Source of the DNA: Thiogranum sp. | Lineage (GTDB): Bacteria > Pseudomonadota > Gammaproteobacteria > DSM-19610 | Length of the DNA: 64,000 nucleotides | Assembly: GCA_030148805.1 (NCBI GenBank) | Contig: JASBSS010000020.1 | Span: forward strand, 1 to 64,000 | Reading direction: 5' to 3' | Part shown: one piece after another, positions 1 through 64,000 of the stretch | How the letters are laid out: the number at the start of each line of letters is the position of its first letter | How positions within the stretch are numbered: position 1 is the first letter of the stretch | Notes under the pieces: generated by a model | What the model was told of the DNA's origin: nothing | Seen by the model: only the letters and a program-made list of their open reading frames with translations | The model's database searches: none | Program-made: the position numbers and the translations under genes

Positions 1-78
1 GACGAGGATGTTGACAGGGTGATGGCAGCCGTTACCCGCCAACTGGAAGACCAATTCGGGGCCACACTGAGAGAGTGA
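1..78 (+). CDS. pheT: Phenylalanyl-tRNA synthetase beta subunit, C-terminal end (partial)
   Basis: The first 25 codons of the window are open in frame 1 and end in TGA four bases before ihfA. The peptide ([19 protein letters not shown]...) reads like the end of the anticodon-binding domain of PheT. In gammaproteobacteria pheT normally lies directly before ihfA, which supports the call. Only the last 25 residues are present, so the identity rests mainly on gene order. Confidence 0.8.
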
Positions 79-82
79 CACC

Positions 83-385
83 ATGGCGCTAACCAAAGCC
101 GACATGGCAGAAAAGTTGTTCGAGGACCTGGGGCTCAACAAACGCGAAGCCAAGGAACTGGTGGAAATGTTCTTTGAAGAAGTCCGCCAGGCGCTGGAGA
201 ACGGCAAACAGGTCAAACTATCCGGATTCGGAAATTTCGATCTGCGCGATAAAAACCAGAGACCGGGGCGTAATCCCAAAACGGGTGAGGAAATTCCGAT
301 TTCCGCCCGTCGGGTGGTCACCTTCCGGCCGGGACAGAAACTCAAAGCGCGCGTAGAGGCCTATGCTGGAAGCCAGCAACAATAA
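83..385 (+). CDS. ihfA: Integration host factor subunit alpha
   Basis: This 100-residue protein is the alpha subunit of IHF, the heterodimeric protein that bends DNA. It shows the HU/IHF fold throughout: N-terminal helices ([20 protein letters not shown]), the core [10 protein letters not shown], and the DNA-binding arm with [10 protein letters not shown] followed by the conserved [10 protein letters not shown]. Length matches the family. It starts four bases after pheT and its 3' end overlaps the next gene by 23 bases, so the three are probably co-transcribed. IHF often assists sigma-54 promoters, several of which are found in this window, but a direct link is not shown. Confidence 0.97.
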
Positions 386-719
386 CGAACTACCCGTTAT
401 TCCCGGCAAACGCTATTTCACCATTGGTGAAGTGGCCGAGCTGTGCGGGGTCAAGCCGCACGTGCTGCGTTACTGGGAGCAGGAGTTCCCCCAGCTCAAG
501 CCGGTCAAGCGGCGTGGCAACCGGCGTTATTACCAGCGCCACGACGTCATCATGATCCGCCAGATCCGCAGTCTGCTCTACGAACAGGGCTTCACCATTG
601 GTGGGGCCCGTCAGCGCCTGTCCGGCGAGGAAGCCAAGGAAGACATCAGTCAGCGCCAGCAGATGGTGCGCCAGATGCGCGTGGAGCTCGAAGAGCTGCT
701 GCAAATTCTGAAACGCTGA
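363..719 (+). CDS. MerR-family transcriptional regulator
   Basis: This 118-residue protein has a winged helix-turn-helix of the MerR type at about residues 17-85 ([20 protein letters not shown], then the wing NRRYYQRHD) and a short predicted coiled-coil C-terminus ([18 protein letters not shown]). No effector domain and no cysteine or metal-binding tail is present. The ATG lies inside ihfA with a 23-base overlap. The order pheT-ihfA-MerR-tRNA-Pro is conserved in gammaproteobacteria. The physiological target is unknown. Confidence 0.92.
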
Positions 720-819
720 GATTTTTCCGCATTTTGGGCCGGCAAATCTGTCGTCCCGAATCACGATACGGTATCATCACGCCTTCCTCGGAACCGGCGA
801 GGCCGGCTTTCCAACTCTC

Positions 820-896
<77 letters not shown>

Positions 897-1110
897 TTCT
901 TTCCCATTCTTCCCACTGCATAACAATAACTCCTCTAACCGCCTGTCGGCCTATCCGGGGTGGCGGTTCTGCGAGAATTTGGCCCGACCGTCAGCGCTGC
1001 CGCCGTGTGATCTACAACGCCCCCGAAAGAAGTTTCCCCAATAAGCCGCCCAGCGTGTTTGCGGGCCTGAGGCACGTATTATCCTGTAACCGGCATAATG
1101 AGAGCCCCGC

Positions 1111-1140
1111 TTGATCTCAATTAATACAACTACTTATAAT
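1111..1140 (+). promoter_or_regulatory. Sigma-70 type promoter ahead of the MscS-like gene
   Basis: A -35 element TTGATC (1111-1116) and a perfect -10 TATAAT (1135-1140) are separated by 18 bases. The start would fall near 1147, leaving a leader of about 155 bases before the MscS-like gene at 1301. The rest of the gap between the tRNA and that gene (896-1300) shows no convincing reading frame. Confidence 0.65.
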
Positions 1141-1300
1141 GTGGGAGAACCCTCCGGCCCCAGAATGCGGTCCCAGTTTCTTACGGGATCTCCACGCTCC
1201 ACCAATGGGCTGAGCCACCTTTCGATGCTTTAGAGGGTGAATTCTGATTCGGGAGGGGGGCTCCCGGCAACTAGCTGTAGACAGGAAACGAGAATCTTCC

Positions 1301-2659
1301 ATGTTTAGTCCTCCAGTCCTGGGTGTGGTTTTCGCACTCCTGCTGTGCCTGTCCGCTGCTGCGCCAGCCAACCCGGTCACCGAGATCCTGGCGCCTGCGG
1401 AGAAGGTGGAACAAAAATCGGTCCAGCCGGCCACTATCTCCGCGGATAGCAGCCCGTCGCGCGACCGCGCCATAGGCGAGCGTCTGCAACGGATTTACTC
1501 AGAACTTGATGATTTACAGTCTTTGCGGGTCCACGTCAGTAACGGTGTGGTGACACTCAGCGGAACCGTGGGCGAGCAAGCGAGTGAAGAAAACGCGGTG
1601 AGACTCGCGGCTCAGGTCGACGGTGTGGTCGAGGTGAAAAACCGACTGGTGGTGAATGTCAGCTTTAAACGGCGGCTTGATCAAACCTATGGTCGGTTGC
1701 AAGCGCTGGCGGCTGATATTCTCGGGTTGGCGCCGCTGCTGGCGCTGGCTGTCATTGTCGTCGTAATTTTCTGGTGGTTGGGGGTATGGGCCTCGGCTCG
1801 TCGCGGGCTGCTGGCCAAGCTTACTGCGAACAGTTTTATCGTCGACCTGATCGCGCAAGTCGTGCGTTTGCTCTTCCTGCTCACCGGCGTGGTGTTGGCC
1901 TTGAGCCTGCTAAACGCGACGTCGTTGATCGGCACATTGCTGGGTGCCGCCGGCATCATCGGCCTGGCGGTGGGATTCGCGGTGCGCGATACCGTCGAAA
2001 ACTATATCGCCAGTATTCTGCTGTCGGTGCGTCGTCCGTTTGCGCTGGACGAACTGGTGGACATCGCCGGCGTGCACGGAAGGGTGACGCGTCTGACTTC
2101 GCGCGCGACTGTGCTGATATCCCCGGAAGGAAATCATATTCGTATACCGAACGCGACAGTGTTTAAGTCGACCATCACCAACTACAGCCGCAATCCGCTG
2201 CGTCGGTTTGAATTCGACGTGGGCGTCGATACGGCTCAGGATCTGCTGTCGGTCCAGGCCCTGGCGTTGCAAGTGATGGACTCCGTGGCGGGTGTGTTGA
2301 GCACGCCGGCGCCGGAAACGGTGATCAAGGCGCTGGGCGATTCCAACGTGGTTTTGCGTATTTACGGTTGGATGGATCAGGCCAGCCATGACTTCAACAA
2401 GGTTCGCAGCGAAACGATTCGCGCGGTCAAATCCGCTTTCGACGAGGCAGGGGTCGGCATGCCCGAGCCCACCTATAACCTGCGCATGACCCAGTTGCCG
2501 CCGGACGCCGCTGCTGAGAAAAAGACGTCCACCCAGGCGCCCACCGGCGAATACGCCGCAGCGGTACGGGATACCAAGCCAGAGAAACCGCTGGGCGGGG
2601 AAACGGGGAATGGTAGAACCGGGAACTTATTGGAAAACGACGCGCCCAGCGAGATCTGA
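1301..2659 (+). CDS. Mechanosensitive channel (MscS family) with N-terminal BON domain
   Basis: This 452-residue inner-membrane protein has a signal-like N-terminus (to about residue 24) and a periplasmic BON domain at about 58-122 (LRVHVSNGVVTLSGTVGEQA, then VDGVVEVKNRLVV). Hydrophobic helices at about 138-160 and 185-210 are followed by the MscS pore helix (GAAGIIGLAVGFAVRDTVEN) and beta domain (RRPFALDELVDIAGVHGRV, NYSRNPLRR). It probably releases solutes on hypo-osmotic shock. The BON domain may bind envelope or lipid surfaces. The polar C-terminal tail of about 60 residues is not conserved in the family. It stands alone, downstream of its own promoter. Confidence 0.93.
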   Translation: MFSPPVLGVVFALLLCLSAAAPANPVTEILAPAEKVEQKSVQPATISADSSPSRDRAIGERLQRIYSELDDLQSLRVHVSNGVVTLSGTVGEQASEENAVRLAAQVDGVVEVKNRLVVNVSFKRRLDQTYGRLQALAADILGLAPLLALAVIVVVIFWWLGVWASARRGLLAKLTANSFIVDLIAQVVRLLFLLTGVVLALSLLNATSLIGTLLGAAGIIGLAVGFAVRDTVENYIASILLSVRRPFALDELVDIAGVHGRVTRLTSRATVLISPEGNHIRIPNATVFKSTITNYSRNPLRRFEFDVGVDTAQDLLSVQALALQVMDSVAGVLSTPAPETVIKALGDSNVVLRIYGWMDQASHDFNKVRSETIRAVKSAFDEAGVGMPEPTYNLRMTQLPPDAAAEKKTSTQAPTGEYAAAVRDTKPEKPLGGETGNGRTGNLLENDAPSEI

Positions 2660-3205
2660 ACCTGATCGGAGCCAATGCCCCGACCAATTTCCTGTTGCCG
2701 CCGTTAATGTGGGGATGATCGCGCCCGAGATGAGCGGGCGGGCTTAGGGAACGAGGGTGTCCATTCTGGCGCATGGCGCGGCCCGAATCCCTGACGGGTA
2801 TATGACTTCCCGGTTCATGGCCGTCTGGAAAGCCTCTTTCTATTCTGTCCTTCCTATTAGTCGTTACCCTCTATTCGGGAGCGTGCCCGGCGAGTATGGC
2901 ACGGTTGTTAACCCGTGGGGCCGCCGATGTGGCTAGGTTTCCTGTCGGCTATGGCCCCTGTGTCCCGATAATGTCTCTCGGCCAGGCGGTGTCGACAATC
3001 GTCGCGACTGCCCGCGTCGATCAGCTGCGCGCTATGCTTGAGTCGGGACCCGCAAGCCGCGGTTGCGGCGCGAATTTTTTGCCTGGAGTCAAAGCTGTGC
3101 GATGGTGCGGATTGGCACGCATTGCAAAATTCGCCGCCGACGCTCGAACTTTGGTGGTCGTTGCAATATGAATTGGGGTGTTTTCAGCAGCTAGAGGGTA
3201 ACTTT
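2660..3205 (+). other. Intergenic stretch with a terminator-like hairpin
   Basis: No convincing gene is seen. A short frame at 2896-3171 lacks a ribosome site and any family resemblance. A GC stem GCCGC-GGTT-GCGGC (3056-3069) followed by GCGAA and six T (3075-3080) resembles a weak intrinsic terminator. It separates the MscS-like gene from the sulfur cluster. Confidence 0.35.
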
Positions 3206-3307
3206 ATGTTCAGTATGAAAAAAGTTATTTGGGCACGATTCCTGATTACAGCATGGGTATGCCACAACGCAGTCGGGAAGCAGAGCCGCAGCGAGGACGC
3301 CACGTGA
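3206..3307 (+). CDS. Small 33-residue ORF coupled to the TusA-like gene
   Basis: ATG at 3206 is preceded by AGAGGG at good spacing, and the frame encodes 33 residues (MFSMKKVIWARFLITAWVCH...). Its stop TGA overlaps the GTG start of the next gene in a GTGA arrangement, typical of translational coupling. The centre is hydrophobic with a basic start, so it may be a tiny membrane peptide or only a leader. No family is recognised. It could be chance, but the ribosome site and the exact overlap argue for translation. Confidence 0.4.
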   Translation: MFSMKKVIWARFLITAWVCHNAVGKQSRSEDAT

Positions 3308-3639
3308 AGGGGTGGTTCGGCAGGCGCGCGCAGCAGCGGGCCAGTGCCGTTAAACGCGTCGAACGCAGTGTCTTCGTGCACGGCTACGGGAGCCTGACGG
3401 TACATGTCCATATCGACTGTCTCGGTGCGGTTTGTCCGCGCCCGCAGCTGCTGACGATGCGGGCGCTGGATCACATGGAAGAGGGCGAGGTCCTGGAGCT
3501 GGTGGTGGATAATCCCGGCTCCGCAGAGGCGATTCCGGGCATGGACATGACGCTGGGGAGTACGCATCTGGTGACACTGCACGAGGATAGCTGTTGGCGG
3601 ATTTTCGTGCGCAAAGGTTACAAAGACAGCGACGACTGA
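3304..3639 (+). CDS. TusA-like sulfur carrier protein
   Basis: This 111-residue protein carries a TusA/SirA/YedF domain in its C-terminal 75 residues: the signature CPRPQLL with the persulfide-carrying Cys at about residue 44, then the strand motif LELVVDNPGSAEAIP. TusA proteins pass sulfane sulfur between partners in the cytoplasm. The GTG start was chosen because GAGGA lies six bases upstream and the preceding small ORF ends there. An N-terminal basic extension of about 35 residues is unusual for TusA. It is first in a cluster with a YeeE/YedE permease and a second TusA-like gene, suggesting it receives sulfur from imported thiosulfate or a similar compound. Confidence 0.85.
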   Translation: MKGWFGRRAQQRASAVKRVERSVFVHGYGSLTVHVHIDCLGAVCPRPQLLTMRALDHMEEGEVLELVVDNPGSAEAIPGMDMTLGSTHLVTLHEDSCWRIFVRKGYKDSDD

Positions 3640-3686
3640 CGACGCTTGGAGTTACTACAGCAAACGGGGTTTGAAAGGGGAGTTCG

Positions 3687-5150
3687 ATGTCAAATGAGGT
3701 AAGGGCTGCGACTCTGGAGATGCCGGAGTTACGCGGCGCGACCTGGTACGGTCATAAGGGCAATATTTACGCCACCGCCATCGTGGCGCTGGTGATGCTG
3801 TGTTCGGCCTGGGCGTTACTCCAGGACACGCGTTGGATCTATCTCCTGGTCTATATCTGGTTCGGACTGGGGTATGGCATTTTCCTTCAGTACGGACGTT
3901 TCTGCATGGCATCGGCGGTACGGGACTTGTTCGCGGTCGGTGTGCCGCGGATGGCGGTGGGGATGCTGATCGCCGTGATGTTGTTTTCACTGACGGCGGC
4001 CGTCGTCAAGGTGTTGGGCGTGAATACGTTTCATCCCCATCCGCTTGGCTGGCATATTCTCATCGGAGGAGCGATTTTCGGTTTCGGTATCGTGTTCACG
4101 GGGGGATGCGCCTCGGGTTCGCTGTACAAGTCCGGCGAAGGAAACATAGGCTCCATGTTGGTCGTGTTGTCGATCTCCTTTACCCAGGCCTATTACGTGA
4201 CCATGGGGGGATGGTTGAACAAACTGGTGCCGGCATCCTGGACCGCCTCGGCCGCGGCCAAGGACATGCCGGCGCAGCTTTCGGTGACCGACGGCTGGTT
4301 CGACCAGTTCGTCGCCGGCTATGTGTGGAATCTCCAGGGTGGCCAGCTCTCCGACCAGCTTGGCTTTGATGGCCTGTTCAGCGGCGCCTTTATCGGCAAC
4401 GCCTTCCTGGGCGCGATTCTTCCTTCGCTGTTGTTGATGGTCTATCTCTATTTCGTGGTTTATCGCAAAGGTTATCTGCGCAGACGGAAGATTATGGCCC
4501 CGCGCCTGCGCGACCACCTGCGAGGCGTCTGGTCCATGGTTGTGTCTTCTCGTAACACGGCGATCGCCGGTTTGTGTCTTGGGGTGCTGGCGGGCGCACA
4601 CATGTGGGCCACCGGGGAGTTGCGCGAGCACTACGGTATTTTCAACTTCGGCGAACTGCTCGCGGACATGGGGCACACGGCGGGCCTGTCAATACAGGAC
4701 ACGGTCTTCGACCCGGGCTATTGGTATATCACCACCCAAGAGGCGCAATGGGGGGCGTGGCTGATGGATAAAGCCGGCGTGCAGATGGCGGACAATATTT
4801 TCTTCGGTCTCGAAAACGGTATTCCCGACCCCCTCATCAATGCGCCGGGCTGGATGTCCATCGGCATTATTCTGGGGGCTGCGGTGATCGCGCTTGCTCG
4901 GCGTGAATTCAAATGGAAGGTGCCGAACCTTGAGACTGCGATGTTCGCGCTTATCGGTGGCGCGCTCATGGGTCTCGGTGCCCGGCTCGGTATGGGCTGC
5001 AATATTGGCGCATTTTTCGCCACTGTTACGAATGGCGATCTGTCGGGTTGGGTGTTTCTTGGCGGTATGACAGCCGGCGGATGGTTGGGCGTCAAAGCGT
5101 TCAACAGCTGGATGGAATGGCGCTCCGGAGACGATGATCTGGCTATTTGA
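3687..5150 (+). CDS. YeeE/YedE-family permease (probable thiosulfate or sulfur-compound transporter)
   Basis: This 487-residue polytopic membrane protein has two YeeE/YedE halves. The family's conserved cysteine sites are visible: YGRFCMASAVRD (Cys73), FTGGCASGSLYKSG (Cys141) and LGMGCNIGAFF (Cys438). In the structurally studied homologue TsuA, such cysteines line the thiosulfate path. A long loop between the halves (about residues 190-330) is larger than in minimal homologues. GGGGAG lies seven bases before the ATG. Flanking TusA-like genes on both sides make uptake of a sulfane-sulfur compound, handed to TusA, the simplest reading. The substrate is not proven. Confidence 0.9.
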   Translation: MSNEVRAATLEMPELRGATWYGHKGNIYATAIVALVMLCSAWALLQDTRWIYLLVYIWFGLGYGIFLQYGRFCMASAVRDLFAVGVPRMAVGMLIAVMLFSLTAAVVKVLGVNTFHPHPLGWHILIGGAIFGFGIVFTGGCASGSLYKSGEGNIGSMLVVLSISFTQAYYVTMGGWLNKLVPASWTASAAAKDMPAQLSVTDGWFDQFVAGYVWNLQGGQLSDQLGFDGLFSGAFIGNAFLGAILPSLLLMVYLYFVVYRKGYLRRRKIMAPRLRDHLRGVWSMVVSSRNTAIAGLCLGVLAGAHMWATGELREHYGIFNFGELLADMGHTAGLSIQDTVFDPGYWYITTQEAQWGAWLMDKAGVQMADNIFFGLENGIPDPLINAPGWMSIGIILGAAVIALARREFKWKVPNLETAMFALIGGALMGLGARLGMGCNIGAFFATVTNGDLSGWVFLGGMTAGGWLGVKAFNSWMEWRSGDDDLAI

Positions 5151-5200
5151 AAGGTGGGCGGTTTGAAAACCGTAGCGGTGAATTTAGGGAGAGAGTTTGC

Positions 5201-5452
5201 ATGGCAGTGAAGTTCGAAAAAGTCAGTGAGGGCGACTATCTGCTCGATGTCACGGGCTACGTTTGCCCCCATCCGCAGATGTACACCAAGAAGGTGCTGG
5301 GCAAGCTGGGTAGCGGGGACGTGCTTACCCTGATGTTCGACAACCCTTCGTCCGGCGAATCGATTATCGCCATGTGCGAGTCCGCGGGCGATGAATTGCT
5401 CGAGCGCGCGGATGAAGGGGGATCCTTCCGCTGGCGTATCCGCAAGGCCTGA
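5201..5452 (+). CDS. TusA-like sulfur carrier protein (second copy)
   Basis: This 83-residue protein is a full-length TusA-type domain with VTGYVCPHPQ, the active Cys at residue 22, and the conserved DNPSSGESI segment. The ATG at 5201 follows GGGAGAG and was preferred over an in-frame ATG at 5147 that overlaps the permease gene. TusA-like partners encoded beside YeeE/YedE permeases are common and are thought to accept sulfur at the cytoplasmic face. It differs from the first copy by lacking the basic N-terminal extension. Confidence 0.88.
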   Translation: MAVKFEKVSEGDYLLDVTGYVCPHPQMYTKKVLGKLGSGDVLTLMFDNPSSGESIIAMCESAGDELLERADEGGSFRWRIRKA

Positions 5453-5471
5453 GGCTGGCACGGGGGCGATT

Positions 5472-5783
5472 ATGCGTTTCGGACTCGTGATCACCGACGA
5501 GCGCTTGGGGGAGACCGCGGCGGAACTGCTCGCCTCGGCGCAAGAGCGTGGCTGGGAGTGCCGGTGTTTTCTCACCGACCGTGGTGCTTTACTGCTGAGC
5601 GCTCCATGGTTCACTGATTCGGCGGGTTTCCTCGCCGCAGAGGTAGCCGTGTGCGAGCTCAGTATCGAGCGCTACGAGGATCAAGGCCTGCGCGTGGCTG
5701 CTATCGACCCAAAGGTGGTGATCGGCGGTCAATATCAAGATGCGGAATTGGTGCGCAAGAGCGACTGTGTACTGGTGTTATAG
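5472..5783 (+). CDS. DsrE-like small sulfur-relay protein
   Basis: This 103-residue soluble protein opens with MRFGLVITDERLGETAAELL, a beta-alpha start typical of the DsrE/DsrF fold, followed by GWECRCFLTDRGALLL and VAVCELSIERYED. Cys61 in VCE matches the position of the sulfur-binding cysteine in DsrE-type proteins. GGGGCG precedes the ATG weakly. It lies 19 bases after the TusA-like gene and nine before the next, so it is in the same operon. A role passing sulfur with TusA is likely; membership of DsrE proper rather than a sister family is uncertain. Confidence 0.72.
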   Translation: MRFGLVITDERLGETAAELLASAQERGWECRCFLTDRGALLLSAPWFTDSAGFLAAEVAVCELSIERYEDQGLRVAAIDPKVVIGGQYQDAELVRKSDCVLVL

Positions 5784-5791
5784 AGAAAAAC

Positions 5792-6058
5792 ATGCGACAG
5801 GTACAAAAGACAATATTGGTGATCGCACAGCATAACAAGCCCGAGGCGCTGCGCATGGCCAGCGGTCTGACTTTACTGGACGATCGGGTATGCATCGCCG
5901 CGCTCGATGGCCTGGACGATGACGCAGAAACGGCATTGCAGCTCGAGGCCCTGGAGTTCGCCGAGGTCCCCGTCGACACGGTGGACCCCGCCACCGATTC
6001 TGGGATTGATCAACTCGCGGCGGCCATTTTACGCGCCGATGCCGTGTACGTTATCTGA
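5792..6058 (+). CDS. Small protein of the sulfur cluster, DsrE/DsrH-like size
   Basis: This 88-residue protein starts with a beta strand (QKTILVIAQHNKPEALRMAS) and ends in RADAVYVI, echoing the SDCVLVL end of the preceding DsrE-like protein. The alternating strand-helix pattern suits a small alpha/beta fold. It has one cysteine, in DDRVCIAALD. It sits in the same tight operon. It may be a divergent partner in a DsrEFH/TusBCD-like relay, but this rests on context and fold pattern only. Confidence 0.6.
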   Translation: MRQVQKTILVIAQHNKPEALRMASGLTLLDDRVCIAALDGLDDDAETALQLEALEFAEVPVDTVDPATDSGIDQLAAAILRADAVYVI

Positions 6059-6071
6059 GAGGAATGCGGTT

Positions 6072-6284
6072 ATGAACGTTCCCAGAAAATTGTTATTACT
6101 TTCGGTGTCGGACGGTACCCGGCCGGCGGGCGCCAAACTGGACTTGCAGCGCCTGTGCGCGGCACTGCGCCGGCGCGGCGCCGAGGTGGAAACGGCGAAT
6201 GTGAGTGCGGCTGTTCCTTCTTTGTTAGACCGCCTGGAGCAAGGGGTGATGCCCGTCGTATTTCGTGACGGCGTGCGCGGTTGA
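6072..6284 (+). CDS. Small hypothetical protein, last gene of the sulfur cluster
   Basis: This 70-residue protein (MNVPRKLLLLSVSDGTRPAG...) follows GAGAGGA and an eight-to-ten base gap to its ATG. It has a hydrophobic first strand, a central helix LQRLCAALRRRG and a short C-terminus, with one cysteine. No family is recognised. Position, size and spacing (13 bases after the preceding stop) suggest it belongs to the same operon as the TusA/DsrE-like proteins. The region after it begins the separately controlled rhodanese-cytochrome locus. Confidence 0.55.
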   Translation: MNVPRKLLLLSVSDGTRPAGAKLDLQRLCAALRRRGAEVETANVSAAVPSLLDRLEQGVMPVVFRDGVRG

Positions 6285-6391
6285 GCAATGGGGTTGCAAT
6301 TTTCACGGCACAAGCCCTGGGTTGCCACTGTGCAATGTATCGATAGAACCTGATAGATGTTAACTAACTGTATTAAATAAAATTATCCCGA

Positions 6392-6408
6392 TGGCATGAA
6401 CGGTGCTT
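6392..6408 (+). promoter_or_regulatory. Sigma-54 (-24/-12) promoter of the rhodanese-like lipoprotein gene
   Basis: TGGCATGAACGGTGCTT matches the sigma-54 consensus TGGCAC-N5-TTGCT: GG at 6393-6394 and GC at 6405-6406 are exactly ten bases apart. Transcription would start near 6418, 74 bases before the lipoprotein ATG. The GGGTTGC heptamer occurs twice upstream (6291-6297 and 6319-6325) and might be an activator site. An NtrC-type activator is encoded at 13121. Confidence 0.7.
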
Positions 6409-6491
6409 CTGGATTGCCTACCAAAGCTAAGACACCGCGCCGGAGAACCGGTGCCAGTAACACCATTCCACCAGCTCGTGGAGGAGGGCAG

Positions 6492-8000
6492 ATGAGCAAA
6501 CTCTTGAAGGTTTCGCACAAGCAACGGTCCGGTGCTATCCACAGCGTATTCCTGCTGGCGGCCGTCGGGCTAACTGGCTGTGGCGGCGGCGAGGACAGCA
6601 CCGTGGGCTACGTATCCACACCCGCAGGCGGGACCGAACCGATCGTCATATACACGCCCGCTCAGATAGCGCAGTCATCGGCCGATGACTACGACGCCAA
6701 CGTCAACGGCATGATCAGCGGCGGCACGCTCAAGCGCTGGAAAGACGACTGGCTCAACCAACGACCGGCCGGTATCACCGGAAAGCTGGTTATCCTGCAG
6801 ATATCGGAAGGCCCGGCCGGCGCTGAGTACATCGCGCCCAACGGCACCAATGTGTTCACCTATCTGTCGCCGTCGTCCGAGTGGATACAGACACGTGCCA
6901 ATGGCGTCATCAGTACCCGCAGCATGGTGCCCGATGGTGCCACGATGGACGCGCTGTTGGCCAAATACGATATCGATCCGCACGCCGATCTGATCGTCGC
7001 CGCAATGGGAACCGGCAGCCCCGGCAACGCCATGGGGCAGGGGCGTATCTGGTATGCGCTACGCTATTGGGGTGTGCAGGCGAGCCATCTGGCGCTGCTG
7101 AATGGGGGCAATCAGTGGCTGAACGGGTCCAGCATGGGTAGCGCCGATTTTCAGGCCACGGCCTCTTCCGCGCCAGGCACCGGCGCGGTCTCGGTAAGGA
7201 GTCTGCCCGCGGACAACACCGCTCTGCAGGCCACCGTCGAGGACATGTTGGCGGTATTGCCGTCGAGCGACACCAATGTGGTTAACGATGGGGTGTTTAT
7301 CTGGGATGCCCGCGGCATGAATCAATACAGCGCCGGCGAGATGCTGGAGCTCGGGCAGTCGGGCTGTGCCACGGCGTACTGCACGCCGCCCTCTGGTTTC
7401 GATTACATGTCGACATTTCAAAACGGCGGTTCGCGGCAAGGCCACCCCCGAGGTGCATTGCAGCTCCAGTTCACCAACATGCTGGTGGCGGCGGAGGGAT
7501 ATCGCTATAAGAGCAAGGCGGAGCTGGCCGCCTATGTGAACGGCGAGACCGATGCCAATGGCATCGGAATAACCGATTCGACCTATCAGCCGGTCGGCGC
7601 GGGCAACGCCTACCAGCCAGGTGATACCGTCTATACTTATTGCGAAACCACGTTCCGTGCGATGATCACCGGCATAGTCAACGTCGTGATACTTGGAAAT
7701 CCGACGCGTTTCTACGATGGGGCCATGGTCGAGTGGCATTCGCTTTCCCATCTGCAGGATGCCACCGGCAGTTATATCCTGCCCATAGATTCGCCATGGC
7801 GTACCGATGTGGTTTCGTTTTTCCGTCCCGCGAACAGCCCTGCCCTGGTGGCAACGCGTTCGGTGGTCGATCCCTACGCTGCACACGCCAACGCCATCAT
7901 ACTTGCCGACAAAGCGTATAAGACTTCCGCCGGTGGTGGGGGCGGCGGTGGGGGTGGTGGTGCCGGTGGCGGTTTGCCACCCAATCCCTGCGGCGGCTGA
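6492..8000 (+). CDS. Rhodanese-like lipoprotein
   Basis: This 502-residue exported protein has a lipoprotein signal with lipobox LTGC (Cys30). The ATG at 6492 follows GGAGGAG; upstream in-frame ATG codons overlap the sigma-54 promoter. Two rhodanese-like halves can be traced. The first includes VFIWDARGMNQYSAGEM; the second contains TVYTYCETTFRAMITGIV, where the Cys in YCETTFRA fits the sulfur-carrying loop. The tail is a run of about ten glycines ending in PPNPCGG, so there is a second possible thiol at the extreme C-terminus. Rhodanese lipoproteins occur beside porins and cytochromes in Geobacter ext loci. Sulfane sulfur, selenite or tellurite chemistry is possible; the substrate is unknown. 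Confidence 0.8.
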   Translation: MSKLLKVSHKQRSGAIHSVFLLAAVGLTGCGGGEDSTVGYVSTPAGGTEPIVIYTPAQIAQSSADDYDANVNGMISGGTLKRWKDDWLNQRPAGITGKLVILQISEGPAGAEYIAPNGTNVFTYLSPSSEWIQTRANGVISTRSMVPDGATMDALLAKYDIDPHADLIVAAMGTGSPGNAMGQGRIWYALRYWGVQASHLALLNGGNQWLNGSSMGSADFQATASSAPGTGAVSVRSLPADNTALQATVEDMLAVLPSSDTNVVNDGVFIWDARGMNQYSAGEMLELGQSGCATAYCTPPSGFDYMSTFQNGGSRQGHPRGALQLQFTNMLVAAEGYRYKSKAELAAYVNGETDANGIGITDSTYQPVGAGNAYQPGDTVYTYCETTFRAMITGIVNVVILGNPTRFYDGAMVEWHSLSHLQDATGSYILPIDSPWRTDVVSFFRPANSPALVATRSVVDPYAAHANAIILADKAYKTSAGGGGGGGGGGAGGGLPPNPCGG

Positions 8001-8058
8001 GCAACTCCTCCAACCCGGAGCTTTCCGGGAAGCACCTTGACGCAGTAACATAGCGCGT

Positions 8059-8097
8059 CCCCGGCCGTTGCCAAGCGGCCGGGTTTCTTTTTTTTTT
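8059..8097 (+). terminator. Intrinsic terminator between lipoprotein and pentaheme genes
   Basis: Perfect 8-base stem CCCGGCCG/CGGCCGGG (8060-8067 and 8076-8083) with an 8-base loop, followed by a T-rich run to 8097 broken once by C. The next gene starts only 28 bases later with no visible promoter, so partial readthrough would set the ratio of lipoprotein to cytochrome. Confidence 0.85.
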
Positions 8098-8124
8098 ACC
8101 TGCAGGTGGAGGAGCAAACAGATA

Positions 8125-9387
8125 GTGCGCGGGTCAGTGTTCAAGGGCGTCATTTTGGGGGTCGTCGCTGCAACGCTGCTGTCCGTGGGCTGGTGGTTGT
8201 GGCGTGATGCACGACCTGTCCCAGCGGCGGATCCGGTCGCCGCTTTTCTCGCCGGTCACTGGCATAAACCTTTGGCCGCCCAAGGCGTGCCGCCCGCCAG
8301 ATTCACACCCCTGGAAGCGTCCCTGAGCCCCGAAGCCTGCGGACAATGCCACTCCGCGCAGCTACGCGACTGGCGCAGCAGCCTGCACAGCCGCACCATG
8401 GGGCATGGCATCCTCTGGCAGGTCCGGGCGCTAGCACCGGAGCAGGTGAAAAGTTGTCTCGACTGCCACGCCCCCTTGGCCGAGCAGAAAGCGCTGTTAG
8501 CTCGCGAACTGGGCTGGCCGAACGCGCCGGCGAATGCGCCGCCCGATTACGTCGCGCCTGGACTGCACCGTCAGGGACTGGTTTGTGCCGCCTGCCATGT
8601 GCGTTCCCATCGACGCTACGGTCCGCCGCCGGCCACCGATAAGGCGCCGGAAGAGACGCCCAAACTGTCCCACGGCGGCTATCAAGCATCAGCGGCATTT
8701 CAGGACAGTCGCTTCTGTGTGACCTGTCATCAGTTTCCGGACGACGGGCCGGCACTTAACGGCAAGCCGCTGGAGAACACGTTCAACGAATGGCGGACTT
8801 CCCGCCATGCGGCCGAAGGACGTAGCTGCCAGGCCTGCCACATGCCCGAGCGTCGACATCTCTGGCGCGGCATTCATGATCCCGACATGCTGCGCCAGGC
8901 ACTCAGTGGCACGCTCTCCGTGCTACCGACCGAGGGGGGCGCTCTCAGGGTGCGCGCCGAGATCCATAACAGCGGCGCTGGCCACTATTTTCCCACTTAT
9001 CTCGTGCCCCGCGTGAAAGTGCGTCTGGTCAGCGAGAACAGCGCGGGCACACAGCGGCACCTGCTGGCCGCAACGGTTTTCGCACGCGCTACCGATATCT
9101 GGCTGACCGAAGAGCGATCGGATACGCGCCTGCCACCCGATGCCACCTCGGTGTTGGAGGCGACGCTGATGCCGCCGAATGAGTCGGGATGGCGGCTGAG
9201 GCTGTACATCGACGTGGCCCCGCGCGCTCATTACGAGCGAATGTTTGCTGCGGTGCTGCGCGACAACAGCGCGCAACTGGATGTTGTCACGCGAGAGCTG
9301 TTGAATACTGCGCTCGCCGAGGCGCGCGCGAGTCGCTATAGCCTGGCACTCATGGAACGCGAGCTTCCGCAAGCGATTGCAAATTGA
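8125..9387 (+). CDS. Pentaheme c-type cytochrome (cytochrome c554-like)
   Basis: This 420-residue periplasmic or membrane-anchored protein has an N-terminal hydrophobic segment (VFKGVILGVVAATLLSVGWW) and five CxxCH heme sites starting at residues 72, 111, 154, 198 and 235 (CGQCH, CLDCH, CAACH, CVTCH, CQACH). The second half is heme-free and beta-rich. The arrangement recalls 'cytochrome c554/c-prime' multiheme proteins. GTG at 8125 follows GGAGGAG; an upstream TTG frame would begin inside the terminator stem and was rejected. It probably carries electrons across the periplasm to or from partners encoded next to it. Confidence 0.88.
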   Translation: MRGSVFKGVILGVVAATLLSVGWWLWRDARPVPAADPVAAFLAGHWHKPLAAQGVPPARFTPLEASLSPEACGQCHSAQLRDWRSSLHSRTMGHGILWQVRALAPEQVKSCLDCHAPLAEQKALLARELGWPNAPANAPPDYVAPGLHRQGLVCAACHVRSHRRYGPPPATDKAPEETPKLSHGGYQASAAFQDSRFCVTCHQFPDDGPALNGKPLENTFNEWRTSRHAAEGRSCQACHMPERRHLWRGIHDPDMLRQALSGTLSVLPTEGGALRVRAEIHNSGAGHYFPTYLVPRVKVRLVSENSAGTQRHLLAATVFARATDIWLTEERSDTRLPPDATSVLEATLMPPNESGWRLRLYIDVAPRAHYERMFAAVLRDNSAQLDVVTRELLNTALAEARASRYSLALMERELPQAIAN

Positions 9388-9476
9388 GACGTGACCCGAA
9401 GTAGTCCTTGTTATGCAATTAGAACCGATCGCCTTGACGAAGAAAAAATACTTATAATTCATTTAGATATAATGTC

Positions 9477-9492
9477 TGGCGCGTAACCTGCA
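9477..9492 (+). promoter_or_regulatory. Sigma-54 (-24/-12) promoter ahead of the small exported protein, triheme and porin genes
   Basis: TGGCGCGTAACCTGCA matches TGGCAC-N5-TTGCA with GG (9478-9479) and GC (9490-9491) exactly ten bases apart. Predicted start is near 9503, just before AGGAGGG (9510-9516) and the ATG at 9521. The 89 bases upstream are AT-rich. Confidence 0.7.
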
Positions 9493-9520
9493 TTGGTTGT
9501 CGTCGAATCAGGAGGGAAAA

Positions 9521-9808
9521 ATGCCAATCAGTTCGCGGGCAATAGTGCTTGCCGCAACGACGCTACTGCTGTCAGTGAGCCCGGTTAGCGACGCGGCGGA
9601 AGTGGCCGTAGATTCGTCCCAGGCGGGCGTGAGCGTGCAGCGCCGCGGCGACGTGAAGCCGCCCAAGTCACCCCGCTTGCGGTTTCGCTCCGGCGGGCCA
9701 GCGTGCATGTGTGTCAGCGGCATGAGTGAGGCCGAGATTGCCGCTGCCGCGCAACGTCGGCGCGAACAGTCTGACACTTCTCTGGATACCATCGTAGAGG
9801 ACCCATGA
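9521..9808 (+). CDS. Small exported protein with a Cys-x-Cys motif
   Basis: This 95-residue protein begins with a signal peptide (about residues 1-26, cleavage near SDAAEV). The rest is polar, with a central GGPACMCVSG motif (Cys62 and Cys64) and an arginine-rich helix EIAAAAQRRREQS. AGGAGGG precedes the ATG at ideal distance. Its last codons overlap an in-frame ATG of the next gene. It is first behind a sigma-54 promoter and just before the triheme cytochrome. A metal-binding, thiol-redox or sulfur-binding role is possible; no family is recognised. Confidence 0.7.
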   Translation: MPISSRAIVLAATTLLLSVSPVSDAAEVAVDSSQAGVSVQRRGDVKPPKSPRLRFRSGGPACMCVSGMSEAEIAAAAQRRREQSDTSLDTIVEDP

Positions 9809-9828
9809 TACAAGCAGGAGGAAAAACA

Positions 9829-10368
9829 ATGTGGCATAGAGTCTGGGCCGGTTTGATACGGCAAGTGCGTCTGCTGGTCGTCCTGACGGCGATCACGCTA
9901 GTTGCCGGAGTGGGGTGGTCCTATCTGAGTGGGCTTACACCGAACGGTTCCGCGGCCGAGCCAATGGCTGCTGGCCTCGGCCCTGATCACACACCCGCTG
10001 CATGGGGAGACGAGGTGCTGACCGATCTCTCTGGACGGGTCGTCGCCGCACTGCCGGTGCGAGTGGCCAATGCGTGTGGTCTCGGGGCCTCGTCCTGCTT
10101 TCGTTGCCACAACGGCAAACGCGCGCCCGCCCCTGGCGAAGATACTGCCCGGCAGCCTTGGCACGCCGATCACAAAAAGGTGAACAATTCCTGCGGCGGA
10201 TGCCATCAGGGCAATCCCCGCCTGATGAAACAAAGCATCGCTCATAAAGGGCTAATCGCCAATCCGGTTGCCGATCCGGGAGAGGCCTGCGTCGGCTGCC
10301 ATAGCACGGGCGATGCCCAGGGGATGGTTGACACTTACCGGAAACTCACAGATACCACGGGGGAGTGA
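9829..10368 (+). CDS. Triheme c-type cytochrome, membrane-anchored
   Basis: This 179-residue protein has an N-terminal membrane anchor or signal (LIRQVRLLVVLTAITLVAG) and three CxxCH sites starting at residues 90, 122 and 154 (CFRCH, CGGCH, CVGCH). ATG at 9829 follows AGGAGG; an ATG at 9805 in the same frame lacks such a site. It ends ten bases before the porin gene. Being placed between two exported proteins and a porin suggests it passes electrons to or through an outer-membrane conduit. Additional histidines near the hemes could be distal ligands. Confidence 0.85.
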   Translation: MWHRVWAGLIRQVRLLVVLTAITLVAGVGWSYLSGLTPNGSAAEPMAAGLGPDHTPAAWGDEVLTDLSGRVVAALPVRVANACGLGASSCFRCHNGKRAPAPGEDTARQPWHADHKKVNNSCGGCHQGNPRLMKQSIAHKGLIANPVADPGEACVGCHSTGDAQGMVDTYRKLTDTTGE

Positions 10369-10377
10369 CAAAATATC

Positions 10378-11556
10378 ATGACCATCAACAAATCGGAACA
10401 CTGCCGTAGCCACCGTCCACTTGCGTCGCTGGCCTTGGCTGCCGCCATTGGTAGCGGGGGCGTATACGCCGGTCCAACCATAACTTATGGGGACGAGGGT
10501 TTCGTGACACTCAATTATTCCGTGCAGATCTGGGCGCAAGGACGCGGTTACACCTCCAGTACCGATTCCGGCGAAAGTACGGATATCTTCTTGCGCCGCA
10601 ACCGCATTACGCTTTCCGGCCAGTATAACGACTACGTGGGTTTCTACGCGCAGCTCGAGGCAGGAAATGACAGCAAGGGAAGCCAGGACAACCGCAGTGT
10701 GTACTACCGTGACGCCTATCTCACCTTCGATTGGAGCGACAGCATGCGCTTCATCGTCGGGCGATTCAAAAACACCTTCAGCCGGGAAAACCTCGAAGCC
10801 TGTCTCGAGCCTCTGACGCTGGATCGAGCGGAAGTGCTGAGTTACTCACCTTTTGGCGGCAGCCGGGATACCGGACTGGCCATGTGGGGTAACCTGGCCG
10901 ATGGGCACCTGCAGTATCGGGTGATGGCAGCCGACGGGCGCGAAGGTGATGAGGTGGTGAAAGACTCACCGCGCCTGACCGGCCGTGTCCACTGGTCGTT
11001 TTGGGATCCGGAATACGACTACGGCTACCGTGGTACCTATCTGGGGACGCGTAAGGTACTGACGATTGGGGCGGCATATGACTACCAGGCCGATGTTGCC
11101 TATAGTAATTATCCCAGTCGTCAGGGGGCCAACGACTACAAAGCATGGACGGCCGATGTCTTCGTGGAGTACCCTAGCCGGGCCGGAACCTTTACCGTTT
11201 CTTCGGCTTACTTCGATTACAGCGTGGACGGTGCGATCAATGACAATCCCGATCCGTCCCTGCCGGTAAACAGTGAGCTGAACGGCTACTATGCCAAAGC
11301 GGGTTATCTGTTTCCGGATAAGATCGGACTCGGCAGATTGCAGATGTTCGTCCGTTATGAGAATCTGGATTACGGAGTGAACAGCGGCTACTTCGACAAC
11401 ACTTGGATGGGCGCAGGATTCAATTATTATGTCTACGGTCAGCAGCTCAAACTCACTTTCGAGTATGCAAGGATCGACTTCGACCGGGAGGATCCAGCCA
11501 ATGCCGCGCTGCAGGATTACGATCAGACCACCCTGGGTCTGCAACTGATTTTTTGA
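10378..11556 (+). CDS. Outer-membrane beta-barrel porin
   Basis: This 392-residue protein has a signal peptide ending near GGVYAGP and then repeated amphipathic strands with aromatic girdles (FVTLNYSVQIWAQG, FIVGRFKNTFSREN, YLFPDKIGLGRLQMFVRYEN), ending in LGLQLIF with the terminal Phe of outer-membrane barrels. It resembles phosphate-selective porin O/P-type barrels. It is last in the sigma-54 operon after the triheme cytochrome. In Geobacter, ExtI, a barrel beside a rhodanese lipoprotein, has been linked to selenite and tellurite uptake. That comparison is from memory of the literature, not from alignment. Confidence 0.85.
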   Translation: MTINKSEHCRSHRPLASLALAAAIGSGGVYAGPTITYGDEGFVTLNYSVQIWAQGRGYTSSTDSGESTDIFLRRNRITLSGQYNDYVGFYAQLEAGNDSKGSQDNRSVYYRDAYLTFDWSDSMRFIVGRFKNTFSRENLEACLEPLTLDRAEVLSYSPFGGSRDTGLAMWGNLADGHLQYRVMAADGREGDEVVKDSPRLTGRVHWSFWDPEYDYGYRGTYLGTRKVLTIGAAYDYQADVAYSNYPSRQGANDYKAWTADVFVEYPSRAGTFTVSSAYFDYSVDGAINDNPDPSLPVNSELNGYYAKAGYLFPDKIGLGRLQMFVRYENLDYGVNSGYFDNTWMGAGFNYYVYGQQLKLTFEYARIDFDREDPANAALQDYDQTTLGLQLIF

Positions 11557-11598
11557 CGATATCCGCCTGTTCGCCACTGATGGCGCAAGAACTTCTGA

Positions 11599-11625
11599 CA
11601 CCCGGACGTCGATGACGTCCGGGTG
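11599..11625 (+). terminator. Strong hairpin after the porin gene
   Basis: CACCCGGACGTC and GACGTCCGGGTG form a perfect 12-base stem around a 3-base loop. The following sequence is not T-rich, so it may act as a transcript-stabilising 3' structure or a partial terminator. The kinase gene begins 24 bases later with no visible promoter. Confidence 0.6.
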
Positions 11626-11648
11626 CATTGCTGTAGTGGAGGTGTGAC

Positions 11649-13124
11649 ATTTCGACGCTGCTTCAGTCCAGAAGCGATCCCGACGCAAGGCGTGCCCGCA
11701 GCGACTGCCTGTTGGGCTGGCTGGTGGGCGCGGCGGGTGCGGTTGTGGCCGCGCTGCTGGTCTTCCACTCCGGCGGCATCGTTCAGCTGCCGATGCTCGC
11801 CGTATTGACCCCTGCGGTTGTGCTGCTACTGGGACTGCTCTTTTTCATCTATCGGATGCTTCACTACCGCCGGGTATTGGAGTCGATGCATGCGGGTATG
11901 CTGGATGCGCAAGAAGGCACGTTGCAGCCGATCGATGCCGGCCGGCTGCACGATTCGTATTTACGCAGCCTGGTCGGTGACTACAACCTGATGATGAACG
12001 CGCTGCGGCGGGTGTTTTCCACGGTCGAGGAATGTCAGAACCGCGTCCTCACCGAGCGCAACCGTATCAACGCCGTCCTGCAGAGCCTGCCGGGGGCGCT
12101 GCTGAGCGTGGATGACGATCTGAGTATCAACGCCGTGAATGCGCTGGCTGGCGATCTGTTCGGCCTGACAGAAAACGAGCTAGTGGGGCGCAGTTTGTTC
12201 GATCTGTTGGCGCTGAATGAAGCGGATCGCAACCTGCTACGTGATGCCTTTCTCTACAAGCAGCGCATAGCCAACCAGGAGATCCTGTGCGACTTGCGGG
12301 GCTCGCTTGTGCATTTGTCGCTCAATCTCTCATTCGTCGTCCAGACAGGTACGGACATGGGTGCCGTAATTGTCTTGCAGGACATCAGCGATTACAAACG
12401 TCTGCAGGAGAACGTCTATAACCAGGAGAAACTGGTAGCTATGGGCGAGTTGGCGGCAGGTGTCGCGCACGAACTCAATACACCGCTCGGTAGCATCCTC
12501 GGCTATGCACAGTTGTTGCGTGATACCGTTGGTGAGGATCCAAAAGTCCATGAATGGACGCGTGTGATCTGCGACGAGGCGCGGCGTTGTTCGCGTATCA
12601 TCGACGACCTGCTTCAATATGCGCGCGGCCGCGATAAATGCAACGGCGAGGTCTGCGACCTCAATGAGGTTGTGCGCAGCGTCAGCGAGACCTTCATCAG
12701 TTGTCGGATGAGGCGCTACAATATCGACGTCCGCCTGGATCTGGCGTCCGAGGATATGGCGGTGGAAGGCGGTTGCGGTCCGCTTGAAATCGTGCTGGCT
12801 AATTTGTTAACCAATGCCGTACAGGCGCTTGCCGGGCATAGTGAGGCCTTGATTACGATCCGTACACGCGCGGCCGAACAGGGTAGCATGCGGCTGATTG
12901 TGGAAGATAACGGCCCCGGCATTTCGCGCGAGATTCGCAGCCGTATATTTGATCCCTTTTTCACCACCAAGGATGTCGGCAGCGGCACCGGACTGGGTCT
13001 GGCGATCTGTCATGCCATGTTGACACGCAGGGGCGGTTCTATCCATCACGACAGTGGCTTTGCAGACGGCACGCGGATCGTCGTCGAGCTTCCCCAGGTA
13101 TTGACGGAGCTATCAGTGTTATGA
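11649..13124 (+). CDS. PAS-containing sensor histidine kinase
   Basis: The kinase is 491 residues if started at ATT 11649. Two membrane helices (about residues 22-62) are followed by a linker, a PAS domain (about 135-250, [20 protein letters not shown]), an H-box with His274 ([20 protein letters not shown]), and ATPase motifs VEDNGPGI and [12 protein letters not shown]. There is almost no periplasmic loop, so sensing is likely membrane or cytoplasmic. Start choice is unusual: GGAGG (11638-11642) sits six bases before ATT, whereas the first normal start codon, TTG 11712, has no ribosome site and would cut into the N-terminus. It overlaps the response regulator gene by four bases. Confidence 0.88.
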
Positions 13125-14515
13125 ATGCTTCCAGGAAAGAAATGACCGAAGCGACGCCGTCCGATCGACCCCTAGTGCTGATTTGCGAGGACGATGCGGC
13201 CATGCGCGAACTGCTGACGAGCGTTGTCTCGCGCTTGGATGTGGACGTGGTTCAGGCCGAGAGCTCTCAACACGCACTCGATTACCTGGAAAACAACGAG
13301 GTGGCATTACTGTTGACGGATCTGCGGATGCCGCAAATCGACGGGTTGGAACTCTTACGTTTTGCGCGAGCCCATAATCCGCTTACGCAGGTCACACTGG
13401 TTACTGGTTACGCGACCGTGGAATCGGCGGTCGAGGCGCTCAAAAGCGGGGCTTTCGATTATATCCGCAAACCGTTCGATAATGACGAGTTGACCTGTGT
13501 AGTCGAACGTGCTCTTGAGCATTACGCGCTACGCCGAGAAAACCTGGAGTTGCGTGAGCAAAACAGACTGATACGCGAGCAGGACGGCTTTATAGGTCGC
13601 TCCCAGAGTGTGATGCGCATGCGCAGGCTGATCAACGCGGGTGCGGCTTATGACTGCACCGTTCTGATCACAGGAGAGAGCGGTTGTGGCAAGGAGCTGG
13701 TCGCGCGCCAGGTGCACGATCAGAGCAAACGTAGCGATAAATCTTTTGTCGCGATCAACTGCGCCGCGATTCCCGAAAACATCATTGAAAGCGAATTGTT
13801 CGGATATGCCAAAGGCGCGTTTACCGGTGCCGACCGCAACAAGCCAGGTCTGTTCGAGGCGGCGGACGGAGGGACACTGTTTCTCGACGAAATCAACAAT
13901 GCCTCTCTGTCGTTGCAGGCGAAATTGCTGCGGGTACTGCAGGACGGAGCCTTTTATCGTATGGGCGATACCACATCGCGCAGGGTGGATGTGCGCGTAT
14001 TGGCAGCCAGTAACCGTTCCATTCAGGAGTTGATTGCTAGTGGCGAATTCCGTGAGGATTTGTATTATCGCCTCAAGGTGATCGAGATTCATATTCCCTC
14101 CCTGCATGAGCGGCGCGACGATATTCCGTTATTGGTGAATTATCTGATCGCACGTATCTCAGCCCGCCTGGATAAACAGGTCCGTGGCGTGAACACTCGC
14201 GTGCTGGGTGCACTGATGCGCTATCAATGGCCAGGTAATGTGCGGGAGTTGGAAAACACCCTCGAACGCATGATTATCCTCGCGGAGCAGGATGTGATCG
14301 ACGTTCATTTGCTTCCGCCGGAAATCGCCAACGCCCGCGACCATTTCGGCAAGGCGCTGGATTATATGGCGCCGCAAAGTCTGGAAGAAATCGAGGCCTA
14401 TTTCATCAAGAAAACCCTGCGTGAAACCGGCGGCGATCGGGGGCTGAGCGCAGAAATACTTGGTATCGATAAGTCGACGCTCTGGCGTAAGGTCAAGCGT
14501 TACCAGTTGGATTAG
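13121..14515 (+). CDS. NtrC-family sigma-54 response regulator
   Basis: This 464-residue regulator has a receiver domain with Asp67 (LLLTDLRMPQIDG), an AAA+ domain with Walker A GESGCGKE, the sigma-54-contacting loop GAFTGAD near residue 232 and Walker B GGTLFLDEI, and a Fis-type helix-turn-helix at the C-terminus (GLSAEILGIDKSTLWRKVKR). All activator motifs are intact. Its ATG overlaps the kinase stop, so the two form one two-component system. The -24/-12 promoters at 6392 and 9477, upstream in the same locus, are its probable targets. Confidence 0.96.
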   Translation: MNASRKEMTEATPSDRPLVLICEDDAAMRELLTSVVSRLDVDVVQAESSQHALDYLENNEVALLLTDLRMPQIDGLELLRFARAHNPLTQVTLVTGYATVESAVEALKSGAFDYIRKPFDNDELTCVVERALEHYALRRENLELREQNRLIREQDGFIGRSQSVMRMRRLINAGAAYDCTVLITGESGCGKELVARQVHDQSKRSDKSFVAINCAAIPENIIESELFGYAKGAFTGADRNKPGLFEAADGGTLFLDEINNASLSLQAKLLRVLQDGAFYRMGDTTSRRVDVRVLAASNRSIQELIASGEFREDLYYRLKVIEIHIPSLHERRDDIPLLVNYLIARISARLDKQVRGVNTRVLGALMRYQWPGNVRELENTLERMIILAEQDVIDVHLLPPEIANARDHFGKALDYMAPQSLEEIEAYFIKKTLRETGGDRGLSAEILGIDKSTLWRKVKRYQLD

Positions 14516-14530
14516 AGGGGAGTCGTTGCG

Positions 14531-15295
14531 ATGAACGCATTGGGAGGAGGGTATGCGCGCATCCTCATGGGCGCGTTGGTGGTGCTTCTGGGCGCGTATT
14601 CAGGAGCGCTTGCCGCGGAAACGCCGGAGGCGCGCCTACAGAGACTGGAAAAGGAAGTAAAAGAGCTGCGACGGATACTGGGTGAACGGCAACAGAATTT
14701 GCCTGGACGGTCCGCGGCCGAGGCGGTCACGGGTTCGGCGGTCGCGGCCACCGAACCGGCTGGTGTCTTTATCCGTTATTACCTCAGTGACAAAGCTTTT
14801 GCCCAACAGCCGCCAAAGGGGGTCAGTCCCGCGGCGGCAGGGCGTTTCACACTGCCCGAAGTGTTGTCCTTCGATCCGAAGAAATACGACATGCCTGATG
14901 AAGGTTTTTTTTCGCGCTACGGGGATCCGGTCGCTTATCGTCATGTCGCGCTGTTGGTAGAGGGCGATATGACCGTCCGGGAGACGGGGGACTACGAATT
15001 CGTCCTTTATCCCAAACCCGTCCGCGAGGGGGGGAGCAGCGTTGCTACTCGCATGACGGCATACCTGCGGATGGACGACAGGCCGGTGGTGTCAGTCGCC
15101 AACCGCTCGAGTTGGCGACCACAACGCGGTAGGATTCATCTGCAGGCCGGTACGCATCGGTTGTGGCTCTGGGCGCTGGTTGCCTCGGATGGTTTTGGTC
15201 CCAGCCCCACCGAAAGCCATTTGCGAGTGGGGTTAAAGGCCCCCGGTGACGCGTCCGTTCGGGCACTGCAGGATCTGCGACCCCTGGAGTACTAG
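14531..15295 (+). CDS. Periplasmic coiled-coil protein with PA14-like domain
   Basis: This 254-residue protein has a signal peptide (cleavage near ALAAETPEA), a heptad segment (ARLQRLEKEVKELRRILGER) and a beta-rich domain from about residue 75. The latter shows PA14-like features: VFIRYYLSDKAF, ETGDYEFVLYP, AYLRMDDRPVVSV and the LQAGTHRLWLWAL strand. PA14 domains usually bind carbohydrate or other surface ligands. It lies 15 bases behind the sigma-54 regulator and is probably co-transcribed, so it could be a signal input or a structural partner of the envelope proteins upstream. Domain assignment is by pattern only. Confidence 0.65.
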   Translation: MNALGGGYARILMGALVVLLGAYSGALAAETPEARLQRLEKEVKELRRILGERQQNLPGRSAAEAVTGSAVAATEPAGVFIRYYLSDKAFAQQPPKGVSPAAAGRFTLPEVLSFDPKKYDMPDEGFFSRYGDPVAYRHVALLVEGDMTVRETGDYEFVLYPKPVREGGSSVATRMTAYLRMDDRPVVSVANRSSWRPQRGRIHLQAGTHRLWLWALVASDGFGPSPTESHLRVGLKAPGDASVRALQDLRPLEY

Positions 15296-15314
15296 TTGCG
15301 GAGGCTGGTGGTGT

Positions 15315-15551
15315 TTTCGCCGCTGGCGGGCCGGGGCAGGGCTGAACGCGGCCCTTTTGCCTTGTCCGGTTGCCGACTCTGCGGCGGATCCGCCGGCGGT
15401 GGGTTCCGAGCTGTGGCTGCTCGCCCACTCGGATCTCGGGCGTACCGCCGGCGTGCGCGTGCGGACGGATTTGTTGGACCAAGCGGGTGTCGGAGAAGAA
15501 GACCTCTTCGACCGATTCGGGGCCTGTGGGTCTATCGTGCATCCCCGTTAA
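15315..15551 (+). pseudogene. C-terminal remnant of a LysR-family regulator
   Basis: In frame 3 the translation reads AGAGLNAALLPCPVADSAAD, then GSELWLLAHSDLGRTAGVRV and RTDLLDQ, matching the end of LysR effector domains, where a 'G-x-LP', an 'ELWLLTHPDLR' and a 'RVRAF' motif are standard. No DNA-binding domain is present and the upstream sequence belongs to another gene. It is therefore a decayed fragment filling the gap before aroG. Nothing else is seen in 15552-15678 except the aroG promoter. Confidence 0.6.
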
Positions 15552-15626
15552 ACCAGTAACGCCCGCGACATGCGCTCCGATCCTTGGGGCCAGAGGCCAG
15601 TCGGAATCCGGTGTAGGCTATTAGTG

Positions 15627-15632
15627 TATAAT
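15627..15632 (+). promoter_or_regulatory. Probable -10 element of aroG
   Basis: TATAAT lies 47 bases before the aroG ATG. The -35 region is poor, so strength is uncertain. It places transcription start near 15639 and excludes the in-frame ATG at 15631 as the translation start. Confidence 0.45.
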
Positions 15633-15678
15633 GGTCGGGCATTCCGTCATATGTTTTAAAAAACCTATATTATTCAAT

Positions 15679-16752
15679 ATGTCATATAAAACCGACGATC
15701 TCAGGATCGTGTCGATCCAGGAGGTGGTTCCCTACGCGGAGCTGCAGGCCGAGTTCCCGATCAGCGACCGCGCCGCGCATACCACCTATAGCGCGCGGCA
15801 GGCGATTCACCGCATTCTGTGCGGCGAGGACGATCGCCTGCTGGTCATCGTCGGACCTTGCTCGATCCACGATCCGGTGGCGGCGCTGGACTATGCCCGG
15901 CGTCTGGCGGAGGTACGCGCGCAGCTTCAAGACGAACTGTTGATCGTCATGCGGGTGTACTTTGAAAAGCCGCGTACCACGGTCGGCTGGAAGGGGCTGA
16001 TCAACGATCCGGACCTGGATGGCAGTTTTCACATCAACAAGGGACTGCGTCTGGCGCGCAAGCTGCTGCTGGACATCAACGACCTGGGCGTGCCGGCGGG
16101 GACCGAATACCTGGACCTGATGTCGCCGCAGTATGTCTCCGATCTGATCAGTTGGGGGGCGATCGGTGCGCGTACCGCCGAGAGTCAGGTGCACCGCGAG
16201 TTGGCCTCCGGGCTGTCGTGCGCGGTCGGTTTCAAAAACGGTACCGATGGTACCTTGAAAATCGCCATCGACGCGATCCGTTCGGCGTCACAGCCGCACC
16301 ATTTCCTGTCGCTGACCAAGGCCGGGCATTCGGCGATTTTCTCCACCGCGGGCAACGAAGACTGCCATATCATCCTGCGCGGGGGACGCGCGCCCAACTA
16401 TGATTCCGCCGGCGTGGCGAGCGCGGCCGCGCAACTGGAAGCGGCCGGTCTGCCGGCCCAGGTGATGATCGATTTCAGCCACGGCAACAGCGCCAAGCAG
16501 TTTCAACGGCAACTGGTGGTGGGCGAGGACGTCGCGACCCAGGTGGCGCGGGGCTCGGCGCACATCATGGGGGCCATGATCGAGAGCCATCTGGTCGAAG
16601 GGCGCCAGGATCAGCGACCGGGCGTGGCGCTGGAGTACGGCAAGAGCATTACCGATGCCTGTCTGGGCTGGGAGGACACGGTGCCCTTACTGGGTAAACT
16701 GGCCGAGGCGGTGCGGCAGCGGCGCGCCTGTCAGGTGCAGGCCTCGGCCTGA
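15679..16752 (+). CDS. aroG: 3-deoxy-7-phosphoheptulonate synthase (DAHP synthase, class I)
   Basis: This 357-residue enzyme condenses phosphoenolpyruvate and erythrose 4-phosphate, the first step of aromatic amino acid synthesis. It matches the E. coli AroG/AroF type throughout: LLVIVGPCSIHDPVAALDYA, RVYFEKPRTTVGWKGLINDP, GARTAESQVHRELASGLSC, GFKNGTDGT, and DFSHGNSAKQF near the end. ATG 15679 gives the usual N-terminus MSYKTDDLRI, although no clear ribosome site is visible. It stands alone between a LysR remnant and a convergent galE. Confidence 0.96.
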   Translation: MSYKTDDLRIVSIQEVVPYAELQAEFPISDRAAHTTYSARQAIHRILCGEDDRLLVIVGPCSIHDPVAALDYARRLAEVRAQLQDELLIVMRVYFEKPRTTVGWKGLINDPDLDGSFHINKGLRLARKLLLDINDLGVPAGTEYLDLMSPQYVSDLISWGAIGARTAESQVHRELASGLSCAVGFKNGTDGTLKIAIDAIRSASQPHHFLSLTKAGHSAIFSTAGNEDCHIILRGGRAPNYDSAGVASAAAQLEAAGLPAQVMIDFSHGNSAKQFQRQLVVGEDVATQVARGSAHIMGAMIESHLVEGRQDQRPGVALEYGKSITDACLGWEDTVPLLGKLAEAVRQRRACQVQASA

Positions 16753-16808
16753 GATCCGCTTGCTGTTCCCCGGGGCGAACAGGCCCCGACTCGCCGGTTC
16801 CCGCCTGC

Positions 16809-16830
16809 CAGGGATCGCGTGGCGATCCTG
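16809..16830. terminator. Hairpin between convergent aroG and galE
   Basis: CAGGGATCGC and GCGATCCTG pair across GTG with one bulged G. It lies between two convergent genes, so it may serve both. There is no T-run, and confidence as a terminator is low. Confidence 0.3.
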
Positions 16831-16856
16831 CGTCGCCCAAGTCGGCCGTCCCAGAC

Positions 16857-17855
16857 TCAGTTGGCGGCGGCCGTCTTCTGCATCAGCCGCCGCTCCCATT
16901 CCAGCGACGTCTTGACGATGAAATCCAGATCGTCGTATTTCGGTGTCCAGCCGAGGGTGGCGCGGATCTTGTCGGCGCGCGCGATCAGCGTCGGCGGATC
17001 CCCGGCGCGGCGCGGTTGCTCCTCGACGGGTATGGGGGCGCCGTTGACCCGGTTCACCGCCTCGATGACCTCGCGCACGCTGTAGCCGTGCCCGTAGCCG
17101 CAGTTCAGGGTGATGGAATCGCCGCCCGCGCGCAGATAATCCAGCGCCTGGATATGCGCTATCGCCAGATCATCGACATGGATATAGTCGCGCACCCCGG
17201 TCCCGTCGGCCGTGGGATAGTCGCTGCCGAACACCGATAGCCGTTCGCGCTTTCCCACCGCAACTTCGGCGGCCACTTTGATCAGCAAGGTCGCTTTTTC
17301 CGTCGACTGGCCGATACGGCCGCCGGGGTCCGAACCGGCGACATTGAAATAGCGCAGAATCACGTGCCGCATGGGCCCGGCCCGGCCGAGGTCGCGCAGC
17401 ATCATTTCGCTCATCAGTTTCGAGGCGCCATAGGGGTTGATCGGCGCCAGCGGGCTGTCCTCGCTGCATTCCGGGCCGTCGGGAATGCCGTATACCGCGG
17501 CGGTCGAGGAAAAAATGAAGTGTTTCACCCCCGCAGCCTCGCAGCAGGCCAGCAGATTGCGGGTGCAGCAGGTGTTGTTGCCATAGTACTTCAGCGGGTT
17601 GGCCACGGATTCGGGGACGATGGTGTGGGCGGCGAAATGCAGCACGGTGTCGATCCGGTGTTGGTCCAGCAGGCGCGAGACCAAGGCGTGATCGCCGGTG
17701 TCACCGATCACCAACTCGGCGCCGATCACCGCGTCGGCGAAACCCGTGGACAGGTTGTCGAGCACCACGACGGGCTGTCCGGCCTCGCTGAGCAGGCGCA
17801 CGACGTGGCTGCCGATATAGCCGGCGCCGCCGGTGACGAGAATTTTTCCATTCAT
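16857..17855 (-). CDS. galE: UDP-glucose 4-epimerase
   Basis: This 332-residue extended short-chain dehydrogenase interconverts UDP-glucose and UDP-galactose. The NAD site TGGAGYIGSHVVRLL is at the N-terminus. The catalytic pair appears as SSTAAVYG and YGASK, and GTGVRDYIHVDDLA is the standard GalE motif. The C-terminus ends in the usual RADKIRATLGWTPKYDDL segment. It follows the glutamate-synthase-like gene on the same strand by 70 bases. It probably supplies UDP-sugar precursors for the polysaccharide genes elsewhere in the window. Confidence 0.96.
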   Translation of the reverse strand: MNGKILVTGGAGYIGSHVVRLLSEAGQPVVVLDNLSTGFADAVIGAELVIGDTGDHALVSRLLDQHRIDTVLHFAAHTIVPESVANPLKYYGNNTCCTRNLLACCEAAGVKHFIFSSTAAVYGIPDGPECSEDSPLAPINPYGASKLMSEMMLRDLGRAGPMRHVILRYFNVAGSDPGGRIGQSTEKATLLIKVAAEVAVGKRERLSVFGSDYPTADGTGVRDYIHVDDLAIAHIQALDYLRAGGDSITLNCGYGHGYSVREVIEAVNRVNGAPIPVEEQPRRAGDPPTLIARADKIRATLGWTPKYDDLDFIVKTSLEWERRLMQKTAAAN

Positions 17856-17925
17856 TATTAATGACTTTTCAGAGCTGCAAGAACATCAATGATAACCATA
17901 GCGCGACCCGGGTGCCAGCCGGGCG

Positions 17926-19473
17926 CTAACCGGTGCGGTCGTGTACCCGCAAGGTGGGTTTGCCGGTTGGCGCTACAGCGGTGTTCTGCGCGGCGTACAG
18001 ATCCTGCAGCGAGACCGAGCGCCCCTCGCCGAGCACCATGCGCGCGTGCACGCTGCGCAGCTGCCGCGGTTCGCGCACGCCGCAGGAATGGGCGATGACG
18101 CCGACTTCGTACACCATGTTGCGCACGTAGTTGGCGACGCGGGTTGATTTGAGGGTCGGGTCCAGCCCTTTTTGCAGGCGGGGGTTGTGGGTGGTGATGC
18201 CGGTCGGGCAGGTGTTCTTGTTGCAATGCAGAGCCTGGATGCAACCCAGGGCGAACATGAAGCCGCGCGCCGAGGTGACGAAGTCGGCACCCACGCACAG
18301 CGCCCAGGCCACTTCGGCCGGCGTGATCAGTTTGCCCGAGGCGATCAGTTTGATGCGGTTTTTCAGTCCGTGAGCCTGCAGCAAGTTCGCTACCAGCGGC
18401 AGGCTTTCCTTGATCGGAAGACCCATATAGTCCATCAGGCTCATGGGCGCGGCGCCGGTGCCGCCGTCGGCGCTGTCGATGGTGATGAAGTCCGGGGCGG
18501 CCTGGAGCCCGCGCCGATGAATCTCAATGCACAATTCCTCCAGCCATCCATAGGCACCGATCACCGCCTTGAAACCCACCGGCTTGCCTGTCACCTCGCG
18601 TATGCGCGCGATCATGTCGAGCAGGTCGCCCACGGAATTGATGTCCGGGTGACGGTTGGGGCTGATGGAGTCCTGTCCCGGCGCGATACAGCGGATGGCG
18701 GCGATCTCCGGGGTAACCTTGATCCCCGGCAGAATGCCGCCCTTACCGGGCTTGGCGCCCTGGCTGAGTTTGAGTTCGAACATCCGCACCTGCGCGTGCG
18801 CGGCAACCTGGCGCAGTTTCTCGTCGCTCAGCGCCCCGTTGGGATCGCGCACGCCGTATTTGGCGGTGCCGATCTGGAACACCAGATCGGCGCCGCTGTG
18901 CAGATGATAAGGGCTCAGCCCGCCCTCGCCGGTGTTCAGCCAGCTGCCGCTCTGGGCGGCCCCGCGGGCCAGCGCCTCCACCGCCGGTCGGGAGATGGCG
19001 CCGTAGCTCATCCCTGAGATGTTGAACAAGGACCGGGTGGTGTAGGGGTGGTCGCAGTCGGGTCCCACGGTCACCGCGGCCACTTCGGCGGCGTCGGTGC
19101 CCAGCGTGGGAAAGGGGCAGTTGACGAACAGGATCGTACCGGGCGGGGAGAGATTGCGCGTCGAACCGAAGGCGGTGGTGTTGTCCAGGTCCTTGGCGGC
19201 GCGATAGACCCAGGAGCGCTCGGCGCGGTTGAAGGGCATTTCCTCACGATCCATGGCGAAAAAATACTGGCGGAAGAAGCCGCCGAGGGTTTCGAACACA
19301 TAGCGGAACCGCCCGATGACCGGATAGTTACGGCGGATGGCGTGGCGGGTCTGTCTAATGTCGACGATGTACATCACCAGGATGGACACGCACAGCGTAA
19401 CGAGGCCAATCACAAACAGGCTCGAAAACACCTCCAAAGCGCGCCCGATGTATCCGCTTTCCGTAATGGTCAT
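17926..19473 (-). CDS. Membrane-anchored FMN-binding glutamate-synthase-family protein
   Basis: This 515-residue protein starts with a membrane segment (LEVFSSLFVIGLVTLCVSIL) and continues as the FMN-binding domain of glutamate synthase. Visible motifs are LSQGAKPGKGGILPG, TIDSADGGTGAAPMSLMDY, the GADFVTSARGFMFALGCIQA segment and the iron-sulfur cysteines C-x5-C-x4-C in CIQALHCNKNTC. The glutamine amidotransferase domain is absent, so it is not a full GltB. The start at 19473 follows GGGGGAGGA; a longer frame extends upstream but only by reading across dusA. Function in this family is unsettled: an FMN oxidoreductase rather than proven glutamate synthase. Confidence 0.87.
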   Translation of the reverse strand: MTITESGYIGRALEVFSSLFVIGLVTLCVSILVMYIVDIRQTRHAIRRNYPVIGRFRYVFETLGGFFRQYFFAMDREEMPFNRAERSWVYRAAKDLDNTTAFGSTRNLSPPGTILFVNCPFPTLGTDAAEVAAVTVGPDCDHPYTTRSLFNISGMSYGAISRPAVEALARGAAQSGSWLNTGEGGLSPYHLHSGADLVFQIGTAKYGVRDPNGALSDEKLRQVAAHAQVRMFELKLSQGAKPGKGGILPGIKVTPEIAAIRCIAPGQDSISPNRHPDINSVGDLLDMIARIREVTGKPVGFKAVIGAYGWLEELCIEIHRRGLQAAPDFITIDSADGGTGAAPMSLMDYMGLPIKESLPLVANLLQAHGLKNRIKLIASGKLITPAEVAWALCVGADFVTSARGFMFALGCIQALHCNKNTCPTGITTHNPRLQKGLDPTLKSTRVANYVRNMVYEVGVIAHSCGVREPRQLRSVHARMVLGEGRSVSLQDLYAAQNTAVAPTGKPTLRVHDRTG

Positions 19474-19584
19474 GCGTCCTCCCCCACGCCCGCCGGTGCG
19501 GGGCCTATGGCGAACTAGCGGCTTATTCCCTGAAAAATGTAGTGACGTATCGATCATGGCCCGGTATTGCCCTAAAATGCCGGC

Positions 19585-20592
19585 ATGTCGGTCAATCGCT
19601 TCCCCGTTTCGGTCGCCCCCATGATGGATTGGACCGACCGCCACTGCCGCTATTTCCTGCGCCAGCTGGCGCCGCGGGTGCGTCTGTACACGGAGATGAT
19701 CACCACCGCCGCCCTGATCCATGGTGCTCGGGAGCGCCTGCTGGCCTACGACCGGCAGGAGCATCCCTTGGCCATTCAGCTCGGGGGCAGTGAGCCGCAG
19801 GAGCTGGCATTTTGCGCCGCGCTGGCGCAAGCGGCGGGCTACGACGAAGTCAATCTCAATGTGGGCTGCCCCAGCGATCGGGTGCAATCGGGGCGTTTTG
19901 GCGCCTGTCTGATGCTGGAACCGGCGCGCGTCGCCGACTGCGTGCGGGCGATGCGCGAGGCGGTGACCGTCCCGGTGACGGTGAAGTGCCGGATCGGGGT
20001 CGATCAGCGTGACAGCTACGCCGAGTTGGCTGAGTTCGTCGCCGGGCTGCTCGACGCGGGGTTGCGCCACCTCGTGGTCCACGCCCGCAAGGCCTGGTTA
20101 CAGGGGCTGAGCCCACGGCAGAATCGCGACATACCCCCGTTGCGCTACGAGCAGGTCTATCGTCTCAAGCTCGATTTCCCTACGCTCGAGGTCACGCTCA
20201 ATGGCGGGATCGCCGACGTTCCCGCGATAGCCCGGCATTTGCGCCAGGTAGACGGCGTGATGCTGGGGCGGGCGGCCTATCACGACCCCTGGTTGCTGGT
20301 GGCGGCGCAATCGCTGTTCGAGGCACCGGGCGCGCCGCGCCGCTCACGCGCGCAGGTGGTGGCGGCGATGCTGCCCTATGTGGAAGCACAGCTGCAACGC
20401 GGCACGCGCTTGCAACAGATCACCCGCCACATGCTGGACCTGTTTCAGGGGCTGCCCGGTGCCCGTGCCTGGCGCCGTTACCTGAGCGAAAACGCGCACC
20501 GGGATACGGCCGGGCCCGAGGTCTTGCGCCAGGCGCTGGCGCGGGTACCGGCGGAAACGGGAGCGGCGGCGACGCGGACGCTGGCGGGTTGA
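19585..20592 (+). CDS. dusA: tRNA-dihydrouridine synthase A
   Basis: This 335-residue flavoprotein reduces uridine in the D-loop of tRNAs. It opens with the family start RFPVSVAPMMDWTDRHCRYF, followed by LYTEMITTAALIHG, the conserved NLNVGCPSDRVQSGRFGACL with the catalytic Cys, VKCRIGVD, VHARKAWLQGLSP typical of the DusA subgroup, and LNGGI. It is transcribed divergently from the glutamate-synthase-like gene across a 111-base gap that must hold both promoters. Confidence 0.96.
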   Translation: MSVNRFPVSVAPMMDWTDRHCRYFLRQLAPRVRLYTEMITTAALIHGARERLLAYDRQEHPLAIQLGGSEPQELAFCAALAQAAGYDEVNLNVGCPSDRVQSGRFGACLMLEPARVADCVRAMREAVTVPVTVKCRIGVDQRDSYAELAEFVAGLLDAGLRHLVVHARKAWLQGLSPRQNRDIPPLRYEQVYRLKLDFPTLEVTLNGGIADVPAIARHLRQVDGVMLGRAAYHDPWLLVAAQSLFEAPGAPRRSRAQVVAAMLPYVEAQLQRGTRLQQITRHMLDLFQGLPGARAWRRYLSENAHRDTAGPEVLRQALARVPAETGAAATRTLAG

Positions 20593-20628
20593 GGTCGGCG
20601 GGCGGACGCGGATTCGCCGCTGCCGCGA

Positions 20629-21072
20629 TCAACGCAGTTGCGACTCGACCCACTGGCTCAGCCGGCCGGCGTCGAGGGCACCGGCCTGGCGTGCGATTTC
20701 GCGCCCGCCGCGGAATACCGCCACCGTGGGGATGCTGCGGATGTTGTATTGGGCCGCCACGTTCTGCGCCTGTTCGGTACTGAGTTTGGCAAAGCGCGCG
20801 TGCGGCTCCATCTGCGCGGCCACGGTCTTGAAATGCGGCGCCATCATCTTGCATGGCCCGCACCAGGCGGCCCAGAAATCCACTACCAGGGGGATGTCGT
20901 TGCGCTTGACGTGCTTGGCGAAGGTCCGGTCGGTCAGCTCCACCGGCGCCCCGGTAAACAACGCCTCCTTACAGCGGCCGCAGGTCGGATGGCTGTCGAG
21001 TTTGTCCGCGGGGACCCGATTGACCGCATCGCAGTGCGGACACACCACATGTTTTGCTTGGCTCACGGTCAC
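20629..21072 (-). CDS. trxC: Thioredoxin 2
   Basis: This 147-residue protein has the TrxC layout: an N-terminal zinc-binding region with CPHC (residues 11-14) and CGRC (31-34), then a thioredoxin domain with WAAWCGPCKMMAPHF and IRSIPTVAVF. Zinc-containing thioredoxin 2 reduces disulfides in the cytoplasm and is often induced by oxidative stress. It lies 57 bases after pepN on the same strand, so the two may share a transcript. Confidence 0.95.
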   Translation of the reverse strand: MTVSQAKHVVCPHCDAVNRVPADKLDSHPTCGRCKEALFTGAPVELTDRTFAKHVKRNDIPLVVDFWAAWCGPCKMMAPHFKTVAAQMEPHARFAKLSTEQAQNVAAQYNIRSIPTVAVFRGGREIARQAGALDAGRLSQWVESQLR

Positions 21073-21129
21073 GACTCCTGAAAATGACTTCCCGCCTACA
21101 TGGGGGCGGGGCGGGTCGATTTCAAGCGG

Positions 21130-23799
21130 TTAAGCGTCGAGACTCTTGGAGACGATCTCGAACACGTCGCGGGAGAGTTTCGCCTGGGCCGCGATACGTT
21201 CCAGCTCCTGGCGCATGAGCGCCTGGCGGGCGGGGTCAAAGCGCCGCCAACGACTCAGCGCGCTGACCAGCCGGGCGGCGATCTGCGGGTTGATCGCGTC
21301 GAGCTCCAGCACCCGGTCGGCCAGAAACCGGTAGCCCGCGCCGTCGGCGCTGTGAAAACGTATCGGGTTGCCCATGCTGAAACGCCCGATCAGGGCCCGT
21401 ACCTTGTTGGGATTGGTAAGGCGGAAGGCCGCGTGGCGCAGCAACGCCTCGACCCGCTCGAGCGTGTCCGGCAGGCACGAAGAGGCCTGGATGCTGAACC
21501 ACTTGTCCACCACCTGGGGGTCGTGATGCCAGCGTTCATAGAACCGCCTGAGTTCGGTTTCCCGCTGCGCCCAGGGGTGATCGGCGAGAATCGACAGCGC
21601 GGCGAGAGAATCGGTCATGTTGTTGGCCGAGGCCAGCTGGCGCAGACATAGCTCGCGCCCCAGTTGCGCATCGCTTTCGGCCAGGTAGCCCAGGCACAGG
21701 TTCTTCAACGACCGCCGGGCCATGGCCGTGGCGGTGAAGCAATAGGGTTCCTGTCGGTCATAGCGGTGGTAAATGGCGCTCAGGCTCGGTTGCAGACGCC
21801 TGGCGAGTTCGCCGCGGACGAACTCGCGCGCTGCGTGGATGGCCTCGACATCGACGACCTCGCAGTGATCGGCAATATAGGATTCGCTTGGCAGCGTCAG
21901 CGCCTGGGCGATCAAGGCGGGATCCAGTTGCGGGTGTTCCAGCGTCGTCTGGAAGGCGTCGACGAAGGCCGGGTCGAGGCCGACGCCGGTGCCCGCGCCG
22001 GGCGCGGCGATCAATTCCAGCAGCGTTTGCAGTGCCAGCGTCTGCCCCGCGTCCCAGCGGTTGAAAGGGTCGGGGTCATGGGCGAACAGAAAGGCCAGCT
22101 CGCGGACATCGCGTTGGATATCGAGTTTCACCGGGGCGGAAAAGCCCCGCAACAGGGAGACCACGGGGCGCTGCGAAATACCGCTGAAACGGAATTCCTG
22201 GCGCTCTTGCCGCAGGGCCAGCATCTTGTTCGCGCTTGCCCCGGCGGTGTCTCCCTCGAGGGTCAGGGGCATGGGGTTTCCTGCTTCATCCAACAACGCC
22301 ACGTCCACCGGAATATGAAAAGGCAGTTTTGTCGCTTGCCCCGGCGTGGGCGGGCACGATTGTTCCAGGGTGAGGAGCAGCTGTTGGCGCTGCGCGTCGT
22401 AGGTGGAGGTGGCCTTGATCACCGGTGTGCCCGCCTGGCTGTACCAGCGGCGGAACTGGTCCAGATCCACCCCGTTGGCCGCCTCCATGGCCGCAACGAA
22501 GTCGTCGGTGGTGACCGCCTGGCCGTCGTGGCGGGCGAAATACAGATCGCAGCCCTGGCGAAAGCCGGCCGCGCCCAGCAGGCGGTGCAGCATGCGCACC
22601 ACTTCGGCACCTTTGTTATACACGGTGACGGTGTAGAAATTGCTGATTTCCATGTAGGAGTCGGGACGCACCGGATGGGCCATCGGGCTGGCGTCCTGGG
22701 CGAACTGGTGCGCCCTGAGGACGTTGACATCGGCGATGCGCTTGACCGATCGCGAATTCAGATCGGCGCTGAATTCCTGATCGCGGAAGACGGTGAAGCC
22801 TTCCTTGAGGCTGAGCTGGAACCAGTCGCGGCAGGTGACGCGATTGCCCGACCAGTTGTGGAAATACTCGTGGCCGATGATGCTCTGGATATTGTAGTAG
22901 TCGGCGTCGGTGGCGCTGTCCGGACTGGCGAGAACACAGGCGGAATTGAAAATGTTCAGCCCCTTGTTCTCCATCGCGCCCATGTTGAAATCGTCCACCG
23001 CGACGATCATGAAAATGTCCAGGTCATACTCGCGGCCATAGGCTTGCTCGTCCCATTCCATGGCCTGTTTCAGTGACCGCAGGGCATGCTCGCACTTGGC
23101 GCTGTTTTCCGGCTCCACATAGATCTTCAGGGTCACGTCCCGCCCCGAACGCGTGGTGAAACGGTCCTGTTGGCAGTAGAGGTTGCCGGCCACCAGGGCA
23201 AACAGGTAGCTGGGTTTGGGGAACGGATCCTGCCAGGTCGCCCAATGCCGCCCGTCGGCCAGTTCTCCCTCGGCGACCGGATTGCCATTGGAGAGCAGGA
23301 CGGGACAGGTGTTCTTGTCGGCGACGAGGGTGGTGGTATAGCGGGCCATCACATCCGGACGGTCGGGGAAAAACGTAATCCGACGGAAACCCTCGGCCTC
23401 GCACTGCGTGCAATACATGTCGCCCGAGACATACAACCCTTCGAGGGCGGTATTGTGCGCCGGCGCAATGCGGGTTTCGATTTCCACCGTCGTTCCATCG
23501 GGCAGCGGGGGCAGCACCAGCTGCTCCGGGTCGAGCTGGTACTGATGCGGCTCGAGGTGCACTCCGTCGATGCGCACCGAGACCAGCTCCAGCTGTTTGC
23601 CGTCCAGGATCAGGGGCTGTCCGCTGGCCGCTTGCAGCCGATTGTGCCTGACCAGCAACTTGCTGCGCACCCGGGTGCGCTCGGGATCCAACTCGAAGCG
23701 CAGTTCCACCGCTTCGATCAGATACACGGGAGGCTGGTAATCCTTGAGAAAGATAGTCCGCGGGGTCGAGGGTGCGGAATCTTTGGCGATGTCTGCCAT
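21130..23799 (-). CDS. pepN: Aminopeptidase N
   Basis: This 889-residue M1-family zinc metallopeptidase removes N-terminal residues from peptides in the cytoplasm. Its exopeptidase signature appears as MGAMENKGLNIF, and the zinc site as HEYFHNWSGNRVTCRDWFQL with HExxH plus a downstream Glu in SLKEGFTVFRDQ. Length and start (MADIAKDSAPSTPRTIFLKD) fit gammaproteobacterial PepN. The C-terminal alpha-helical domain is complete. Confidence 0.97.
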   Translation of the reverse strand: MADIAKDSAPSTPRTIFLKDYQPPVYLIEAVELRFELDPERTRVRSKLLVRHNRLQAASGQPLILDGKQLELVSVRIDGVHLEPHQYQLDPEQLVLPPLPDGTTVEIETRIAPAHNTALEGLYVSGDMYCTQCEAEGFRRITFFPDRPDVMARYTTTLVADKNTCPVLLSNGNPVAEGELADGRHWATWQDPFPKPSYLFALVAGNLYCQQDRFTTRSGRDVTLKIYVEPENSAKCEHALRSLKQAMEWDEQAYGREYDLDIFMIVAVDDFNMGAMENKGLNIFNSACVLASPDSATDADYYNIQSIIGHEYFHNWSGNRVTCRDWFQLSLKEGFTVFRDQEFSADLNSRSVKRIADVNVLRAHQFAQDASPMAHPVRPDSYMEISNFYTVTVYNKGAEVVRMLHRLLGAAGFRQGCDLYFARHDGQAVTTDDFVAAMEAANGVDLDQFRRWYSQAGTPVIKATSTYDAQRQQLLLTLEQSCPPTPGQATKLPFHIPVDVALLDEAGNPMPLTLEGDTAGASANKMLALRQERQEFRFSGISQRPVVSLLRGFSAPVKLDIQRDVRELAFLFAHDPDPFNRWDAGQTLALQTLLELIAAPGAGTGVGLDPAFVDAFQTTLEHPQLDPALIAQALTLPSESYIADHCEVVDVEAIHAAREFVRGELARRLQPSLSAIYHRYDRQEPYCFTATAMARRSLKNLCLGYLAESDAQLGRELCLRQLASANNMTDSLAALSILADHPWAQRETELRRFYERWHHDPQVVDKWFSIQASSCLPDTLERVEALLRHAAFRLTNPNKVRALIGRFSMGNPIRFHSADGAGYRFLADRVLELDAINPQIAARLVSALSRWRRFDPARQALMRQELERIAAQAKLSRDVFEIVSKSLDA

Positions 23800-24023
23800 C
23801 TGTCGGTCGCCGCTTCGGGGAAAGAGGGGTTATTGTAACAGCCTGAATCCACTCGCCAACACTGTGGATCAGCGCCCGTCGAAGTATTGACGCCGGGCGG
23901 GCGCCATCCGTAAAGTCGCGTATTTCCTTTTCCGCAGGGGGTACTTATACTTTTGCCGGAGATCCGTATGGCAGGCTGTCCGGACAATGCTTGATATTAT
24001 TATAACGACTCGGAGAGAGCTCA

Positions 24024-24767
24024 ATGGACTCGACGAATTGTCTTGAGGTGATCGACGCGGTTCTCGAGGCTGAAAGCGTGGATCGCCTGCACAGCATCTG
24101 TGCCAGCGTGTGCAGGGATCATGGGTTCGACCGCTTTATCTACGGGGCGCGCATTCCCACCTCTTTCGTCAAGCCGTACTTCATTTTCATCAGCGGCTAT
24201 CCACGGGAATGGCGCGAGCACTACAATGCGAACAACTACATGGTGATCGATCCCACCGTGCAGTACTGTGCGCAGAACATCACGCCGATGGCATGGGACG
24301 ACGGGCTGTTGCGTAGCGACTCCGGCGAGGTCCGCCGATTCATGAGCGAAGCGCGCGATTTCGGCCTCAACAGCGGGGTGAGTTTCCCCATCCACACGGC
24401 ACAAGGCGATTTTGCCATGTTGAGTTTCGCCAGCGACCGGCTGGAGGGGCAACAAGGCTGCATTCAGCGGGTGCTGCCCCTGGGTCAGTTGTTCGCCGCG
24501 TATCTGCATGAAGCGGTGCGGCGAATCTTCAACTCCGATGTTCTGGCCCTGGCGAAAGTGGACCTGACCCAGCGCGAGCGCGAGTGTCTGCTTTGGGCCA
24601 CGGAAGGCAAGACCGCCTGGGAAACGTCGCAGATACTGAACATCTCCGAACGCACGGTCACGTTTCATCTCCAGAACGTTCAGGGAAAACTTGGCGTCAA
24701 CAACCGCCAGCAGGCGGTGGCCCGAGCCGTTTCCCTGGGTATCATCGAACCTCAGTTCACGCAATGA
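24024..24767 (+). CDS. LuxR-family acyl-homoserine-lactone receptor
   Basis: This 247-residue regulator has an autoinducer-binding domain (about 10-160) and a C-terminal LuxR helix-turn-helix (LTQRERECLLWATEGKTAWE, ISERTVTFHLQNVQGKLGV). The residues that define AHL receptors are all present: Trp and Tyr in EWREHYNANNY, Asp-Pro in VIDPTV, Trp in MAWDD and Gly in NSGVSFP. It should therefore bind a signal rather than be a degenerate orphan. GAGAGAG precedes the ATG. A perfect palindrome TGTCCGGACA lies upstream (23977-23986). The synthase gene follows, and a lux-box-like palindrome separates them. Confidence 0.93.
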   Translation: MDSTNCLEVIDAVLEAESVDRLHSICASVCRDHGFDRFIYGARIPTSFVKPYFIFISGYPREWREHYNANNYMVIDPTVQYCAQNITPMAWDDGLLRSDSGEVRRFMSEARDFGLNSGVSFPIHTAQGDFAMLSFASDRLEGQQGCIQRVLPLGQLFAAYLHEAVRRIFNSDVLALAKVDLTQRERECLLWATEGKTAWETSQILNISERTVTFHLQNVQGKLGVNNRQQAVARAVSLGIIEPQFTQ

Positions 24768-24802
24768 CCTGAGCCCGATTCGGCATCCCCCTCCCGGCTG
24801 CA

Positions 24803-24822
24803 ACCTGTCATATCTGACAGTA
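24803..24822 (+). promoter_or_regulatory. lux box upstream of the AHL synthase gene
   Basis: The 20-base element ACCTGTCATATCTGACAGTA contains a perfect inverted repeat CTGTCA-N4-TGACAG, like LuxR-type operators. It sits 58 bases before the synthase ATG, so a start about 43 bases from its centre would give autoinduction by the adjacent receptor. Confidence 0.7.
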
Positions 24823-24879
24823 CCTGGCCCGGGCGATAAGCGATTAACTGCACTCTGTTTTAGCGACGGAGGGCACGTC

Positions 24880-25503
24880 ATGAGCGATATCGTATTGGCA
24901 GGCGGCAAGCTGCCGGGACTGGACGCCGGAACCCTGAGGGGCATGTTCGCGTTCCGCCACCGGGTGTTTTTCAACCGCCTCGGTTGGGAAGTGGACACCC
25001 GCGATGATCTGGAGTTCGACCTCTTCGACACCATGAATCCGGTATACATGCTGGCCAAGCGGCCCACGGGCAATATCGAGGGCTGCTGGCGACTGATGCC
25101 GACCACGGATGCCTATATGTTGCGGGATACCTTTCCGCAGCTGTTGCAGAACGACGCCGCGCCCAGCGACCCGCACATCTGGGAACTGAGCCGTTTCGCC
25201 GTGGACGCGTGCGGCGGGGAGGAGACTTCGCAGCAGGCGCCCCTGAACAGCGTCACCATGGAGATGATCCGCAAACTCTACGATTTCGCCCGGGAGAATG
25301 AAATCTCCCAATTCGTTACCGTCACCAGCGTGGCGCTGGAGAGGTTGCTGAAACGCACGGGTCTGCCCATACGCCGTTTCGGCAATGGCCGCGCGCAGAA
25401 GATCGGCAGAGTGCTGACCGTGGCCTGTTGGGTGGATATCAACCAGCAGTTCGCCGATGTCGTCTATCCGCCCACGCAGGATCTGCGCCACCGGGCGGCC
25501 TGA
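24880..25503 (+). CDS. LuxI-family acyl-homoserine-lactone synthase
   Basis: This 207-residue enzyme would join an acyl group to S-adenosylmethionine to make the quorum signal. The conserved LuxI positions can be read: R in MFAFRHRVFFNRLGW, the acidic residues D in EVDTRDDLEFDLFD, the segment GCWRLMPTTDAYML, and ELSRFAVD. CGGAGGG precedes the ATG at 24880. The acyl chain made cannot be predicted from sequence. It lies downstream of the receptor and its lux box, and two further genes follow closely. Confidence 0.93.
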   Translation: MSDIVLAGGKLPGLDAGTLRGMFAFRHRVFFNRLGWEVDTRDDLEFDLFDTMNPVYMLAKRPTGNIEGCWRLMPTTDAYMLRDTFPQLLQNDAAPSDPHIWELSRFAVDACGGEETSQQAPLNSVTMEMIRKLYDFARENEISQFVTVTSVALERLLKRTGLPIRRFGNGRAQKIGRVLTVACWVDINQQFADVVYPPTQDLRHRAA

Positions 25504-25513
25504 AGCCGACGTC

Positions 25514-25927
25514 ATGGAACAGCAGCGGATTTTGGTGTTAAGCAAGCGCCGCCAACCGCAGACGGATCTGCCCGTCTCGTTGTGCGGACGTTATCGGTTC
25601 ACCTATTGCGGCGGTGACGACCAGGCCCTTCTGGTAGCCAGCGAGCAGAGCCAACGCCGTTTCGATTGGATTTTGATCGATGGCGCGGGAATGGATGGGG
25701 ATGAAAAGGACTTTCTCCAGTCGCTGCGCGCAATAGGGCTTATTTTTGCCGAAGGTGAGCAGGGCCGTTCGTGCAAGGTGGAATGGGATGAGAACGGTAT
25801 CCTGCAATTGTGTTGTGCAAGGAGAAAGACGAGCGGAGAGAAGGGTGTTGCCGCTGCTGACAAGAGCAAGCAAACCATGGACGGTTTCGTCTTTGAGTTC
25901 CACGCGCCTATGGAAAGGGCGGGGTGA
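25514..25927 (+). CDS. Hypothetical protein in the quorum-sensing operon
   Basis: This 137-residue protein starts ten bases after the synthase gene and overlaps the next by four. The first half has an alternating strand-helix pattern, and RFDWILIDGAGMDGDEKDFL looks like a degenerate receiver-type strand, but no phosphorylation site set can be confirmed. Several cysteines occur (CGRYRFTYC, ILQLCCARR). No family is recognised. Its position suggests a role between the signal system and the GGDEF-EAL protein downstream. Confidence 0.6.
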   Translation: MEQQRILVLSKRRQPQTDLPVSLCGRYRFTYCGGDDQALLVASEQSQRRFDWILIDGAGMDGDEKDFLQSLRAIGLIFAEGEQGRSCKVEWDENGILQLCCARRKTSGEKGVAAADKSKQTMDGFVFEFHAPMERAG

Positions 25928-27288
25928 CAGCGTCGATGGATTTCAGACATATTTCGCTTTGGCAAGGGATCGATGCTGTCCAGCCACATTCCGCGACGCC
26001 GGAGAACAAGGAGTCGTCGGCGGAAAGCCGGGGGAGTCTGTGCAGCCTGCCCCAATTCCGCGATCGGCTGGATATCGCCATGCGCCGCTCAGCGCGCATG
26101 CACAAGTATGCGGTTTTCATTTTGTTGGAGTTCGCCCAGGAACACCTCAGGCTCGGGGGCGACGGGGAGGAGGAACAAGAGGGGGGATTGCTGATTTACC
26201 GGTTGCGCAGTTGCATCCGCTCCAGCGACAGTTTGTGCCGGCTCGGGGAGGGCCGCTTCGCGCTGCTGCTGGAGGATGTCAAGGAACCTACTGCGGTGCC
26301 ATTGATGATAGAGAAGATCGAGTCCACTTTGGTGGGGCCGCTGCACGCGCAGGCCGATGATCGACAAACTCTGCGCCCGAATGTGGCCGCCAGCCTTCTG
26401 CTGGGGAAGGCCCGCTCGGTGGCCAGGGTCTGGCTAGAGACCGAGGCCGCGTTGGAGATGGCGGTGATCGACGGACCGGGCCGTTATCGAATTCTGCCGC
26501 GGGAGCTCGGCCGTGAGGCGCTGTTGCGCTTTGATCTGGGTCGCGACATGCATCGGGCTTATCGCAACAAGGAATTCGATCTGAGCTACCAGCCGGTAGT
26601 CGGGCTTAGCGAACGCAGGCCGCGTGCGATAGAGGGGTTGCTTCGCTGGCAACATCCGCAGCGAGGCTGTCTGTATCCAGGGGTGTTCCTGCCGATGCTC
26701 GAGGAGAGCGGGCTGATCGTTCCGATCGGAGAGCAACTGCTGCTCCAGGCGTGTCGGAGCGGCCGGCGGTTGATTGGTGGCGGGCTCGGTCCGGTAAGGC
26801 TGGGAGTGAATATCTCCTTTCGTCAGCTGACCGATCCCGGGTTCATGCTCTGCGTGCTCGATGCCTTGTACGATAGCGGCCTGGCCGCGGAGTCGCTGCA
26901 GCTGGAATTTTCCGAGTCGGTGCTGACGCGCGACCTGCATCTGGTTCGACCGTTACTGGCCGAACTGGATCAGATCGGTATTGCGCTGGCGGTCGACCAG
27001 TTCGGTAGTGCCGGCATGCCGCTCAGTGTGTTGGCCGAATTGCCGCTGTCGGCCATCAAGTTTTCTCCCGCGGTGGTCAGGCGGCTGCCGAGCGATCCAG
27101 TGGCCCACGCCCTGGTCAGCGGTGCCATCGCCTTCGCCAGGGCGACCGGCAAGCGCGTCACCGCCGTGGGCGTGGAACAGTCGGCCGAGGAATGTCTGCT
27201 GGCGGAATTGGGCTGCGACGAGGCGCAAGGTGGCTATTATTTTCCACCGCAATCGGGTGCCTCGCTGATGCGCAGCCTGACGGGGTGA
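25924..27288 (+). CDS. Degenerate GGDEF-EAL domain protein
   Basis: This 454-residue cytoplasmic protein has a GGDEF-like region (about 45-190) and an EAL domain (about 205-450). The GGDEF signature is lost (RLGEGRFALLLED). In the EAL part, the EAL motif reads EGLLRW, the DDFGTG motif reads VDQFGSA, and the KID motif reads AIKFSP, while NISFRQL and LEFSES are preserved. Loss of several metal and substrate residues implies it does not make or cleave cyclic di-GMP; it more likely senses it or binds a partner. GTG 25924 overlaps the stop of the previous gene; ATG 25936 is an alternative. Confidence 0.85.
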   Translation: MTASMDFRHISLWQGIDAVQPHSATPENKESSAESRGSLCSLPQFRDRLDIAMRRSARMHKYAVFILLEFAQEHLRLGGDGEEEQEGGLLIYRLRSCIRSSDSLCRLGEGRFALLLEDVKEPTAVPLMIEKIESTLVGPLHAQADDRQTLRPNVAASLLLGKARSVARVWLETEAALEMAVIDGPGRYRILPRELGREALLRFDLGRDMHRAYRNKEFDLSYQPVVGLSERRPRAIEGLLRWQHPQRGCLYPGVFLPMLEESGLIVPIGEQLLLQACRSGRRLIGGGLGPVRLGVNISFRQLTDPGFMLCVLDALYDSGLAAESLQLEFSESVLTRDLHLVRPLLAELDQIGIALAVDQFGSAGMPLSVLAELPLSAIKFSPAVVRRLPSDPVAHALVSGAIAFARATGKRVTAVGVEQSAEECLLAELGCDEAQGGYYFPPQSGASLMRSLTG

Positions 27289-27328
27289 AAAATCCCCGTG
27301 CCGAACCTGAGGAGATTCGACACGGGGA
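27288..27328 (-). terminator. Terminator of the Bax-inhibitor-1 family gene
   Basis: On the minus strand CCCCGTG pairs with CACGGGG (27321-27327 with 27294-27300), the stem continues inward with CGAA/TTCG, and it is followed by ATTTTT. This fits an intrinsic terminator for the gene at 27371-28039. Confidence 0.65.
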
Positions 27329-27370
27329 CGGGGCGATCCGGTTTGAGGACCGAGGGTCTCGCTTTGGTTT

Positions 27371-28039
27371 TCAGTCGTCGCCGCTGAAAGCACCCAGTAG
27401 CTGCAGCAGGCTGAGGAACAGATTGTAGATGCTGACGTACAGGCCGACCGTGGCCATGATGTAGTTGGTCTCGCCGCCGTGTACCAGCTGACTGGTTTCG
27501 TACAGTATCAACCCCGACATCAGCAGCACGAACATGGCGGCCACGGCCAGGGAGAGCCCCGGCATGGAGAAGAAGACCGCCGCCAGCCCCGCCAGGAACG
27601 CCACCAGAATGCCGACCATCAGGAAGGCGCCCATGAAACTGAAATCCTTGCGGCTGGTCAGGGCGTAACCCGACAGCGATAGGAAAATCAGGCCGGTGGC
27701 GCCCAGGGCGGTCATCACCAGCTGGGAACCGTGCGGCAGCTGCAGGTACATGCTGATGATCGGACCGAGGGTCAGACCCATGAAGCCCGTCAGGGCGAAG
27801 ACGAACACCAGCCCCATGGCGCTGTTGCGGAACTTGCTGGTGAGAAACAGCAATCCGAAATAGCCGACCAGGGTCAGCAGCATACCGGGATGGGGCAGGT
27901 TCAAAGCCATCGAGAGGCCAGCCGTCAGCGCGCTGAACAGCAACGTCATCGAAAGCAGAATGTAGGTGTTGCGAATGACCTTGTTGACGCCCAGGACAGC
28001 GGGTCTGGAACGAATAACAGTATCGGACAATCGATTCAT
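27371..28039 (-). CDS. Bax inhibitor-1/YccA family membrane protein
   Basis: This 222-residue protein has seven hydrophobic segments typical of the TMBIM/YccA family. Characteristic features are NTYILLSMTLLFSALTAGLS near the N-terminus and GGETNYIMATVGLYVSIYNL near the C-terminus, including the conserved acidic region. E. coli YccA interacts with the FtsH protease; family members can leak calcium. It is a single gene with its own terminator. The 155 bases upstream also hold the start region of the divergent tRNA-Ser gene. Confidence 0.93.
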   Translation of the reverse strand: MNRLSDTVIRSRPAVLGVNKVIRNTYILLSMTLLFSALTAGLSMALNLPHPGMLLTLVGYFGLLFLTSKFRNSAMGLVFVFALTGFMGLTLGPIISMYLQLPHGSQLVMTALGATGLIFLSLSGYALTSRKDFSFMGAFLMVGILVAFLAGLAAVFFSMPGLSLAVAAMFVLLMSGLILYETSQLVHGGETNYIMATVGLYVSIYNLFLSLLQLLGAFSGDD

Positions 28040-28194
28040 GGTGTGTCTAACCTCGTTACAGTAAGTCGGCCTAAGCCTAACGCAAATTTAACAATTTGAC
28101 GACCTTGGAAGGGCGAAAGTTCCCTTCCCGCGGCTGATATTTGGTCTTCCCCCTGTGAACTAAATTCGTTTATCCTTGCCGACTTAACACCTCA

Positions 28195-28284
28195 GGAGAG
28201 GTGGCTGAGCGGTTGAAAGCACCAGTCTTGAAAACTGGCGAGGATTCACGTCCTCCGTGGGTTCAAATCCCACCCTCTCCGCCA
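28195..28284 (+). tRNA. tRNA-Ser (anticodon TGA)
   Basis: A 90-base class II tRNA. Acceptor GGAGAGG pairs with CCTCTCC, anticodon stem CCAGT/ACTGG closes the loop CTTGAAA with anticodon TGA, a long variable arm follows, and the T-arm has GGTTCAAATCC. G discriminator and encoded CCA. Confidence 0.96.
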
Positions 28285-28431
28285 TATAGACCCCTTTAGT
28301 ATCAATCTGTTAGATGGTAGACTCCGGGTGGCGAGAGGCGCCTATGGGCACCGGCGTCGCCGATTTCCGGGGCCGTTCAGGACGAACGGTCCGTCCCGAA
28401 GTTTCATTTTAAACCACAAGGATTGAGGGTA

Positions 28432-29091
28432 ATGGAGCAAAAACAAATCAGGGTAGTTCTGGCGGACCACCAGGAGCTGGTTCGTAGCGGCTTGCGGCGC
28501 CTGCTCGATGACGTGCCGGGCTTGTGTGTCGTCGGCGAGGTGGCGAACGGCGATGAAGTCATCGTCTGCGCGCGCGAGTTGAGACCGGCGGTCGTGTTGA
28601 TGGAAGCGCGCCTCCCGGGCATCGGTGGGTTGGAGGTCACGCGACGGCTGGTTCGCGCCCGTCAGGGCACCGGGGTTGTCGTCGTGATGCGCCGGGTCGA
28701 CGATCCGCTGCAATCGCAGTACCTGGAGGCGGGCGCCTCGGGTTGTCTGACCAAGCATTGCAGTATCGAGGAGATCGCCGACGCGGTGCGTGTGGTGGCG
28801 CGCGGAGAGCGCTATATCAGCGCCGATATCGCCAGGCAGATGGCGCTGTCGATGCTCCCCGGTAACGAACAATCGCCCTTCGACCGGTTGTCGGGGCGGG
28901 AAGTGCAGGTTCTGATGCTGGTGGCTCAGGGGCACAGCGTCCACGCGATTTCCGAGCGCCTTTGTCTGAGTTCCAAGACCGTCAGCACCTACCGCTACCG
29001 TTTGTTCGAGAAGCTGGGTGTCGGCAACGACGTGGAGCTGACCCGATTGGCGATTCGGCATGGCGTCGTGGAGACGGCACTGGATGCCTAG
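28432..29091 (+). CDS. GacA/UvrY-like regulator with altered receiver (Asp to Glu)
   Basis: This 219-residue protein aligns along its length with UvrY/GacA, including SPFDRLSGREVQVLMLVAQG, SSKTVSTYRYRLFEKLGV and DVELTRLAIRHGV. The receiver is degenerate: the phosphoacceptor Asp is Glu58 (VVLMEARLPGIGG), the first acidic residue of the usual pair is Ala11 (LADHQELVR), and the switch Thr is replaced by Arg (VVVMRRVDDP). The Lys (GCLTKH) remains. Glu at this site can mimic phosphorylation. ATG 28432 was chosen over an earlier in-frame start. It lies upstream of uvrC, as uvrY does in relatives. Confidence 0.88.
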   Translation: MEQKQIRVVLADHQELVRSGLRRLLDDVPGLCVVGEVANGDEVIVCARELRPAVVLMEARLPGIGGLEVTRRLVRARQGTGVVVVMRRVDDPLQSQYLEAGASGCLTKHCSIEEIADAVRVVARGERYISADIARQMALSMLPGNEQSPFDRLSGREVQVLMLVAQGHSVHAISERLCLSSKTVSTYRYRLFEKLGVGNDVELTRLAIRHGVVETALDA

Positions 29092-29193
29092 GCCGCTGAA
29101 TATAAAATAAAAGCACGGATATCTGCTGTTAAGTAAACGGATTTTCTGCCGCTTAGGCACCTACCATCTTTGTGCGGGCATGAATCTCTGTTT

Positions 29194-29874
29194 ATGGCGC
29201 TCTTACAGTCCTTTGTCACTGCTGCGGAAGGTCCGATCGAGGCGCTGCTGATCGATAGTCGGCAGTTGGTGCGCGCCGGCATGGGGCGTCTGTTGGCCGA
29301 TATGGCTCAGGTGGAGGTGGGTGCCAGTGTGGCGGATTTCGATGCCGCGATCCGCTGGGCGCGAACGCATGTTCCGCAACTGGTCCTGGTGAGCCTGCCC
29401 GGGGACGGGGTCGAGGTTCTCGATGGCGTGCGCAAGATGCGACGCCAGTTCGCGGACATCCGCTTGCTGATCGTCACCGATGAGTCGGATCTGCTGGTGC
29501 AGGAGCGTCTGCTGCAGTCCGGTGTGACCGGGATGCTGGAGGCCGATTGCTCGGTGGCCGAGTTGTACACCGCCATCGACACGGTGATCCGAGGAGATCG
29601 CTATATCAGTGACGCGTTGGCCCAGAAACTGGCGGAACGACGCGTGCCGGGGCGGGTGAACACACCCTTCGACCAGCTCACCCATCGCGAGCTGCAGATT
29701 CTGCTGCTGGTGGCCGCCGGTCACTCGACCGCTACCATGGCGCGCGAATTGTGTCTGACCCGCAAGACGGTGAACAGCTATCGCAATCGGTTGCTGGAAA
29801 AGCTGCAGGCGGACACCGACGTCGAATTGATGCATCTGGCGATGCGCCATGGACTGGTCAGCACGCCGCTGTGA
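29194..29874 (+). CDS. GacA/UvrY-like regulator with degenerate receiver (Asp to Ser)
   Basis: This 226-residue paralogue follows the previous gene by 102 bases. Its LuxR-type DNA-binding end is well kept (PFDQLTHRELQILLLVAAGH, LTRKTVNSYRNRLLEKL, DVELMHLAMRHGL). In the receiver the phosphoacceptor is Ser67 (LVLVSLPGDG) and the Lys is lost (GMLEADCS). It cannot be phosphorylated in the normal way. The ribosome site is weak at both ATG 29194 and the upstream TTG. Together the two genes look like a tandem duplication that drifted from phosphorylation control. Confidence 0.85.
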   Translation: MALLQSFVTAAEGPIEALLIDSRQLVRAGMGRLLADMAQVEVGASVADFDAAIRWARTHVPQLVLVSLPGDGVEVLDGVRKMRRQFADIRLLIVTDESDLLVQERLLQSGVTGMLEADCSVAELYTAIDTVIRGDRYISDALAQKLAERRVPGRVNTPFDQLTHRELQILLLVAAGHSTATMARELCLTRKTVNSYRNRLLEKLQADTDVELMHLAMRHGLVSTPL

Positions 29875-29982
29875 CAGTGCCACGGTCGACGGGGAAAACT
29901 TGAACCCGTTCGACGATTTAGCTGTGGATGATGTTAGTATTCGCGGCTAAGGGGCGCGTTGAGCGTTCGAGGAAGGGGACCG

Positions 29983-31425
29983 ATGACCGAGGCACCGAGA
30001 ATCCGGGCACCCGAGCTGCCCGCAAACCTGGACTGGTTCAATGTCTCGCAGCCGCTGACGCTGGCCGGCTTGCGGGGCAAGGTCGTGCTATTGGACTTCT
30101 GGACTTATTGCTGCATCAACTGCATGCATGTGCTGCCGGACCTGCGCTATCTGGAAAAGAAATATCCGACCACGTTGACGGTGATCGGCGTTCATTCGCC
30201 CAAATTCGAGAACGAGCGCGATCCGACACAGTTGCAGAAAGCCATCAATCGGTATCACATCCAACACCCGGTCGCCAACGATCCGGCCTTCCAGGTGTGG
30301 CGTGCCTATGGCATCAAGGCCTGGCCGTCGGTGATTTTCATCGACCCGGAGGGCTATGTGGTGGGGGTGTTGCGGGGCGAGGGAAGGCGTAAACAGCTCG
30401 ATGAGCTGATCAGCCAGCACACCCAGAGCGCGCGCGAGAAAGGCGTGCTGCGGGAGTCGAAAACCGTGCTCGCGCCCCGACCAGAGCCGTCGACGACATT
30501 GTCGTTTCCGGGCAAGGTGCTGGTCACCCGCGCCAGCCTGTATATCGCCGACAGTGGGCGCAACCGCATCGTTGAAACCCACCACGACGGCAGGATCAAG
30601 CGCGTCTTCGGCGGCGGCTCGGCCGGCATGCTCGACGCCCAGGGTAGCGAGGCGATGTTCGACAATCCTCAGGGCATGGTCGTGGTCGGTGATTTTCTCT
30701 ACGTGGCCGATGCCGGTAACCACGCCATTCGCCGCGTGCATTTGAAATCGGGCGAGGTGATGACCCTGGCCGGGACGGGCCGCCAGGGGCGCTATGTGGC
30801 TGATCATTTCCGCGACCCGCAGGAAGCCGAGCTCAATTCACCCTGGGATCTGGCCTACTACGACGGCAATCTTTATATCGCCATGGCCGGCCAGCATCAG
30901 ATCTGGCGGATCAACCTCAACCATCAGGCTATCGAGCGCTACGCGGGCTGCGGGCGGGAGGATATCGTGGACGGCCCCCTGGAGAGTGCCTGTTTCGCGC
31001 AACCCTCGGGGCTGGCGGCCCTGGACGAACGCCTGTTCGTGGCCGACGCGGAGACCTCGGCGGTGCGCGAGCTGGAAATCAACCGCCATGTCGTGAGCAC
31101 CCTGGTGGGCAAGGGTCTGTTTGATTTCGGTGATCGCAGCGGTGTCGGTCGCGAGGCGCGCTTGCAGCATCCCCTGGGAATCGCCGTGGATCCGGAGCGC
31201 AACGCCCTGTGGCTGGCCGATACCTATAATTCGAAAATCAAGCGGGTCGATGTGCGCACCCGTCAGGTGAGCACTTTCAAGATCGGCGCCCAACTCAACG
31301 AGCCGGGTGGCCTGAGTCGGTACCGCAATACCCTGTTCATCGCCGACACCAACAATCACCGGATCGTGGCGCTGGATCTGCATTCGCGGCATACCGAGAT
31401 CGTCAATGTGCGCGAGCAGGGCTAA
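29983..31425 (+). CDS. Thioredoxin-like domain plus NHL-repeat protein
   Basis: This 480-residue cytoplasmic protein begins with a thioredoxin-like domain (about 1-150) carrying WTYCCINCMHVLPDL, in which the active motif is CINC, and a cis-Pro in IKAWPSVIF. From about 165 an NHL beta-propeller follows, with repeated segments such as LYIADSGRNRIVE, LYVADAGNHAIRR, LWLADTYNSKIKR and LFIADTNNHRIVA. The layout matches NHLRC2-type proteins. Function is unknown; redox sensing or scaffolding is possible. GGAAGGGGA precedes the ATG at 29983. It overlaps the next gene by 20 bases. Confidence 0.88.
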   Translation: MTEAPRIRAPELPANLDWFNVSQPLTLAGLRGKVVLLDFWTYCCINCMHVLPDLRYLEKKYPTTLTVIGVHSPKFENERDPTQLQKAINRYHIQHPVANDPAFQVWRAYGIKAWPSVIFIDPEGYVVGVLRGEGRRKQLDELISQHTQSAREKGVLRESKTVLAPRPEPSTTLSFPGKVLVTRASLYIADSGRNRIVETHHDGRIKRVFGGGSAGMLDAQGSEAMFDNPQGMVVVGDFLYVADAGNHAIRRVHLKSGEVMTLAGTGRQGRYVADHFRDPQEAELNSPWDLAYYDGNLYIAMAGQHQIWRINLNHQAIERYAGCGREDIVDGPLESACFAQPSGLAALDERLFVADAETSAVRELEINRHVVSTLVGKGLFDFGDRSGVGREARLQHPLGIAVDPERNALWLADTYNSKIKRVDVRTRQVSTFKIGAQLNEPGGLSRYRNTLFIADTNNHRIVALDLHSRHTEIVNVREQG

Positions 31426-32059
31426 AAGCGTTTTCGATCCGCACTGCAAGCGCTGCCCCAGGCTCAGTGGCTTCCTCGCCCAGGTGGCGCGTGAACACCC
31501 CGGTTACCATGCCGCGCCGGTGCCGGCATTCGGCGATCCGCGAGCCCGGCTGCTGATCGTGGGGCTGGCGCCCGGCATGCATGGTGCCAACCGTACCGGC
31601 CGTCCTTTTACCGGCGATTATGCCGGGATTCTGCTCTACCAGACCTTGTACGATTTCGGCTTCGCCAGCAGACCGGTTTCGGAGGCGGCCGACGACGGAC
31701 TGCGGTTGCACAATTGCCGGATCTCCAACGCGGTGAAATGCCTGCCGCCGCAAAACAAGCCGGAGACGGCGGAAATCCGTGCCTGCAATGGTTTTTTACA
31801 CGCCGAACTCGAGGCGTTGTCCGCAGGTGCCGTAGTGCTCGCCCTGGGGAAAATCGCCCACGATGCCGTGCTCCGGGCCCATGGCCTGCCGCTTTCGGCC
31901 CACCGTTTCGCGCACGCGGCCGAGCACCGGTTGGAGCGCCACCTGTTGCTCGATTCCTACCACTGCAGTCGCTACAACACCCAGACCCGCCGTCTCACCC
32001 CGGAGATGTTCCGCGCCGTGATCGCGCGGGCGCGGGCGTTGTTGGACGCCCCGGCCTGA
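31406..32059 (+). CDS. Type-5 (UDGb-like) uracil-DNA glycosylase
   Basis: This 217-residue protein fits the iron-sulfur uracil-DNA glycosylases of family 5. Motif A reads VGLAPGMHGANRTGRPFTGD, lacking the usual catalytic Asp or Asn as in UDGb, and motif B reads SYHCSRYNTQTRRLT. Cluster cysteines are visible in PHCKRCPRL near the N-terminus and in HNCRISNAVKC. It excises deaminated or damaged bases during repair. The start GTG 31406 overlaps the preceding gene. It stands directly before uvrC, suggesting a DNA-repair group. Confidence 0.88.
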   Translation: MCASRAKSVFDPHCKRCPRLSGFLAQVAREHPGYHAAPVPAFGDPRARLLIVGLAPGMHGANRTGRPFTGDYAGILLYQTLYDFGFASRPVSEAADDGLRLHNCRISNAVKCLPPQNKPETAEIRACNGFLHAELEALSAGAVVLALGKIAHDAVLRAHGLPLSAHRFAHAAEHRLERHLLLDSYHCSRYNTQTRRLTPEMFRAVIARARALLDAPA

Positions 32060-32071
32060 TATAATCCCGCC

Positions 32072-33907
32072 ATGGACAGGGCGGAACCGACGGCGGAGTT
32101 CAACAGCGAGGATTTTCTGCGCACCCTCAGTTCGCGCCCCGGCGTCTATCGCATGCTGAACACGGCGGGTGAAATTCTCTATGTCGGCAAGGCGCGCAAC
32201 TTGAAAAAACGGGTGGCGAGCTATTTCCGCAAATCCGGTCTGGCGCCCAAGACCCACGCCCTGATGCAGCAGATGGCCAGGGTGGAAGTCACGCTGACCC
32301 ATACCGAAGCCGAAGCGTTGATACTGGAAAACACGCTGATAAAAAAGCACCGGCCGCGTTATAACGTGCTGTTGCGCGATGACAAAAGTTACCCATTTAT
32401 CTATTTGAGCAGCGCGGACGACTTTCCGCGTCTGTCCGTGCACCGTGGTGCCCGGCGCAAAAAAGGGCGTTACTTTGGCCCCTATCCCAGCGCCGGTGCG
32501 GTGCGCGAAACCCTGCATTTATTGCAGAAAACCTTTCGCGTCAGGCAATGCGAGGACAGTTTTTTCCGTAACCGCAGCCGGCCCTGTCTCCAGTACCAGA
32601 TCAAACGTTGTACCGCGCCCTGTGTGGGTCTTGTCGGGCGCCAGGAGTATGCCGAGGACGTCCGCCATACCCTGCTGTTCCTGGAAGGCAAAAGCAGCAC
32701 CCTGAGCGAGGAGCTGGCCGCCCGCATGGAGGCGGCCGCCAAGCGGCTGGATTATGAGGCCGCGGCGTTGTATCGCGACCAGATCGCCAGCGTGAGCCGG
32801 GTGCAGGAGCGCCAATACGTGGTGGGCGAGTCGGGCGACATGGACATTCTCGCCTGTGTGATTTCCGCGGGCGTGGCCTGTGTACAGATATTTTTCATCC
32901 GTCACGGGGTCAACCTGGGCAACAAGCTATTTTTTCCGCGTATCCCTGCCGACAGCGATGCCGGGGACGTGTTGTCGGCGTTCGTCGCGCAGTACTATCT
33001 GGAGCATCCTGTCCCGACGGCGCTGTTGACCAGCCATCCCCTGGAGGACAAGGCGCTGTTGCAGCAGGTGCTGAGCGAGCGTAGCGGGCGCAAAGTGGCG
33101 CTGCTGCACGGCGTGCGGGGCGAGAAGGCGCGCTGGCTGGCGCTGGGTGTCGTCAACGCCGAACAGGCGTTGCAGGCGAGACTCGGCAGCCAGGCCGGCG
33201 TGCGGCAACGGCTGCTCATGCTGCAGGACGTCCTGCGGCTGGAGGATACGCCGGACCGGTTGGAGTGCTTCGACATCAGTCACACCCAGGGCGAGGGTAC
33301 GGTGGCTTCGTGTGTGGTCTTCGACCGGGAAGGGGCGCGCAAGAGTGACTACCGTCGTTTCAACATCCGCGATATCGCCGCGGGGGACGATTACGCCGCC
33401 ATGGAACAGGCGCTGCTGCGCCGTTATACCCGGCTCAAGAAAGACGAGGCGCGGCTGCCTGGCGTGTTGTTCATCGACGGCGGCAAGGGTCAGGTCAATG
33501 TGGCCTGCCGGGTTCTGGAAGAGTTGCAGATCGAGGAAATCCTGGTGGTAGGCGTGGCCAAGGGCGCTGAGCGCAGGCCGGGCCTGGAAGTGCTGCATAT
33601 CCCCGCGCAGACGCGCACCCTGGAGCTCGACGGCGCATCGCCGGCACTGCATCTGATCCAGCAGATCCGCGACGAGGCGCATCGCTTCGCCATCACCGGG
33701 CACCGTCAACGCCGTGCGCGCGCGCGGCGCGAATCCAGTCTCGAGAGTATTCCCGGTATCGGGCCCCGCCGCCGCCAGAATCTGTTGAAACAATTCGGCG
33801 GCCTGCAGGAAGTGGCGCGCGCCGGGGTGGACGACCTGCACAAAGTGCCGGGCATCAGTCGCGAGCTGGCGCAGCAGATCTATGATACCTTTCACGGCGA
33901 CAATTGA
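32072..33907 (+). CDS. uvrC: UvrABC excinuclease subunit C
   Basis: This 611-residue nuclease makes both incisions in nucleotide excision repair. Domains in order: GIY-YIG nuclease (PGVYRMLNTAGEILYVGKAR), cysteine-rich region (CLQYQIKRCTAPCVG), UvrB-binding motif (KRLDYEAAALYRDQI), RNase-H-like endonuclease (LECFDISHTQGEGTVASCVV, LFIDGGKGQVN), and helix-hairpin-helix tail (ESIPGIGPRRRQNLLKQFGG). Length is normal. It begins 12 bases after the glycosylase gene and is followed at once by pgsA, the usual gammaproteobacterial order. Confidence 0.98.
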   Translation: MDRAEPTAEFNSEDFLRTLSSRPGVYRMLNTAGEILYVGKARNLKKRVASYFRKSGLAPKTHALMQQMARVEVTLTHTEAEALILENTLIKKHRPRYNVLLRDDKSYPFIYLSSADDFPRLSVHRGARRKKGRYFGPYPSAGAVRETLHLLQKTFRVRQCEDSFFRNRSRPCLQYQIKRCTAPCVGLVGRQEYAEDVRHTLLFLEGKSSTLSEELAARMEAAAKRLDYEAAALYRDQIASVSRVQERQYVVGESGDMDILACVISAGVACVQIFFIRHGVNLGNKLFFPRIPADSDAGDVLSAFVAQYYLEHPVPTALLTSHPLEDKALLQQVLSERSGRKVALLHGVRGEKARWLALGVVNAEQALQARLGSQAGVRQRLLMLQDVLRLEDTPDRLECFDISHTQGEGTVASCVVFDREGARKSDYRRFNIRDIAAGDDYAAMEQALLRRYTRLKKDEARLPGVLFIDGGKGQVNVACRVLEELQIEEILVVGVAKGAERRPGLEVLHIPAQTRTLELDGASPALHLIQQIRDEAHRFAITGHRQRRARARRESSLESIPGIGPRRRQNLLKQFGGLQEVARAGVDDLHKVPGISRELAQQIYDTFHGDN

Positions 33908-33920
33908 GGCGCGGTTTCCC

Positions 33921-34487
33921 ATGCCCTGGACCATACCGAATATACTGACCCTGCTGCGCATCGCGCTGATTCCGGTATTCGTGCTGGTCTATTATCTGCC
34001 GCTGTCCTGGGCGCATCTCCTGACCACGGCGATTTTCGGTCTGGCGGCCTTGACCGACTGGTTCGATGGCTATCTTGCGCGGCGGTTGGGGCAATCCTCG
34101 CCGTTTGGCGCTTTTCTCGACCCCGTCGCCGACAAGCTGATGGTCGCGGCGGCATTGATCATGCTGGTGCAAAGCAATCCCTCGCCCTGGTTCGTGGTGC
34201 CGGCCACGGTCATTGTCGGACGGGAGATCGTCGTCTCGGCACTGCGCGAATGGATGGCGGAAATCGGCGAACGCGCGCAGGTGGCGGTATCGCTGATCGG
34301 TAAGATAAAAACCACGGCGCAGATGATCGCGCTGTTGTTGTTGTTGTATCGACAGGACATCTGGGGCTTGCCGACGCACGCGATCGGAGTGGTGCTTTTG
34401 TATCTCGCCGCGGCGCTGACCCTGTGGTCCATGATGATTTATCTGCGGGCCGCCTGGCCGCTGTTATCGTCGACGGAAAATCCCTGA
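33921..34487 (+). CDS. pgsA: CDP-diacylglycerol-glycerol-3-phosphate 3-phosphatidyltransferase
   Basis: This 188-residue inner-membrane enzyme makes phosphatidylglycerol phosphate. The CDP-alcohol phosphatidyltransferase signature is clear at about 45-70: D-x2-D-G-x2-A-R and S-x2-G-x3-D-x3-D in LTDWFDGYLARRLGQSS and FGAFLDPVADKL. ATG 33921 gives the family N-terminus PWTIPNILTLLRI; an in-frame ATG at 33882 lies within uvrC. It starts 14 bases after uvrC and is followed by a tRNA cluster. Confidence 0.96.
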   Translation: MPWTIPNILTLLRIALIPVFVLVYYLPLSWAHLLTTAIFGLAALTDWFDGYLARRLGQSSPFGAFLDPVADKLMVAAALIMLVQSNPSPWFVVPATVIVGREIVVSALREWMAEIGERAQVAVSLIGKIKTTAQMIALLLLLYRQDIWGLPTHAIGVVLLYLAAALTLWSMMIYLRAAWPLLSSTENP

Positions 34488-34502
34488 TTAGTCAGCAGAC
34501 TA

Positions 34503-34530
34503 TTGACAGCGGGCGCGACATCCCTACAAT
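34503..34530 (+). promoter_or_regulatory. Promoter of the tRNA-Gly/Cys/Leu cluster
   Basis: A perfect -35 TTGACA (34503-34508) and -10 TACAAT (34525-34530) are 16 bases apart. The predicted start near 34537 is about 12 bases before the tRNA-Gly gene. Confidence 0.8.
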
Positions 34531-34548
34531 AGCCGGTCTCGAATCAGC

Positions 34549-34624
34549 GCGGGAATAGCTCAGTTGGTAGAGCACAACCTTGCCAAGGTTGGGGTCGCGA
34601 GTTCGAATCTCGTTTCCCGCTCCA
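34549..34624 (+). tRNA. tRNA-Gly (anticodon GCC)
   Basis: Acceptor GCGGGAA pairs with TTCCCGC, the anticodon stem CAACC/GGTTG closes the loop TTGCCAA with anticodon GCC, and the T-arm has GTTCGAATC. CCA is encoded. First of three tRNA genes behind uvrC-pgsA. Confidence 0.97.
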
Positions 34625-34646
34625 AATATGCCGACCCAGAAGAACG

Positions 34647-34673
34647 ACCTCGGTTTTTCGGCCGGGGTTTTTT
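34647..34673 (+). terminator. Intrinsic terminator inside the tRNA cluster
   Basis: ACCTCGG (34647-34653) pairs with CCGGGGT (34662-34668, one T-G wobble) over an eight-base loop, followed by six T. It lies between tRNA-Gly and tRNA-Cys, so the latter two need readthrough or another promoter. Confidence 0.65.
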
Positions 34674-34694
34674 CGCTTCTGGGGCTCCTTTTCT

Positions 34695-34768
34695 GGCTGG
34701 GTGGCAGAGTGGCTATGCAGCGGATTGCAAATCCGTGTACCTCGGTTCGACTCCGGGCCCAGCCTCCA
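34695..34768 (+). tRNA. tRNA-Cys (anticodon GCA)
   Basis: Acceptor GGCTGGG pairs with CCCAGCC, the anticodon loop TTGCAAA carries GCA, and the T-arm has GGTTCGACTCC. CCA is encoded. It lies 14 bases before tRNA-Leu. Confidence 0.96.
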
Positions 34769-34782
34769 TGTCGTTTTCTGCC

Positions 34783-34869
34783 GCCCGGGTGGCGAAATTG
34801 GTAGACGCAAGGGACTTAAAATCCCTCGGTGGCGACACCGTGCCGGTTCGATTCCGGCTCCGGGCACCA
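34783..34869 (+). tRNA. tRNA-Leu (anticodon TAA)
   Basis: An 87-base class II tRNA. Acceptor GCCCGGG pairs with TCCGGGC with one wobble, the anticodon loop CTTAAAA carries TAA, the variable arm is CGGTGGCGACACCG, and the T-arm has GGTTCGATTCC. CCA is encoded. Confidence 0.96.
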
Positions 34870-35219
34870 TTCCTGGATGGGTCAAAGTCTTCTTGTTAAA
34901 TTTATCGACGTTTTTTATAGGATCGACCGATATCTAGGTATCTTGCTGGTTTTTAATACAAAAAAATCCTCTTCTTAAAGACGGTACGCGGCTTTGGAGG
35001 GAAAAATCTGCGGGATAATACGTAGTAAAACCAAAACACCGCTGAAAAGGGTTGTTTCTGGGGAAAATCTTCGTAACTTTATAAAAAATAATAATAATTC
35101 TTCCCCTTTGTTGTGGGAGTCAGACCGACAAATTGTGAGTAATTCGTGATTATTGTCGGAAAAATTTACATAAAAAAGAAATTCATTTTTTTATTCCATA
35201 CATTTCATAACCCTACAAA
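34870..35219 (+). other. AT-rich intergenic region upstream of the PEP-CTERM-like gene
   Basis: No gene is seen in these 350 bases. The AT content is far higher than the surroundings (for instance the runs near 35080-35098 and 35157-35195), as expected for an upstream activation region of the sigma-54 promoter that follows. No clear activator-binding repeat could be defined by eye. Confidence 0.5.
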
Positions 35220-35237
35220 TTGGTATTGATTTTGCTT
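35220..35237 (+). promoter_or_regulatory. Sigma-54 (-24/-12) promoter of the PEP-CTERM-like protein gene
   Basis: TTGGTATTGATTTTGCTT matches TTGGCAC-N5-TTGCTT; GG (35222-35223) and GC (35234-35235) are exactly ten apart and the -12 half is perfect. Predicted start near 35247. PEP-CTERM genes are under RpoN control with the PrsK-PrsR pair in some bacteria; those regulators are not in this window. Confidence 0.75.
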
Positions 35238-35268
35238 AAATGCAGGGGATTGCTTCACCCTGGACAAA

Positions 35269-35291
35269 GGTTGCCGCTACTAACGGCAACC
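35269..35291 (+). promoter_or_regulatory. Leader hairpin of the PEP-CTERM-like transcript
   Basis: GGTTGCCG and CGGCAACC form a perfect eight-base stem with a seven-base loop, about 22 bases after the predicted start and 130 before the coding region. There is no T-run, so a structural or regulatory leader is more likely than a terminator. Confidence 0.45.
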
Positions 35292-35423
35292 TGGGGCGGG
35301 CGGCCTCCAGGGAACAGGGCGTTTATATGAAATGTTATAGTGCGTGGTCTACACTTTAGTGCAGCATATATAGCCCGTAAGAATCAGAAATTAAATTATT
35401 AAAAACTTCTTTTTGGATGGGTT

Positions 35424-35963
35424 ATGAGCACTCGGCACAAGAACGAAAGCGTCAGAACTGGCGGAGGGAGTGGTATAGGCATTGGGTTGGCAATCGTTGG
35501 GTGGTTATGGACAGGTTACGCCACCGCTAACGCGGAGCCGACGTCTTTGGTGATGACACAAGATCGGCCGGTGGTCATCGAGGCACCGGGTCCTGCCATC
35601 ACCCTCAACGATCAAGTGGTAATCAGCAAAAGCAGCGAAACGGTGGTTACGGTATCCGAGCCCGGCGTGGTGGCTGGCCATTCCGAGCCGGTTGCGGTCG
35701 ATACGCCCACCGGCGCGGAGGTTGCCGCGAAGGCGCAACCTGCCGAGTCGACGGTCTATACCGTGGCGACGGCCGCCGATCCACAGGGATATGATGCCGC
35801 CGTGAGCAGAATGCACCCGGTTTCCGCTCCCGCGAGCGGCAGCGGCAAAGCGTTGGCTGCGGCCAGGGTCGAGAAAGACGGTCCCGCGGTACCCTATGCC
35901 CTGGTACTGGCCCTGATCGCGCTCATCGGCCTGGTTCCGGTTTCCCGCCGCAACAACTACTGA
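35424..35963 (+). CDS. Secreted protein with PEP-CTERM-like sorting tail
   Basis: This 179-residue protein has an N-terminal signal peptide (cleavage near ATANAEP), a low-complexity Ala/Val/Pro/Thr-rich middle with no cysteine, and a C-terminal tripartite tail: VPYALVL, a hydrophobic helix ending LIGLVPV, and the basic end SRRNNY. That layout (Pro-containing motif, membrane helix, Arg cluster) is that of exosortase substrates, although the motif is VPYA rather than VPEP. It may be a structural protein of the extracellular matrix. A sigma-54 promoter precedes it and exopolysaccharide genes follow; no exosortase gene is present in the window. Confidence 0.65.
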   Translation: MSTRHKNESVRTGGGSGIGIGLAIVGWLWTGYATANAEPTSLVMTQDRPVVIEAPGPAITLNDQVVISKSSETVVTVSEPGVVAGHSEPVAVDTPTGAEVAAKAQPAESTVYTVATAADPQGYDAAVSRMHPVSAPASGSGKALAAARVEKDGPAVPYALVLALIALIGLVPVSRRNNY

Positions 35964-36216
35964 GTCGGGCAGGCCGGGGCGATGGCCGCTCGGCGCTGGC
36001 GCGTCCCGTGCGTCCTGGAAAAACACTTCGATTCCCCAATAATTCCCGTTAGACTGGACAGTTAAGTCATATTCTAATGATGTCGTTAACCTCTGTGCCT
36101 GGCCTGATTCTCGGACCGGATCGGCGGTGCTGTGGGTTCGCGCAGATGAATTGAATAAGGAAATGCAATGGATGGTGGTCCGGTCGATGCAGTAACATCC
36201 CCCCGGATGGGTAGCG

Positions 36217-37857
36217 ATGAATAATCTTCTGGCACTGGTGGCGGCGATGGCGATCAGCATGGTGCTGATTCCGCTCATGTCCCGGCTGGCGCCACGTCTG
36301 GGGTTGGTGGACCTCCCGAGTCAGCGGAAAGTGCACGCGGCTCCCATTCCCCGCGTCGGGGGGGTCGGTATCGTGGTCGGCAGCCTGGTGCCGCTGATGC
36401 TGTTGCTGGCGCCGGACAAGCTGAGCCAGGCCTATGTGTACGGGGCCTCGGTCTTGTTTCTGTTCGGACTGTGGGATGACGTGTTCGAAATCGGACACTA
36501 CCCCAAGTTCATCGGTCAGGTGGCCGCGGCGCTGATAGTGATCCTCTACGGTGACCTTTACGTCGTGCGCTTTCCCTTCATCCCGGGAGGCGAGATTTCA
36601 CCCGATCTGGGTATTCCTTTCACCCTGGTCGCCATCGTCGGCATGATCAACGCCATCAATCATTCCGATGGGTTGGATGGGCTCGCCGGCGGCGAATCGT
36701 TGTTCAGTCTGGGCGCGGTCGGCCTGCTGGCTTTTTTTGTCGCCGGCGGCGAAGGCGCCTTGACCATCGCCTTTACCGTGATCGGCGGGATTCTGGGTTT
36801 TCTGCGCTACAATACCCATCCTGCGCGGGTGTTCATGGGCGACTCGGGCAGTCAATTTATCGGTTATACCCTGGCGTTCCTGGCGGTGCTGCTGACGCAG
36901 CGGGTTGATGTGAGCCTGAGTCCGTCGGTGGTGTTGTTGCTGTTGGGTCTGCCGATTGCCGATATTCTGGTGGTGCTGGCCAAGCGGGCCCGTGGCGGCA
37001 TGAATATCTTTCAGGCAACCCGTAACCATATCCACCACCGGTTGCTGGATCTCGGCTTCGTGCACCGCGAGTCGGTGATCATCATCTATTCGCTGCAAAT
37101 GATATTCGTGACCACCGGCGCCGTTTTGCGCCTGGAGTCGGATTATCTCATCACGGGAGTGTATCTGACCTATTGCGTGGCTATCTTTGGCGCCATCAAC
37201 CTGGCCGAACGCAGCGGCTGGAAGTTGCAGCGTACGCCGGGCGATCAGACCAAGGTCATGGCCCACGAGCTGCTCAAGCATCTGCTTGTTGTCCTGCCGC
37301 GGCGTTTTCTGGCGATCAGCATCCCGTTCTTTCTCATGGGGGCGAGTCTGTTCGTCGAGTCGGTGCCCGAGGACTTCGCCAAGATGTCTTCGTTGGTGGC
37401 GGCGCTGATTCTGCTGGATCTGTTTGTCGGCAGCGGCCAGCACTCGATCATGCGCCGGGCGCTGATCTACATCATCGCCGCCCAGGTGGGTTACCTCTGG
37501 GTCAGCTACCGGCCGGACTACTGGGAAGGCTATGGCGACGTCGGCGAAGCGGTGTTTTTCAGCCTGATTGCGCTGGCTTTCACTGCGGCGGTGAAATTTT
37601 CGCCGCGCCGGCGAAAAATCGAGTTTGAATTGACCGCCACGGATTATCTGGTGGCTTTCTGTCTGCTGGCGGTGCTGATCATTTCCCGCGGCCATCTCTG
37701 GGGCAGCGGCAGCGTGACCTTTGTGGTGCAGATGATTATCGTGTTTTATGCCTGCGAACTGTTGATTACGGAAAAACGCGGCGGCTGGAGCTGGTTGAGT
37801 CTGGGCTCCATGATCGCCGGTATCGTCCTCGGGGTCCGCGGACTGTTGTTAACTTGA
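36217..37857 (+). CDS. WecA/MraY-family sugar-phosphate transferase with extra membrane domain
   Basis: This 546-residue polytopic protein would start glycan synthesis by moving a sugar-1-phosphate to undecaprenyl phosphate at the inner membrane. Family motifs are present: GLVDLPSQRKVHAAPIPRVG, LFGLWDDVFE, NHSDGLDGLAGGES, FMGDSGSQFIG and the HIHHRLLDLGF loop. WecA is about 360 residues; this protein continues for about 190 more with five or six additional hydrophobic segments (for example SVTFVVQMIIVFYACELL). The role of the extension is unknown. It heads the sugar-nucleotide operon. Confidence 0.92.
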   Translation: MNNLLALVAAMAISMVLIPLMSRLAPRLGLVDLPSQRKVHAAPIPRVGGVGIVVGSLVPLMLLLAPDKLSQAYVYGASVLFLFGLWDDVFEIGHYPKFIGQVAAALIVILYGDLYVVRFPFIPGGEISPDLGIPFTLVAIVGMINAINHSDGLDGLAGGESLFSLGAVGLLAFFVAGGEGALTIAFTVIGGILGFLRYNTHPARVFMGDSGSQFIGYTLAFLAVLLTQRVDVSLSPSVVLLLLGLPIADILVVLAKRARGGMNIFQATRNHIHHRLLDLGFVHRESVIIIYSLQMIFVTTGAVLRLESDYLITGVYLTYCVAIFGAINLAERSGWKLQRTPGDQTKVMAHELLKHLLVVLPRRFLAISIPFFLMGASLFVESVPEDFAKMSSLVAALILLDLFVGSGQHSIMRRALIYIIAAQVGYLWVSYRPDYWEGYGDVGEAVFFSLIALAFTAAVKFSPRRRKIEFELTATDYLVAFCLLAVLIISRGHLWGSGSVTFVVQMIIVFYACELLITEKRGGWSWLSLGSMIAGIVLGVRGLLLT

Positions 37858-37870
37858 TCGGGTAGGGAGT

Positions 37871-38959
37871 ATGACTCCGGAATTCTGGCGCGACAAAAGA
37901 GTATTCTTGACCGGCCACACCGGCTTCAAGGGAGGCTGGTTGTCGCTTTGGCTGCAGCACATGGGGGCCGAGGTTTGCGGCTACGCGTTATCCGCCCCGA
38001 CCGAACCCAGTTTGTTCCAGGTCGCCGGGGTCGCCGACGGTATGCGCTCGGTGTCCGGCGACGTGCGCGATCTGGCGGCGCTGGAGCAGGCTATCGCCGA
38101 GCACCAGCCGCAGATCGTGGTGCATATGGCGGCCCAGTCGCTGGTGCGGCATTCCTATGCGCATCCGGTCGAGACCTACGCCACCAACGTGATGGGCACG
38201 GTCAACCTGTTCGAGGCGTTACGCCGGTGCGCCAGCGCGCGCGTGATTCTCAATATCACCAGTGACAAGTGCTACGAGAACCGCGAATGGCTGTGGGGAT
38301 ACCGGGAAAACGAGGCCATGGGCGGGCATGATCCTTACTCCAGCAGCAAGGGTTGCGCGGAACTGGTCACGGCGGCCTACCGGCAGTCGTATTTTGCGAC
38401 GGCCGACAGTCCCTCGGTCCTGGCCAGTGCGCGTGCCGGCAACGTCATCGGCGGCGGTGACTGGGCCACCGACCGCTTGATTCCCGACATGATCCGGGCA
38501 TTCCTGGAGGATCAGGCGGTGATCATTCGTAATCCTCACGCAATACGTCCCTGGCAGCATGTGCTCGAGCCTCTGAGCGGATACCTGAGATTGATCGAGT
38601 GCCTCTGGGAATCGGGCCAGACGTATGCGGGTGGATGGAACTTCGGTCCCGCCGATCAAGACGCGCGGCCGGTGCGTTGGATAGTCGAGAGAATGATCGA
38701 TTTGTGGGGCGATAGTGCTCGTTACGAGCTGGATTCCCGAGAACACGTGCACGAAGCCGGATACCTCAAGCTGGACAGCTCCCAGGCACGGGCGCGGCTT
38801 GGTTGGAAGCCGCAGCTGGATCTGGGGCAGGCCCTGGAATGGCTGACGGATTGGTATCGGGCGTATCGGGAAGGCGACAATATGCGCGCTGTAACGCTGG
38901 CGCAGATCGAATCTTACCAGGCCCGGTGTGGCGGGCAGAGACAGGAAGCCTCATCGTGA
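37871..38959 (+). CDS. rfbG: CDP-glucose 4,6-dehydratase
   Basis: This 362-residue NAD-dependent enzyme converts CDP-glucose to CDP-4-keto-6-deoxyglucose. N-terminal RVFLTGHTGFKGGWLSLWLQ is the RfbG signature, followed by the catalytic region NITSDKCYENREW and the Tyr-x3-Lys of PYSSSKGCAELV. It works after the cytidylyltransferase encoded at 41660. GGTAGGGAG precedes the ATG, and it overlaps the next gene by four bases. Confidence 0.95.
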   Translation: MTPEFWRDKRVFLTGHTGFKGGWLSLWLQHMGAEVCGYALSAPTEPSLFQVAGVADGMRSVSGDVRDLAALEQAIAEHQPQIVVHMAAQSLVRHSYAHPVETYATNVMGTVNLFEALRRCASARVILNITSDKCYENREWLWGYRENEAMGGHDPYSSSKGCAELVTAAYRQSYFATADSPSVLASARAGNVIGGGDWATDRLIPDMIRAFLEDQAVIIRNPHAIRPWQHVLEPLSGYLRLIECLWESGQTYAGGWNFGPADQDARPVRWIVERMIDLWGDSARYELDSREHVHEAGYLKLDSSQARARLGWKPQLDLGQALEWLTDWYRAYREGDNMRAVTLAQIESYQARCGGQRQEASS

Positions 38960-39492
38960 AATTCACGCAAACGCCCTTGGGCGGCGCCTACATTGTCGAC
39001 ATCGAACCGCGCGAGGACGAACGGGGCTATTTCGCCCGTGTCTGGTGCGCCGGCGAAATCGAGGCCCAGGGGCTGAATCCCGCGCTGCTGCAGTGCAATA
39101 TCGCCTACAACAAGCGCAAGGGGATCCTGCGCGGCATGCACTATCAGCGCGCTCCGTGGGCGGAAGTGAAGCTGGTCAGGTGTACCCGTGGCGCTGTCTA
39201 TGATGTGATCGTCGATCTGCGCGAGGATTCACCCACCCGGCTGCAATGGACGGGCGTGGAGCTGACCCAGGATAATCACCGCATGTTGTACGTGCCGGAA
39301 GGTTTCGCCCACGGGTACGTGACGCTGGAGGATGACAGCGAGCTGTTCTACCAAGTCTCGCAGGTTTACACTCCCGCGGCCGAGGGTGGTCTGCGCTGGA
39401 ACGATCCGGCGGTCGGCATCGAATGGCCGGAGGTTGGTGAGTTGCTGATTTCTCCCAAGGACCGCGCCTGGCCATTGTTGGAAAACGCGTAG
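38956..39492 (+). CDS. dTDP-4-dehydrorhamnose 3,5-epimerase-like (RmlC family)
   Basis: This 178-residue cupin is a sugar 4-keto-epimerase of the RmlC family. Diagnostic residues are ILRGMHYQ with the catalytic His and VPEGFAHGY; the Tyr in ELFYQVSQVYTP fits the acid. In this CDP-sugar cluster it more likely acts on a CDP-4-keto-6-deoxyhexose than on dTDP-rhamnose precursors. GTG 38956 overlaps the preceding gene in a GTGA junction; a longer upstream frame lies in rfbG. Confidence 0.88.
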   Translation: MKFTQTPLGGAYIVDIEPREDERGYFARVWCAGEIEAQGLNPALLQCNIAYNKRKGILRGMHYQRAPWAEVKLVRCTRGAVYDVIVDLREDSPTRLQWTGVELTQDNHRMLYVPEGFAHGYVTLEDDSELFYQVSQVYTPAAEGGLRWNDPAVGIEWPEVGELLISPKDRAWPLLENA

Positions 39493-39508
39493 AGGAGACC
39501 GCTGGCTC

Positions 39509-40789
39509 ATGATTGTTCTGGATAAAGCGCTGCAGGAACGGCAACGGGAGCAGCGACCGATCAAGGTGGCGATGGTCGGTGCCGGCTATATGGGACGCGG
39601 GCTGGCCTTGCAGTTGCTGCGCTATACGCCGGGCATGCAGTTGGTGGCGATCGCCAACCGCACCGTTGCCGAAGCCGAAAGAGCCTACCGGGAAGCCGGC
39701 GCGGAAAATGTGCAACGCGTGGACAGTGTCTCGGCGCTCGAGTCGCAAGTGCGCAAGGGCGCCTATGCGGTGACCGATGACGCGCTGGCGGTATGTCAGG
39801 CCGGGGGCATCGACGCGATCATCGAGGTCACCGGTGAGATAGAGTTCGGCGCTCGCGTGGTGATGCACGCGATCGAGCATGGCAAACACGTGGTGCTGAT
39901 GAACGCCGAACTCGATGCCACGCTGGGGCCCATTCTCAAGGTTTATGCCGACCGCGCGGGTGTGGTCATCTCCAACGCCGATGGCGACCAGCCGGGCGTT
40001 ATCATGAACCTGTTCCGTTATGTCCAGGGCATCGGCTGCAGACCGGTGCTGGCGGGAAACATGAAAGGCCTGCAGGATGCCTATCGGACGCCGGAAACGC
40101 AAAAGGGGTTTGCCGAGAAATACGGCCAGAAGGCCCACATGGTGACTTCCTTCGCCGATGGTTCCAAGATTTCCATGGAGATGGCCGTGGTGGCCAACGC
40201 CACGGGCTTCAAGGTGGCCAAACGGGGCATGCTCGGCCCCGCTTGTGAGCACGTCAACCAGGCCGCTGAGAAGTTTCCCCATGAACGTATGCTCGCGGGC
40301 GGTCTGGTCGACTATGTGTTGGGCGCGCAGCCGGGAGGCGGCGTGTTCGTCATCGGCTATAACGAGGATCCGATTCAGCAGGGGTATCTGAATTATTACA
40401 AAATGGGCGAAGGTCCTTTTTACGTGTTCTATACGCCTTATCATCTGTGTCACTTCGAGGCGCCGACGAGCGTGGCGCGCGCGGTGTTGTATCAGGACGC
40501 GACCACCGCGCCGCTGGCAGGGCCGGTGGTGGAAGTGCTCACGGCGGCAAAGAAGGATATGAAGGCGGGCGAGGTCCTGGACGGCATCGGCCGGTTTACC
40601 AGCTATGGTCTGGCGGACAATGCCGAAGTCTGCCAGGCACAACATTTGTTGCCCCTCGGACTGTCCGAAGGCTGTAAACTCAGGCGCGATGTCAGACGGG
40701 ACGACGTGCTGACCTATGAAGACGTGGTACTTCCGCAAGGCCGGTTGTGCGACCGGCTGCGTAAGGAACAGGACGATTACTTCAGCTGA
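39509..40789 (+). CDS. Homoserine dehydrogenase-like NAD-binding protein with SAF domain
   Basis: This 426-residue protein starts with a Rossmann fold (IKVAMVGAGYMGRGLALQLL) and shares the general shape of homoserine dehydrogenase-like oxidoreductases (GKHVVLMNAELDATLGPILK, NADGDQPGVIMNLFRYVQGI). A SAF domain forms the C-terminus (LTYEDVVLPQGRLCDRLRKE). Such proteins are often found beside CDP-sugar genes, where they may make an unusual or branched sugar. The exact substrate is unknown. It sits 16 bases after the epimerase gene and 34 before a sulfotransferase gene. Confidence 0.82.
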   Translation: MIVLDKALQERQREQRPIKVAMVGAGYMGRGLALQLLRYTPGMQLVAIANRTVAEAERAYREAGAENVQRVDSVSALESQVRKGAYAVTDDALAVCQAGGIDAIIEVTGEIEFGARVVMHAIEHGKHVVLMNAELDATLGPILKVYADRAGVVISNADGDQPGVIMNLFRYVQGIGCRPVLAGNMKGLQDAYRTPETQKGFAEKYGQKAHMVTSFADGSKISMEMAVVANATGFKVAKRGMLGPACEHVNQAAEKFPHERMLAGGLVDYVLGAQPGGGVFVIGYNEDPIQQGYLNYYKMGEGPFYVFYTPYHLCHFEAPTSVARAVLYQDATTAPLAGPVVEVLTAAKKDMKAGEVLDGIGRFTSYGLADNAEVCQAQHLLPLGLSEGCKLRRDVRRDDVLTYEDVVLPQGRLCDRLRKEQDDYFS

Positions 40790-40823
40790 CGGAAGCGATA
40801 GGCGTGACCTTGAAGGCGGGAAG

Positions 40824-41663
40824 ATGAAAAAACCGGCGTGGTTGGTCGGCACGGTAATCCCCGCGCTGGCTGTCTTGCAAGGGGTCAAGAAAACCCAGGT
40901 GTTTCTCCTGGGGACGCAGCGATCCGGCACTACGTTGTTGACGGACGTGCTGGGCAGGGCGCCCTTGTGCCGCGCCTATCACGAGGCTGATGAGCAGGTG
41001 ATGCGGGACATGCGCCTTCGGGAGCCTGCGGCGGTGGAAAAGGTGATCGACAGCGAGTGCCGTCCGATCCTGGTATTCAAGCCTATCAACGACAGCCAAT
41101 ACGCCACCGAGCTGCTGGACACCTACGCAAACCCTAAGGTCGTGTGGATTTACCGGGATTACAATGACGTGGTGAACTCGGCCTTGGTCAAATGGGCTCA
41201 TTGGCAGCGCCAGATAGTCACCTGGGTTTGCGAACATTATGCCGACGAGCCCGGTCCCCTGGACGAGCCCTTTAAATGGTATGCGATCTATCGCGAGCGC
41301 ATGAGCCGCGCTACCCTGCAGGCGGTCAGCGCGTGTATCGAGGAGGGCATCACGGATGCCGAAGGCGCCGCTCTCCTATGGTACATGCGTAACAAACTGT
41401 ATTTCGATCAGCAATTGCGGGAGCACGACAAATGCCTGATCGCCAGGTATGAGGATATGGTCAGCAGACCCGAGGTCCATATCGCCCGGATTTTTGATTT
41501 CATCGGCTGCGCGTTCAAGAACGACTATGTCGGTGATGTGCGTACCACGTCGATTTCACGCAAGCAGCCCCCGATGCTCGGCCAGTCGGTAAGAGAGCTT
41601 TGCGACGGGCTGCAAAGCGAGCTCGATAACGCCTATGAACAACAGTCAGGAGCATATTTGTGA
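40824..41663 (+). CDS. Sulfotransferase-like protein (PAPS-binding)
   Basis: This 279-residue cytoplasmic protein has the 5'-phosphosulfate loop near the N-terminus ([18 protein letters not shown]) and the 3'-phosphate region ([19 protein letters not shown]), the two hallmarks of PAPS-dependent sulfotransferases. The ATG at 40824 follows GGCGGGAAG; an upstream frame runs inside the preceding gene. It overlaps the cytidylyltransferase gene by four bases and so belongs to the sugar operon. It probably sulfates a sugar of the exported glycan. Confidence 0.82.
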
Positions 41664-42433
41664 AAGCGGTGATCTTGGCGGGTGGTTTCGGCACCCGAAT
41701 CAGCGAGGAAAGCACCATAAAGCCAAAGCCGATGGTGGAGATAGGCGGGAAACCCATCCTCTGGCATATCATGAAGATTTACTCCGCGCATGGAATCAAC
41801 GACTTCATCATATGCTGCGGCTACAAGTCCTACGTCATCAAGGAATACTTTTCCAACTATTACCTGCATTGCGCGGATGTGACTTTCGATCTGGAGCACA
41901 ACAAGATGGATGTCCACACCACCAACGCCGAGCCCTGGCGGGTCACACTGGTGGAAACCGGCGACGAGACCATGACCGGGGGGCGCTTGAAGCGGGTGCG
42001 TGAGCATCTGGACGACGAAGCGTTCTGTTTCACCTATGGCGACGGCGTTTCCAGTGTTAATATCACCGAGCTGATAGCCTTCCACCGTTCGCAAGGGATG
42101 CTTGCGACGCTTACCGCGGTGCAGCCGCCAGGACGCTTCGGGGCTTTCAGGCTGGAACACGGTGACGCCAGGATCGGGTCGTTCAAAGAGAAGCCGGATG
42201 GGGATGGCGCCTGGATCAACAGCGGCTTTTTTGTGCTGGAGCCGCAGGTGATCGACTATATCGAGGGCGACGCGACCAGCTGGGAAAAGGAACCGATGGA
42301 AACGCTGGCCAACGAAGGGCAGTTGTCCGCCTATCGCCACAAGGGGTTCTGGCAGCCGATGGATACCCTGCGCGACAAGCACGTCCTGGAGGATTTGTGG
42401 CATAGTGGCAAGGCGCCGTGGAAGATCTGGTGA
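41660..42433 (+). CDS. rfbF: Glucose-1-phosphate cytidylyltransferase
   Basis: This 257-residue nucleotidyltransferase makes CDP-glucose from CTP and glucose 1-phosphate. The N-terminus [20 protein letters not shown] and [19 protein letters not shown] are characteristic of Rfb[13 protein letters not shown] and [12 protein letters not shown] complete the active site. It starts at GTG 41660 within the preceding stop and provides the substrate for rfbG at 37871. Confidence 0.96.
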
Positions 42434-42484
42434 GCGGAATTGGGCGCTTCGAGGCGTCGTCGAAATAGGATTCGGGAGCGATAG

Positions 42485-43324
42485 ATGGCGGGTGCAGGAC
42501 AGAGAAACGAGGACGTGACGGTTATCGAACCGGCCAGTGGCTGGGAGTTTCCCGATTTCAAGGAACTGCGCGCCTACCAGGACCTGTTTTATTTCCTGGT
42601 GTGGCGGGATATCAAGGTGCTCTACGCCCAGACGGTACTGGGTTTTGCCTGGGCGATACTCAATCCGCTGATCCAGATCGTCATCTTCAGCGTGATTTTC
42701 GGCAAGGTGGCCAAGATACCCACCGATGGCATCCCCTACGTCCTGTTCTCCACCGTGGCGATCATACCCTGGACCTACATGGCCGAGTCGATGAACGCCT
42801 CCAGCCAGAGTCTGGTAACCGGCCAGAACATGCTGGGCAAGGTTTATTTTCCGCGTCTGGTCTATCCGATCACCCCGATCCTGGCGAAGCTCGTGGACTT
42901 CGCCATTTCGCTGCTCCTGCTGGTGGCGGTGATGGTCTACTACCGCATCGAGCCGACGCTGAATCTCCTGTATCTGCCGCTGATGATCGTGCTGATGATG
43001 ATGGTGCCGGCCAGTATCGGTCTGTGGTTGTCGGCGCTGGCGATTCGTTATCGCGATGTAAAATTCGCCATGCCGTTCGTCATCCGCATGCTGATCTACT
43101 CCGCGCCCATTCTGTATACGGCCTCGTCCATACCCGACGAGTACCGGTTTTTGTATTCGCTCAATCCCATCGTCGCCGTGGTCGAGGGTTATCGCGCCTG
43201 CCTGCTCGGTCTGCCCATGCCCTGGGAGTACATAGCGCCCGGCGCGGTCACCGTGTCATTGTTGCTGATATTCGGTGCGATCTATTTCAGGCGGATGGAG
43301 CGCGTGTTCGTCGACGTCATCTGA
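42485..43324 (+). CDS. ABC transporter permease for polysaccharide export (Wzm-like)
   Basis: This 279-residue protein has six hydrophobic segments of the ABC-2 type and the cytoplasmic start FPDFKELRAYQDLFYFLVWR typical of Wzm/TagG exporters. Motifs such as LGFAWAILNPLIQIVIFSVI and LNPIVAVVEGYRACLLG support this. It would export an undecaprenyl-linked glycan with the ATPase at 43346. The two genes face each other, 21 bases apart end to end, which is unusual. Confidence 0.9.
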   Translation: MAGAGQRNEDVTVIEPASGWEFPDFKELRAYQDLFYFLVWRDIKVLYAQTVLGFAWAILNPLIQIVIFSVIFGKVAKIPTDGIPYVLFSTVAIIPWTYMAESMNASSQSLVTGQNMLGKVYFPRLVYPITPILAKLVDFAISLLLLVAVMVYYRIEPTLNLLYLPLMIVLMMMVPASIGLWLSALAIRYRDVKFAMPFVIRMLIYSAPILYTASSIPDEYRFLYSLNPIVAVVEGYRACLLGLPMPWEYIAPGAVTVSLLLIFGAIYFRRMERVFVDVI

Positions 43325-43345
43325 GCGGATCGGCCAAGGACAGCC

Positions 43346-44671
43346 TCAATCGCTGAATTCGGTTTCCCATTTCAGCAGCGGCCGCACCACGCCGCTGAGC
43401 TCCTTCGCCCAGTCGCCGCGCGCCGAGTCGCCTTCCATGCTGTCGACCACGTGGAAGCTCACGGTTTCCTGTTCCCAGAACTGGACCTCCTTGTAGGGCT
43501 GCAAGGTCACCATGCCGGCGTTGATGAAGAAACCGCCTTCGGCCAGGAAGTTCCCCGGAATCCAGGCGGTTGCCACGTAAGTGCCTTTTGGTCGCTTTTT
43601 GTTTCGCCAGGCCGGGTCCAGGTCGAGGCTGACGAAGGCGCAGACCCCCTCTTCGTTGATGACATCGATATGAGGCAGGAGGGTGAAACCCTCGGTGACC
43701 ACATCGAAGGTCATTTCCACGCCCACCGGTTTGCGGATATCGCTCGAGGCCGCGGTTTCGCCGTTCTCCTGCTTGATGCGCATGCGGCGTAACTTGACTA
43801 CATTGGCGCCGGGAGCGGAGCCGTTGTCGGGCCAGGAGCGTTCGGCGGCGGTGTCGCTGCCCTCGTGCATGTATTTGGCCACGATGTCGTGTGCCGGGCC
43901 GTCGTCGGCCATCTGACCGTTCTTGAGCATGATCACCCGTTCGCACAAGCGGGTGACCGCGGGCATGTTATGGGAGACGAAAAACACCGTGCGACCCTCG
44001 CTGCCGACGTCCTGCATCTTGTTCAGGCATTTTTCCTGAAACGCCGCGTCGCCCACGGCCAGGACCTCGTCGACGATCAGTATCTCCGGTTCCAGGTGTG
44101 CGGCGACCGCAAACGCCAGTCTTACCCGCATACCGCTGGAATAGCGCTTTACCGGTGTGTCGAGAAATTTCTCCACGCCCGAGAATTCGACGATCTCGTC
44201 GAATTTTCGGTCGACTTCCTTTTTTCGCATTCCCAGGATGGTGCCGTTGAGATAGACGTTTTCACGCCCTGTCAGCTCGTTGTGAAAGCCGGTTCCCACT
44301 TCGAGCAGGCTGGAGGTGCGACCGTGGATTTCCACCCGCCCGCGCGCCGGCGGCGTGATTCTGGAGAGAATCTTCAACAAGGTGGACTTTCCCGCCCCGT
44401 TGCGACCGATGATGCCGACCACCTCGCCATGATTCACCTCGAAGGACACGTTTCTCAGCGCCCAGAGCACGTTGGGATCGGTCGAGGCCTCGGGATTGTC
44501 GAAGTCCAGGTCGGAGAAGTTGTACAAGGACCGGTATTTTCGGTAGTTGGTCAGCGGACTCTTCACGGCGTCGACCAGGGATTTCAGTAACGAGTCCTGG
44601 GCATCCTCCTTGGCGCCGAGTCGGTAGACCTTGCTGACGTTGTCCACCTTGATCGCGATGTTAGTTGACAT
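43346..44671 (-). CDS. ABC transporter ATPase with carbohydrate-binding C-terminus (Wzt-like)
   Basis: This 441-residue protein has an ATPase domain (Walker [17 protein letters not shown], signature [19 protein letters not shown], Walker [13 protein letters not shown]) and a C-terminal domain of about 170 residues that in Wzt proteins binds the modified end of the glycan before export. Wzt of this extended type usually handles O-antigen with a non-reducing end cap. It follows a glycosyltransferase gene by 24 bases and is convergent with its presumed permease. Confidence 0.92.
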
Positions 44672-44695
44672 ATTTTCCTCGTGAATGGACGTGGA

Positions 44696-45559
44696 CTAGC
44701 GCCAATACCGGTATCCGAAAGTATGAATTACCCAGAAGCGGGACAGTATTCTCTGCTTCGGGTCTTTTTGCATGCGCATGCGGTTGAAGCTCAACCGGGA
44801 CATGAACCGTGATCCTTTCTTGAAGACCTCGTGTTTACGCTCCGGCGCCAGATCCACCATCAGATCGAGCAATGCGCGAAAGTCTTTAGCCCAGGTTTTG
44901 ACTTTTATCGAGAAGGTCGATTGATCCTCAGGGTGCTGTCGGAAGCTCGCCTTAACGGCTTCGACGTCCACCCGTGGATGTTTTGCCGCGAGTTGCGCAA
45001 TGGCGATGCCGTCGTGCACGTAGCTCGGGGCAAAACCGCCCATCGCCTTGAGATGCCGGGCATTGTATAGCGTGTTGCAGAAATAGATCGATGTTTTGCC
45101 CCCGAACCAACCCAGGAAAAAATCGGTGACACCCAGGCCCGAGACGCGGTTGGGGGCCTCGTAAGTGGTATTCCCGTCGTTGTCTATGGTGCGTACACCC
45201 GTGCGAATAACGCCATAGTCGGATTTGTAGCCGGCCGCCGACATGCAGGTTTCGATCATGTCCGGATCGATCAGGTCGTCGTCGTGCAACAGCAGCAGGT
45301 AGTCGCCGCTTGCGGCTTCCACACAAAAATTGAAATTGCCCAGCGGCCCGAGTCCGGGGTCGTGCCGTACATAGCGGATTCTGGGATCCTCATAACCGGC
45401 CACCAGCTCGCGGGTGTGATCCGTCGAGCCGTTGTCCGAGACGATGATCTCCAGTGGCTCATAGCGCTGCGCCAGCGCGCTTTCCAACGCGGCTCCCAGA
45501 TGATCCGCAGCGCGGTTGTAGGTAGGTATGCCTATGGTTACCAAAGGGCGTTCTGACAT
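44696..45559 (-). CDS. Family 2 glycosyltransferase
   Basis: This 287-residue cytoplasmic protein has the GT-A fold start LVTIGIPTYNRAADHLGAAL, the motif IIVSDNGSTDHTRELVAGYE and the metal-binding DDD in LLLHDDDLIDPD. It would add a sugar to the growing glycan. It is first of the minus-strand pair with the Wzt-like gene. Donor and linkage are not predictable. Confidence 0.9.
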   Translation of the reverse strand: MSERPLVTIGIPTYNRAADHLGAALESALAQRYEPLEIIVSDNGSTDHTRELVAGYEDPRIRYVRHDPGLGPLGNFNFCVEAASGDYLLLLHDDDLIDPDMIETCMSAAGYKSDYGVIRTGVRTIDNDGNTTYEAPNRVSGLGVTDFFLGWFGGKTSIYFCNTLYNARHLKAMGGFAPSYVHDGIAIAQLAAKHPRVDVEAVKASFRQHPEDQSTFSIKVKTWAKDFRALLDLMVDLAPERKHEVFKKGSRFMSRLSFNRMRMQKDPKQRILSRFWVIHTFGYRYWR

Positions 45560-45878
45560 GCGTTAGCCTTGTTCGGAATTGTTCTCAGCATGGCTGACTG
45601 GAATCGAAGTGACGAGAAAGCTCGGATTATGAATTAAATCTGAACGATTACAATTTCATATGATATGTCTGTAGTATGGGGGATCGGTCTACATGGAGCG
45701 CGTTACGAAACAATGAGCCGGGACGACGAAGCGTTAACTACGCGGAGATTATACAGGGTTGGACCTTGGTTGATAGAACAGGCTCCGTTGGAAGACGCCC
45801 CGGGCGCGGACGCGCTCCACCGACCGACGCTCGCCGACCAATAAAAATTATTCATAAACAACAAGTTAAGTCGTCAAG
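45560..45878. other. Divergent intergenic region
   Basis: These 319 bases separate the minus-strand glycosyltransferase from a plus-strand one and should hold two promoters. AT-rich segments occur near 45625-45680. No strong sigma-70 or sigma-54 element and no reading frame with a ribosome site is seen. Confidence 0.4.
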
Positions 45879-47120
45879 ATGGGTATGAAAATCGCTCTGT
45901 TTCTCGATTCCTTTCCCAAAATATCGGAAACTTTTATTCTCAGTCAGCTCGACGGATTGATTTCCCGCGGCCACCAGGTGACCCTATTCCCCCGGTCCGT
46001 GAGCGGTGAGCGTCTGGTGCACCCGGTTGTCGAAAGGCACCGGTTGCTCGAGCAGACGCGATTTCCCCCGAGTCAGCCGACCACCCTGCGTGAAAGACTC
46101 ACCTTTCACTGGCGCCTGGTCTGGGTGCGGCTGTTTCGGCTGAACTCGGTGGCGCGCCTGAAGGATCTGTTTGGCAACTACCGTTACATGCCGAAGTGGC
46201 GGGGTGCGCTGGCGGAAGCCGAGCCGGTGATTCGGGATAAGGGTGAGTTCGATATCCTGTTCGCGCACTTTGGCCCCAATGGAGCGCGAGCCGCGTGGTA
46301 CCGCGAGGCGGGTTTGATCAGGGGGGCGCTGGTCACTGTGTTTCATGGTTACGACCTCACCCAATACTTGCGCCGAGGGGGTGCGGATGTGTATGCCGCG
46401 CTTTTCCGGCTCGGGGATTCGTTCCTCCCGATCAGCTGTTTCTGGCAACGCAAGTTGCACGACCTGGGTTGTCCGCCAAACCGCACCCGCGTTCATCATA
46501 TGGGTATCGACTGTGACCAGTTTGCCTACCAGCCCCGTATGGCGACCGAGGGGCAGACGATGCGCTTGATCAGTGTCGCCCGCCTGGTGGAAAAAAAGGG
46601 TATCGAGTATGCGATCCGGGCGATGAAGCAAGTGCTCAGTGTTGAACCGCGGGTCGAATATCAGATTGTCGGTGACGGCCCCTTGCTGACATCCTTGCAG
46701 GCGCTGGTGCAGGAGCTGGGCCTGGAGGGGCGGGTGCGTTTTCTGGGCGTCATGACCAGCGAGCAGGTGGCGGCCGCGTTGTCTCGGGCCCATGTGTTCA
46801 TTGCGCCCAGCGTGATCAGCGCCAGCGGGGATATGGAAGGAATACCCACGGTGTTGATGGAGGCGATGGCCAGTGGAATGCCGGTCGTCAGCACGCGTCA
46901 CAGCGGTATTCCGGAGCTGGTGGAAGACGGGGTGTCCGGCAGGCTGGTGGCCGAAAAGGATGTTCCGGGGCTCGCCCAGGCGATTATCGAGCTGATGGCG
47001 ACAAGCGATGCATGGGCTGCGATGGGAAAGGCCGGCCATGAGAAAGTCGCCCGGGAATTCAATATATCCACGCTCAACGGTGTTCTCGAACGGCATTTCG
47101 CGCAGTTGAGCGGTGGCTGA
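45879..47120 (+). CDS. Family 4 glycosyltransferase (WcaL-like)
   Basis: This 413-residue GT-B protein begins MGMKIALFLDSFPKISETFI, like colanic-acid WcaL-type transferases, and has the retaining-GT4 donor-site motif APSVISASGDMEGIPTVLME with the E-x7-E pattern following (EGIPTVLMEAMASG). Start could be ATG 45879 or 45885. It is the only gene between two gaps and probably adds a sugar to the polysaccharide. Confidence 0.9.
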   Translation: MGMKIALFLDSFPKISETFILSQLDGLISRGHQVTLFPRSVSGERLVHPVVERHRLLEQTRFPPSQPTTLRERLTFHWRLVWVRLFRLNSVARLKDLFGNYRYMPKWRGALAEAEPVIRDKGEFDILFAHFGPNGARAAWYREAGLIRGALVTVFHGYDLTQYLRRGGADVYAALFRLGDSFLPISCFWQRKLHDLGCPPNRTRVHHMGIDCDQFAYQPRMATEGQTMRLISVARLVEKKGIEYAIRAMKQVLSVEPRVEYQIVGDGPLLTSLQALVQELGLEGRVRFLGVMTSEQVAAALSRAHVFIAPSVISASGDMEGIPTVLMEAMASGMPVVSTRHSGIPELVEDGVSGRLVAEKDVPGLAQAIIELMATSDAWAAMGKAGHEKVAREFNISTLNGVLERHFAQLSGG

Positions 47121-47201
47121 CGGATGGCGTCCGTAGGCGCTGAATCGAGACTGGAACGTCTCGGAGAAAAGGTCTAGAATCATCGCGTTAGTGCGGCCGG
47201 G

Positions 47202-47217
47202 CGGCAGCTATGCTGCG
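47202..47217 (+). promoter_or_regulatory. Candidate sigma-54 promoter of epsL
   Basis: CGGCAGCTATGCTGCG has GG (47203-47204) and GC (47215-47216) ten bases apart, with GGCA and CTGC as in the consensus, but both flanking bases differ. Predicted start near 47228, 37 before the ATG. Weaker than the other -24/-12 elements here. Confidence 0.4.
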
Positions 47218-47264
47218 GGCAGGCACGATCGTTTTCCAAAAACCACACCAAGGCAGCAACCTAC

Positions 47265-48476
47265 ATGAAAATGAGTATTCGCAATACTGTCCAGATTCCG
47301 GTATGTGCGCTGGTGCTTCTTTCTCCCGGCATCGTGATGGGGGCGCTGGATAAATTCTCGCCTTATGTCTACACCCGAGTGGTCCATGACTCCAATCTGT
47401 TCCGAGTTTCGGGGTCGCAGGAGGCGATCGCGTTGACGGGGGATGACAAAAAGGACGACACCATCAGCTATCTGGGGGCCGGGCTCAAGTCCGATTTGAA
47501 GCTCAGTCGGCAGCATCTGTTGTTGGACGCCGACGTTGCGAGTGTGAAATACGACGAGTTTGACAACCTCGATCACACCCGAATTCGGGGACGCGGCGCG
47601 TGGGCCTGGCAGGTGGGCAACCGGTGGAATGGAAATCTGGGTTATAAATTCGACAAGGACAGACGCTCGTTCAATTTCGACAGTACGCCGGAAAAGGACA
47701 TGCGGACCACGCATACCAGCTACTTTGACGCCGCCTATCAACTGACCCCCGACTGGGCGCTGGTGGGTGTGGCCAACTACATCGACACCTCCTATCAGAA
47801 ACGTCAAAGCCTCGATAGAGTCTCGACCGCCGGGCAGCTGGAGGCCCAGTATCGCAATACGGTGAACACGCGGGTTGGCATGCGGGTGAAATTCACGGAT
47901 GTGAATCTGAAGAACGACCAGATCGTCAACGGAACCCCGGTGAACAACGACTACAAGCAGACCGATATCAGCGGTGTGTTCTATTGGCAGGGGAGCGCCA
48001 AGTCCTCACTGGAAGCCCGTCTGGGTTACACGATGCTGCGCTACAACGAACTGAAAAACCGGGATTTCGACGGACTCAGCGGCCGACTCACCTATTTCTG
48101 GACGGTGTCGCCCAAGACTCGCATGGACCTGTCCGTGTGGCGTGAGGCGTCGTCCCTGGCGCGGGAAATCACGACCTACGTCCTCTCGCAGGGGATCAGC
48201 CTGAAACCCAAATGGTCGGTGACCCGCAAGGTGGGTCTGGAAGGCGAGGTTTCGTTTGTGAACGACGACTTCCAGGGAGAGGATGGCATCCGCCAGGCGC
48301 TGGGCCAGCCCAAGAGAGAAGACGATACCTGGCAGTATGGGGTGGCTGCGCGTTGGACACCGATAGACATGTTGAGCCTGAGGCTGGGATATCGGGTGGA
48401 AAAGCGTGACTCCACCATTGACGCGAGCGATTTCGATGATCGGCAGATCATGGGGCAGGCGAAGCTGACGTTTTAG
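47265..48476 (+). CDS. epsL: Outer-membrane beta-barrel of the exopolysaccharide system (EpsL-like)
   Basis: This 403-residue protein has a signal peptide (cleavage near GIVMGALD) and a barrel with repeated amphipathic strands, opening with FSPYVYTRVVHDSNLFRVSG and ending in MGQAKLTF, a terminal Phe. The 'DSNLF' start and overall form match EpsL-type barrels seen in exosortase-B-associated exopolysaccharide clusters. It may help the polysaccharide reach the surface. Two glycosyltransferase genes and epsE-epsF-epsG follow on the same strand. Confidence 0.8.
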   Translation: MKMSIRNTVQIPVCALVLLSPGIVMGALDKFSPYVYTRVVHDSNLFRVSGSQEAIALTGDDKKDDTISYLGAGLKSDLKLSRQHLLLDADVASVKYDEFDNLDHTRIRGRGAWAWQVGNRWNGNLGYKFDKDRRSFNFDSTPEKDMRTTHTSYFDAAYQLTPDWALVGVANYIDTSYQKRQSLDRVSTAGQLEAQYRNTVNTRVGMRVKFTDVNLKNDQIVNGTPVNNDYKQTDISGVFYWQGSAKSSLEARLGYTMLRYNELKNRDFDGLSGRLTYFWTVSPKTRMDLSVWREASSLAREITTYVLSQGISLKPKWSVTRKVGLEGEVSFVNDDFQGEDGIRQALGQPKREDDTWQYGVAARWTPIDMLSLRLGYRVEKRDSTIDASDFDDRQIMGQAKLTF

Positions 48477-48533
48477 CGGCTGTGGTCAGCGGCGTTCCTT
48501 GAATCCGGTTTCAAACGGCTCGCGTCTTCCCGC

Positions 48534-49706
48534 ATGAAGGTTCTGTATTATTGTCCGGAATTCTGGTCGCGGCATGGGGGACGCACGCACGCCAGGGGGT
48601 TTTTTGCCGCGCTGAACAGACTTCCGACGGTGGCGGAGACCTTTCTCTATCCGGAGGCGGATGCGGCCGACGACGATCCGGCGAGCTCGGAGCGCGACCG
48701 CCGCGGAAAGCTCGGTTTTTTGCCGACGACCGTCAGAAAGCTGGTTCAGTTTTTCAAACCCCGTCCGGATCTGACGCGTGCCTTGATCGAACGGATACAA
48801 CGGCACGAGTGTGATGTTCTGGTGATCAGGACCGGTACCCAATACCCGTCGCTGAGAGGGATACGCCGAGCCTGTCCGGACGTTGTGGTCTGTCTTGAAA
48901 TCAACTCGGCCTATCTGGATGAGAGTTTTCCCGGCTTGTGTTTCAGGCGCTTCTTCCAACAACTGGAAGTCAACAGATGGGCCGACGCCGATGCGATTTT
49001 TGTCGTGTCGAGCTATTTGCGCGATTATCTAGAAGCGCGGGGCATCCCCGGGGAGAAGGTCATCGTCAACCAAAACGGCGTCACCGCCGAGGTCACGGAT
49101 CTCGCCGGGGTGCCCGATATGAGAGATCAACTCGGCATTCCTCAGGACGCTTTTGTGATCGGGTACATCGGCGGAATGGAAACCTTCCGTCGACTCCCTG
49201 AAGTCGTGACCCATATCTCGGAGATGAGGCAAGCGGGCCACGACGACATTTATCTGCTGATGGTCGGTGACGGAAGTGATATGCCGGCGGTGCGCGCGGC
49301 CCTCGAGACCCATGCCGCTGTCTTGAACGGCGCCGTAATCCTGACCGGCTGGGTGGAGCACGCCGACGTGCCCCGCTATCTGGCGAGCTTCGATCTGGCG
49401 ATTTTTCCATTCACCAACGCTTATTGCAGCCCGTTGAAACTCTTCGAGTATCTCGGCGCCGGCATTGCCACGGTGGGGCCGGACACGCCGGCGGTGCGGG
49501 AGGTGTTTGAGGACGGCGTCCATCTGGCCCTGGTCAAGCAGGACGGCAGTGATTTTGTCGATCGGGTGTTGGAGATGAAGCGTTCTCCCGAGTTGCGGAC
49601 CAGGATGGGGCGCTCGGGTCAGCGGCTGGTGCTTCAGGAATACACCTGGGAAAAAAACGCACAACGGGTCGTCGCTCACGCACGTGAACTGGTCAATGGC
49701 GAATAA
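48534..49706 (+). CDS. Glycosyltransferase family 4
   Basis: This 390-residue GT-B protein starts MKVLYYCPEFWSRHGGRTHA and contains VIVNQNGVTAEVTDL, IGYIGGMETFRRLPEV and the donor-binding segment NAYCSPLKLFEYLGAGIATV with a Pro-Leu-Lys-Leu-Phe-Glu motif typical of this group. No signal or membrane segment is seen. It follows the EpsL-like gene by 57 bases and is one of several sugar-adding enzymes here; the sugar is unknown. Confidence 0.88.
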   Translation: MKVLYYCPEFWSRHGGRTHARGFFAALNRLPTVAETFLYPEADAADDDPASSERDRRGKLGFLPTTVRKLVQFFKPRPDLTRALIERIQRHECDVLVIRTGTQYPSLRGIRRACPDVVVCLEINSAYLDESFPGLCFRRFFQQLEVNRWADADAIFVVSSYLRDYLEARGIPGEKVIVNQNGVTAEVTDLAGVPDMRDQLGIPQDAFVIGYIGGMETFRRLPEVVTHISEMRQAGHDDIYLLMVGDGSDMPAVRAALETHAAVLNGAVILTGWVEHADVPRYLASFDLAIFPFTNAYCSPLKLFEYLGAGIATVGPDTPAVREVFEDGVHLALVKQDGSDFVDRVLEMKRSPELRTRMGRSGQRLVLQEYTWEKNAQRVVAHARELVNGE

Positions 49707-49750
49707 GCTCGGGAATTATTGGCGGTCACCGCGTTCATGAACATAACTTT

Positions 49751-50992
49751 ATGAAGATTCTTCAGGTCAGCACCCAAGCGCGCGTGGGCGGAGCCGGCAT
49801 CGCCGCCCACCGGCTGCACACCGGACTGCGCTCGCTCGGGGCGGATTCGTGGATGCTGGTGAACAAGACGTATCAGGCCGAGGAACACGTGCTTGCCCCT
49901 GCCAGGATCACGGACAAGGTGCTGGCCCGGCTCGCCCCGAAACTCGATCTGCTTCCCGGGCGTTTCTCCAAACTCGACAGCGATCGGATTTCCTCCGCCT
50001 GGGTGCCAAGTACCACCTTGACCCGTATCCGGCAGGTCGCGCCCGATATCCTGAACCTGCACTGGATCAACGACGGTTTCATCCGCCTGGAGAGTCTCAA
50101 GCATCTGCGTCGACCCGTGGTCTGGACACTGCACGACATGTGGGCGTTTTCGGGGGCCGAACACTACCACGAGGACGCGCGCCGCTATCAAGAAGGCTGT
50201 TCGGCGACCAACAGGCCCGCCGCTCAGCGTGGCTGGGACGTGAACCGGTGGGTCTGGAAACGGAAAATGAAGGCCTGGTCGGCGCTCAAAGACATGGTGA
50301 TTGTCACCCCCAGCCAGTGGTTGGGACGTTGCGCGGCGCAAAGCGCCCTGTTCCGCGACAACCGGGTTGAAGTCCTGGCCAATGGTGTCGACCACAGACG
50401 TTTCCACCCCTTGGATCGATCTGTCGCGAGAGACATCCTGGGCCTGCCGGCGGACAAGAAAATTATTTTATTCGGAGCGGGCTCTGCCACCAGCGACAAG
50501 CGAAAAGGTTTCCACTTGCTGGTCGAGGCACTCAAACAGCTGGAGACGCAGAGCGACAGCTCTGAATACGCATTGGCGGTCTTTGGCGCGCTTTCCGGGG
50601 ATACGGATTTTTCCATCGAAACCACTTATCTCGGAAAACTGCAGGATGAGATCAGCATGGCATTGGTCTACGCCGCGGCGGACGTTTTCGTGGCTCCCTC
50701 GATTCAGGAGAACCTCGCCAATACCGTATTGGAGTCAATGGCGTGTGGTACGCCGGTGGTGGCGTTCGATATCGGCGGGATGCCGGATATGATAGAGCAC
50801 CAGAGCAGCGGTTTCCTGGCGCGCGGGTTCGATACGGGTGACTTGGCGGCAGGCATCCGCTGGGTCGTCTCCGACCACGACCGCTGGCGCGGGTTGTCCG
50901 CGCGCTCGCGAGAGAGGGTAGTGCAGGGCTTCACCCTGGAGCACGCGGCCACCCGTTATCTGGAACTGTACTCCGAACTCGCCTCGGCCTAG
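49751..50992 (+). CDS. Glycosyltransferase family 4 (WcaC-like)
   Basis: This 413-residue GT-B protein starts MKILQVSTQARVGGAGIAAH, a common opening of WcaC-type transferases, with WTLHDMWAFSGAEHY, ITPSQWLG-like VTPSQWLGRCAA, and the C-terminal donor site APSIQENLANTVLESMACGT containing the E-x7-E pattern. It is separated from the preceding transferase by 44 bases. It ends before a 617-base gap. Confidence 0.88.
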   Translation: MKILQVSTQARVGGAGIAAHRLHTGLRSLGADSWMLVNKTYQAEEHVLAPARITDKVLARLAPKLDLLPGRFSKLDSDRISSAWVPSTTLTRIRQVAPDILNLHWINDGFIRLESLKHLRRPVVWTLHDMWAFSGAEHYHEDARRYQEGCSATNRPAAQRGWDVNRWVWKRKMKAWSALKDMVIVTPSQWLGRCAAQSALFRDNRVEVLANGVDHRRFHPLDRSVARDILGLPADKKIILFGAGSATSDKRKGFHLLVEALKQLETQSDSSEYALAVFGALSGDTDFSIETTYLGKLQDEISMALVYAAADVFVAPSIQENLANTVLESMACGTPVVAFDIGGMPDMIEHQSSGFLARGFDTGDLAAGIRWVVSDHDRWRGLSARSRERVVQGFTLEHAATRYLELYSELASA

Positions 50993-51609
50993 TTTCTGGC
51001 TTTTCCGTTCTCGGCCCTGCTTTCCGGGACATCTCTAATAGTATTTACTCATCAAATACTTATAGATTGTTATTGAAACGATTTCGCAAACAACGGGTTC
51101 TTCGGTCGTCGAAAACCTTTATAAGTGAATAGCGCGGCGGGCTGCACAGCCTGGCTGGGCTTCGCTCCGCAGGGGTGCCGGGGTTCCAATTCGCTATCTT
51201 TCCTGAGGAAATTAAGTTTATGATAGTGCTAACGAATAGGGGTCTTTTCCGGGTATTCTAATAGTCTTTCCCGGTGTCGGGCAAAAACCGGCCCTGCCGG
51301 GCGCGGTCGCGCTGCTGCATCAGTCGGGCAAGTTTACAGGCGACCGCGAGAGTGCGATCGCCGAGGTAATACAGATGTTAATGTCTGACAGGGCCAGTTG
51401 TTGTTTCCTTGTCTGAGCGCTAGATAAATAATGCGGACCGACATGATTTTTCAAGTCCTACGGAAGCTTGCCAATAATATGGTTCAGGAGCAGCCGTGGG
51501 CGAAGGGTAAGGCGATTGCGGCTCGTGCCTCTGACGAGCGGAATCATAGTGACGGTACGCGGTCAACTCGAACCAGGCTTGGGGCCATATGTCACGCACA
51601 GGAGTCACT
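50993..51609 (+). other. Long upstream region of the epsE-F-G genes with a candidate promoter
   Basis: These 617 bases hold no convincing gene. A frame at 51431-51616 (61 codons) lacks a ribosome site. TTGTTG (51398-51403) and TAGATA (51421-51426), 17 apart, are the best promoter candidate for epsE. The middle (about 51140-51180) is GC-rich with several short hairpins and could be a structured leader. No cyclic-di-GMP riboswitch motif was recognised. Confidence 0.35.
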
Positions 51610-52410
51610 ATGTTAAAAAACCGGGCGATCTTTTTGCTCATCGGGTGGATCATTGCGGCTTTGGGGCCGGCGCTGAATGCATTCGCCGGAGAGGAATACC
51701 TTCTAGGGGGAGGGGACACGGTCACCGTCACCGTCTACGATCAGCCTGACCTTTCCACGCAGGCGCGCATCAGCAATAAGGGCACGATAACCTTTCCGTT
51801 GCTTGGCGAAGTGCCGATAGCCGGTCTTTCGGCCGAACAGGCGGGGCGCAAACTTGCCCGTCTGTTGGAGCAGGGCGGATATTTGAAGCACCCGCAGGTG
51901 TCGGTGGCGGTCAAGGAGTTCCAAAGCCAGAAAATTCCGGTGATGGGCGAGGTGAATACGCCGGGGGAATACTCGCTGAGCGGAGAGAGCCGGGTGGTGG
52001 ATCTCATCTCCCAGGCCGGAGGTCTGAAGCCTGACGCCGCAGACGTGATCGTCGTGGTCAAGAAGGAAGGCGATAAGTCGGTACGGCACGAGATAGACAT
52101 GCTGCGGTTTTACGCCGGAGACATGAGCCAGAATATCCATGTCTCCAAGGGCGACTTCATCCTGGTGCCGAAAATGGATACCTTTTATATCCATGGCGAA
52201 GTGAAACGGCCGGGTATGTATCGTCTCGAAAGAGGCATGACGGTGATGCAGGCGCTGTCTGTCGGCGGTGGCATTTCGGATCGTGGTTCTCTTTCCGGCA
52301 TGAAAGTGACGCGGACGAAGAAAGACGGGAGTACCGAAAAAGTCGGGGTTGAATTGACCGACAAGCTTAAGCCGAATGACGTGCTTTATGTGAAAGAGCG
52401 GCTCTTCTAG
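51610..52410 (+). CDS. epsE: Polysaccharide export protein (EpsE/Wza-like)
   Basis: This 266-residue exported protein has an N-terminal signal (FLLIGWIIAALGPALNAFAG) and the Poly_export domain GGGDTVTVTVYDQPDLSTQA, followed by two SLBB-type units (IPVMGEVNTPGEYSLSGESR, FYIHGEVKRPGMYRLERGMT). No lipobox is evident, unlike E. coli Wza. ATG 51610 follows CAGGAG. It probably forms the outer-membrane export pore together with epsF and the kinase-like gene behind it. Confidence 0.92.
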   Translation: MLKNRAIFLLIGWIIAALGPALNAFAGEEYLLGGGDTVTVTVYDQPDLSTQARISNKGTITFPLLGEVPIAGLSAEQAGRKLARLLEQGGYLKHPQVSVAVKEFQSQKIPVMGEVNTPGEYSLSGESRVVDLISQAGGLKPDAADVIVVVKKEGDKSVRHEIDMLRFYAGDMSQNIHVSKGDFILVPKMDTFYIHGEVKRPGMYRLERGMTVMQALSVGGGISDRGSLSGMKVTRTKKDGSTEKVGVELTDKLKPNDVLYVKERLF

Positions 52411-52435
52411 TCGCGCAGTTGGACGGACTCAATCT

Positions 52436-53935
52436 ATGGCAACGAATGAAATCAATATCGAGCGGTTCTTCCTCATACTGAAGATGCACATGCGTCTGAT
52501 TCTGGGGGTGCTTGCGGCTACCTTGCTGATTACGGCGGCCGTGACGTATCAAATGCCGAAAATGTACATGTCCACGGCGTCCTTGAATTTCGATTTCAGC
52601 GCTAACAACCCAGTCGATGACCGGGGGAGGTCGGTGTTGTCGGAGGACAGCTACCTGACCACCCAGGTGGGTATTCTCGAGAGTCTGAACGTTGCGCAGG
52701 AGGTTGTGGACAGCTTGTCGGACTACGAAAGAAAGCGGGTCATAGCCTCGCTCGAGGCCGGCAGGTCGAGTATCGACAAATTCATCTACAGTGTTCGCAA
52801 CTTTTTCAAGTTCGATGGCGATGAGGACGAACAGCCGGCTGATGGCGCCGCCGCCGGCGCGTCCGCCGAACCGGGCGAATCCTTGCCACCGCACAAGCCT
52901 TATGACTGGCTGGCGCAGGCCATCCGGGGCAACCTGTTGATCACGCCGCAGATGAACAGTCGTATCGTGGAGGTGTCGTATTTCTCCACCGACCCCCGCA
53001 TCGCTGCTTTGATGGCGGACAGATTTGCGCGTGCCTATATCGACACCAATCTTAAAATGGTCATAGACCCGGCCCGCAAGACCAAGGTCTGGTTTGATGA
53101 GCAGTTGAAGACGCTGCGCAACAATCTCGAGGCTGCGCAAGCGAAGCTGACGGCCTATCAGCAAAAGGAAGGTATCGTATCGTCCGACGAACGGATCGAT
53201 ATCGAATCCACCAAACTGCGCGGGCTGGCGGATCAATTGGTGGCGGCCCAGGAAGCGACACGTAACGCGGAGTCGGAAAACAGAAAGTTGCAGGAAGTGC
53301 TCGATCGGGGCGCTTCCTTGGAGACTTTTGAGCCGGTATTCAGCAACGCCGTGGTGCAAAAGTTGAAAACCGATATTCGAACCATCCAGGGCCAGCTTGC
53401 GGAATTTTCCAACAGCCTCGGTGCCAACCATCCCAGAATCAAGCGTCTCAACGGCGAGTTGAGTGCCGCACGGGTGAGATTGAACAACGAGATCAAGACC
53501 ATCACCGACGGAATCAAGAACGCGGCCGACCTTTCCCGTGAGCGGGAGAAGTCGCTCGAAGAGGCCATGGATCGGCAAAAGGCTCTGGTCCTGAAGCTGA
53601 AGAATGAACACGACAGGATCGCGGTGTTGCTGCGCGATGTCGATAGCGCGCAAGCGGCATACAACGCGGCACTGAATCAGCTCAACACCACCAGCATGCA
53701 GAGTATGGTGGATCAGACGAACGTCTCCATTATCGACAATGCCAGCATTCCGAGAAATCATGCCACCCCCAGGGTGTCCCAGAATATCGCACTGGGGTTT
53801 CTTGGCGGCCTTATCCTGGGTGTCGGGATCGCCCTGTTCATGGAAATATTCATCCGCAGAGTTCACTCCGAAGACGATATCATGGGCGAGGTCGGTGTGC
53901 CGTTGCTCGGGTACGTGAGAAAACTGGAAGCTTGA
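52436..53935 (+). CDS. epsF: Chain-length determinant protein (EpsF/Wzz-like)
   Basis: This 499-residue polysaccharide co-polymerase has the Wzz start (INIERFFLILKMHMRLILGV), a periplasmic region with long predicted coiled coils (about 200-430), the GNRR-like GLADQLV segment and the C-terminal membrane helix in IALGFLGGLILGVGIALF. It controls chain length and couples synthesis to export. An unusual acidic, Ala/Gly-rich insertion lies at about residues 126-150. It follows epsE by 25 bases and precedes epsG by 14. Confidence 0.93.
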   Translation: MATNEINIERFFLILKMHMRLILGVLAATLLITAAVTYQMPKMYMSTASLNFDFSANNPVDDRGRSVLSEDSYLTTQVGILESLNVAQEVVDSLSDYERKRVIASLEAGRSSIDKFIYSVRNFFKFDGDEDEQPADGAAAGASAEPGESLPPHKPYDWLAQAIRGNLLITPQMNSRIVEVSYFSTDPRIAALMADRFARAYIDTNLKMVIDPARKTKVWFDEQLKTLRNNLEAAQAKLTAYQQKEGIVSSDERIDIESTKLRGLADQLVAAQEATRNAESENRKLQEVLDRGASLETFEPVFSNAVVQKLKTDIRTIQGQLAEFSNSLGANHPRIKRLNGELSAARVRLNNEIKTITDGIKNAADLSREREKSLEEAMDRQKALVLKLKNEHDRIAVLLRDVDSAQAAYNAALNQLNTTSMQSMVDQTNVSIIDNASIPRNHATPRVSQNIALGFLGGLILGVGIALFMEIFIRRVHSEDDIMGEVGVPLLGYVRKLEA

Positions 53936-53949
53936 CGTAGGTGCCAAGT

Positions 53950-54981
53950 ATGAAGATCAAGAACCTGATGGAGTTTTTGAATAAAAATTCGGAGGATCCT
54001 CAGCCATCCCCCGAAGATCGTCCGTCGGCGCCGCGGGAGATCCCGCAGCAGGACGACAATATCGTATATATTGAAAATTCAAGACTTGAGACGGTTGCCG
54101 GAGATTCCTCCGGGAAAGACATACTGGCCGGAGGGACGCAGTGGGTTGACGCCTACATGGGGGATATCCTGATCTCGCTGGGATGCCTGGATCAGAGCAG
54201 TATCAACAAAATCATCGATTATCAGCGCGAGAAAGGACTTTACTTCGGCGAGGCCGGCGTCGAACTGGGTCTGTTGACAAAGGACGATATTCTCAAGGCG
54301 CTGTCGCGCCAGTTTGGCTACAGCTATGCCGGCGCCGACGCCGCGGCTTCCAAGGAAATGGTGATGGCCAGCGCGCCGTTCAGCGAAGTCGCCGAGGAGT
54401 TTCGCGCCATCCGCGCCCAGTTGCTCAATGACTGGCTGACCGACGAACGTAAAACGCTGGCGATCGTCAGCCCAGGCGCGCAAGAGGGTCGCAGTTACTT
54501 CGCGGCGAATATTGCGCTGTCCTTCTCCCAGCTCGGCAAGGCCACGTTGCTGATCGACGCGGATTTGCGCACACCCAGACAACACGACATCTTCGGAGTT
54601 GCCGGACGGGTCGGCTTGTCCCCGTTGCTGGCCGGTCGGGTGAAAATGGAGGAGCTCGACAGTCTTCCCGACAACGTCTCATCGTTTCCGCATCTTTCCG
54701 TTCTCAGTTGTGGCCCGGTTCCGCCCAACCCCACGGAGTTGTTGAGCAACGACAAGTTCGCGCGGATTGTCAGGCGGCTGGAAGAGTACTTCGATGTCAT
54801 CATCGTGGACACGCCCGCGGCTACCTACAAAGCGGATGTTCTGGCGATCACGTCGGTGGCCGGCAGCGCTCTCTTGATGGCCAGGCGCGGATATTCGCGA
54901 CTCGACGAAATGAAGGCGTTAAGAAAAACATTGGAAAAAGCCAGGGCGCTGCCGGTCGGCGCCGTCATCAACCAGAACTAG
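53950..54981 (+). CDS. epsG: EpsG-like chain-length tyrosine-kinase homologue
   Basis: This 343-residue cytoplasmic protein has an N-terminal MshEN-like helical motif (about 60-110, YFGEAGVELGLLTKDDILKA) and a P-loop kinase domain of the BY-kinase type, with Walker A-prime LLIDADLRTPRQHDIF and a Walker-B-like VIIVDTPAATYKADV. The Walker A is degenerate, SPGAQEGRSYFAANIAL, without the Lys of GKT/S, and no C-terminal tyrosine cluster is seen. EpsG proteins of this class commonly have that EGRS form. ATG 53950 was preferred over GTG 53941. Confidence 0.88.
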   Translation: MKIKNLMEFLNKNSEDPQPSPEDRPSAPREIPQQDDNIVYIENSRLETVAGDSSGKDILAGGTQWVDAYMGDILISLGCLDQSSINKIIDYQREKGLYFGEAGVELGLLTKDDILKALSRQFGYSYAGADAAASKEMVMASAPFSEVAEEFRAIRAQLLNDWLTDERKTLAIVSPGAQEGRSYFAANIALSFSQLGKATLLIDADLRTPRQHDIFGVAGRVGLSPLLAGRVKMEELDSLPDNVSSFPHLSVLSCGPVPPNPTELLSNDKFARIVRRLEEYFDVIIVDTPAATYKADVLAITSVAGSALLMARRGYSRLDEMKALRKTLEKARALPVGAVINQN

Positions 54982-55001
54982 TTTGAGCGCGGAGCTGTGG
55001 C

Positions 55002-55811
55002 GTGAGTGCCGATACAATAATATTCCTGCATATCCCGAAAACCGGAGGCCGTTCGCTGCAAAACATTCTTCTGCGCAGATACTCCAAGGACGAAGCCATC
55101 GTGAACGCCCATGGGCGAATGGAGGAGATAGCGGGGTGGCCGGAAGCGCGAAAGCGCCAGATTCGCTATCTCCAGGGTCATTTCATCTATGGTGCCCACG
55201 CCGTATTGCCGCAACGGTGTCGTTATATCACCATGCTGCGTGAACCGGTGGATCGGGTTGTTTCCCATTACTACTATATCAAGAGGAGTGTGAACCATCC
55301 GCTCAATCGGGTTGTAAACGAGAAGGATATGAGCTTGGACGAGTATATCACCAGCGGGGTGTGCGAAGAGGTGAGCAATGATCAGGCGAGGCTGGTGGGG
55401 GGTGTATCGCGCGATGCGATGGTCGACCAGGAGGAGATGCTGCGCCTGGCCAAACAGCATATCGACGAGGACTTTGTGGTTGCCGGGCTAATGGAGCGCT
55501 TCGACGAGACGCTACTGCTTCTGCGCAAACGGCTCGGTTTGCGAAATCTCTTCTACGGTGTCCGAAACCAGACGTTGGGCCGACCCATGAAGGAACAACT
55601 GCCTGCCCAGACGGTGCAGCTGATCCAGGAGCGGAACCGGGCGGATATCGAACTCTACCAATATGCATCGAAGAAATTCGAACAGCAGATCGAAGAAGCA
55701 GGGCCTGGCTTCGGACGCGACGTTCAGCGCTTTCAGCGCATCAACCACCCCTACAGCAGTCTTTTCCATCTGGTCAGATCGGTAAAAAACAAGATGGTGG
55801 GCGGTATCTGA
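55002..55811 (+). CDS. Sulfotransferase family protein
   Basis: This 269-residue protein starts with IIFLHIPKTGGRSLQNILLR, the 5'-phosphosulfate loop of the heparan-sulfate-type group, and has LREPVDRVVSHYYYI for the 3'-phosphate. GTG 55002 lies 20 bases after epsG. It probably transfers sulfate from PAPS to a sugar of the exopolysaccharide. Acceptor unknown. Confidence 0.82.
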   Translation: MSADTIIFLHIPKTGGRSLQNILLRRYSKDEAIVNAHGRMEEIAGWPEARKRQIRYLQGHFIYGAHAVLPQRCRYITMLREPVDRVVSHYYYIKRSVNHPLNRVVNEKDMSLDEYITSGVCEEVSNDQARLVGGVSRDAMVDQEEMLRLAKQHIDEDFVVAGLMERFDETLLLLRKRLGLRNLFYGVRNQTLGRPMKEQLPAQTVQLIQERNRADIELYQYASKKFEQQIEEAGPGFGRDVQRFQRINHPYSSLFHLVRSVKNKMVGGI

Positions 55812-55886
55812 TCGTCACCGCAACCCGCCGCCAAAGTCGTTTATTCGGACGGCCCCGGCCGAGTTGGATGCAAGTTGGACGCGTAT

Positions 55887-57164
55887 ATGACTTCTACAGG
55901 CGAATATCAACCCGGCGCTAATCATGTGGAGCGTCCCGAAAGGCAGAGGGTGCTGACCAACGTTCTGCTGGTATACCTTCTCATCTACCTGAGCGGCAGT
56001 TGGCGTTACAACCTGTTGCAGGATCCGCAACTGGTTGTCGGCTTTTTGCTTGCCGTCACCGCGTGGTTGCTCTTCAGCGACCGCAGGATCAGCGAAGGTT
56101 TCCTGCTTTATGTCGCTGTATTTACCGGTTTGTTGCTGGCGCTAAGCCTGTATACGGGGGGGAGTCTGACGCTGACATCGGCGATATCGTCGGCGATGAA
56201 AATGGTCATTGCCTACCTGATCATAAGAACCGTGCGGGAAAAATTTGTAGAGACCTACATCAAAGTGATTGTGTTTCTCGCCGTCGTCAGTCTGTTTGGC
56301 TATATGACGGATCGGTTCAACCTGTTTGACGGCATCATCAGGAGTCTCCCGCGGGTGAGCAACCTTGGCTTCGAGGGCCTGCTGTATGTATATCGATTTC
56401 CCTGGCATATAGATCGGAACAACTCTATCTTTTTCGAGCCCGGCGCCTATCAGGCCTTTCTCAACGCGGCGCTCTTCATGCTGTTCTTTCTGAAATTGAG
56501 TTTCAGCAGAAAGAGGACGCTGGTGTACGTTCTTATTCTGCTAGGCACCCTGGTGACGACGTTTTCGACCACTGGTTTCATTATATTTTTGGCCATGTTT
56601 CCGGCTGTCCTCTATAAAAGCCAGCTTTTGTCGACCCGAGGAAAGGTGAAACTTGTCGGCGCGGCGTTCGTCGTCGTGATAATATTTTCGGCTCAGTTCT
56701 ATACCACTTTCCTGGTGAAGATAAGCGATTACCTGAGTGCCAACGAGTACGAGTTTACCTATAGCGCGCAGGCGCGAAGCGCCGGGGCCAAAACAGACAT
56801 AAAGGTGTTCAAGCAGCACCCGTTCGGCCTGGGTCAACGCGATTACGCCAAGATCTACAGTGAGGTCGGTCGTGTCGATCTTGAAAAGAAGGGAACTTCG
56901 CCAAACGGGGTGACTAAGATTTTCGCCATATACGGTCTGCCTTTCGCGCTGTTCATATTCGGTTCCTATTTCTGGGCAATGAAGACGTTGTTGCGAGAAA
57001 ACCTGCTGGCGATAGTCGCCTATGTCATGTTTCTGCTCTTTCTCGCTGGAGAGTCCTATTACATGGCCTCACCGATAACCTTCGCGCTTATCGCCTCGGC
57101 ATTCATCTACCGAGGTGCCGAGAGTGCCAGAAACACCGAGCCGACTTATCAGGCGGTAAGGTAG
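55887..57164 (+). CDS. O-antigen-ligase/polymerase-like membrane protein (Wzy candidate)
   Basis: This 425-residue protein has about ten hydrophobic segments and a long periplasmic loop at about 260-330 (GQRDYAKIYSEVGRVDLEKK), the layout of Wzy polymerases. The region QHPFGLGQRDYAKIY recalls the 'G-x-G' motif before the large loop in O-antigen polymerases. In its place between epsG and more sulfotransferases it would polymerise repeating units at the periplasmic face. ATG 55887 is preferred over TTG 55875. Sequence conservation in this family is low, so the call rests on topology and context. Confidence 0.72.
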   Translation: MTSTGEYQPGANHVERPERQRVLTNVLLVYLLIYLSGSWRYNLLQDPQLVVGFLLAVTAWLLFSDRRISEGFLLYVAVFTGLLLALSLYTGGSLTLTSAISSAMKMVIAYLIIRTVREKFVETYIKVIVFLAVVSLFGYMTDRFNLFDGIIRSLPRVSNLGFEGLLYVYRFPWHIDRNNSIFFEPGAYQAFLNAALFMLFFLKLSFSRKRTLVYVLILLGTLVTTFSTTGFIIFLAMFPAVLYKSQLLSTRGKVKLVGAAFVVVIIFSAQFYTTFLVKISDYLSANEYEFTYSAQARSAGAKTDIKVFKQHPFGLGQRDYAKIYSEVGRVDLEKKGTSPNGVTKIFAIYGLPFALFIFGSYFWAMKTLLRENLLAIVAYVMFLLFLAGESYYMASPITFALIASAFIYRGAESARNTEPTYQAVR

Positions 57165-57205
57165 AATTCAGGACATCAAAATTCAACTTGCGGCGCCGCC
57201 GCCAC

Positions 57206-58069
57206 ATGGCAACCAATCCGATGAAAAAACTGAGATTTCTTCACATCCCGAAGACGGCTGGATCGACTTTTTCAAGAATTCTCCGCAATCAATATAAAGG
57301 TTCCCCCCAGTTTGTCTTCAAGGGGCAGCGCTTGCTCGATCAACAGCGGTATTCGGCCCTGTCCGAGCAAGAGCGGGCGCGAGTCGTATTGTTCACCGGT
57401 CATGCGCCGCTGGTCACGGGGATCCGCGAAGCCGATGAGGCCCCCACCATCACCATCCTGAGGGACCCGGTGAAACGGGTGAAATCCTTTATCCAGCACG
57501 TCTCTGAAGGGAAGAGCCCGTATTTGCTGGATGCCTACCCTCCAGAGCAGTTCGATCTGGACGAGTTTCTGGAAAGCGGCAATACCGAGCTGTCCAATCT
57601 TCAGTCGCGAATGCTGGTGAACTACGAGATGTCCGGTGACGAACTGGTTATCGGGCGTATGACGCCAGCAGGGATTCTGGAGAAAGCGCTGGATAATCTC
57701 TTCAACAGGGTTGTGTGCTACGGCTTGCAGGAGTATTTCGATCAAAGCCTGATTCGCTTTTCCACGGTTCTGGGCTGGAAGATGCCCTATTACGAATACA
57801 TGAACAAGCGCGATACCCGTCACCTGTTGACCTTCGAGGACAGGCACATGGAGAAAATAATGGTGCTCAACGACATAGATATACAGTTCTATAATGCCGC
57901 GAGGGACCGGTTCGTGCACTTCGTCGAAAGCGACCCCGATTATCGACGTGTGTACGAGAGTTTCCGGATCCGGCAGAAACTCGCCTCGCCCATCATGAAG
58001 GTCTATGGCGGTACCGGGCGTTTCGTGAAAGCGAAGTACCGCGACGTTTTTGGCGGTAAGATTTCCTGA
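57206..58069 (+). CDS. Sulfotransferase family protein
   Basis: This 287-residue protein has LRFLHIPKTAGSTFSRILRN as the PAPS 5'-loop and TITILRDPVKRVKSFIQHV as the 3'-phosphate site. It is similar in type to the protein at 55002, and both belong to the group that includes glycan 2-O-sulfotransferases. ATG 57206 and ATG 57221 are both possible because no clear ribosome site is visible. It is followed by another sulfotransferase gene. Confidence 0.82.
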   Translation: MATNPMKKLRFLHIPKTAGSTFSRILRNQYKGSPQFVFKGQRLLDQQRYSALSEQERARVVLFTGHAPLVTGIREADEAPTITILRDPVKRVKSFIQHVSEGKSPYLLDAYPPEQFDLDEFLESGNTELSNLQSRMLVNYEMSGDELVIGRMTPAGILEKALDNLFNRVVCYGLQEYFDQSLIRFSTVLGWKMPYYEYMNKRDTRHLLTFEDRHMEKIMVLNDIDIQFYNAARDRFVHFVESDPDYRRVYESFRIRQKLASPIMKVYGGTGRFVKAKYRDVFGGKIS

Positions 58070-58103
58070 CACCGCGGGTGTCGACCGAAGGCTGCGCAAG
58101 GTT

Positions 58104-59114
58104 ATGAACACGAGTTTGGACGGAGGGTTTCGAGAGGCAGAGCAACGGCCGGTTTTCGTCGTCGGCATGAACGGATCCGGTACCACGATGATGCTCAATT
58201 GCCTTAACGCCCATAGCGAACTCTACGGGTTTCCGCGGGAAACGCTTATTCTTCCTTATTTTATCGCAAGGAGTAAGGATCGGGACCTGGGCACACCGGA
58301 GCGATTCCGGGAGCTATGGGACGAGTTCCGGGCGCAGTCGTGTTTCACCTGGGTCAATGAGGGGCAGCCGCCACCCTTGCCGGAGCATTGGTTGGAGCTG
58401 CCGCCAGGCTTGTCCACGGTGATTGATGAGACCTTTCTGTATTTCGCGCGCAAGAACGGCAAGCGGCGTTGGTGCGAGAAATCTCCGATGTACGCGCAAC
58501 ACATTCCCGCCCTGCATGGGTTGTTTCCGCAGGCGAGTTTCATTCACATGATTCGGGACGGACGTTCCTGCGCGGCATCCTTCCAGCGCCGGTGGGGGTA
58601 TCACCCCGGTCGAACAATCTATCGTTGGAAAAAGGTGATCGCGGCGGCCAGGCAGGGGGCCAAGCAATGCGGCGCGAATTATCTGGAGGTGAATTACGAA
58701 CGCCTGACGCGCGACCCGAGGGCGGAAATGGAACGGGTGTGCCAGTTCCTGAAGGTGGGGTTCGAGGACGGCGTGTTATCACCCAGCCGAAAACCCAGGC
58801 ATATGGGATCCCAGGCCGATGTCATCACGGACTCCAAACCGAGATGGCAGTCGCAGTTCGACGCCAAGCGGATCCGTTCCCTGGAGAGCATCGCCGGCCA
58901 GTCATTGGATGATCTGGGCTATCCGGTCCAGTTCGTGAAGGGAAGCTCGGATCCGTCGGTTCATCGTTTGCGGTATTGGGCGTTTCTGGACTACTCGCGA
59001 CGGGTCACAGCGGTCGTCTGGGACGATCTTACTCGGCCAAAGAAACATAAATGGGACAGTCTCGGTGGTCGTATCGGGCGTGCGATCAGACAGAAGTTCA
59101 CCAGCAAAATCTAG
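58104..59114 (+). CDS. Sulfotransferase family protein
   Basis: This 336-residue protein contains PVFVVGMNGSGTTMMLNCLN (PAPS 5'-loop) and FIHMIRDGRSCAASFQRRW (3'-phosphate site), a different subgroup from the genes at 55002 and 57206. The ATG at 58104 follows AAGG. It begins 34 bases after the preceding sulfotransferase gene. Together with that at 40824, four such genes occur in 20 kb. Confidence 0.85.
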   Translation: MNTSLDGGFREAEQRPVFVVGMNGSGTTMMLNCLNAHSELYGFPRETLILPYFIARSKDRDLGTPERFRELWDEFRAQSCFTWVNEGQPPPLPEHWLELPPGLSTVIDETFLYFARKNGKRRWCEKSPMYAQHIPALHGLFPQASFIHMIRDGRSCAASFQRRWGYHPGRTIYRWKKVIAAARQGAKQCGANYLEVNYERLTRDPRAEMERVCQFLKVGFEDGVLSPSRKPRHMGSQADVITDSKPRWQSQFDAKRIRSLESIAGQSLDDLGYPVQFVKGSSDPSVHRLRYWAFLDYSRRVTAVVWDDLTRPKKHKWDSLGGRIGRAIRQKFTSKI

Positions 59115-59357
59115 CTGAATCAGCTTCCTTTAAACTCTCATTTCAAGCGTTTTCTAGATATACCGGGCAGCCATCGTCGGTCTGGGATGCGCACTCGTTT
59201 CGGTTTTCCGTATAGGCGCGCTCAACGGGATCTGCTATAAGAAAACAGGCAGGGAGCGGACAGGCTTCGTTTCTTCGGGAAATGGGAGCGCCCCCATCCG
59301 TGGATGCACTGACGCGGGGTGTCCGACAAGAGAATAAGAGACAAAGAGGGGTCGGAA

Positions 59358-62300
59358 ATGATCGGGAAAACCGGCAGGTGCTCCTTATGGTCGTTTGTCC
59401 TCGTCATCGTGGGTGGGGTTTTCGCCGGTCATGGCTCAGGCGTTGAAGCGGCTCCCGGGCTGAGCACGGCACAACCGATCGCCGCCTATCTCAACGGGGC
59501 CTTCCCCAATTCTACGCCCGGGGCCTCGCCCGACGCGACCTGGGCCACTCAGAACGCCTTCCCCAATCTCACTTTCGTCGAACCTGTTCGGATTGTCGAG
59601 CATCCTACCCTGAACAAACTGGTCATCGTTTCCAAAGACGGCCAGGTAAATCTCATTGACGATGACCCGGCCGCCACGACCAAGTCGCTTTTCCTCGATC
59701 TGCGCGGCAAGGTTCGGACACCGACGGTGGGAGAGGGCGGGCTGTCGGGTCTCGCCTTTCACCCCGAGTTCGGTCTGGCCTCGTCGCCCAACCGGGGTTA
59801 CGTCTACGTGTGGTACCGCGCGCCCAGCGGTGGATCCTCGGACGGCTATCAGCGGCTGTCCCGTTTCAGCGTGCCGGACGGCCAGAACAGTGTCGATCCG
59901 GGTTCGGAATTCATTTTGATTCAACAATACGATCGTTCGGCCAACCATGTGGGGGGCGACCTGTTCTTCGGTTCGGACGGCTTTCTCTACATACCGGTCG
60001 GCGACGAAGGCAACTGCTGTGACCGGTCGCTCAGCACCCAGCGGCTGGACCTGGGGCTGTTCAGTGGTCTGCTCAGGATCGATGTGGACCAGGATCCGTC
60101 GCGGAGTCATCCGATCCGGCGTCAACCCTTGAATCCCGCGCCGCCGCCTTCGGGGTCGCAGGGCTCGTTTACCCAAGGGTATTACATCCCCGATGACAAT
60201 CCCTTCGTGGATCCCTCGGGCGCGAATCTTGAGGAGTTCTTTGCGCTGGGCCTGCGTCACCCGTGGGTCGTGAGCCGTGATCCCGATACCGGCGACCTCT
60301 GGACAGGAGACGTCGGCGAATTCGCGCGCGAGGAGGTGAATCGGATATTCAAGGGCGCCAATCATCAATGGGCCTATAAGGAGGGAAGCTTGGCGGGAAA
60401 GATCCCGCAGCCCGGCGTGGTGATCGGCACCGAGGCGCCGCCCATTTGGGAGTACGACCATACCGTGGGCCACGCGATCATCGGGGCCGGCGTCTATCGG
60501 GGATCGCGGTTCCCCGAGCTGTTTGGCAAATACCTGTTCTCGGATTTCACCGGCGGGCAGCTCTGGACGTTGGCTGTGCCCGCGGCCGGCGGCGCGGCCC
60601 AGGTCGAACAGATCGCCCAGATTCCCAGCGGCTTCCCAAACGGTATCAACGCCTACCGCCTGACCGACGATGGTCGGATTCTATTGGCCAAGACCTCTGG
60701 CGGTTTGGATCCCGGCGGCACCCTCCTTGAACTGACGCGCGGCGGGGCCGTTACCGCGCAACCCCCGTCGCTGCTGTCGCAAACCGGCGCGTTCCAGAAT
60801 CTGGCGACGCTGGAACCCGCCGCGGGATGCCTACCCTATGACCTGAACGTCCCGTTCTGGTCCGACGCGGCTTTGAAGAGTCGCTGGATGTGCATTCCCA
60901 ATGACAGCACTCATGACACGCCGCAGGAGCAAATCCAGTTTTCCGAGAACGGTGACTGGCAGTTTCCTGTCGGCGCCGTGTTGATCAAGCACTTCGAGAT
61001 GTCCGTCGACGAGCAGAACCCCGGTGAGACCAGGCGTCTGGAGACGCGTTTTCTGGTGCATGCCAGTGACGGTTATTATGGGGTAACCTACAAATGGCGG
61101 GCCGACGGCAGTGATGCCGATCTCCTCTACGAGGGCCTGGATGAGGCTGTCCAGATCCAGACGCTTAGTGGAACCCGGACCCAGTCGTGGCGTTATCCCA
61201 GTCGCAACGAATGCCTGCGCTGTCATACCAACAATGCCGGCGGCGTGCTCGGTCCCAAGACCAGGCAGTTGAACCGGGATCTGCTCTACCCCAGCACCGG
61301 GATCGACGCGAACCAGCTGGAAACGCTCAACAGCCTGGGTATTTTTTCTCCGCCGCTCGACGTGGCCGATATCCCGGGCTTTCTGACGTCCGCGGCCGGC
61401 GACGACACGTCCGCGGGGCTCGCCGCCCGTGCCCGATCCTATCTGGACGCAAATTGTTCCTACTGCCATCGCCCGGGGGGTGTGCGCGCGAATTTCGACG
61501 CGCGCTTGACCACGCCGCTTGCCAACCAGGGATTAGTATACGGAGAGCTGCTCGATTCTTTCGGCATCGCCGGTGAAGCGGTGGTGGTTCCCGAGAGTCC
61601 GGGCCGCTCGATCCTCCACCACCGGCTCAGCCTGCCGAGCGATCAAAACGGTATGCCGCCGCTGGCAAAAAACCGTGTCGATACCAAGGGCGTGCAATTG
61701 ATTGCCGACTGGATCAATTCCCTGGGGGGTTTTAGCGTAGGCAACACCACCGGCGGGGCACCGTTCGTCGACTCGCATAACCCCAGCCTGTTTATCAACG
61801 AGTCCGACACCTATACCAACAACGATGGCGAAGCGGTGCCCCTGAAGCTGGTGGAGTTCAGCTTTTATGCCAACAAAGCCGGTAATCCGATAACCCCCCT
61901 GGTGGTCAGGGTCGACGGCGACAATGATTTCACTGTCCTGGCGATAGGAACCACCCGGACCCAGTCGGAGTATTCGCCGGGCGCCAATTCCTTCCCCTTC
62001 CAGGACTTCACGGACCGTTTCATCACGCTCCAGCCCGGTGAAACCATCGCGACCGGTTTCCTGGACAGTTTTCCGGATGGTTCCGGATGGGGAAAGGGGA
62101 CGGTGATTCCGGCGGTCAACAGCAGTAGCGAGGACGAGATATGGGCGCTACTGCCCAGCCCGCTGATTCTGGCGAGCAATGGCTTTATCGCGGGTCGTGA
62201 CACACCCAGGGTGGTCGAGGGTGAGTCGCCGCGGGTCACCAACAACGGCAAGGCGTTGACGGAATACACCAATTTGAAGCGCAGCTACCAGTTCGCCATT

Positions 62301-64000
62301 CGTTTCAGCTATGGATTCGAGGATTCGGGCAGTCCGCCGCCCTCGCCGCCGCCGCCAGGTCCGGTGCAGTCGGTCGAGTTGGGGAACGACCCGACTTCCG
62401 ACGCCGCGCGCGTGGATGGCTGGCGTTCCAACATGCTCGTCAATGAAAGCGATACCTACACCAATACCAGCGGAGCGCAACAGCAGGTCAGCATCGACAG
62501 CTTCTCGTTCTACGCCCGGCGCGTGGCCGATCCAGTCACGCCCTTCGTGGTGAGGGTGAACGGCGACAACAATTTCACCGTCGTGGCGATCGGCACTACA
62601 CGCGGCAATTACAGTGTCGGCGCCAACAGTGTGCCGTTCAGTTCCGCGGGGGCGGTTCAGATCAGCCTCGGTCCGGGTGAGGTGCTGGCGAGCGGCTTTC
62701 TCGATGCCAACGCCGATGGCAGCGGCGGTGGCAGTGGCTCGGTGATTCCCTGGGACAATGGCGGTGACGAGCTGTGGTATACCGGCGGCAAGGAAGGGAC
62801 CGACTCGGGCAGCGTCACCGTGGGTTCCGCGCCGCAGCCCGGGTCGAAGCTGTTGACCACGCTACAGCGTAATTACCGCTATCGGATCGGTCTGACAGCG
62901 GGCGGAAGTGGCGGTGAAGCGCCGGTATTGAGCGGTCTGAGCGTGAGCCCGTTGAATGCCTCGGTGGTGGTGGGGGAGAGCCAGGGATTCAGCGCCAACG
63001 GCCAGGATCAGTTCGGGGCCGGCTATGCGGCCACGGTGCTCTGGTCGGTCTCCGGCGGGGGCACGATCGCCACCGATGGGGTGTTCACGGCGACCGAGGC
63101 GGGCGGGCCGTTCACGGTGACGGCGACGGCGCTCGAGGATGCGGGCATCAGCGCGACGGCGGTGGTGAGCGTGACGCCGGCGTCGACGCCGACGGGGAAT
63201 CTGGCGTTGGGGCAACCGGTGTTCGCCTCCAGCCAGGAATCCGGGTCTCTGGGGCCGGCCAAGGCGGTCGACGGCAACGGGTCGACCCGTTGGGCCAGCG
63301 CGGCGGGGGTGGACCCCCAGTGGCTGTACGTGGATCTGGGGGCGGTGTATGCGGTCGACCGGGTGGTGCTGGACTGGGAGCGGGCTTACGGCAAGGCCTA
63401 CCAGATCCAGGTCTCGGACACGGCGAACGCCTGGGTGACGGTCTACAGCGAAAGCAACAGTGACGGCGGGATCGACGATATCGGCTTCAGCCCGGTGAAC
63501 GCGCGCTATGTGCGCATGCTGGGCACGGTTCGAGGGACCAAGTGGGGCTACTCCTTGTGGGAGATGGAGGTCCACGGCGGGAGTGGCGGCGGCGGAGGCG
63601 GAGGTGCCCCGAACGCCTCGCTGGGCAACGGGTCGTTCGAACTCGATCCGATCGCGTCGCGCTCGGTGGTCACGAGCCTGACCGACTGGACCGTGTCCTC
63701 GGGCGACGTGGCCTTGCTGCCGGCCTCGTTCTACGTCCCGCCGGAAGGCGCGCAGTCGTTGGACCTGAACGGCACCCAGGCGGGCACTATCGAGCAAACG
63801 GTGGGCGGACTCAAGCCCAGTACGCTCTACGCCCTGTTTTTGTCCTATGCCGACCAGTCGCGACGTGGGAGAACACCCGAGCTGGTCACCGCGGACATCC
63901 TCGTCAACGGGGCCAAGATTGGCGCTATTCGCACGACCGCCAATGCGCCCGCCTTCATCACCTGTAACGGGTTCAATTTCGTCAGTTCCCCCGGCGGTGT
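59358..64000 (+). CDS. Giant exported protein: sugar-dehydrogenase-like domain, CxxCH motifs, repeats, discoidin-like domain (partial)
   Basis: The frame is open from ATG 59358 (after a GAGGGG site) to the window edge, at least 1547 residues. Order: signal peptide (WSFVLVIVGGVFAGHGSGV); PQQ-type glucose/sorbosone dehydrogenase domain (about 45-460, EGGLSGLAFHPEFG, LFFGSDGFLYIPVGDEGN); a region resembling the HNE_0200 family with CLRCH (619-623) and CSYCH (700-704); two copies of a module sharing NESDTYTN (starts about 814 and 1029); an Ig-like stretch; a discoidin-like domain (about 1281-1404); then SFELDPIAS, resembling choice-of-anchor C domains that precede PEP-CTERM tails. It may oxidise sugars at the cell surface. 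The C-terminus is outside the window. Confidence 0.82.
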   Translation, partial: MIGKTGRCSLWSFVLVIVGGVFAGHGSGVEAAPGLSTAQPIAAYLNGAFPNSTPGASPDATWATQNAFPNLTFVEPVRIVEHPTLNKLVIVSKDGQVNLIDDDPAATTKSLFLDLRGKVRTPTVGEGGLSGLAFHPEFGLASSPNRGYVYVWYRAPSGGSSDGYQRLSRFSVPDGQNSVDPGSEFILIQQYDRSANHVGGDLFFGSDGFLYIPVGDEGNCCDRSLSTQRLDLGLFSGLLRIDVDQDPSRSHPIRRQPLNPAPPPSGSQGSFTQGYYIPDDNPFVDPSGANLEEFFALGLRHPWVVSRDPDTGDLWTGDVGEFAREEVNRIFKGANHQWAYKEGSLAGKIPQPGVVIGTEAPPIWEYDHTVGHAIIGAGVYRGSRFPELFGKYLFSDFTGGQLWTLAVPAAGGAAQVEQIAQIPSGFPNGINAYRLTDDGRILLAKTSGGLDPGGTLLELTRGGAVTAQPPSLLSQTGAFQNLATLEPAAGCLPYDLNVPFWSDAALKSRWMCIPNDSTHDTPQEQIQFSENGDWQFPVGAVLIKHFEMSVDEQNPGETRRLETRFLVHASDGYYGVTYKWRADGSDADLLYEGLDEAVQIQTLSGTRTQSWRYPSRNECLRCHTNNAGGVLGPKTRQLNRDLLYPSTGIDANQLETLNSLGIFSPPLDVADIPGFLTSAAGDDTSAGLAARARSYLDANCSYCHRPGGVRANFDARLTTPLANQGLVYGELLDSFGIAGEAVVVPESPGRSILHHRLSLPSDQNGMPPLAKNRVDTKGVQLIADWINSLGGFSVGNTTGGAPFVDSHNPSLFINESDTYTNNDGEAVPLKLVEFSFYANKAGNPITPLVVRVDGDNDFTVLAIGTTRTQSEYSPGANSFPFQDFTDRFITLQPGETIATGFLDSFPDGSGWGKGTVIPAVNSSSEDEIWALLPSPLILASNGFIAGRDTPRVVEGESPRVTNNGKALTEYTNLKRSYQFAIRFSYGFEDSGSPPPSPPPPGPVQSVELGNDPTSDAARVDGWRSNMLVNESDTYTNTSGAQQQVSIDSFSFYARRVADPVTPFVVRVNGDNNFTVVAIGTTRGNYSVGANSVPFSSAGAVQISLGPGEVLASGFLDANADGSGGGSGSVIPWDNGGDELWYTGGKEGTDSGSVTVGSAPQPGSKLLTTLQRNYRYRIGLTAGGSGGEAPVLSGLSVSPLNASVVVGESQGFSANGQDQFGAGYAATVLWSVSGGGTIATDGVFTATEAGGPFTVTATALEDAGISATAVVSVTPASTPTGNLALGQPVFASSQESGSLGPAKAVDGNGSTRWASAAGVDPQWLYVDLGAVYAVDRVVLDWERAYGKAYQIQVSDTANAWVTVYSESNSDGGIDDIGFSPVNARYVRMLGTVRGTKWGYSLWEMEVHGGSGGGGGGGAPNASLGNGSFELDPIASRSVVTSLTDWTVSSGDVALLPASFYVPPEGAQSLDLNGTQAGTIEQTVGGLKPSTLYALFLSYADQSRRGRTPELVTADILVNGAKIGAIRTTANAPAFITCNGFNFVSSPGG

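Follow-up and report, generated by a model that had tools for sequence, protein, structure and literature searches.

Tandem GacA-type regulators lacking the phosphoacceptor aspartate in a bacterial genus with apparent loss of the GacS/BarA kinase

GacA is a global regulator familiar from textbooks and is assumed to require phosphorylation by GacS. Receivers without the phosphoacceptor Asp make up ~4% of all receivers (Maule 2015; PMC4395418), and pseudo-receivers in the wider sense account for ~6% in a bacterial set (PMC4395418; Bourret 2025, PMC12632262). In such aspartate-less receivers, the second acid is often lost and the usual replacements of Asp are Glu, Asn, and Ser (PMC4395418; PMC12632262). 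Models of receiver action without phosphorylation include heterodimers such as BldM-WhiI (PMC12632262). For GacA-type regulators, both UvrY D54A and D54E complemented in Aeromonas dhakensis (PMC7250320). Among the titles and abstracts listed in searches of open-licence papers, none mentions a natural GacA lacking either GacS or the Asp.

The locus described here lies in a window of 64,000 nucleotides, the whole stretch of DNA analyzed, from a 38-contig, 96% complete assembly (G000) of a marine sulfur-oxidizer-like bacterium whose near relatives in GTDB are titled Thiogranum or Thiohalobacter sp.. Two open reading frames stand in tandem on the + strand. The first, c1 (28432..29091), runs from an ATG at 28432 to a stop ending at 29091 and encodes 219 amino acids, its start being supported by a conserved leader, AACCACAAGGA..GAGGGTTATG. 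The second, c2 (29194..29874), has its preferred start, as aligned to orthologues, at the ATG at 29194 and encodes 226 amino acids. Pfam identifies Response_reg and GerE domains in both, and AlphaFold models from shallow alignments have a complete (beta-alpha)5 receiver plus an HTH, with mean pLDDT of 86.7 for c1 and 79.0 for c2. The LuxR-type DNA-binding end of c1 and its counterpart in c2 are thus intact, in agreement with an earlier note on this DNA. The top NCBIfam model for both is NF007018 (UvrY/SirA/GacA), at 242 bits for c1 and 163 bits for c2, each under the cut-off of 280 bits, and the description of the two as tandem GacA/UvrY-type paralogues is borne out. A GacA-family profile search of G000 placed c1 far ahead as the best match, with no protein, c1 included, reaching the NF007018 cut-off; the suggested check for a normal GacA elsewhere in the genome therefore found none.

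In enteric bacteria, uvrC is followed by pgsA and then by tRNA-Gly, -Cys, and -Leu. Downstream of the pair, also on the + strand, are a gene for a thioredoxin-like and NHL-repeat protein (29959..31425), conserved between the pair and uvrC, a family-4-like uracil-DNA glycosylase (UDG; 31406..32059), and the synteny anchors uvrC (32072..33907) and pgsA (33882..34487, identified by its sequence), after which come tRNA-Gly, tRNA-Cys, and tRNA-Leu (34549-34869). This downstream order of UDG, uvrC, pgsA, and tRNAs indicates that c1 occupies the uvrY/gacA position. The earlier placement upstream of uvrC was therefore correct, if loose, as the thioredoxin/NHL and UDG genes intervene. The c1-c2 pair is syntenic in 12 further genomes, and orthologues in relatives rule out chance or misreading of the pair. 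By uvrC-pgsA synteny and by tree, c1 alone is a GacA/UvrY orthologue. Some 3 kb upstream of c1 are an EAL protein and a quorum-sensing pair of the LuxR/LuxI acyl-homoserine-lactone type (24024-25500 and 25924-27288, both +), in an order common to G014 (L187) and G003 (L194) and absent from the rest of the genus mates with upstream DNA that was read.

At the phosphoacceptor position, codon reading and orthologue alignment give Glu in c1 (codon 58, GAA; 28603..28605, +) and Ser in c2 (codon 67, AGC; 29392..29394, +), just as the earlier note had read them, making phosphorylation via that site impossible. Both proteins are accordingly aspartate-less receivers, or pseudo-receivers, defined as receiver domains without a phosphorylatable Asp. 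The further changes claimed for the two receivers are also seen in the alignment. c1 retains D12 and K108, with H13 replacing the second metal-binding acid, M86 in place of the switch Thr, and C105 in place of the beta-5 aromatic; c2 has D21, S22 for the second acid, T95, and Ala for the conserved Lys. The GacA/UvrY pocket set of phosphoacceptor Asp, two acids, Thr, and Lys is complete in neither.

The cognate kinase is tripartite, and its presence was assessed both at its usual locus and by its sensor. In G020, from the next family sampled, a complete BarA (HAMP, HisKA, HATPase, REC, and Hpt) adjoins cysM and rumA, and BarA is near cysM in G018 and G019 (same family as the genus), G033, G040, and G053 as well. 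No BarA lies beside cysM in any of the eight genus genomes with readable context; seven of them have a PAS-GGDEF diguanylate cyclase gene in the cysM interval (e.g., L274:10086-11078), and in G005 cysM directly adjoins pdxJ. A profile built on the BarA sensor plus HAMP region recovered BarA in at least 10 non-genus genomes, with scores as low as ~150 bits (and 71 in one case), and matched no BarA kinase in the 17 genus genomes, G000 included, the genomes compared being mostly incomplete bins. The good matches within the genus (158 to 182 bits) are PAS-GGDEF-EAL proteins where read far enough, and BarA-like sensor matches in eight family genomes were rejected as a kept kinase on the same grounds. 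These BarA-type sCache_4-HAMP sensors on PAS-GGDEF-EAL proteins occur in genomes without BarA (G000 C17:127147 [L327], L322-L326, L328, and L329; the L325 copy is a fragment). In G000, the full-length BarA model scores no higher than 259 bits, its match being the catalytic core of a CheR-PAS hybrid kinase. From the absence at the canonical locus and the sensor search, we infer that GacS/BarA was lost in the genus. In G017, a 99% complete genome of the sister genus, there is no GacA above ~163 bits and no BarA kinase, possibly a loss of the whole pair.

To date the receiver changes, key residues were compared in 13 genus c1 copies (plus one fragment) and 14 c2 copies. The c1-c2 pair extends beyond the genus to one sister genus (G018 and G019), and G020 has c1 only. 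A GTDB search with a c2 profile returned 65 loci, among which c2 is confined to the genus and its sister-genus relatives, the remaining loci each having a single GacA-type protein nearer to c1. Phylogenetically, the genus c1 proteins form one group and the c2 proteins another, each with full support. The c2 phosphosite is never Asp in the 14 copies, sister genus included (Asn in eight; Ser, His, and Gly in two each), implying that the c2 Asp loss predates the genus. As the Lys and the second acid are still present in c2 of G018, both were lost later than the Asp. The order differs for c1, where position 13, that of the second acid, is occupied by His or Gln in 13 of 13 readable genus copies and by Asp in G018 and G020, while the phosphosite is Asp in 10 of the 13, Glu in G000 and its sister G014, which also share Thr86Met, and Ala in G013, whose c1 sits on a long branch. 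Since G000 and G014 group beside the Asp-bearing G003, and G013 has Ala, there were at least two Asp losses in c1; judging from the alignment, these came on a receiver already without its metal site. Dating by orthologue alignment, as the earlier note had proposed, thus supports the absence of Asp from both copies, not a single event: the c2 loss is ancient and that of c1 recent. This history of stepwise Asp and second-acid loss is new.

Between G000 and G014, dN/dS is 0.08 for the receiver and 0.02 for the HTH of c1, and 0.12 and 0.08, respectively, for those of c2; both genes are under purifying selection. It is highly improbable that c1 and c2 are decaying pseudogenes on their way out, as frames are open in at least 12 species, dN/dS is far under 1 in both domains, and leader and synteny are conserved, although the long branch of G013 c1 and the disrupted c2 of G005 fit such decay. 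In the latter (L081, ~2574-2880), the start of the receiver is followed by an internal loss and a frame change, indicating that c2 can be dispensed with.

The retention of Asp58, Thr86, and Lys108 in most genus mates would instead suit a scenario in which GacS gave way to a different hybrid kinase, one that phosphorylates c1 in species with Asp58, and the window lineage is a recent exception. Hpt-bearing hybrid kinases are indeed present in the genus, but the second acid, which binds the metal directly, is missing genus-wide, and c1 of G000 and G014 is strongly constrained rather than decaying. We consider this replacement rather doubtful for the genus, and it cannot apply to the window species, given Glu58.

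It had been suggested earlier that one of the two regulators may be constitutively active-like, which is questionable for c1 with Glu58, as the second acid and the switch Thr and beta-5 aromatic of the Y-T coupling are lost as well. In a closely related proposal, Glu58 is a natural phosphomimic that locks c1 on, so that Gac output is permanent and c2 competes in the off state. Among aspartate-less receivers, Asp is most often replaced by Glu, which can mimic phosphorylation in some regulators, although Asp-to-Glu alone often fails to activate (PMC4395418). Glu also recurs at the phosphosite in four unrelated Pseudomonadales bins (L241, L243, L244, and L251), each with a single, uvrC-linked GacA, and in two of them the second acid is lost; Asp is retained in L238 and L242, which belong to the same broad group. 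However, canonical switching-on depends on the metal site and on Tyr-Thr coupling, where c1 has H13, M86, and C105, and the Ala variant in G013 offers no mimicry. With the parts needed to transmit it gone, mimicry by Glu58 is less likely, and we regard the phosphomimic as improbable. The recurrence itself is the most interesting lead, as the sequences suggest that the Asp-to-Glu change in GacA has arisen repeatedly.

On the output side, CsrA is retained in most genus mates. The csrA of G000 falls in an assembly gap, the alaS-lysC-csrA region being unassembled; CsrA loss in G000 was rejected because alaS is absent too and, in relatives, csrA follows lysC downstream of alaS. The G014 contig ends inside lysC. 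A scan of G000 for the Gac box pattern TGTAAG-N6-CTTACA gave just two sites at one mismatch, neither with a GGA cluster, and at two mismatches the reversed control outnumbers the pattern. Exact Gac boxes occur in the BarA-bearing G018 and G019. At L363 (G019 C70), a Gac box with one mismatch precedes a TATAAT-like -10 and a GGA-rich stretch; this candidate for an Rsm-type sRNA matched no known family in Rfam. L362 (G018 C43) was read alongside it. In several relatives, the c1-c2 gap (window 29100-29160 and equivalents) contains a TGTAAG/TGTAGG half-site, which the window species lacks. The Gac box scans found no clear Gac-controlled sRNA in the genus, and the targets of c1 presumably lie in the Csr pathway.

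The explanation we favor, with moderate confidence, is that, once GacS was lost, the GacA receiver was free to decay, leaving a regulator that works independently of phosphorylation alongside an older paralogue that is itself without the Asp. The tandem paralogue c2 would have shed its phosphoacceptor before the origin of the genus, and GacS/BarA would have been lost in the genus. Freed from phosphotransfer, the c1 receiver may first have given up the second metal-binding acid (His/Gln13 throughout the genus) and afterwards, in the window lineage, its Asp (to Glu), switch Thr, and aromatic. What remains would be a receiver-shaped dimerization domain on a conserved DNA-binding domain, with c1 keeping GacA-type promoter binding, set by protein amount, and c2 acting as its modulator, either at sites of the same class or as a heterodimer with c1. 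Most likely, c1 and c2 act without phosphorylation; kinase loss as the cause of receiver decay, the c1-c2 interaction, and control by protein amount are predictions of this explanation. Against it, several genus mates keep Asp58, Thr86, and Lys108, and some phosphorylation is possible there. The Hpt hybrid kinases of G001 and G004 group loosely with BarA in a kinase-core tree whose resolution is too poor to place them, and most genomes are incomplete bins, with csrA itself in a gap of G000. The lack of a clear Gac-controlled sRNA in the genus and the broken c2 of G005 also count against it.

More speculatively, and only as a tentative possibility, GacA may repeatedly escape its kinase, with GacS loss, stepwise receiver decay, and a kinase-free Gac-Csr pathway controlled by how much protein is made and by a partner without the Asp; cyclic-di-GMP enzymes would take over sensory input (the PAS-GGDEF beside cysM and the BarA-type sensor on PAS-GGDEF-EAL proteins). 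The dated series, which starts from a BarA-bearing sister genus whose GacA is normal and passes through genus mates with Asp and no second acid to two lineages without Asp, makes the origin and functional upkeep of pseudo-receivers testable within one protein family. It would also caution against annotating such genomes with a working GacS/GacA system.

Compared with GacS/GacA (BarA/UvrY)-Csr/Rsm, the locus has an orthologous c1 (tree and uvrC-pgsA-tRNA synteny) with a conserved HTH, in a genus that keeps csrA. It differs in the missing phosphoacceptor Asp of the window species, the genus-wide loss of the second acid, the absence of BarA from its usual locus, and the extra Asp-less tandem paralogue. 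Like the pseudo-receivers RitR, ChxR, and FrzS, the pair keeps the REC fold with Asp changed to Glu, Ser, or Asn and the second acid lost, a combination given there as typical (PMC4395418; PMC12632262), whereas the c1 receiver is part of a familiar regulator that is normally under kinase control, and the loss can be dated across sister species. Aeromonas dhakensis UvrY D54A and D54E set a precedent for a GacA-type regulator working without the Asp, but these mutants were engineered, their receiver is otherwise intact, and the species has BarA (PMC7250320). The Streptomyces BldM-WhiI heterodimer, in which a phosphorylation-independent regulator joins an atypical partner, may serve as a model for c1-c2 (PMC12632262), with the difference that BldM and WhiI are actinobacterial proteins and the c1-c2 interaction is a predicted one.
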